Shown here in pieces: positions 1-29,531 of a stretch of DNA of 29,531 bases; positions within the stretch are counted from its first letter, which is position 1; every line of letters begins with the position of its first letter. The stretch is from assembly GCA_003697105.1 (NCBI GenBank), contig RFFQ01000083.1, forward strand, positions 1 to 29,531, in the 5' to 3' direction. The notes beneath the pieces were generated by a model. That model made no database searches, was not told where the DNA came from, and worked only from the letters and a program-made list of their open reading frames with translations. A program made the translations under genes and the position numbers. Origin of the DNA: Gemmatimonadota bacterium (GTDB lineage Bacteria > 4572-55 > J002).

Positions 1-962
1 ATCCACGGGTCAAAATCAAAGATGATAAAGATAGTCTAAAAAAATTAGGTCTAAAAAAAGAATGGTTAAACGACCTCAGTGTGTTTGAAATTCTAAAAGT
101 GAATGAGTTAGATTATGTGACAAAAATAAAATATATAAATCACCGTATTCCAATGGACACACTAAGTTTTATTGAAAAAGAGAAATTAACTGACATCAAT
201 TTTGCCTCTAAACTAAATAAATTAGCGTACTTTGAAGGTGATAAATTTCATATCGAAAAATATAGTTTCAAATTTAAAGGTTTAGGTACCATTGCATATA
301 AATACAAAGAAAATATCAAAAAAGTTGGAATAATATCGACTTGTTTCTCATTGAAAAACGACTGGCGTCTCATCGTCGGGTTGGGCAATGAATCGGTTTA
401 TGAAACCTCAATGACCTTACACCACATCTACGGGTTTCCCTATGTTCCCGGGCAGGCGGTTAAAGGCATCGTTCGGAGTTGGATCATTACCGAAGTGTTT
501 GGTAAAAATGATCAAGGTGAATCTGATTTGGAACATGCCGAAAAACGAGCATTAGCAAATCAAAGCTTTTGTGATATTTTTGGCTGCCCAAAAGAGAGTG
601 TTCATAACGAAAGCCGTCAAGGCAAAGTCATTTTCTTTGATGCCTATCCCACATCCGCACCGGAGATTAAGCCCGATGTGATGAATCCGCATTACCCTGA
701 CTATTATGGGGGAGATAAACCGCCTGCCGATTATCAGAACCCTAAACCCATATTCTTTCTCACGGTCAAAAATACGTCGTTTGAGTTTATCACCGGCGTA
801 AAACCCAAAGATAATATTGAAATTAGCGATTTTAAAACGGGACAAAAAAAGCCAATCTTAGATGTGGTCCAAGATTGGCTAGAAACTGCCCTCACCGAAC
901 ATGGTATTGGGGCAAAAACGGCGGCAGGGTACGGCTATTTTCAGCCAGCGAACACTCCGTAG
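1..962 (+). CDS. cmr6: Type III-B CRISPR RAMP protein Cmr6, 5'-truncated by the window edge
   Basis: C-terminal part of a Cmr6-type RAMP protein, a backbone subunit of the type III-B (Cmr) RNA-targeting effector complex. The frame is open from base 3 with no stop, so the GTG at 81 is probably not the start and about 319 residues are visible. Evidence: the RAMP-like motif YVPGQAVKG encoded near 440-466, and a glycine-rich C-terminal motif GIGAKTAAGYGYF at about 903-941, as in Cmr6 and related RAMP proteins. The gene ends 3 bases before the stop of the convergent mrp gene, so it is the last gene of its cas operon, and other cmr genes are expected upstream. Oddity: the first ~350 bases are markedly AT-rich and lysine/isoleucine-rich, while the RAMP core from ~360 on has host-like composition. 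Assignment to Cmr6 rather than another RAMP (Cmr4, Csm) rests on the C-terminal motif and on recognition of the family by eye. Confidence 0.85.
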   Translation, partial: PRVKIKDDKDSLKKLGLKKEWLNDLSVFEILKVNELDYVTKIKYINHRIPMDTLSFIEKEKLTDINFASKLNKLAYFEGDKFHIEKYSFKFKGLGTIAYKYKENIKKVGIISTCFSLKNDWRLIVGLGNESVYETSMTLHHIYGFPYVPGQAVKGIVRSWIITEVFGKNDQGESDLEHAEKRALANQSFCDIFGCPKESVHNESRQGKVIFFDAYPTSAPEIKPDVMNPHYPDYYGGDKPPADYQNPKPIFFLTVKNTSFEFITGVKPKDNIEISDFKTGQKKPILDVVQDWLETALTEHGIGAKTAAGYGYFQPANTP

Positions 963-965
963 TCC

Positions 966-2051
966 TTACGCATGGCCGCGCTCAATAAGTTTTTGGGCAA
1001 TATTGCGGAAGATTCCAGCGGCGGGGCTATCCGGTTGGGCGGCAACAATCGGTTTCCCGGCATCTCCTCCCACGCGAATATCCAAATTGATCGGGATGCT
1101 ACCGAGGTAAGGCACGCCATATTCTTCACAGGTTTTTTGCCCGCCGCCACTGCCAAAAATATGCTCCTCATGGCCGCAATTGGGGCAGATGTAGGTCGCC
1201 ATATTCTCGATAATACCCACCACCGGAGCATTGACTTTCTCAAACATTTTCAGACCCTTACGGGCATCAATCAGAGCCACATCTTGCGGAGTCGTGACGA
1301 TCACCGCGCCATCCAACGGCACTTTTTGAACCAACGTCAGTTGAGCATCTCCGGTACCGGGCGGCAGGTCAATGACGAGAAAGTCTAGTTCCCCCCAACT
1401 CACATCATTGAGAAACTGCTCCACGGCTTTCATCACCATCAATCCGCGCCAGATAATCGGTGAATCGGTAGAGGGAATCAAAAATCCGATAGAGATCATC
1501 TTCACCCCGTACTGTTCCATCGGTTTGAGTTTGTTCTGTTCCGTATCGGTCTCAGGGACACCTGTTACCCCCATCATTAGCGGGATACTTGGTCCGTAAA
1601 TGTCGGAATCCATTAAACCCACACGTTTACCCAATTGGGCTAATGCGACCGCCAGATTTACAGCAACCGTCGATTTACCAACCCCGCCTTTACCACTGGC
1701 AACGGCGATAATATTTTTGATCCCTTCCAACCGCCGTTGATGATCAAACGGATTCTGGCTTTCCATTTTTTTGATATTTTTGGTTGCGTTCACTTGTCGT
1801 TGAAGCGAGTGAATGGTGACCTCCTGCACGCCGGGCAGATCACGAACTGCCGCTTCTGCCGCTTGTATAATGGTCGCTCGAACATCCGGCGGCTCATTGC
1901 TGAATTCGATCCCAAATTCCACATGGCTACCTTGCACTTGAATCGATTTGACCATGGCAAAGGAGATAAGGTCCCGGCTTAAACCCGGGTAAATCACACT
2001 TTTGAGCGCTTCCGTCACCCGTTCTGGGGTTAGCGTTGCTTGGTCTGCCAT
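966..2051 (-). CDS. mrp: Mrp/ApbC family iron-sulfur cluster carrier ATPase
   Basis: Cytosolic P-loop ATPase that binds and transfers Fe-S clusters to apoproteins. The 361-residue protein has an N-terminal MIP18/DUF59-type domain (residues ~5-85) and a ParA/MinD-like ATPase domain with the deviant Walker A GKGGVGKS (~120-127), DSDIYGPS, DLPPGTGD, and the C-terminal CPNC cluster-binding motif. Length is typical. Start: the frame stays open to 2144, but the ATG at 2051 follows a GGAAGGA site, matches family N-termini, and lies downstream of a promoter whose -35 box is where the longer frame would begin. It is divergent from a CDGSH iron-sulfur protein gene, so both sides of the intergenic region carry Fe-S functions; co-regulation is only inferred. 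Confidence 0.95.
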   Translation of the reverse strand: MADQATLTPERVTEALKSVIYPGLSRDLISFAMVKSIQVQGSHVEFGIEFSNEPPDVRATIIQAAEAAVRDLPGVQEVTIHSLQRQVNATKNIKKMESQNPFDHQRRLEGIKNIIAVASGKGGVGKSTVAVNLAVALAQLGKRVGLMDSDIYGPSIPLMMGVTGVPETDTEQNKLKPMEQYGVKMISIGFLIPSTDSPIIWRGLMVMKAVEQFLNDVSWGELDFLVIDLPPGTGDAQLTLVQKVPLDGAVIVTTPQDVALIDARKGLKMFEKVNAPVVGIIENMATYICPNCGHEEHIFGSGGGQKTCEEYGVPYLGSIPINLDIRVGGDAGKPIVAAQPDSPAAGIFRNIAQKLIERGHA

Positions 2052-2115
2052 CTGTTTAATCCTTCCTAAATAATTAAAGTAAAATACACCAACATTGTCG
2101 CTTAATTTCGGGCTA

Positions 2116-2144
2116 AGAATAGGGAATCTGTACCCCAAAGTCAA
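2116..2144 (-). promoter_or_regulatory. Predicted sigma70-type promoter for mrp
   Basis: On the minus strand, TTGACT (plus-strand 2139-2144) and TATTCT (2116-2121) are separated by exactly 17 bases, about 65 bases upstream of the mrp ATG. Seen in sequence; activity is inferred. Confidence 0.55.
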
Positions 2145-2253
2145 TATTAACTTTCCTATCCCCTCCCCTAAGCGAGGACAAGATACCTGCCAGTATCGAC
2201 TATTACATCTAAAATTCTTAAAAATAGATCATCATAAAATCGTAAAAAACACA

Positions 2254-2282
2254 TTGACTTGTGACCGCCATCCTTCTATTTT
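2254..2282 (+). promoter_or_regulatory. Predicted sigma70-type promoter for the CDGSH gene and possibly the downstream operon
   Basis: TTGACT at 2254-2259 and TATTTT at 2277-2282 with a 17-base spacer, about 75 bases before the CDGSH gene start. No other convincing promoter precedes the VWA-MoxR-DUF58 operon, so this one may drive all of it. Function is inferred. Confidence 0.5.
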
Positions 2283-2356
2283 CAAAACCGTCACGGCATC
2301 CGTACCGGACACCCGTCCGTTGTTGAATTTACTTTACAAAATCACTCTGGAGGCGT

Positions 2357-2596
2357 ATGATGGATTGTCCTAAAGTTGCCCAACCGGGTCCCTATGTTAT
2401 TGAAGTTACCCCGCGTCGCTATGCTTGGTGCGCTTGTGGTCTCTCAGACCGCGACCCCTATTGCGACGGCTCGCACCGAGATTGCGGAATGAAACCCATT
2501 ATTGTCACCATTGAAGAACCCCAAAAAGTGGCATGGTGTGGTTGCAAGCAAACCCAAACACCGCCCTTTTGTGATGGCTCACATAAGTCATTGTAA
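2357..2596 (+). CDS. Double CDGSH iron-sulfur domain protein
   Basis: Small protein (78-79 residues) with two CDGSH-type 2Fe-2S motifs: C25, C27, C36, H40 (ending CDGSH) and C61, C63, C72, H76 (again ending CDGSH). Each motif supplies the three-Cys one-His ligand set known for mitoNEET-like proteins, so two redox-active clusters are expected in one chain. There is no membrane anchor or signal peptide, so it is probably cytosolic. Two ATGs are adjacent (2357 and 2360); GGAGG at 2349-2353 is better spaced for the second. Such tandem CDGSH proteins are known in bacteria and their role is not well defined. It lies divergent from mrp and 57 bases ahead of the VWA gene. Confidence 0.92.
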   Translation: MMDCPKVAQPGPYVIEVTPRRYAWCACGLSDRDPYCDGSHRDCGMKPIIVTIEEPQKVAWCGCKQTQTPPFCDGSHKSL

Positions 2597-2609
2597 ATGG
2601 TCTTATTCC

Positions 2610-2641
2610 GATGATCCGGCACACACTTGCCGGAAATCATC
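2610..2641 (+). other. Strong hairpin just upstream of the VWA gene
   Basis: GATGATCCGGC (2610-2620) pairs with GCCGGAAATCATC (2629-2641) around an 8-base loop, with a two-base bulge. No T run follows, so it is not a classical intrinsic terminator. It ends 12 bases before the VWA ATG at 2654, which lacks a recognisable ribosome binding site. It might be an mRNA boundary, an attenuator or a translation-control element; nothing here decides between these. Confidence 0.5.
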
Positions 2642-2653
2642 ACCCCATTGGTC

Positions 2654-4489
2654 ATGAATATTATCAACCCGTTTGGGCTTTTATTTCTGGCATTTATCCC
2701 GCTGATTATCCTACTGTACTTACTGAAATTACGGCGAAAACCCGTCGTGGTTCCGAGTATCATGCTATGGCAACGCACCTTGCGTGAACTCGAAGCAAAT
2801 ACTCCTTTCCAACGCTTACGCAAAAATATGTTATTATGGTTACAAATATTGATCGTGTTACTGCTGGCATTGACTCTGGCACGACCGTTTTTTAAATCCG
2901 AGGCACTGAATCTGCAAACCGCGGTCTTGGTGATTGATGCCTCCGCCAGTATGCAGGCAACGGATGTCCCACCGAGCCGGTTTGAAGCCGCCAAAACCAA
3001 AGCAGAAGCCGTGATTTCCGGTTTGGGAGACGCGGGTCAAGGTTTGATTATTATCGCCGGACGAACCCCCCAAGTCGTGCTGAATTTTACGCAAGATAAG
3101 CAACGATTACGCACGGCGATACAGGAGCTACAACCCACCGATACCCGCGCCGATTTGCGAGCGGCAATGATTCTGGCATCATCTTTGTTGACAGCACGGC
3201 AAGGAAAGATTTATATGATTAGTGACGGCGCACAGGTGGATTTGAGCGACCTTCAACTGGATGCTGTTGATGTGGAATTCGTGGCAGTGGGCAAATCCCC
3301 GGATAATCTGGCAATCACGGCTCTGGATGTTCGGAAAAACCCGTTGAATCCCTTGGAGGTACAGGCGTTCGTCTCAATCCGCAATTATGGTGCAGAAACC
3401 GTAGAAGGAAATCTTGAATTCTATTTGGAACAGCAACTGGTGGATGTCCGCCCGGTTCAACTTCGCGGGCGATCCGCCACAGCGCACCTCTTTGAAAATT
3501 TTGGGCTGCCGGCGGGGTTAGTCACCGTTAAACTCGATGTGGCAGACCCGTTACCGGTGGATAACGTGGCATATACCGTCCTGACGGCACCCCGCCCGAT
3601 TCAGATATTACTCGTCAGCGCAGATGACTATTTTTTAGAACGAGCCTTGAACCTAAACCCGCAGGTGAAACTATTTCGCACGTCGCCGGCAGATTATCCG
3701 CCTCATGGGGATTACGACCTCACAGTCTTTGATGGGTATCGCCCGGAGCCGTTACCCGCCGGCAACCTCTTGCTAATTAACACCCCAGTGCCGCCGGAAC
3801 TGGGCACAGAGACCGGACAAGTGAAAAATCCACCCATTTTAGACTGGCAACGATCACATCCGGTGATGCGCTTTGTGGACTTGGAAGATGTGCAGTGGGC
3901 ACATGCGCGGCACCTTCATCCTAAGCCGGGGGTGCGTATCTTGGCAGAAAGTACAACCACACCCTTAATATTGGCACACGAAAATATGGAACACCGCCTG
4001 ATTTACCTTGGGTTTGATCTGTTGGATAGCAATCTGCCGCTCCGGGCAAGTTTCCCGATTTTTGTTACGAATGCGGTGCAATGGCTTACCTACGCAGATG
4101 AAGCCGAATCCGCGTTCCACATCCGCACGGGAGAACCGTACATTTGGCGCACCACATCCCAGACAATCCCGCTGAGCATTACCACACCAACCGGAGAGCA
4201 TATTAAGGTATCTTCCGCGTTCCAACCCGTCCGCTTTACCCAAACCAGCCGGGTCGGAGCGTATCAAGTCCAGATGGGTGATAGTACCTTTCAGTTCGTG
4301 GCAAACTTGTTGGATGAACAGGAATCCAATCTACAACCCCAAACCGAACTCCTTTTATCGAACCAGCACTCCCTTAAAGGAGGTTCACAGGTCAATGTCA
4401 ATCGGGAGGTTTGGCGTTTGTTGGCACTGCTTGTAGTTGCTCTGATGTTGGTGGAATGGTGGGTGTACCATCGCCGGATTTATGTGTGA
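2654..4489 (+). CDS. BatA-like VWA-domain membrane protein
   Basis: A 611-residue inner-membrane protein of the BatA/aerotolerance type. The N-terminus carries a hydrophobic helix (residues ~4-24, followed by KLRRKP), a second helix at ~58-78, then a von Willebrand A domain with the metal-site motif D95-A-S97-A-S99 and a later ISDGAQ. A Cys-poor beta-rich region (~220-570) follows, then a C-terminal helix ending in basic residues, so the bulk between the last two helices should be periplasmic. Start: the frame is open from a TTG at 2627, but the ATG at 2654 gives the classical family start MNIINPFG. It is the first gene of the operon with MoxR, DUF58 and transglutaminase genes. In this family the VWA protein is the usual partner of the MoxR ATPase; substrate unknown. 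Confidence 0.85.
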   Translation: MNIINPFGLLFLAFIPLIILLYLLKLRRKPVVVPSIMLWQRTLRELEANTPFQRLRKNMLLWLQILIVLLLALTLARPFFKSEALNLQTAVLVIDASASMQATDVPPSRFEAAKTKAEAVISGLGDAGQGLIIIAGRTPQVVLNFTQDKQRLRTAIQELQPTDTRADLRAAMILASSLLTARQGKIYMISDGAQVDLSDLQLDAVDVEFVAVGKSPDNLAITALDVRKNPLNPLEVQAFVSIRNYGAETVEGNLEFYLEQQLVDVRPVQLRGRSATAHLFENFGLPAGLVTVKLDVADPLPVDNVAYTVLTAPRPIQILLVSADDYFLERALNLNPQVKLFRTSPADYPPHGDYDLTVFDGYRPEPLPAGNLLLINTPVPPELGTETGQVKNPPILDWQRSHPVMRFVDLEDVQWAHARHLHPKPGVRILAESTTTPLILAHENMEHRLIYLGFDLLDSNLPLRASFPIFVTNAVQWLTYADEAESAFHIRTGEPYIWRTTSQTIPLSITTPTGEHIKVSSAFQPVRFTQTSRVGAYQVQMGDSTFQFVANLLDEQESNLQPQTELLLSNQHSLKGGSQVNVNREVWRLLALLVVALMLVEWWVYHRRIYV

Positions 4490-4530
4490 CACAAAACCAT
4501 CTGAAGCATTCATTTGATTCAATTTAGTGA

Positions 4531-4539
4531 AAGGTGAGG
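4531..4539 (+). promoter_or_regulatory. Ribosome binding site supporting the TTG start of moxR
   Basis: AAGGTGAGG ends 7 bases before TTG 4547. There is no ATG or GTG in a better position, so the TTG start is accepted. Confidence 0.7.
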
Positions 4540-4546
4540 CACTATC

Positions 4547-5479
4547 TTGGTAATTGAAAGTCAAAAAATTGATGCGATCATCCAATCGCTATCCCAATAT
4601 TTGCAAGGAAAAGCCGAAGCACTCAAATTGGCGCTGGTCTGTTTTTTTTCCGGGGGACATTTATTGATCGAAGATTTGCCGGGGGTCGGCAAAACCACGC
4701 TGGCAATCAGTTTGGCGGAAGCATTAGGGCTTTCATTTGGGCGCATCCAATCCACCAGTGATCTATTGCCCAGTGACATCACCGGTCTATCCATCTATAA
4801 TCGGGACAGCAGTACGTTTGAATTTCATCCGGGTCCCATTTTTAATAACATTGTGCTGGTGGATGAAATCAACCGGGCGACCCCCAAAACGCAAAGTGCC
4901 CTTTTGGAAGCCATGGCGGAAAACCAAGTCACCATTGAAGGCAATACTTACAAACTGCCCCAACCCTTTTTTGTGATTGCCACCCAAAATCCAACCGAAC
5001 AATTCGGCACTTTTCCGCTACCGGAATCCCAACTCGACCGTTTTGCCTTGAAGATTCGCATTGGCTATCCGGCACGAGCGGCGGAACGGGAAATCCTTAA
5101 AATTGGCAGTACGCGGGAGGATTTGCACTCCATTGAAGCCATTATGGGGAAAGAAGATGTGATTCAATTGCAACAAACCATCCGTAACACAGTTTACCTT
5201 TCGGAAAAAATTTTGGACTATATCTTGGACATTGTGGAAGAGACCCGCCGGAGCAAGTATCTACTCGCGGGGCTTTCCACCCGCGGCGCGATGGTGATCA
5301 CAAATACCGCCAAAACGCATGCCTTTTTCCATGAGCGGAATTACGTCGTGCCCGAAGACATCAAAGACCTAATCGAATATACCGTCCCCCACCGGGTCTT
5401 GTTCCGGGACGAATACGAAAATCTCAATCGTAAGGAGATCGTCCAATCGATTATTCAAACTATACCCACCCCCCTGTAA
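4547..5479 (+). CDS. MoxR family AAA+ ATPase
   Basis: A 310-residue cytosolic AAA+ ATPase of the MoxR class, thought to act as a chaperone that remodels or activates VWA-domain partners. Walker A is GVGKT (residues 46-50), Walker B VLVDEIN (~103-109), then sensor ATQNP and the arginine-containing LPESQLDRF segment; the lid domain follows with LLAGLSTRGA. Length is normal. It uses a TTG start supported by AAGGTGAGG. It lies 57 bases after the VWA gene and its 3' end runs into the DUF58 reading frame. The last codons contain a C6 run (5469-5474) directly before the TAA stop, relevant to how the next gene is started. Confidence 0.95.
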   Translation: MVIESQKIDAIIQSLSQYLQGKAEALKLALVCFFSGGHLLIEDLPGVGKTTLAISLAEALGLSFGRIQSTSDLLPSDITGLSIYNRDSSTFEFHPGPIFNNIVLVDEINRATPKTQSALLEAMAENQVTIEGNTYKLPQPFFVIATQNPTEQFGTFPLPESQLDRFALKIRIGYPARAAEREILKIGSTREDLHSIEAIMGKEDVIQLQQTIRNTVYLSEKILDYILDIVEETRRSKYLLAGLSTRGAMVITNTAKTHAFFHERNYVVPEDIKDLIEYTVPHRVLFRDEYENLNRKEIVQSIIQTIPTPL

Positions 5480-5514
5480 TCAAAATCACCAAAGCCGGGT
5501 GGATTTTTATCGGC

Positions 5515-6360
5515 TTGGTTATTTTTCTTGGATTTGCGGCGGTGAATACCTCCAATAACCTGATCTATATCATCGTTTCCACGTTATTAGGCTTCATAGC
5601 GGTATCTGGGGTTTTCGGCAAAGAAAATTTGAGCAAACTGGAGGTTGACTACGAACTGCCCGGTGAGATGTATGCTCAAAAACCGTTTCCGGTTCGGATT
5701 ACCCTCCGTAACCCGAAAAAACGGATGCCGGCATTTTTAATCTGGGTGGTCATTCAAGGGCAGGAGGTACTCTTTCCGTTCGTGGACTGCGGCGCCGAAG
5801 CAACGGCGTACCTCAATCTATCCTTTGAACACCGGGGCAGGTATCATCTTAAAGGGGGCTATATATATTCAGTCTTTCCGTTCTCGTTTATCACACGGTT
5901 TCGGACGATCCGGCAGATGGTGGAGGGCGTGGTCTTCCCGGAACCGAAAAAATGTGATATAAAAACAATCTACGAAATCGCGCAACAGCACTTTGGGGAC
6001 CACACCCTCAACCGTGCCGGGGATAGCGGGGACATGATGTCCGTGCGCGGCTACCAGTTCGGAGACCCGCTCCGGCATATTAACTGGAAAGCCAGCGCCA
6101 AAACCGGCGACCTGAAAACAAAGGAACTTTCGACGATTGCCTTCCAACCGGTGACGATCCATTTTGAGGCGCTTAATATCCCCAACATCGAAGAACGAAT
6201 CTCCAATGTAACATATATCATCCTACAATACGTGCGGAAAGGCGTACCCATCGGCTTGCGAATCCACGACCGCCTATACCCGCCCAATATTGATAATTCC
6301 CATAAAATCAGTATGTTGACAGAATTAGCATTGCATGGAACCGAAACCGATCAAAATTGA
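5515..6360 (+). CDS. DUF58 domain protein, true start upstream of the first canonical start codon
   Basis: Membrane protein of the DUF58 family, regularly encoded next to MoxR and VWA genes. It has an N-terminal membrane hairpin (residues ~1-35 of the TTG-started form), a beta-rich region, and the DUF58 signature near YQFGDPLRHINWKASAKTG. Oddity: the open frame reaches back to 5434, and the conserved N-terminal segment KITKAGWIFIGL is encoded at about 5482-5517, before the first canonical start (TTG 5515), which would cut the first membrane helix. No ATG, GTG or TTG lies between 5434 and 5515. An ATC start (5446 after AAGGAG, or 5479 overlapping the moxR stop), a slip at the C6 run of moxR, or a sequencing indel are the options. 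The 3' end overlaps the transglutaminase gene by 26 bases. The function of the family is unproven. Confidence 0.85.
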   Translation: MVIFLGFAAVNTSNNLIYIIVSTLLGFIAVSGVFGKENLSKLEVDYELPGEMYAQKPFPVRITLRNPKKRMPAFLIWVVIQGQEVLFPFVDCGAEATAYLNLSFEHRGRYHLKGGYIYSVFPFSFITRFRTIRQMVEGVVFPEPKKCDIKTIYEIAQQHFGDHTLNRAGDSGDMMSVRGYQFGDPLRHINWKASAKTGDLKTKELSTIAFQPVTIHFEALNIPNIEERISNVTYIILQYVRKGVPIGLRIHDRLYPPNIDNSHKISMLTELALHGTETDQN

Positions 6361-8254
6361 ATCTGCCGTAAAAGTTATTAGCTATCTGATCGGCGTGATT
6401 GCCTATATCCCGCTGGCGGTGGAAATTTCCCCGTTTTATTCGGTGGCGTTTTGGGTGCTACTGGCACTGGCCATCTATCAGGAGCGGCACGCCCATTTTT
6501 TGTTGCCTCGCTATGTATTAACCTTGGTATCCTTCATCTTTTTAGCACTCGCATTTTTGCGGTTGAACCGGGAAGAGGTCGTTGTGCCCATCATAGATGC
6601 TCTCACCATTTTCATGGCGATCAAGTTTCTGGAAGATAAAAAATTTCGCGATTACATGCAGATTTACGTAATTGCGGTCTTCATGCTTGCCGGATATGCG
6701 CTGATGTCTATCGATTTGATTTTTGTAGGCTATGTGATCGTCTTACTGATGCTGTTTACGGTGGCAAGCATATTATTAACCTACCATGCCCAAAGTCCCA
6801 CATTGGAACTCGACCGGAAGACCCTGAAAACCATTATCAAACGGTCGATTTGGATTCCCATTTTATCGATTCCCGTCGCGGTGATCATCTTTACCGTGAT
6901 TCCCCGCACGACAAATCCATTTTTCAATTTTTTGAATGTGGGCAGTAAAGCGCGGTCTGGGTTTTCCGATACCGTCACGTTGGGGCAGGTCTCGGATATT
7001 CAAAATGACGAAAGCGTTATTTTCCGGGCAAAAATGGAACGGGTACCCGCTGAAAACCTCTATTGGCGGGGGGTGATTCTCAATTATTTTGATGGAAATC
7101 AGTGGGAAAGCCGTGTCCCACCGGTGGCGAAAGCCCGTCAATATTTGGACGGCGAGCGCATCAAACAAACGATCTTTTTGGAGCCTTACGGACAACGGTA
7201 TCTGTTTGCCTTGGATACCCCGTACCGGGCGTATGCGTGGCGGGTGAATGAATCCGAAGGACTGACCTTTACCATGCCATTTGCGATCTACCGCAAATAC
7301 CGCTACGAGGCAATCTCGATCCTCTCCGACCTGATTTTTGTGAAAACAATCCCGCGAGAAATCTATCTCCAATTACCGGAAAACTTTTCACCCCGCATTC
7401 GGGAACTGGCAACGAAATTAGCCGTCAGCGGAGATGAGGTCGCCACGATTGACGCGATTTATCGCCATTTGCAGAGTGCGGCGTTTTCCTATACCCTCGA
7501 TGACCTGCCAGTCTCGGCGTCACCGATTGAAACCTTTTTATTTGATAAGAAAACCGGTAATTGCGAATATTTTGCCTCCAGCATGGTCTTGCTCCTGCGG
7601 GCGGCAGGCATCCCCGCCCGAATGGTCGGGGGCTATCTGGGGGGAGAATATAATTCGAGCGGCGGATACTATCTGGTTACGCAGAAAAATGCCCACACGT
7701 GGGTAGAAGCCTATCTGGAAGGAATTGGCTGGGCACGGTACGACCCCACACCGGCAGAAGCGGCCTCTATTTTTGATAATGATTACTTCTACCGGCTAAA
7801 ATTGCTGTTTGACAGCCTTAATTTCTACTGGAACTCATTTGTCATCAACTATGATTTTCAGACACAGTTTGAACTCCTTCGCGCCTTGCGGGACCAGTTT
7901 CAACGCCCTAAAATGAACGTTTCTTTGAATCAAAATCAGGTTATGCGGTACATCGTGATGGGCATAGGATTGATCGTGCTTTTTGGATTTTTACGGACGT
8001 ACCTATCCCGCCGGCAGTCTCCCGCCGAAAAAGTGATGGCGGCTTTCTTAGCGACACTCTCCCAACGGGGCTACGAAAAACAGCCCCATCAAGGTCTGGA
8101 AGAGTTTGTGGCAACCATCACCGATCCGGAGTTACAAACAAAAGCGCACCAGTTTGTCCGCCGGTATGAAAGTTTTTACTACCGCGATCAGGAGATACCC
8201 CCAGCGGAAATTGAGAGTTTACAACACCTGATTAAGAATTTTCCCGATGCATGA
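6335..8254 (+). CDS. TgpA-like membrane transglutaminase-domain protein
   Basis: A 639-residue membrane protein of the TgpA type. Five or six hydrophobic helices fill residues ~10-190, then a periplasmic papain-like transglutaminase core with visible catalytic triad C410 (GNCEYFASS), H454 (NAHTWVEAY) and D470 (YDPTPA). A further helix at ~538-558 precedes a C-terminal cytosolic DUF4129-like tail. Domain order and length match the family. It starts inside the end of the DUF58 gene (26-base overlap) and its stop overlaps the next start in ATGA, so translation is probably coupled. Inference: it processes or crosslinks an envelope protein or peptide substrate under control of the MoxR/VWA module; no substrate is visible in the operon. 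Confidence 0.92.
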   Translation: MEPKPIKIESAVKVISYLIGVIAYIPLAVEISPFYSVAFWVLLALAIYQERHAHFLLPRYVLTLVSFIFLALAFLRLNREEVVVPIIDALTIFMAIKFLEDKKFRDYMQIYVIAVFMLAGYALMSIDLIFVGYVIVLLMLFTVASILLTYHAQSPTLELDRKTLKTIIKRSIWIPILSIPVAVIIFTVIPRTTNPFFNFLNVGSKARSGFSDTVTLGQVSDIQNDESVIFRAKMERVPAENLYWRGVILNYFDGNQWESRVPPVAKARQYLDGERIKQTIFLEPYGQRYLFALDTPYRAYAWRVNESEGLTFTMPFAIYRKYRYEAISILSDLIFVKTIPREIYLQLPENFSPRIRELATKLAVSGDEVATIDAIYRHLQSAAFSYTLDDLPVSASPIETFLFDKKTGNCEYFASSMVLLLRAAGIPARMVGGYLGGEYNSSGGYYLVTQKNAHTWVEAYLEGIGWARYDPTPAEAASIFDNDYFYRLKLLFDSLNFYWNSFVINYDFQTQFELLRALRDQFQRPKMNVSLNQNQVMRYIVMGIGLIVLFGFLRTYLSRRQSPAEKVMAAFLATLSQRGYEKQPHQGLEEFVATITDPELQTKAHQFVRRYESFYYRDQEIPPAEIESLQHLIKNFPDA

Positions 8255-9243
8255 ACATCTTGTACCTCACTCATAGACCCGGTTTCGGGACAGGTTCCGG
8301 GGTTTATGCCCGGCAAGTCATCAACGCCATGGTCAAACGGCATCATGTGCGGCTCTACACCTCCCCGGCAGATTTGGATTCCCCCTGGGATGTGGTGCAT
8401 GTCTTAGACCTGAAACACTTTGATCCCCGGGTACGTGCGCGGATTACCTGCCCCTTGCTAATCGATGTTCATGATTATTATTGGACCCAATTTTACCCTT
8501 TTTTCACGCCAGACCTGCCCGTGCGTTGGCTGTTGCAACGATACCGGCAACCCCGATATGCACGAATTTTACAGCAAGCCGATGGGGTTATTGTGCATAG
8601 CCGCTATGTGGCAAAAGCTATCGGCTACCCGGCGGCACATCAGGTGCGTTTAGGGGTTGATCCGGCAGTATTGGATGCCCCGCTAAAACAGCGTCTCGCG
8701 GACACTCCCCCTTGGATCATCTCCGTGGGGCGGGATTATTTTCGTAAAGGGTTTATCCCCCTATGGCAAGCATTCCGAGAGGTCAAAAAAGCGATACCGG
8801 CAGCACGTTTGACAATTATCGGGCGTGAATTTTTCCATACCCGGTTCGTGGCAAAGATGCTCGCTGCCATGACCCCGCAAATGGAGATCATTAACGGGCT
8901 TTTGCCGGCAGAGGTAATACCGTGGTACCATCGAGCAAGCTTGTTCGTCCTGCCATCCCACATCGAAGCATTTGGCATGACGATTTTAGAAGCCATGTCT
9001 GCCGGTGTGCCGGTGGTTGCTACCCGTGTCGGTGGCATCCCTGAGATTATTGAGTCCGGTAAAAATGGCTGGTTGGTGCCGCCCAACAATCCAGAGGCGC
9101 TCTCTCGGCAAATTATTACCCTTTTACAGCAAGTGAACCTCGTGGAGCCGGTCATCCACGCTGCCCGGCAGACGGTGCGGCAACAGTTCACCCTAGATCA
9201 CACCATCACCGACCTAGAAAAGGTATATAAGGCTTATACATGA
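8251..9243 (+). CDS. GT4-family glycosyltransferase
   Basis: A 330-residue GT-B fold glycosyltransferase of family 4. The N-terminal domain begins MNILYLTHRPGFGTGSGVY, with the glycine-rich acceptor loop. The C-terminal nucleotide-sugar domain has SVGRDYFRKG, then the E-x7-E motif E239-AFGMTIL-E247, followed by AGVPVVATRVGGIPEII. No membrane helix is present, so it is cytosolic or peripherally membrane-bound. Start and stop overlap the neighbours by 4 bases each (ATGA), a tight coupling to the transglutaminase gene before and tsaE after. Sugar donor and acceptor cannot be read from sequence; an envelope glycan or glycolipid is a reasonable guess from context. Confidence 0.9.
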   Translation: MNILYLTHRPGFGTGSGVYARQVINAMVKRHHVRLYTSPADLDSPWDVVHVLDLKHFDPRVRARITCPLLIDVHDYYWTQFYPFFTPDLPVRWLLQRYRQPRYARILQQADGVIVHSRYVAKAIGYPAAHQVRLGVDPAVLDAPLKQRLADTPPWIISVGRDYFRKGFIPLWQAFREVKKAIPAARLTIIGREFFHTRFVAKMLAAMTPQMEIINGLLPAEVIPWYHRASLFVLPSHIEAFGMTILEAMSAGVPVVATRVGGIPEIIESGKNGWLVPPNNPEALSRQIITLLQQVNLVEPVIHAARQTVRQQFTLDHTITDLEKVYKAYT

Positions 9244-9653
9244 TGAATCGACGCAAAATTACCCTGAACCAGCAACCCCCGGTGATCACCCACAGTCCGG
9301 CAGAAACCCACCAGTGGGGACGCCAATTTGCCAAATCGTTAGTTCCGGGGACGGTTGTTGCCCTGTACGGCGAATTGGGAGCGGGAAAAACGCACCTCAC
9401 CCAAGGTATTTGTGCGGCGTTTAACGTGACCGAACCCGTTACCAGCCCCACATTTACGCTTATCAACGAGTATCAGGGCGATCTACCCATCTATCATTTT
9501 GATTGCTACCGGATTCACTCCACGTGGGAATTAATTGATATGGGAGCAGAAGAGTACTTCGAGGGGGAAGGTATTTGTTTGGTGGAGTGGGCGGAACGTG
9601 TCGCGGATATTCTGCCACCCGACACCCAGCACATCCGTTTGGAATATATTTGA
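9240..9653 (+). CDS. tsaE: tRNA t6A biosynthesis ATPase TsaE
   Basis: A 137-residue P-loop protein matching TsaE (YjeE), the ATPase that works with TsaB and TsaD to make N6-threonylcarbamoyl-adenosine at position 37 of ANN-decoding tRNAs. Walker A is GELGAGKT (44-51), followed by VTSPTFTLINEY, FDCYR and LVEWAERV, all typical. Two ATGs lie in tandem at 9240 and 9243; the first overlaps the glycosyltransferase stop in ATGA. It is the last gene of the operon and faces pyrC tail to tail across 48 bases. tsaB and tsaD are not in the window. Confidence 0.95.
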   Translation: MMNRRKITLNQQPPVITHSPAETHQWGRQFAKSLVPGTVVALYGELGAGKTHLTQGICAAFNVTEPVTSPTFTLINEYQGDLPIYHFDCYRIHSTWELIDMGAEEYFEGEGICLVEWAERVADILPPDTQHIRLEYI

Positions 9654-9701
9654 ATTGATTAGCGAGTCAAACCAGCACCGGTCAACGTGCCGGATGATTG
9701 G

Positions 9702-10994
9702 CTACCGGTAATCAATTTCGCGCCCATGGCCGGCAAAAAATTGCCCTTTATGATACGCCACCTGCCCGTTAACCACGGTCAACCAGTTTTTCCCGATTAC
9801 CTCCCGCCCAGCAAATGGCGAATATTTGGCTTTGGTTTCAAACTGGTCTGGATCAATCGTCCAGCGGTAATCGAAGTCAACGGCGATAATATCCGCATAG
9901 TTGCCAACTTTAATTTCACCCCGATTCGCAATGCCCAGCGCCCGGGCGACATTACCGGATGTCATGCGGGCAAGTTGGGTCAGGTCAAGTGTTCCCCGGT
10001 GGACTTCAGTGAGCAGGAGGGGTAACAACGTTTCCAACCCGGGAAAACCGGAAGGTGCTTGAGCATATTCACGGGATTTTTCATCAAGTCCGTGGGGGGC
10101 ATGGTCCGTACCGAACGTATCGGCGACACCCTGTTGCAGGGCACGAAGCGTCGCCTGTTGGTCGCTCCGGTCCCGAATAGGCGGGTTGACTTTACCCCAG
10201 TTCCCTACCTGTGCCAAAATCGATGTATCCAGCAAGAGATGGTGCGGTGTGATCTCGCACGTAACCCGAACGCCGCGATCCTTGGCAGCTTGAATCATCT
10301 CAAACTCCTCCGCCACGGATGTATGGACAATATAAAGCCGATTTTTCATCTCCTCTGCCAACTTTAGGATAATACGCGTCGCCTCCACCGCACATTTGGG
10401 ATGGCGGATATGGTTGTGATTCAGAATTGACGGCTCAAACTGGGCTTCATGCGCTTCCACACACGCTTGGACTTCACTATGCACCAACACCGGCTTATCG
10501 AGTTGGTGGGCAAGGTGGAAAATAGCGCGCAGGGCATCGGGGTCCTGCACACAAAAGTCAGAACTGGATTCTGCCATAAACACCTTGATTCCGGCAATAT
10601 TATGGGCAGTTTCGATGTCACTCAAGTTGGTCTCAGTCGCCCCAAAATGGAGTCCCCAATTGACCCGCGATTTCTGCGCTGCTTCCCGTTTGGCGGCAAG
10701 CCCTGCCGCATCAACGGTACGGGGTTGGGTATTGGGCATATCCAAAAGGGTCGTCACGCCGCCAGAGACCGCCGCACGCGAGGCAGTGAGCCAATCCTCC
10801 TTATAACTCAAGCCCATATCCCGCACATGCACATGGGGGTCGATCAGCCCGGGTAGGACTACCCGGTGGGCAACATCGATCACTTCCGTTGCAGAGGGCT
10901 GGTCAGTCCCGATGTAAGCAATCCGGTCTGCCTCAATCAATATATGAACTGGCTCTTGTCCCATTAATTTACAATTTTTCAATAGAATAGACAT
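9702..10994 (-). CDS. pyrC: Dihydroorotase
   Basis: A 430-residue amidohydrolase that cyclises carbamoyl-aspartate to dihydroorotate in de novo pyrimidine synthesis. Metal-binding H54-V-H56 sits in DPHVHVRD, followed by MPNTQP, a candidate bridging lysine in GIKVFMAES, metal-site histidines in LVHSE and IVHTS, and catalytic TDHAPH. A C-terminal beta-sandwich segment contains NYADIIAVD. The set points to dihydroorotase rather than allantoinase or hydantoinase, though no assay-level distinction is possible here. Start: ATG 10994 follows GAGGTG; a longer in-frame ATG at 11027 overlaps the kinase stop as TGATG, but the added residues look non-homologous. Likely co-transcribed with the kinase gene upstream. 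Confidence 0.92.
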   Translation of the reverse strand: MSILLKNCKLMGQEPVHILIEADRIAYIGTDQPSATEVIDVAHRVVLPGLIDPHVHVRDMGLSYKEDWLTASRAAVSGGVTTLLDMPNTQPRTVDAAGLAAKREAAQKSRVNWGLHFGATETNLSDIETAHNIAGIKVFMAESSSDFCVQDPDALRAIFHLAHQLDKPVLVHSEVQACVEAHEAQFEPSILNHNHIRHPKCAVEATRIILKLAEEMKNRLYIVHTSVAEEFEMIQAAKDRGVRVTCEITPHHLLLDTSILAQVGNWGKVNPPIRDRSDQQATLRALQQGVADTFGTDHAPHGLDEKSREYAQAPSGFPGLETLLPLLLTEVHRGTLDLTQLARMTSGNVARALGIANRGEIKVGNYADIIAVDFDYRWTIDPDQFETKAKYSPFAGREVIGKNWLTVVNGQVAYHKGQFFAGHGREIDYR

Positions 10995-11026
10995 ACAAAA
11001 CACCTCTTTTTCATGACGGGATTCCA

Positions 11027-11650
11027 TCAGATGTCAATGATATGGGCGATGGCGTCCACCACGTCCTCCACCGAAAATTCTTGCGTACCGTCCAAAATCA
11101 CGGCATTCGGATGCTCCAATAACCAGTTGTCGTGCAAAGATTCCAAGTGAAGCAGATAATCTAGCGGTATTTCGCTTTCCTCGCCCCGGGCGCGCTGGTG
11201 AATGCGCTCCAGACAGAGCTCCGCCGGAGTCCGTAAATACAAGATACAATCCGGCTCGACGCAATAATTAGAGGCTAAAAACTCCCACAGTCCCACATAC
11301 ACTTCCCATTCCGCATCTGTCATAAAACCGGATTGGTGCAGGTTTTGGGCAAACACATAGCGGTCGGTAAAAATGGAGCGTTCCAACAGCACCAACCGGT
11401 GGTCTGTCATCTCCAGAATTTCTTTCCATGTTTTGGCACGGGTGGTAAATGCCATGATCTGGAACGTAAATGACCAGCGGGTCATGTCATGATAAAAATC
11501 ATTGAGTAAATTAGAAGCAAAACCGGTCTTCCACTTCTCAACCGGCTCTTCAATGAAGCCAAATTTACCGGACTCCCGTAAGCGATGCCCCACCGTGGTT
11601 TTTCCGGCACCAATGTTTCCTTCAATCAGTATCATTTTTCGATTCTCCAC
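11027..11650 (-). CDS. Deoxynucleoside kinase (dCK/dGK/TK2-type)
   Basis: A 207-residue cytosolic nucleoside kinase that phosphorylates a deoxyribonucleoside for salvage. P-loop GNIGAGKT (11-18), EEPVEKW (34-40) for substrate contact, QIMAFTTRAKTW, catalytic E90-R91-S92 in LERSIFTDRYVF, and an arginine lid RARGEES (153-159) followed by IPLDYLLHLESLHDNWL. The ERS motif and lid look more like animal TK2/dNK/dCK enzymes than the DRS form I associate with Gram-positive bacterial dGK/dAK. Start is GTG at 11650 with GAGGAG 9 bases upstream; the ATG at codon 6 would be too far from it. The base preference cannot be read from sequence. Its stop abuts the pyrC region, linking salvage to de novo pyrimidine synthesis. 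Confidence 0.88.
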   Translation of the reverse strand: MENRKMILIEGNIGAGKTTVGHRLRESGKFGFIEEPVEKWKTGFASNLLNDFYHDMTRWSFTFQIMAFTTRAKTWKEILEMTDHRLVLLERSIFTDRYVFAQNLHQSGFMTDAEWEVYVGLWEFLASNYCVEPDCILYLRTPAELCLERIHQRARGEESEIPLDYLLHLESLHDNWLLEHPNAVILDGTQEFSVEDVVDAIAHIIDI

Positions 11651-11691
11651 AACAAATATCTCCTCAACGATGTAACGGTGAATTCACCATC

Positions 11692-11720
11692 AAAAAAAGG
11701 GCAGCTGGAACTGCCCCTTT
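11692..11720 (-). terminator. Rho-independent terminator after ilvE
   Basis: On the minus strand an AAAGGGGCAG arm and a CTGCCC arm enclose a 6-base loop and run into seven Ts. It lies 26 bases after the aminotransferase stop and separates that gene from the kinase-pyrC pair. Confidence 0.8.
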
Positions 11721-11745
11721 GTACATGTTACCCTCATGGCTGAGA

Positions 11746-12687
11746 TTATTCAACGATAGTCAACCAGCCGTGACGGTCTTCGGTTTCCATATTGATAATT
11801 TTGAAAAATTCAGTCTTCAGAGCCATCGCCACTTCTCCCGGTTTACCCGTGCCGATTTGAATTTTATCAATCTTGACAATGGGGGTGACTTCTGCCGCAC
11901 TACCGGTAAAAAAGACTTCATCCGCCATATACAGCTCTTCGCGGGCAATTTGACGTTCGATAATCTCAAGACCGAGGTCACGTGCCAACGTCAGGATGGA
12001 ATCGCGGGTGATACCCATCAGAATAGACGCAGAAACCGGCGGTGTAATCAGCTTGCCATTGCGCACGATAAAAATATTCTCACCGCTACCTTCACATACA
12101 TAGCCGTAGGTATCCAGCGCAATGCCTTCTACCACGCCATTCAACACCGCTTCCATCTTGATCAGTTGGGAATTCATGTAGTTGGCGCCGGATTTCACTT
12201 GTGCTGGGAAGGTGTTCGGCGCCATACGGGTCCACGTTGAAACTTGAACTTCCACGCCATCCGCCGCGCCTTCCAGATAATCTCCCATTTCGCAAGCGGC
12301 AATAACCATGTGCATCGGGCTACCAAACGGAAGAACGCCTAGCGTACCAAATCCACGAAACACAATCGGGCGTAAATAGCAGGACTGAAAGCCATTGACC
12401 CGTACCACCTCTAAAATGCCGTTTGCCATATCCTCTTTCGTGAATTTTAGCCCGTTTTCACCTTGGTCCATCCGATAAACTTTAACACCGTTAAACAACC
12501 GCTCTACATGATCCGCCAACCGGAAAACCCCCGGACCCTTCGGTGTCGCATAACACCGCCCGCCTTCAAAAATACTGGAGCCGTAATGAACCACGTGCGA
12601 TAAAACATGGATTTTAGCTTCGTCAAAATCAACAATTTTACCATCAAACCATATCTTTTCATGTCCCTTAAACTGAATACTCATCAT
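11746..12687 (-). CDS. ilvE: Branched-chain amino acid aminotransferase
   Basis: A 313-residue PLP fold-type IV aminotransferase that catalyses the last step of valine, leucine and isoleucine synthesis with glutamate as amino donor. Landmarks: HVLSHVVHYGSSIFEG near residues 27-42, R-rich LRPIVFRGFG, the PLP lysine K165 in QVKSGANYMNS, and CEGSGENIFIV, which is typical of IlvE rather than D-amino acid transaminase. Length matches the family. Tandem ATGs at 12687 and 12684 follow GAGGAGG; the second is better spaced. The frame is open to 12789, but the extra residues are low-complexity and precede the ribosome site. It has its own predicted promoter and a strong terminator, so it is probably monocistronic. 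Confidence 0.94.
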   Translation of the reverse strand: MMSIQFKGHEKIWFDGKIVDFDEAKIHVLSHVVHYGSSIFEGGRCYATPKGPGVFRLADHVERLFNGVKVYRMDQGENGLKFTKEDMANGILEVVRVNGFQSCYLRPIVFRGFGTLGVLPFGSPMHMVIAACEMGDYLEGAADGVEVQVSTWTRMAPNTFPAQVKSGANYMNSQLIKMEAVLNGVVEGIALDTYGYVCEGSGENIFIVRNGKLITPPVSASILMGITRDSILTLARDLGLEIIERQIAREELYMADEVFFTGSAAEVTPIVKIDKIQIGTGKPGEVAMALKTEFFKIINMETEDRHGWLTIVE

Positions 12688-12768
12688 TAACCTCCTCTGA
12701 AAAATAATTAAGTAGTAATAAAAAAAACAAAATAATTTATGAGTAAACCACCTCTCGCGCCGCAGGTG

Positions 12769-12797
12769 AATATCATTTTTTTTCATCAAAAAGTCAA
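12769..12797 (-). promoter_or_regulatory. Predicted promoter for ilvE
   Basis: Minus-strand TTGACT (plus 12792-12797) and GATATT (12769-12774) with a 17-base spacer, about 80 bases upstream of the ilvE start. The -10 box is only a partial match. Confidence 0.35.
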
Positions 12798-12953
12798 GAT
12801 AAATCGACTAAAAGGTATAAAATTGGCAGACCATACGGTTTTTCAAAACAGACTCAACAGGTCTCACCAAGGATACGTTGAAATTTTTTTGTTGGTCATA
12901 CCTAATGTGAAAAGGTTTTGATGGTTTTGTGAGATTTACCCCTATTTTGGGGG

Positions 12954-12983
12954 TTGACAAACTTGGAAGATTACCCTTATGAT
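12954..12983 (+). promoter_or_regulatory. Predicted sigma70 promoter for the CxxCH exported protein
   Basis: A perfect TTGACA at 12954-12959 and TATGAT at 12978-12983 are spaced by 18 bases, giving a leader of roughly 55 bases before ATG 13047. Confidence 0.7.
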
Positions 12984-13046
12984 TGCGCATATCTTACAAG
13001 TTGTAAATTCGATCTTTTTAAGACCTTTTTGCTGAGGAGTTCACGA

Positions 13047-13583
13047 ATGAAAAAATTTATAGTTTATGGATTGGTTGCATTGTTGATCCCCACCTTGAGT
13101 TTTGCCAAATCCAAGCAAGCCCCCTCTGAAAAAACCGGCGCTCCGGGTCAAAAAAGCTGCGTGCAGTGCCACAAAGATAATGACGTGAATAGTGGCAAGG
13201 GGAAAATTGTCATCAATGCGCCGCAAACATTTGAAGCCGGAAAGACCTACCCCATTACCATTGAACTGGTCGATCCACAACAGATGCGGTGGGGCTTCCA
13301 GTTGACAACCTTAGGCGCTGGAACCCTTAGCATCAGCGATAGTACCCACACCCAACTGGCAGAAGGCAAAAACGACGGTTTTCAGTATGTGGGGCACACA
13401 AAAACGGGTACATTTGCGGGTCAGAAGGAGATGGCAAGCTGGACCTTCAACTGGACGGCTCCGGCAGAGACCAAAGAAGTCACCTTTTACGCCGCCGGTA
13501 ACGCCGCGAATAATAATGAGAAAAAAACAGGGGATTTCATCTATATCAGTAAATTCATCAGCAAACTTGCAGAATCCGAATAA
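13047..13583 (+). CDS. Exported choice-of-anchor-V/Reeler-like protein with one CxxCH motif
   Basis: A 178-residue exported protein. Signal peptide MKKFIVYGLVALLIPTLSFA (1-20) is followed by a short linker and a single heme-binding-type motif CVQCH (38-42) in the setting GAPGQKSCVQCH. The rest is beta-rich, with VINAPQTFEAGKTYPIT and MRWGFQLTTLG, resembling the choice-of-anchor-V/Reeler-like domain in which an N-terminal GAPG...C..CH segment is common. A single c-type heme is possible but unproven. Start is ATG 13047 after GAGGAG (7-base spacing); the frame open from 12954 begins inside the promoter. It has its own promoter and terminator. Function unknown; probably periplasmic or cell-surface. 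Confidence 0.8.
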   Translation: MKKFIVYGLVALLIPTLSFAKSKQAPSEKTGAPGQKSCVQCHKDNDVNSGKGKIVINAPQTFEAGKTYPITIELVDPQQMRWGFQLTTLGAGTLSISDSTHTQLAEGKNDGFQYVGHTKTGTFAGQKEMASWTFNWTAPAETKEVTFYAAGNAANNNEKKTGDFIYISKFISKLAESE

Positions 13584-13610
13584 CATCGATTCGCCATCAC
13601 CGTTCTTTTT

Positions 13611-13642
13611 GCTCGAATCCTTACGGTTCGGGCATTTTTATT
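13611..13642 (+). terminator. Rho-independent terminator after the CxxCH protein gene
   Basis: GCTCGAATC and GGTTCGGGC form a 9-base-pair stem (two G-T pairs) around a short loop, followed by ATTTTTATTT. It lies 27 bases past the stop codon. Confidence 0.7.
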
Positions 13643-13675
13643 TGCTCCACCGCGAGGAATCGATGTGAAGAGTAA

Positions 13676-13703
13676 TTGACAATTCCCCCCAAATTCATAT
13701 ATT
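13676..13703 (+). promoter_or_regulatory. Predicted sigma70 promoter for pepF-rnhB-purQ-metH
   Basis: TTGACA at 13676-13681 and TATATT at 13698-13703 with a 16-base spacer, directly after the upstream terminator and about 50 bases before the pepF ATG. Confidence 0.6.
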
Positions 13704-13755
13704 GAAGGGCAAATCTTACCGACTGCACTTATCTTACCTCAATAAGGAGTACGTA

Positions 13756-15558
13756 ATGACTGCATATAATCCGCAATGGGACTTGGAAACCATATTTGCC
13801 GGTGGTAGTACTTCCACCGCATTACAAGCCGCTTGGCAAGAGGTAAACGATGCCTATCAAGCCATACTGGATCAATGGGATCAGTTTCCGGCGGAATTAA
13901 CCCCCGCTACTGAAGACCGGTGGGTCGAGCTGATCCACCAATTAGAGACCCTCACCCGCCAACAGCGCGAAATCAGCGCATTTGTGGGGTGTCTGTTGGC
14001 ACAGAACGTCCGTGATGAAAAAGCCTACCAGTTGCTGGATCAAGTGACCCAGATTAGCACCAAATCCAAGATTATCGGTACCCAGTTGGCGGCACTGTAC
14101 CGGGAGCAAGATCAAGCGAATTGGGAACATTTTCTGGCACACCCGGAAATCCAGCCGATTGCGTTTGCCTTAGAAGAACGGCGTGAAATTGGGCGCTCTA
14201 AAATGGCAACCGATAAAGAAATTTTGGTGGAAGAACTTGCCGCTGATGGTTATACGGCATGGGGCAAGCTCTACAACCGCATCGCCGGTGATTTAGAAGC
14301 CGATTTTGAAGAAAACGGTACGACCCGGCGTCTTTCCATGAGCCAACTGGCATCAAAATTATCCCATCCCCAACGGGAAGTCCGGCAACGGGCATTTGAA
14401 ACGTTTGAAGCTAAGTGGCAATCTGTGGCGCCATTGACGGCAATGACACTCAATTTTTTGGGCGGTTTCCGACACACGATGTACAAACACCGCCATTGGG
14501 ATTCTATCTTACAAGAACCCCTGCAACAAAGCCGCTTGAAGCCAGAGACACTCCACCAGATGTGGTCGGTCATCCAGCAGGAAAGCCCCCGTTTAGGTGC
14601 CTATTTTAAGGCAAAAGCCAAATTGCTGGGGATCGATCAACTGACCTGGTACGATGTGAACGCACCCGTCGGTGCCCCCGATCAACGCTACACCTATGAT
14701 GAAGCCTGCAAGTTCATCATCCAGCAACATCAAAAATTTGATCCCCAACTCGCCGAATTTTCCCAAATGGCGATGGAAAAACGATGGATTGAAGCCGAAG
14801 ACCGTGCCGGCAAACAGGCGGGTGGGTTTTGTACCGGTTTTCCAAAAAGTGAGCAATGGCGCATCTTTATGACCTTCACCGGCACATACGATAATCTAGC
14901 AACATTAGCGCACGAACTGGGCCATGCCTATCACGGCTGGGTAATGCGCGATTTGCCGCTCTATATCCGGCACTATCCCATGACCCTTGCCGAAACCGCA
15001 AGTACGTTTAGCGAAGCCATTGTCGCCGATGGCGCTTACTCCACAGCGACCACCGACGCTGAAAAACTCTTTTTGCTCGATATTAAACTGAGTGACGCCG
15101 TCGCTTTCATGATGAATATTCAAGCCCGATACCTGTTTGAACTCTCATTTTATGAAGCACGAAAAACCGGAGCGCAACCGGTGGACGCCCTAAATCAATT
15201 GATGTTGGACGCCCAGAAAAAAGCCTTCAACGGTTTTTTTGCGGAAGATGGCTACCATCCGCTGTTCTGGGCATCCAAGCTCCATTTTTACATTACGGAA
15301 GCACCGTTTTACAACTTCCCCTACACCTTTGGCTACCTGTTTAGCAACGGGATTTACCAGCGGTCGCTGGATGGCGATCCCAATTTTGCCCAAAAATATG
15401 TCGATTTGCTCCGCGATACCGGACGAATGACCTGCGAAGATGTGGCACAACGCCATTTGGGGGTTGATTTGACCCAACCCGACTTTTGGAAAGATGCTTG
15501 TGACCACGTTCTCAGTGGTGTGGATGAGTTTGTGACCCTTGCAGAAAAATTAGCATAA
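13756..15558 (+). CDS. pepF: M3-family oligoendopeptidase (PepF-type)
   Basis: A 600-residue cytosolic zinc metallopeptidase that cleaves short peptides. The zinc site is H386-E387-L-G-H390 in LAHELGHAYHG, with probable third ligand E413 in LAETASTFSE. The helical N-terminal region (residues ~1-200) and the C-terminal FNFPYTFGYLFSNGIYQ-like segment fit the PepF/M3B clade; the latter reads YNFPYTFGYLFSNGIYQ here. Start is ATG 13756 after AAGGAG (6-base spacing); a TTG at 13702 falls in the promoter -10 box and is rejected. It is followed 6 bases later by rnhB, so the two are probably one transcript. No signal peptide. Confidence 0.93.
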   Translation: MTAYNPQWDLETIFAGGSTSTALQAAWQEVNDAYQAILDQWDQFPAELTPATEDRWVELIHQLETLTRQQREISAFVGCLLAQNVRDEKAYQLLDQVTQISTKSKIIGTQLAALYREQDQANWEHFLAHPEIQPIAFALEERREIGRSKMATDKEILVEELAADGYTAWGKLYNRIAGDLEADFEENGTTRRLSMSQLASKLSHPQREVRQRAFETFEAKWQSVAPLTAMTLNFLGGFRHTMYKHRHWDSILQEPLQQSRLKPETLHQMWSVIQQESPRLGAYFKAKAKLLGIDQLTWYDVNAPVGAPDQRYTYDEACKFIIQQHQKFDPQLAEFSQMAMEKRWIEAEDRAGKQAGGFCTGFPKSEQWRIFMTFTGTYDNLATLAHELGHAYHGWVMRDLPLYIRHYPMTLAETASTFSEAIVADGAYSTATTDAEKLFLLDIKLSDAVAFMMNIQARYLFELSFYEARKTGAQPVDALNQLMLDAQKKAFNGFFAEDGYHPLFWASKLHFYITEAPFYNFPYTFGYLFSNGIYQRSLDGDPNFAQKYVDLLRDTGRMTCEDVAQRHLGVDLTQPDFWKDACDHVLSGVDEFVTLAEKLA

Positions 15559-15564
15559 ATCCAG

Positions 15565-16176
15565 ATGTTACAAGCCGCATTTACCACCCACCGTATCGAA
15601 GCAGGGGTAGATGAGGTCGGGCGAGGGTGTCTGGCGGGACCCGTCGTAGCAGCAGCAGTCATTTTACCCCGCCATTTTCAGAATGAAATGCTGACGGATT
15701 CCAAAAAATTGACCGCCGCCCAACGCGATACCCTCCGCTACGTCATTGAAGCTCAAGCCGTTAGTTACGCCATTGCCGAAGCCAGCCCCGCCGAGATTGA
15801 CCAGATCAACATCCTGAATGCCTCCTTTTTGGCAATGCACCGCGCATTGGAGCAACTACAGCCCCAACCCGAGCTGATTTTAGTGGATGGGAATCGATTT
15901 ACACCCTACGGACACACACCGCACAAGTGCATTGTTAAAGGGGATGGCGTCTTCATGGCAATTGCGGCGGCATCGATCCTCGCCAAAACCTATCGCGACC
16001 ATCTCATGCGCCAGTTGGCAGACCAGTACCCAGAATATGGCTGGCAGACCAATGCTGGTTATCCCACAAAAGCCCACCGGGCGGCAATTCAAAAGTTTGG
16101 GATTACCCCATGGCACCGAAAATCATTCCGGTTACTACCGGAACAAATCCATTTGGACTTTAATGTTGGAGATTGA
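15565..16176 (+). CDS. rnhB: Ribonuclease HII
   Basis: A 203-residue endonuclease that cuts RNA in RNA-DNA hybrids and removes misincorporated ribonucleotides. Catalytic acids are visible: D16 and E17 in GVDEVGRG, D108 in LVDGNRF, and D145 in AKTYRD; the DSKKL motif and NAGYPTKAH are also typical. Length is normal for the HII class. The ATG lies 6 bases after pepF with only a weak ribosome site, suggesting coupling. The stop is 2 bases before the purQ ATG. Confidence 0.96.
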
Positions 16177-16178
16177 TT

Positions 16179-16868
16179 ATGAAATTCGGCGTGGTACTAT
16201 TCCCGGCATCGAACTGTGCCGAAGATGCTTTTTACGTCCTCTCCTCCGTGCTGGGACAACCAACCCGTTATGTGTGGCACAAGGAGACCCATCTTAACGA
16301 TTTAGACGCCGTGGTAATTCCCGGCGGCTTCTCCTATGGAGATTATTTGCGACCGGGTGCAATCGCCCATCTCTCCCCAGCCATGCAGGCAATTAAAGAA
16401 TTTGCCGAACAAGGAAAATTGGTGATCGGCATCTGCAACGGGTTTCAAATCTTGACGGAATCCGGCTTATTACCCGGCGCATTGCTCCGTAATAAAGGCT
16501 TAAAATTTATCTGCCAAGACCAATATTTGCGTGTAGAACACACCAACAGCCCCTTTACCCGAAATTATACCCCTCAAGAAGTCATCAATTGCCCGATTGC
16601 CCATAACGAAGGGAATTATTATGTTGATGATGATACATTGCAGGAAATGATCGAATATCATCAAATTTTGTTCCGGTATTGTAGCCCTGAAGGAAGCACC
16701 AACCCTGCCTATAACCCCAACGGAGCGGCCAGCAATATCGCTGGAGTGACCAACAAACGGGGAAATGTCCTCGGAATGATGCCGCACCCAGAACGCACAT
16801 CCGACTCCGTACTAGGTAATACCGATGGCTTGCGGATTTTTCAGTCCATGCTGGAATCGATCCAGTAG
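16179..16868 (+). CDS. purQ: Phosphoribosylformylglycinamidine synthase subunit PurQ
   Basis: A 229-residue class I glutamine amidotransferase that supplies ammonia to the PurL/PurS complex in the fourth step of purine synthesis. The N-terminus has FPASNCAEDA, then IPGGFSYGDYLRPGAIA with the oxyanion region, the nucleophile C86 in GICNGFQ, and the dyad H203/E205 in MMPHPER. Start is ATG 16179 after GGAG; an in-frame TTG six bases earlier has no better support. PurS and PurL are not adjacent, so they must be elsewhere. It is embedded between rnhB and metH. Confidence 0.95.
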   Translation: MKFGVVLFPASNCAEDAFYVLSSVLGQPTRYVWHKETHLNDLDAVVIPGGFSYGDYLRPGAIAHLSPAMQAIKEFAEQGKLVIGICNGFQILTESGLLPGALLRNKGLKFICQDQYLRVEHTNSPFTRNYTPQEVINCPIAHNEGNYYVDDDTLQEMIEYHQILFRYCSPEGSTNPAYNPNGAASNIAGVTNKRGNVLGMMPHPERTSDSVLGNTDGLRIFQSMLESIQ

Positions 16869-16939
16869 CTTCAAACTTCGATGGGTACAAGTAACCCCCA
16901 CCGTTTCCTCTTTACATTCAGTGTCGGAGATCATCCCCT

Positions 16940-19900
16940 ATGACTCAACGGTTTTATCCCAATCACCCCCTCCATCAGATATTGAAACACAGAATCGTAG
17001 TACTTGATGGCGCCATGGGGACAATGATTCAATCCTATACTCTCACGGAAAACGATTTTCGTGGCGACCGTTTTGCCGATTGGCACTGCGATCTGAAAGG
17101 CAATAATGACCTGCTGTCATTGACCCAACCGGACATCATCCAAGCCATTCACCGGCAGTATTTTGAAGCCGGCGCAGACATCGTGGAAACCAACACCTTC
17201 AATGCGAACGGTATCTCCCAGCGGGATTACGACATGAGTGATTTAACGTATGAGATGAATCTTGCCGCGGCAACACTCGCCAAAGCCGCCGCCGCCGAAT
17301 TCACAGATAAACCGCGATTTGTCGCCGGTGCGCTGGGTCCCATGAACCGGGCATTGTCCCTCTCGCCGGATGTGAATCGCCCCGGCTACCGGGCTGTGAC
17401 CTTTGATGAAGTGGCATTGGGTTATTACGAGCAAGTTCGCGGACTGGTGGATGGCGGTGTGGATGTTCTTCTGGTGGAAACCATTTTTGATACCCTGAAT
17501 AGCAAAGCCGCCCTGTACGCCATCAATCAATTTTTTGAAGAATCCGGTAAAAAAATACCCCTCATGATGTCCGGTACGATTGTTGATTTGAGCGGCAGAA
17601 CGCTATCGGGGCAAACGTTAGAAGCGTTTTGGGTCTCCATCAAACACGCCGACCCGCTCAGTATTGGACTGAATTGTGCCTTAGGGGCAGATCAACTCCG
17701 CCCGTATGTGGAGGAGCTTTCCCGAATTGCGCCGGTGTATGTCAGCGCCTATCCGAATGCCGGGTTGCCAAATGAATTTGGCGGCTATGATGAAACCCCG
17801 GAACAGATGGCGGCAACCCTGCGAGAGTTTGCCACCAGCGGCTTGGTCAACATCATCGGGGGCTGTTGCGGTACGACGCCCGATTATATCCGGGCGATTG
17901 CCGCTGCCGTGCAGGATGTCCCGCCGCGCGAGTTGCCCCAACTCCCCCGATACACCCAGTTCAGCGGGCTGGAACCCCTCACCATCCGCCCGGATTCTAA
18001 TTTTGTGAATGTGGGCGAACGGTGCAATGTCACCGGCTCCAAACGCTTTGCGAAACTCATCAAAAAGGGCGATTTTGACGCCGCCCTCGCCGTGGCACGA
18101 GATCAGGTGGAAAACGGGGCACAAATCTTGGATATTAATATGGATGAAGGTTTGTTGGATTCCGAACAAGCAATGGCGAACTTTCTCAATCTACTGGCGT
18201 CAGAGCCGGATATTGCCCGCGTGCCGCTCATGATTGATTCCTCCAAATGGAGCGTGATCGAAACCGGCTTGAAACATGCACAAGGTAAATGCATCATCAA
18301 TTCCATCAGCCTTAAAGAGGGTGAAACGACGTTCAAACATCAGGCAAAATTAGCCCGGTGCTACGGCGCCGCCGTCATCGTGATGGCATTTGATGAGCAG
18401 GGACAGGCGGATACCATCGAGCGAAAATTTGAGATTTGCAAAAGAGCCTATCATATTTTAACCGAAGAACTGGATTTTCCACCTCAGGACATCATCTTTG
18501 ACCCCAATATTTTTGCGGTCGCTACCGGCATTGAAGACCACAATGAGTACGCCATCAATTTTATTGAAGCGACACGGCTCATCAAAAAGCATTTGCCCTA
18601 TGCAAAGGTGAGCGGCGGGGTGAGCAATCTCTCGTTCTCGTTTCGGGGCAACAACCCCGTCCGGGAGGCAATGCACTCGGCATTCTTGTACCACGCCATC
18701 AAAGCCGGTATGGATATGGGGATTGTCAACGCCGGGCAAATTGAGGTTTATGAGGAAATTCCCCACGATTTGCGGGAACGGGTGGAAGATGTGTTGTTTA
18801 ACCGGCGACCCGACGCCACCGAACGCCTGATTGAATTTGCCGGAACGGTGAAAGGCAAATCGAAAACCAAAAAAGAAGACGATGAATGGCGAAAAGCATC
18901 TGTCGAAGACCGGTTGAGCCATGCGCTAGTCAAAGGGATCGTCGAGTTTATCGAGGCGGATACCGAGGAAGCCCGCCAAAAATACAATGACCCCCTCCGC
19001 GTGATTGAAGGTCCCTTGATGGACGGTATGAATGTGGTGGGCGACCTGTTCGGTTCCGGTAAAATGTTCCTACCGCAAGTCGTCAAAAGCGCCCGGGTAA
19101 TGAAAAAGGCGGTCGCTTACCTGACCCCGTTTTTAGAGGAACAGAAAAAGCAGTCCGGTGCGCAAGCACAAGGCAAAATTTTGCTTGCCACCGTCAAAGG
19201 CGATGTCCATGACATCGGAAAAAACATTGTCGGAGTGGTTTTGGCATGTAATAATTATGAGATTATCGATTTGGGTGTGATGGTTCCCGCCGATAAAATT
19301 TTAACAGAAGCAAAAGCACAACAGGTTGATATTATTGGACTTAGCGGCTTGATCACCCCCTCTTTGGATGAAATGGTTCACGTGGCAAAAGAGATGCAAC
19401 GGCAAGGCTTCACCGTGCCCCTGCTGATCGGTGGTGCCACCACATCTCGCAAGCATACCGCCGTAAAAATTGCCCCCGCTTACCCGAACGGAATCACGGT
19501 ACACGTGCTGGATGCCTCGCGGGCAGTCGGTGTCGCCAGTCAACTACTAAGTGCGGGTCAGCAGCAGAAATTTACAGATAACATCCGCGCTGAGTATGCC
19601 CGTATTCAAGCGGATTTTGAACAGCGCACCCGCGAGATCAAGCTCCTTCCTCTGGAAGAGGCTCGGCAAAACCGGCTTCCACTGGATAAAATCTTACCGG
19701 TCAAACCCACATTCACCGGTACAAAAGTATTTGAGGATTATGATCTGGCGGAGTTACGAGATCGGATCGATTGGAGCCCATTTTTTGAGGCGTGGCAGCT
19801 CAAGGGCAAATACCCTCAAATTTTAACAGATGCCACCACCGGAGTAGAAGCCCAAAAATTGTATGATGACGCCCAACGGATGCTAGACCAGATCATCCGT

Positions 19901-20608
19901 GAAAAACGACTCACCGCTAAAGGCGTAATCGGCTTTTTTCCGGCGAATGCCGTCGAAGATGACATTGAGGTGTACACCGACGAACATCGCAACGGAATTT
20001 TAGCGGAATTTCATACCTTACGGCAACAAATGGCAAAATCGAAAGGACATAATCTGGCATTAGCCGATTTTATTCTGCCCAAAGAGAGCGGCACAATCGA
20101 TTATATCGGCGCCTTTGCCGTAACCACGGGCACCGGTCTGGCGGAATTCGTGGCGGAATTTGAGCATCATCATGATGATTATCAAGCGATCATGGCAAAA
20201 GCGCTGGCAGACCGGCTGGCAGAAGCCTTCGCCGAACGGTTGCATGAACGAGTCCGTACTGAGTTTTGGGGCTATGCCAAAGATGAAAATCTATCCAATT
20301 CAGAATTGATCGCAGAAAAATATGTTGGGATTCGTCCCGCACCGGGATACCCCGCCTGCCCCGATCACACGGAAAAAGGAATTTTATTTAATCTGCTCCA
20401 CGTTACCGAATCTACTGGAATTACTTTAACCGAAAGTTATGCCATGCAGCCGGCGGCGTCTGTATCGGGATGGTATTTCGCCCATCCGCAAGCGTGTTAT
20501 TTCGGCGTCGGCAAAATCGGTAAGGATCAGGTGCAGGACTATGCCAAGCGTAAAGGTATGTCTGTGGAAACAGTGGAGATGTGGTTAAGCCGTAATTTAG
20601 GCTATTGA
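16940..20608 (+). CDS. metH: Cobalamin-dependent methionine synthase MetH
   Basis: A full-length 1222-residue methionine synthase that moves a methyl group from methyltetrahydrofolate to homocysteine through B12. Domains in order: homocysteine domain (~1-330) with zinc ligands C246, C309, C310; pterin-binding domain (~350-620, [11 protein letters not shown]); B12 cap and cobalamin domain with axial histidine H757 in DVHDIGKN; and the C-terminal SAM-binding reactivation domain (~910-1222) with [12 protein letters not shown]. All key residues are present. ATG 16940 follows GGAG. Only 71 bases separate it from purQ, too few for a B12 riboswitch, so any B12 control would have to act further upstream. 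No obvious terminator follows. Confidence 0.97.
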
Positions 20609-20866
20609 ACAAACCATTTAGTTATGCCTTCCGGTACGTAAAATCTGAATTTTCCAAAAGAGAGGAGGTTTTTGCTTTCAAATCGATGTTTTCCAGGAGC
20701 ATCACCGGAGCATCCATTCTAACGTTTGAAGGTCAGCTCCCCGGTAACCCCCCAATCTCCATTTTTGCAGGATTTTTTGCGTTCACAAACGGCTCAAACC
20801 GGAAAATTAAGCAAAACGGACATCCCTGCCCTCTCATTTATTCCATTTACCCAGAAAGGACATGTT
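20609..20866. other. Intergenic leader before the lipoprotein gene
   Basis: About 258 bases between metH and the lipoprotein ATG with no credible gene. It contains an isolated SD-like AGAGGAGG (20661-20668) without a well-placed start, and a short direct repeat of GGAGCATC near 20697-20715. I do not recognise a riboswitch, promoter or terminator here. One open frame crosses it but overlaps the lipoprotein start and has no protein character. Confidence 0.5.
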
Positions 20867-22993
20867 ATGAACCCATCCACATTTGATTTTCGGATCGGGG
20901 TATTCCTGTTGATCGGGCTGATGATTGCCCTTAGCGGGTGTGATATTAACACCGATCCGGGCATCCCCTCGATTGAAAAGCGAGTGGTTATCCCCCTTTA
21001 TTATGAGACATTTACCGCGGATAGCGTCGCCGCTCAATCGGACTATTTGCAGGTGAATTCGGATCAATGCGATCTGGAATTGACCTACAGCGATACCCTC
21101 GACAGCCGGCGTCTGGAAAGTGAGCTCACCATCGGTACTATCTCCGAAACCGTCGCCGTAGAAGTCGGATGGATCGAATTGGAAGACCCCGGCGTAGCGG
21201 CATCCGATGCCATTGAACTGCAAGATTTCTTCCCGGAAGCGGCAAACCTAGATGAGCAAGAAGCCACCATTCCAGACATCGGCACCGTTGACCCCCTTTC
21301 GGTTGAAATCGCGGCATTCTCCACGTTTCAGGAGATCGAAATCGAAACCGCCGAAGCCACCGTTACGCTCGACAACAACTTAGTAATTCCCCTCACCGAT
21401 GTCTCCATCTATCTCTACAACAGCGATGAATCGACACCCGTCACCTTTGCGGAAATTGATGAAATCTTGCCCGGCGAGAGCCAATCCACCCCAATTGATC
21501 TAAACGGGAAACGTCTCTCCAACCAATTGCGGGCGGAAATTGGTTTTTCCTCACCTGGCAGCAATGGGGAGATCGTCCTTATCGATGCGGAAAGTTCATT
21601 CAATATTGATATGGCAATTCACCAGCTATCGGTACGAAGCGCCACCGCCCGTATTCCATCGCAAACATTTGAAGATACCACCCGCGTGACCTGGAGCGAA
21701 CCCAACCGGGTTATCTCCGCCGGCATCAGTAGTGGACGGCTACGCCTCGAAATTGAAAACGATCTGCCCCTGGCGGCGGATGAAATTTTGCTGGTTTTTG
21801 ATAATTTTAAGCAAAACGGGCAACCGTTGGAAGTCCCCGCGACACTGGAACCCTCTGGCAGCTCCATCGTAACCGTTGATATGAGCGGTTACGAACTCCT
21901 GAGCCTAGATGGTGAAGGCGTAATTGAGCAAATTCAGGCACAGGTGTATGTTCAAACGGAGGCGAGCGATGGCTTCCAGACCATCTATGCCACCGATCAG
22001 ATTCAGGCAAACATCCAGTTACAGAACTTCAGCTTCGACTACTTCCGGGGAATTCTTGCCCCTTCAGAAGTCGATCTGGGTGAAGTGGCTACCGGTTCGA
22101 TTTTTGGTGATGAAGTCTCTGGATTGGATTTTGTCCACCTCACCGAACTCCAAACCTACCTAAATGTGGAATATAACTGCGAAGAACCCCACGAAGGCCG
22201 CTTGTTTATCGACCTGACCGGACTGGTCATCGAAAGCGTGAAATACGAAACCGGCGAAACCCGTGAATTCTATATCGGTACGGTAGATTATATCGAATGC
22301 GGTATGAACCGGTTGGACGTGTCCGGCACCGGAGAGTGGGAAACTTTCGGGGATTTCTTCAATAATCTACCCGATTCCATTATCGTTAGCGGTTACGCCC
22401 GCATTGGCGACGGCGAATCCGAAGTGTACGTGGCGGATGATGATGAGTTACGCATCTCCGTTGACATCGAATCACCCTTGGTCATGGTTTTACCGGATGA
22501 AGAAGATGTCAACGTGATCAAAGTCCGCAGTACACCGGAAGAAATCGAAATGGAACAGCGTGTCATTGATGCTATTGGTCGAGGTGATATTTTAACGGTG
22601 ATCGGCACCGCGTATATCATCAACGGCTTTCCCGGCGGAGCACTACCAACCCTCTATTTTGGTAAAACACCCGATGCCGTTTTTGATGAAAATGCACCGG
22701 CAGAAGAGCGTCTCGTCTTGCTGGGTCAGGAAGAGGATATGCTCCGGGTGGGGCAACTCAACCCAGATGGCACTGTCGCCGAACCCTCCGAAAGTGTCAT
22801 TCAACTGGATTTAACACCAGAGCAAATCGACTTTTTCAATTCTAAATTCATTTACGCTGGGGCAACCGTGCGGGTGTTCGCCCAAAATGACAACCCGGTA
22901 CGATTTACCTGCGAAGATGTGGTGGAGATCTATTTTAATCTCGATATGGAAATCAATCTGAATGATGAATGGAGGGACGAGGGCAATGAATAA
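20867..22993 (+). CDS. Large acidic lipoprotein of unknown function with duplicated beta domains
   Basis: A 708-residue exported lipoprotein. The lipoprotein signal peptide ends in the lipobox ALSGC with acylated C25, followed by D, which in E. coli would mean inner-membrane retention; sorting rules in this phylum may differ. The mature part is Asp/Glu-rich, Thr/Ser-rich and predicted almost all beta. Two similar segments (about 160-263 and 289-395) share a layout of short aliphatic strands, an N-x-L-x-PL motif, a mid-segment P-G/S-E/S turn before a T-P/V-I-D/V-D strand, and a closing I-D/Q strand. They resemble LEA14-like beta-sandwich repeats. The last third has no recognised domain. Start ATG 20867 has AAAGGA 6 bases upstream. 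The stop lies inside the next gene (8-base overlap), so the two are surely expressed together. Confidence 0.7.
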   Translation: MNPSTFDFRIGVFLLIGLMIALSGCDINTDPGIPSIEKRVVIPLYYETFTADSVAAQSDYLQVNSDQCDLELTYSDTLDSRRLESELTIGTISETVAVEVGWIELEDPGVAASDAIELQDFFPEAANLDEQEATIPDIGTVDPLSVEIAAFSTFQEIEIETAEATVTLDNNLVIPLTDVSIYLYNSDESTPVTFAEIDEILPGESQSTPIDLNGKRLSNQLRAEIGFSSPGSNGEIVLIDAESSFNIDMAIHQLSVRSATARIPSQTFEDTTRVTWSEPNRVISAGISSGRLRLEIENDLPLAADEILLVFDNFKQNGQPLEVPATLEPSGSSIVTVDMSGYELLSLDGEGVIEQIQAQVYVQTEASDGFQTIYATDQIQANIQLQNFSFDYFRGILAPSEVDLGEVATGSIFGDEVSGLDFVHLTELQTYLNVEYNCEEPHEGRLFIDLTGLVIESVKYETGETREFYIGTVDYIECGMNRLDVSGTGEWETFGDFFNNLPDSIIVSGYARIGDGESEVYVADDDELRISVDIESPLVMVLPDEEDVNVIKVRSTPEEIEMEQRVIDAIGRGDILTVIGTAYIINGFPGGALPTLYFGKTPDAVFDENAPAEERLVLLGQEEDMLRVGQLNPDGTVAEPSESVIQLDLTPEQIDFFNSKFIYAGATVRVFAQNDNPVRFTCEDVVEIYFNLDMEINLNDEWRDEGNE

Positions 22994-24341
22994 AAAACCA
23001 TTACCGGTCAACGTAGAGACAACACAAATGAAAACCCGCTGGATACCATTGATTTGCCTTGGACTGATGTTAATCGGGTTGTACCCAGCTTTGACGCACG
23101 CACAAGGTACCGCCAGTTACCGCGCGATGGGGATGGGAAGTGTGCATACGGCTATCGCCAACGATGTGGACGCTTTCGGATGGAACCCCGCCCGCTTGGC
23201 ATTTGACCCCGAATATCACTTTACCATGAGCCTTTATCAATTCGGGATGTATGGACGGAACAACAGTTTTACCATTGCCGATTACAACGAATATTTTGAT
23301 AAAGAAAAAGTGATCTCTGATGCCGAGAAAGCTGACATCATCGGCAAAATTGAGGATGGCATGCTTAAAATCAATGCCACCGGGCAGGGAAACCTGTTGA
23401 GTGGCACGTTTCGCAATTTAGGCTACGGGCTTTCTGGGGGCTACAATATTGGAATGGTGGCGGCTGGCAGTGGGAAACTCACCGCTGAGTTTTTTGAAAT
23501 GTTGCTATACGATAACCTCGCCGGTACTCACTTTGATTTTACCGATGATGAAATCTACGGCGAAGGATTTGCCGCCGGCAGTTTCGATATTGCCCTCGCC
23601 CGGCAAGTACCGATTCCAGCACTCGCCCAGTACGGCATTCATCTGAGCACCGGACTAACCTTTAAATACCTCTATGGAGGTGGTTTCAGCCGGGTGGAAG
23701 AGGCGCACGGCATGGTTCAGATCGTGGATGAACTGAGTAACGGCACCAAAACCAAGCTGGTTGCCAACGGTCAAGCACTGGTGACCAGCGCTCTTGGCGG
23801 GAGCGGTTTCGGCATGGATTGGGGACTCGCCGCCACATACAACCAGTGGTCTGCCGGCTTGAGTATCGAAAATCTGATCGGTAAGATCACGTGGGATAAA
23901 GAAGTCGAGCAATCTTATGTGGATTTTGCCGTTGACTTCTACGGTGCAAATGAAATTGATGATTTTGATACCACGTATGTGGATACCACCTATACCCTAT
24001 CTCAAACCAAAATGGATTTACCAACGGTTTTCCGGATCGGTGCGGCGTACCAGCTCCGCCCGAACCTCCTGCTAGCAGCGGACTTGGAAAGTAGCCTGCA
24101 AGAGACCGGCGGTTATACCAAAGCCACCCGTGTTGCCCTCGGAGCAGAATATTACCCCACGTCATGGTTGCCTTTGCGGACTGGGCTTTCCGTTGGCGGT
24201 ATCGGTGGCGCGGCATGGTCAATGGGTACTGGGCTGGAGTTTGGGCACTTTTCCTATGGGATTTCCACATTTAATATTTTGGAGATCGGGGAAAATATCA
24301 AAAGCGTTTCCTTTTCCACAGGGATGAAACTACGCTTTTAG
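22986..24341 (+). CDS. PorV/DUF5723-like outer-membrane beta-barrel protein
   Basis: A 451-residue predicted outer-membrane protein. The signal peptide starts either at residue 1 or at M15 (MKTRWIPLICLGLMLIG) and probably ends after ALTHA at about 39. The mature N-terminus GTASYRAMGMGSVHTAIAND and NPARLAF match the PorV/UPF0164/DUF5723 style, followed by alternating beta strands and the C-terminal barrel signature ending KLRF. GGAGGG lies 9 bases before ATG 22986, inside the end of the lipoprotein gene. Proteins of this style act as outer-membrane shuttles or adhesin-like barrels in FCB bacteria; the specific role here is unknown, but the overlap argues for partnership with the lipoprotein. 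Its stop overlaps the convergent menE stop by 12 bases. Confidence 0.75.
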   Translation: MNKKPLPVNVETTQMKTRWIPLICLGLMLIGLYPALTHAQGTASYRAMGMGSVHTAIANDVDAFGWNPARLAFDPEYHFTMSLYQFGMYGRNNSFTIADYNEYFDKEKVISDAEKADIIGKIEDGMLKINATGQGNLLSGTFRNLGYGLSGGYNIGMVAAGSGKLTAEFFEMLLYDNLAGTHFDFTDDEIYGEGFAAGSFDIALARQVPIPALAQYGIHLSTGLTFKYLYGGGFSRVEEAHGMVQIVDELSNGTKTKLVANGQALVTSALGGSGFGMDWGLAATYNQWSAGLSIENLIGKITWDKEVEQSYVDFAVDFYGANEIDDFDTTYVDTTYTLSQTKMDLPTVFRIGAAYQLRPNLLLAADLESSLQETGGYTKATRVALGAEYYPTSWLPLRTGLSVGGIGGAAWSMGTGLEFGHFSYGISTFNILEIGENIKSVSFSTGMKLRF

Positions 24342-25721
24342 GGATTCGGCGTAGTCTTGAAAAAAAGCACGATTCCGCTTGATGCCCGTCTGCGGCACAC
24401 GGGCGGGAAACGGATAAAAATCGTCCGGAATTTTAAACCGGGCGATTTTTTTTGCCAATTCGGCACGTAAAACGTCAGCCGGTAGGGGTGTTTCCGAAAA
24501 TTGCAGGAACGCAACGGGCCGTTTACCAAATTCAGGATGATCCACGGGCACAACAACCGCCTCCACCACGCCGGTAACCTCCCGTAGCGCCTGTTCGATC
24601 TCTTCGGGTTGGATGTTTTCCCCGCCGGAAATAAACAGGTTATCCCGCCGTCCGGTAACCACCAGATAACCTTGCTCATCAAGTTTGCCCACATCACCGC
24701 TATGAAACCACCCGTTACCATCCCGGGCAGGATGGAGTTGATCGCCCCTCACATATCCCTGAAAGAGGGTTTTTCCGCGCACTAAAATTTCGCCATCATC
24801 CGCGATCCTCAGTTGACGATGGGCAAGCACCTTGCCCGAGGTCAGGAGCCGGTCTAGGGAATCTCCCGGTTGCGTCGTGGTGATCTGGGACGCCATCTCT
24901 GTAGAACCGTAGGAAGTATATACCGGTAAATTCAGGTCAACAGCCTGCCGGATCAACCGTGACGGGATGGCACTGCCGCCCAATAAAATCGCTTTTAGCC
25001 GTTTTAATGCGCGAATGCCCGCTTCTACAGCAAGTAAACGATACAGTTGTGTGGCAACCAGCGAAAGATGTGTCACCTCAAACATCTCAATGGACTGTGA
25101 TAGGTCATGTTCGGAATCCGGGATGACCACCGATCCCCCACCAACCCAAGCCCGGAAAAGAATCGCTAAACCACCCACATGAAAAAGTGGTAACGAGAGC
25201 AACCACCGGTCACCCGCTCCAAACGGTATATTTTGATTTGAACCGAGGGCACTATACACATGATTGCCAATCGTGTGCAAAGCGGCTTTGGGTACCCCGG
25301 AACTGCCGGAAGTAAAAATGAGGGTCGCCGGTTGGTCGAGTCGATCCAAAAACCCGAAGGGTTGGCAAGACTTTTTGGGGAGTCGTTGGGTGGGCATAAT
25401 ATCTGGCAGGGGATGGGTCACAATTTGAGGAACATCAAACGAAACACTACGTACCGGATCAAAAAAAAGAATGTTCACACCGGTGTGATCGAGTAAATCC
25501 AGCATCTGAGAAGGTGGAAAACGCCAGTTGAGCGGTACCGCAACGACGCCGAGTCGAAACAAGGCAAAGAGCAATACCCCATATTCTGGACGGTTTGGGG
25601 CGCAAATCCCAACCCGGTCTCCGGCGTGAAGTCCAAAGGTACTCTGGAGATGGTCTGCTACTTCAACAGTCAATGCCTCAAATGGAGCATGATCAAGAGA
25701 AAACGTATTGCTATAAATCAT
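24330..25721 (-). CDS. menE: o-Succinylbenzoate-CoA ligase (MenE-type)
   Basis: A 463-residue ANL-superfamily adenylating enzyme that activates o-succinylbenzoate with CoA in menaquinone synthesis. P-loop-like TSGSSGVPKA (137-146), LPLFHVGGL, SYGSTEMAS, HSGDVGKLDEQGY, GRRDNLFISGGENI, and the C-terminal catalytic lysine K448 in TGIKRNR. The menA neighbour and the STEMAS form favour MenE over other acyl-CoA ligases. ATG 25721 overlaps the menA stop in ATGA. Compared with B. subtilis MenE the N-terminus looks about 20 residues short, lacking the usual LTPERIAL-type lead. The 3' end overlaps the barrel-protein gene by 12 bases. Confidence 0.87.
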   Translation of the reverse strand: MIYSNTFSLDHAPFEALTVEVADHLQSTFGLHAGDRVGICAPNRPEYGVLLFALFRLGVVAVPLNWRFPPSQMLDLLDHTGVNILFFDPVRSVSFDVPQIVTHPLPDIMPTQRLPKKSCQPFGFLDRLDQPATLIFTSGSSGVPKAALHTIGNHVYSALGSNQNIPFGAGDRWLLSLPLFHVGGLAILFRAWVGGGSVVIPDSEHDLSQSIEMFEVTHLSLVATQLYRLLAVEAGIRALKRLKAILLGGSAIPSRLIRQAVDLNLPVYTSYGSTEMASQITTTQPGDSLDRLLTSGKVLAHRQLRIADDGEILVRGKTLFQGYVRGDQLHPARDGNGWFHSGDVGKLDEQGYLVVTGRRDNLFISGGENIQPEEIEQALREVTGVVEAVVVPVDHPEFGKRPVAFLQFSETPLPADVLRAELAKKIARFKIPDDFYPFPARVPQTGIKRNRAFFQDYAESLKA

Positions 25722-26602
25722 CCGAATACCCAACCCAGCGAAAACAGCAGGCTGTAAATCAATAAGATTTTTCCGGTCTGGGCAAGTGTTGAATTTAGAC
25801 TGGGTCCAATGTCATCTTTAAAGACACTCCGGATCGCTGGAATTGCCGGAAGTAAACTCAACAGCGCCAATAAAGCCCCAGCATGATCCGGTGACCAAAT
25901 GACCAACATCAGCGGAATCAGCAAGGCAAGCAGAATGCACAACAGATATTCCCAGCGAGCAAACGTAACTCCAAACCGCACCGCAAGGGTCTTTTTACCC
26001 GCTGGCGCATCCGTGTACACATCACGCAAGTTGTTGACCGTTAAAATGGCAGTGGAGATTAAGCCCGGCGCGATACCGGCAAAGATAACCTTGGGAGAGA
26101 TCGTCAGGGTTTGAACATAGTAGGTGCCGCCGACCGCCACGGGACCAAAGAAGATCAGCACGAATAGATCCGCTAAGCCGGTATATCCAAGAGGGAACGG
26201 TCCTCCCGTATATAAAATGCCAAACAGAATCGATAACACCCCGATCAGCAAAATAACCCATCCTCCACGCCAAACCAGATACAACCCTAGCACAAAGCTC
26301 AACGCAAAAATCAGAATAAAACTAAGCCGCACCTGCTCCGGTGGAATCAAACCCGATTGGGTAACCCGCACCGGACCCAATCGATCCGCCCGATCCGCCC
26401 CCTTGACATAATCAAAATAATCGTTGGCGATGTTCGTACCGATCTGAATGAGCAATGCTCCTACAAGTGCCACGAGCGCCGCCACCGCATGAAAGCCATC
26501 ATCCGCATACGCCATGGCGGTGCCAATCAGCACCGGAGATGCTGCCGCTGGCAACGTTTTGGGGCGGGTAGCTAGTACCCACGCTTGCACCGAGTTGGTC
26601 AT
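25718..26602 (-). CDS. menA: 1,4-Dihydroxy-2-naphthoate polyprenyltransferase
   Basis: A 294-residue UbiA-family integral membrane prenyltransferase that attaches the polyprenyl chain to dihydroxynaphthoate. About eight or nine hydrophobic helices; the first Asp-rich motif NDYFDYVKGAD (60-70) and the second NNLRDVYTD bind the prenyl diphosphate through magnesium. The N-terminal WVLATRPKTLPAA is the typical MenA start. ATG 26602 directly follows the stop of the PepSY gene (TAGATG). Its stop overlaps menE, so the three genes are co-translated. The other menaquinone genes are not in the window. Confidence 0.94.
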   Translation of the reverse strand: MTNSVQAWVLATRPKTLPAAASPVLIGTAMAYADDGFHAVAALVALVGALLIQIGTNIANDYFDYVKGADRADRLGPVRVTQSGLIPPEQVRLSFILIFALSFVLGLYLVWRGGWVILLIGVLSILFGILYTGGPFPLGYTGLADLFVLIFFGPVAVGGTYYVQTLTISPKVIFAGIAPGLISTAILTVNNLRDVYTDAPAGKKTLAVRFGVTFARWEYLLCILLALLIPLMLVIWSPDHAGALLALLSLLPAIPAIRSVFKDDIGPSLNSTLAQTGKILLIYSLLFSLGWVFG

Positions 26603-27163
26603 CTAAAAATACCCCCACAAAAAGAGAACCGGCAAAAGAATGCCAATGCCGGTCAACCATGCTCCTCGGCCAGTAATACCCTTTTTGCCTTTTAATATAA
26701 ACATACCGGTGATGGCTAAAATTCCCAAGCTGATGGCGTAAATGTCTGCCACCCACGTCCACAGCTTTTTGGGTTCGTTGAGGTGTAAAAAATTGAATTG
26801 TCGCAAAATCGGACGATTTTTGATGATTTCCTGCTGGACGACCCCTGTTTTGTAATTCACCGTGATAGTGTGCTGATCCAAATAAATTTCAATCGTCTGG
26901 GGGTTTGGTAAAAATGTGGATTTGTACGGTTTTTCAATCTGAAGCCGTCGCATCACCTCCTGCGCCAACTCATCACGAGACGCATAATCCGTGGTAATCG
27001 GTTCCATTTGGCTCTCGATGCGCTGAATATCATAATTGGGGTTCCAGTCATCAATGTGATTGACCGCTACTCCGGAAACGGCGTAAATTAGAGTCAATCC
27101 AACACAAAGGTAGCCTAAATCCCGATGAATGATGATGTTCCATTTGCGCCATTTAAATGCCAT
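26603..27163 (-). CDS. PepSY-associated transmembrane protein
   Basis: A 186-residue membrane protein. A basic N-terminus (MAFKWRKWNIIIHRDLGY) leads into helix 1 (~18-35); an extracytoplasmic PepSY-like segment (~45-130) follows, then a helix around 145-160 and a final one at the C-terminus (WLTGIGILLPVLFLWGYF). This fits the PepSY_TM-like family, some members of which are linked to iron or flavin reduction in the envelope. Start is ATG 27163 after GGAG (7-base spacing). The frame runs to 27238, but that extension translates the terminator hairpin and is not real. Its position ahead of menA and menE suggests a membrane redox role, which is inference only. Confidence 0.75.
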   Translation of the reverse strand: MAFKWRKWNIIIHRDLGYLCVGLTLIYAVSGVAVNHIDDWNPNYDIQRIESQMEPITTDYASRDELAQEVMRRLQIEKPYKSTFLPNPQTIEIYLDQHTITVNYKTGVVQQEIIKNRPILRQFNFLHLNEPKKLWTWVADIYAISLGILAITGMFILKGKKGITGRGAWLTGIGILLPVLFLWGYF

Positions 27164-27191
27164 GATTGTCTCCGCCAGCCTAAAGGGATAC

Positions 27192-27226
27192 AAAAAAGCC
27201 GCTACCTTCATTTCGTAACGGCTTTT
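27192..27226 (-). terminator. Rho-independent terminator after the DUF4920 gene
   Basis: On the minus strand AAAAAGCCGTTAC pairs with GTAGCGGCTTTTT (one mismatch) around a ~9-base loop and ends in a T run. It lies 28 bases after the DUF4920 stop and only ~28 bases before the PepSY gene start. The hairpin has A and T tails on both sides, so it could act in both directions. Confidence 0.75.
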
Positions 27227-27253
27227 TCCTATCAACATTCATGATAACAGGCA

Positions 27254-27808
27254 TCAATCTTGTACCACCGCCCCGATGCCCTTTAATTGATAAATGACTT
27301 CTGCCACTTCGGATTTTGATTCTGCGGAAGTTTCCGTCTTTTCTGCATCCGTTTCCGCCTTCGTCCCACCGTCAGCGTCGCAACTTTCACCTTCTTTGTG
27401 CTGGTGGTTGGAGCAAACATGCGGGTCATCGCTGGTATTGGTAATTAAATTGCCATCCTTGTCAAATTCCAGTTTATACAATTCACCTTCGACCCAGGCC
27501 TCGTGCCCTTTGATGTCCATCGGAAAAACGATTTCGCCATCGGTTACCTTTACCCGCAAGGTCTCATAATCATTATCACTGGCAAGATTGATCCAACAAC
27601 CTCGTTTGGCGCAAACACCGACGACGGTGCCTTTGACTAACACCCGTTTACCCAGATAGGCTTCTGGATTTTCCGTGATTTCAGAGATCGGGGTTTCCTC
27701 CGTTAGGGTGAGTTCCTCACCAAAAGTACGCTTATCCGCCGCCATTGCCTGATGAATACACAGAAATCCCCAAAGTACGGTCAGAGTTAATACAAAAAGA
27801 CGTTTCAT
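27254..27808 (-). CDS. Exported DUF4920 protein with a His/Cys-rich insertion
   Basis: A 184-residue exported protein. Signal peptide 1-23 (ending AMA) is followed by a DUF4920-type OB-like core with VLVKGTVVGVCAKRGCWINL, in which C66 and C71 are conserved-looking. Between the core and the final strand (VIYQLKGIGAVV) lies an insertion at about 128-168: H130, C132, H135, H137 and C143, then a run rich in Thr, Glu, Lys, Ala and Ser. The His/Cys cluster looks able to bind a metal. ATG 27808 follows a perfect AGGAGG 6 bases upstream. It has its own promoter and terminator. Family function is unknown; periplasmic location is likely. Confidence 0.8.
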   Translation of the reverse strand: MKRLFVLTLTVLWGFLCIHQAMAADKRTFGEELTLTEETPISEITENPEAYLGKRVLVKGTVVGVCAKRGCWINLASDNDYETLRVKVTDGEIVFPMDIKGHEAWVEGELYKLEFDKDGNLITNTSDDPHVCSNHQHKEGESCDADGGTKAETDAEKTETSAESKSEVAEVIYQLKGIGAVVQD

Positions 27809-27864
27809 TGCGAACCTCCTATAAAAACATATAGATTTATAAATGAGTACATGGTTGCGGGAGC

Positions 27865-27893
27865 AATGTACACAAAAAAGAGCAAAGGGTCAA
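27865..27893 (-). promoter_or_regulatory. Predicted sigma70 promoter for the DUF4920 gene
   Basis: Minus-strand TTGACC (plus 27888-27893) and TACATT (27865-27870) with a 17-base spacer, giving a leader of about 50 bases before ATG 27808. Confidence 0.55.
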
Positions 27894-27951
27894 GTATTTT
27901 TTGAAGCGTACCATGTGATCCCATCCCCCCTCACACGGCATCGCTCGCAAC

Positions 27952-29352
27952 TTAGGAGATAACCAACTCTTCCGATCCATTTTCATCCCACGTGGTCGAA
28001 AGCGGATTTAGGTGATCTACCGGTTGGTCATCGTGGGTCATGGCATCCAGTTCATCTTCAAAGAAGAATTTGTCTGTGAATGCTGGTTTCAATTCATCCA
28101 GCCAAATTGCCTCATCATCATACTTCGCAAAAAAAGGACGGTGGACCCAACCTGGATTGCGACCTTGAATAAACCGTAAGACGATGACCTTCTTTTTGTT
28201 GATTTGATTAACACCGACAATCTGCACCTTGCCCGGATGTGCCGACATGCTGGGTCCCCGCACCGTGCGGCAGATGCCGCTCACCTGCTGGTATGCCTCC
28301 CGAAAAATGTGCCAGGCGCGCACCAACGGTACGCCAAAAAAGTGTTGTGCTCCGGTATCGCGCACAACAAACATGTAATATGGGATCATGCCCAATTGCA
28401 CTTGTCTCTGCCACATCTCTGCCCAAAGGTTGGCATTATCATTGATATTTGCTAGCAAAGGGGATTGGGTGCGAATTTGAGCACCGGTGGCACGAATCCG
28501 TTCTGTTGCCAGTTTGACGGCTTCCGTCTGGAGTTCGTTGGGATGGTTGAAATGTGCCATCACGGCTAAATGTTTTCCGGCATCTCGCACCCGCTCAAAT
28601 AGGGCTAATAGATCATCTGCATCCGTATCGGTCAAAAATTTATAGGGCCAATAGCTAAGTGCTTTTGTGCCCAACCGGATGGTGCGCAGATGCGGCAAAT
28701 CCGCCTCCAATAGTGCATCAATATATGATGCCAGATTCTTTGCCCGCATGATCAGGGGATCTCCGCCAGTAAAAAGCACATCGGTCACTTCGGGGTGAGT
28801 ACGAACATATTCAACTAACAATTCCGTCTCACGCATGGCAAATTTCAATTCATCCATGCCCACAAATTGTGCCCACCGGAAACAAAATGTACAATAAGCA
28901 TGGCAAGTCTGCCCTTGACTGGGAAAAAAGAGTACCGTTTGACGATATTTATGCTGCATCCCAGTCAACTTTTGATTCCCGATCAGTGGGACGTTATGAT
29001 CCAATTGACCCGCCGGGTGCGGATTCAATTCCCAACGAATCGACTCTGCAATCGCCTGAATTTCCCGCTTACCGGCACCCCGTTTCAGTGCGCTCGCCAT
29101 TTGATCGAAATGATGGGGCTTCAGCATATCCCGTTGGGGGAATGTTAAAACAAAGATGGGATCATGGGGGATATTATCCCAATTGATTAGCTCCTCCACC
29201 ACATAATTGTTTGTGCGGAAGGGCAAGACCCGGCCAACAACTTCCATCTCAAACTTTTGAGCTTCTGATAGCCGGCTAAGTTGGGGTATTGTCCGAAAAT
29301 TATTGAGGGTATATGGCTTGTACCGTTTAACCTCCTTAAGTTGATGATGCAT
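27952..29352 (-). CDS. KamA-family radical SAM protein (lysine 2,3-aminomutase-like)
   Basis: A 466-residue radical SAM enzyme. The 4Fe-4S motif is C150-HAY-C154-TF-C157, followed by FTGGDPL (the SAM-binding GGD). The fold order matches lysine 2,3-aminomutase: N-terminal helical part, radical SAM barrel, and a candidate PLP lysine K375 in SAHPGKVQIVG. D332 in RDTGAQHF lines up by eye with one substrate-carboxylate-facing Asp of KamA. Differences: the loop before K375 is shortened and lacks the DAPGGGGK form, and no cysteines follow C361, so the zinc-site cysteines of clostridial KamA are missing. Substrate is therefore uncertain; it is too long for EpmB. ATG 29352 has AGGAGG 5 bases upstream. 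It stands alone, convergent with nothing. Confidence 0.8.
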   Translation of the reverse strand: MHHQLKEVKRYKPYTLNNFRTIPQLSRLSEAQKFEMEVVGRVLPFRTNNYVVEELINWDNIPHDPIFVLTFPQRDMLKPHHFDQMASALKRGAGKREIQAIAESIRWELNPHPAGQLDHNVPLIGNQKLTGMQHKYRQTVLFFPSQGQTCHAYCTFCFRWAQFVGMDELKFAMRETELLVEYVRTHPEVTDVLFTGGDPLIMRAKNLASYIDALLEADLPHLRTIRLGTKALSYWPYKFLTDTDADDLLALFERVRDAGKHLAVMAHFNHPNELQTEAVKLATERIRATGAQIRTQSPLLANINDNANLWAEMWQRQVQLGMIPYYMFVVRDTGAQHFFGVPLVRAWHIFREAYQQVSGICRTVRGPSMSAHPGKVQIVGVNQINKKKVIVLRFIQGRNPGWVHRPFFAKYDDEAIWLDELKPAFTDKFFFEDELDAMTHDDQPVDHLNPLSTTWDENGSEELVIS

Positions 29353-29531
29353 TCATACCTCCTAAAGCTAATGTGAATAAAAAGATTATGTCAATGTGAA
29401 AAGAGTCACCTTCCTTCCTAACCTAAATAGGTGTTGGAAACCTCTCCATGCAAAGAGTACATAAATATACTAAGTACACGTCAAAAGTGTAATAACTCTT
29501 TTGAATTCAATGGGTTTCAGATGTATATAGG
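29353..29531. other. Upstream region of the KamA-like gene, cut by the window edge
   Basis: 179 AT-rich bases with a perfect ribosome site (AGGAGG on the minus strand, 29358-29363). A weak minus-strand promoter candidate has TTGACG at 29479-29484 and a poor -10 box about 17 bases on. No gene or repeat array is visible. Confidence 0.4.

Follow-up and report, generated by a model that had tools for sequence, protein, structure and literature searches.

A lipoprotein and a predicted FadL-fold barrel encoded as neighbours across uncultured FCB phyla

The gene pair and its lipoprotein

Between positions 20867 and 24341 of the window, by which we mean the whole stretch of 29,531 nucleotides that was analysed, lie two genes, both on the forward strand, as are all the features of the pair described below. 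The first (20867–22993, with the ATG at 20867 and the stop at 22993) encodes a lipoprotein of 708 amino acids and the second (22986–24341, with the ATG at 22986 and the stop at 24341) a protein of 451 amino acids, which falls in the DUF5723 / PorV–PorQ superfamily and is predicted to form an outer-membrane barrel of the FadL fold. At the junction (22971–22993) a GGAGG ribosome site and the ATG of the barrel gene are contained within the final codons of the lipoprotein gene, giving an overlap of 8 nt (22986–22993). This arrangement had been described, with coordinates that proved exact, in an earlier note on this DNA. Upstream, metH (16940–20608) is separated from the pair by a gap of 258 nt and downstream menE is convergent, so that the pair has the appearance of a two-gene unit. 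Scans for promoters and terminators gave signals at chance level only. Elsewhere in the window are cmr6 of a type III-B CRISPR system, right at the edge (3–962), an AAA ATPase (MoxR/BchD-like) followed by a DUF58-like protein (4547–6360) and a protein with a choice-of-anchor V domain (12954–13583).

The lipoprotein has a signal peptide and a lipobox, LSGC, with Cys25 as the lipid anchor. The lipidated tail, from Cys25 to residue 45 (20939–21001), carries, a few positions past the cysteine, a PxxPx[W/F/Y/I] motif that is present in all 35 of the aligned lipoproteins, and residues 31–45 form the best conserved block of the protein (score 2.55, compared with a mean of 1.70). Surface-exposed lipoproteins of the Bacteroidota are recognised by at least two acidic residues among the first six past the lipid-anchor cysteine. 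The window lipoprotein has these (DINTDP), as do 11 of the 35 members overall, which gives no indication of surface export for most of the family.

Residues 136–262 (R1) and 263–400 (R2), encoded together by 21272–22066, are related to one another (hhalign 98.4%, E 9.7e-15), and profile comparison links both of them, more weakly, to segments nearer the C-terminus. Beyond its tail, then, the lipoprotein is a tandem array of related beta-sandwiches, in keeping with the multi-domain protein that the earlier note had described. Members of the family range from 210 to 985 amino acids, with the main difference being the number of inserted sandwiches. R1 and R2 are missing from short members, such as one of 353 amino acids at locus L035. 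The note had also called the lipoprotein uncharacterised, and neither Pfam nor NCBIfam places it in a family; the same is true of its relatives, with the exception of two weak matches to choice_anch_K. Direct sequence search gave no credible match in the PDB.

The AlphaFold2 model of the lipoprotein (pLDDT 84.6, pTM 0.57) has one standout structural match, 4h3w, which is BDI_1231 of Parabacteroides distasonis (Foldseek 6e-11). The two align over 300 residues with a Z of 11.2 and an rmsd of 7.1, the next-best structure having a Z of 7.6. The sequence profile independently, if weakly, picks out the same structure (E 0.029) over profile positions 395–581, which lie in the C-terminal part, where residues 401–708 (22067–22990) make up the core of the protein. 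The 4h3w protein belongs to DUF4621 (PF15414), a family of unknown function whose members, at around 330 amino acids, are too short to contain the inserted R1–R2 sandwiches. The Pfam model of DUF4621 matched neither the window lipoprotein nor those of its relatives that were scanned, and a fragment of 4h3w had no match in the 153 genomes surveyed. No similarity to BamH was seen in any search with the window lipoprotein, nor was BamH among the structural matches listed.

The barrel and its relation to PorV and BamG

The model of the barrel (pLDDT 82.3, pTM 0.78), whose sequence ends in a C-terminal phenylalanine, adopts the FadL fold. It is closest to CymD, TodX and FadL, channels for hydrocarbons and fatty acids, with Z of 27–28, followed by PorV (8gl6_F; Z 25.9, 277 residues aligned, rmsd 7.5, 19% identity) and BamG (Z 23.8). 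The hatch of FadL has an NPA motif, which the barrel retains as N67-P68-A69; across 30 barrel sequences N67 and A69 do not vary and P68 hardly does. When scored against curated models the barrel reached 48.6 bits for PorV–PorQ (NF033709, cut-off 90), 24.3 bits for PorV (NF033710, cut-off 250), 22.8 bits for BamG (NF053685, cut-off 250) and 17.6 bits for FadL/TodX (PF03349, gathering score 29.7). Judged by its sequence it is nearer to PorV than to BamG while lying below every curated cut-off. Among solved structures its sequence profile best matches PorV, in the N-terminal plug (E 5e-6). The relatives of the barrel match NF033709 in 27 of 30 cases, at E up to 0.001, and DUF5723 (PF18990), a family with no assigned function, in 26 of the 30, at best with 2.7e-26, although the DUF5723 model does not match the window barrel itself. 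No model of PorP/SprF is among the known families that the barrel matches. A literature search gave no papers on DUF5723 and none of relevance on DUF4621. The description of the barrel in the earlier note as PorV-like is thus apt for its fold and its place in the PorV/FadL superfamily but not for PorV identity.

The source genome contains several genes of the PorV family that are closer to PorV than the window barrel is. It also has a separate, full-length BamG on contig C69 (202 bits and 1.5e-59 to NF053685; 2.5e-25 to the solved BamG), with the gene for a lipoprotein of 457 amino acids directly upstream (L104, 6517–9152). From its position and a weak repeat-domain match this lipoprotein is a plausible BamH, although searches gave it no match to the solved BamH. 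As the genome has both this BamG, with its neighbouring lipoprotein, and the closer PorV-family genes, we rejected the assignment of the pair as the BamG–BamH of the BAM and, with the scores below the cut-offs, that of the barrel as standard PorV. In a quick tree the barrels of the pair form their own group, separate from the PorV-like and BamG-like genes of the genome, though with a support of 0.68 this grouping is only a hint.

Conservation of the pair and its genomic neighbours

Scanning 84,980 species with a small alignment of barrels gave 61 named loci, and in all 61 the lipoprotein gene is directly upstream of the barrel gene on the same strand; since the loci were collected through the barrel, this measures how often a barrel has its partner and not absence from genomes. 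With both genes, in this order and on one strand, at every one of these loci, a chance origin of the pairing is ruled out. The lipoprotein profile was grown from the window lipoprotein, and the first round, with a single sequence, already gave 48 members. Going by their labels, the loci that bear the pair are mostly from Zixibacteria, with others from Calditrichota, KSB1, Krumholzibacteriia, Eisenbacteria, Latescibacterota, Cloacimonadota and WOR-3 MAGs, together with lone MAGs labelled Gemmatimonas, Fibrobacter and Ignavibacterium, whose labels may be wrong. Hence the neighbourhood, which the earlier note had expected to be lost in relatives if its reading were mistaken, is kept across the FCB phyla.

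The same picture emerged from smaller sets of genomes. When 60 relative genomes were searched with single sequences, the two genes were already seen to adjoin one another in distant genomes. Amongst 153 relatives the barrel profile identified 22 genomes at 1e-10 and the lipoprotein profile 18, with the strong cases being neighbours and nearly all of the strong barrels having a lipoprotein upstream. One genome (G046) keeps both genes on different contigs, another (G149) has an additional copy of the barrel that stands alone, and in a third (G082) the neighbour of the barrel is a lipoprotein of 195 amino acids that the lipoprotein profile does not recognise. The distribution of the pair is mostly single-copy and housekeeping-like. 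The spacing of the genes is variable: in 68 pairs they overlap in 13, are separated by 0–30 nt in 45 and by a wider gap in 10. The overlap was rejected as a conserved coupling on these numbers, and the fixed stoichiometry that had been read from it in the window does not follow from an arrangement kept in so few of the pairs.

No genes of the type 9 secretion system (T9SS) were found within the window. SprA and T9SS C-terminal domains, for which the earlier note had proposed a check, are represented elsewhere in the source genome, SprA on contig C74 and the C-terminal signals around 100 times, and the genome also has a PorU sortase, above its cut-off, on contig C113. SprA is found in all 22 of the genomes bearing the barrel and in 18 of 18 bearing the lipoprotein, compared with 46 of the 153 overall (hypergeometric p 2e-11, uncorrected for kinship), a co-occurrence that may only mirror shared FCB ancestry. 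There are 28 SprA genomes, out of the 46, without the lipoprotein, among them the only genome of the same class as the source (G001), which has SprA and lacks the pair. In one genome (G008) the lipoprotein gene is preceded on its own strand by sprA, with 81 nt between the two, and in a KSB1 MAG sprA begins about 4 kb beyond the downstream end of the pair. An M6 metalloprotease is encoded by the next gene after the barrel, on the same strand, in 31 of the 61 loci, mostly those of Zixibacteria; the gap between this gene and that of the barrel is usually no more than 30 nt, and complete copies of the protease end in a T9SS-type C-terminal domain. Besides these adjacent genes there are fusions: two barrels (L039, 6980–8980; L045, 6908–8911) continue into thrombospondin-3 repeats and an OmpA peptidoglycan-binding domain, echoing PorP–PorE (PMC9143113).

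Possible roles of the pair

Modules made up of a FadL-fold barrel and a lipoprotein are already known in this bacterial group, in BamG–BamH and PorP–PorE. This qualifies the earlier suggestion of an undescribed system. BamG carries the lipoprotein BamH at BamA (PMC12611786, PMC12578637) and the N-terminus of BamH after the cysteine is highly conserved and wedged in BamG (PMC12578637), while PorV carries type A cargo at SprA (PMC10994853) and PorP–PorE anchors type B cargo (PMC9143113). The window pair resembles BamG–BamH in joining a barrel predicted to have the FadL fold to a lipoprotein partner with a strongly conserved post-cysteine N-terminus, but differs from it in that the barrel is far under the BamG cut-off and the lipoprotein is of another family. 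The C69 BamG locus of the same genome has a similar layout, with a lipoprotein gene followed by the gene for a FadL-fold barrel. PorV shares its fold with the window barrel and is its top sequence match among solved structures, whereas the cut-off for PorV is missed and the barrels of the pair seem to group apart. PorP/SprF–PorE (PMC9143113) likewise combines a FadL-family barrel with a lipoprotein, and an OmpA-type domain is fused in two relatives of the pair, although in the window lipoprotein no PorE domain is recognised.

Lipoprotein and barrel are likely to make up a surface complex, so far undescribed, with a function in handling proteins at the outer membrane. Because the lipidated tail is most like that of BamH and the neighbouring genes point to the T9SS, we favour a T9SS-linked outer-membrane complex built like BamG–BamH, with a lipoprotein dedicated to a FadL-fold barrel, a reading to which we would give only a little short of an even chance. 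In this model the two proteins would be in contact as one outer-membrane complex, with the conserved lipidated tail docking on the barrel and the array of beta-sandwiches standing over it, or possibly under it, depending on the side of the membrane, as BamH does on BamG. The pair would then add to PorV and BamG a third module of the FadL type in these bacteria. It would most likely work with the T9SS, either receiving, processing or anchoring proteins that leave via SprA or supporting SprA itself. More tentatively, it may be a previously undescribed core complex of the non-Bacteroidota FCB phyla, acting as this third module on T9SS cargo after SprA, to receive, process or anchor it. For the export or attachment role that had been proposed from the window, the support is one of association.

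The gene order, being the same as that of the genome's own BamG locus, would also suit a second BAM-type accessory, a pair that, like BamG–BamH, helps to fold or insert certain outer-membrane proteins, SprA included, and does not act on T9SS cargo. BamH2 and BamG2 of Bacteroides share a putative operon (PMC12578637), the similarity of the barrel model to BamG (Z 23.8) is in line with such a function and the correlation with SprA would be expected if SprA were a client. We consider this unlikely, however, given that BamG is encoded separately with a lipoprotein neighbour of its own, that the window barrel scores 22.8 bits where the BamG cut-off is 250, that the searches with the window lipoprotein gave no similarity to BamH and that no bam gene was seen near the pair.

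Slightly less probable again is a FadL-type channel for hydrophobic molecules, for which the lipoprotein would capture the substrate outside. The nearest structures to the barrel, CymD, TodX and FadL (Z 27–28), and the retained NPA hatch motif are what would be expected of such a channel; the fold would suit a transporter equally well and beta-sandwich domains are often found in proteins that bind ligands. On the other hand, PorV and BamG have the FadL fold and neither is known as a transporter, the lipoprotein belongs to no known ligand-binding family and, rather than catabolic genes, it is the T9SS-tagged protease that recurs next to the pair. The third alternative, which seems the least likely, is a structural role in the envelope, with the pair linking a surface layer or matrix to the outer membrane and, where OmpA is fused, to peptidoglycan. 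The variable number of beta-sandwich repeats (in lipoproteins of 210 to 985 amino acids) does look like a spacer, and the OmpA fusion in two MAGs and the mostly single-copy, housekeeping-like distribution would fit, but the T9SS-tagged protease and the sprA neighbours are left unexplained and few of the barrels are fused to OmpA.

The structural and genetic work cited here on the T9SS and the modified BAM is from Bacteroidota, and the pair, unnamed and with its orphan lipoprotein family, is conserved over many uncultured FCB phyla. If the T9SS-linked complex is correct, the outer-membrane machinery of these phyla would have a component that is missing from the Bacteroidota models or, alternatively, one that the Bacteroidota retain only in a shortened form (DUF4621). 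The pair provides a concrete two-gene target.

On contig C5 of one genome (G055) the order barrel–lipoprotein–barrel is seen (625–3468 of L142; 1507–2823 of L139), which represents a second, diverged copy of the pair. In separate lineages, genes of the methionine cycle lie upstream of the barrel or of the whole pair, with metH at this position in the window and metK–ahcY, on the same strand, in five loci (L030, L036, L065, L082 and L095).
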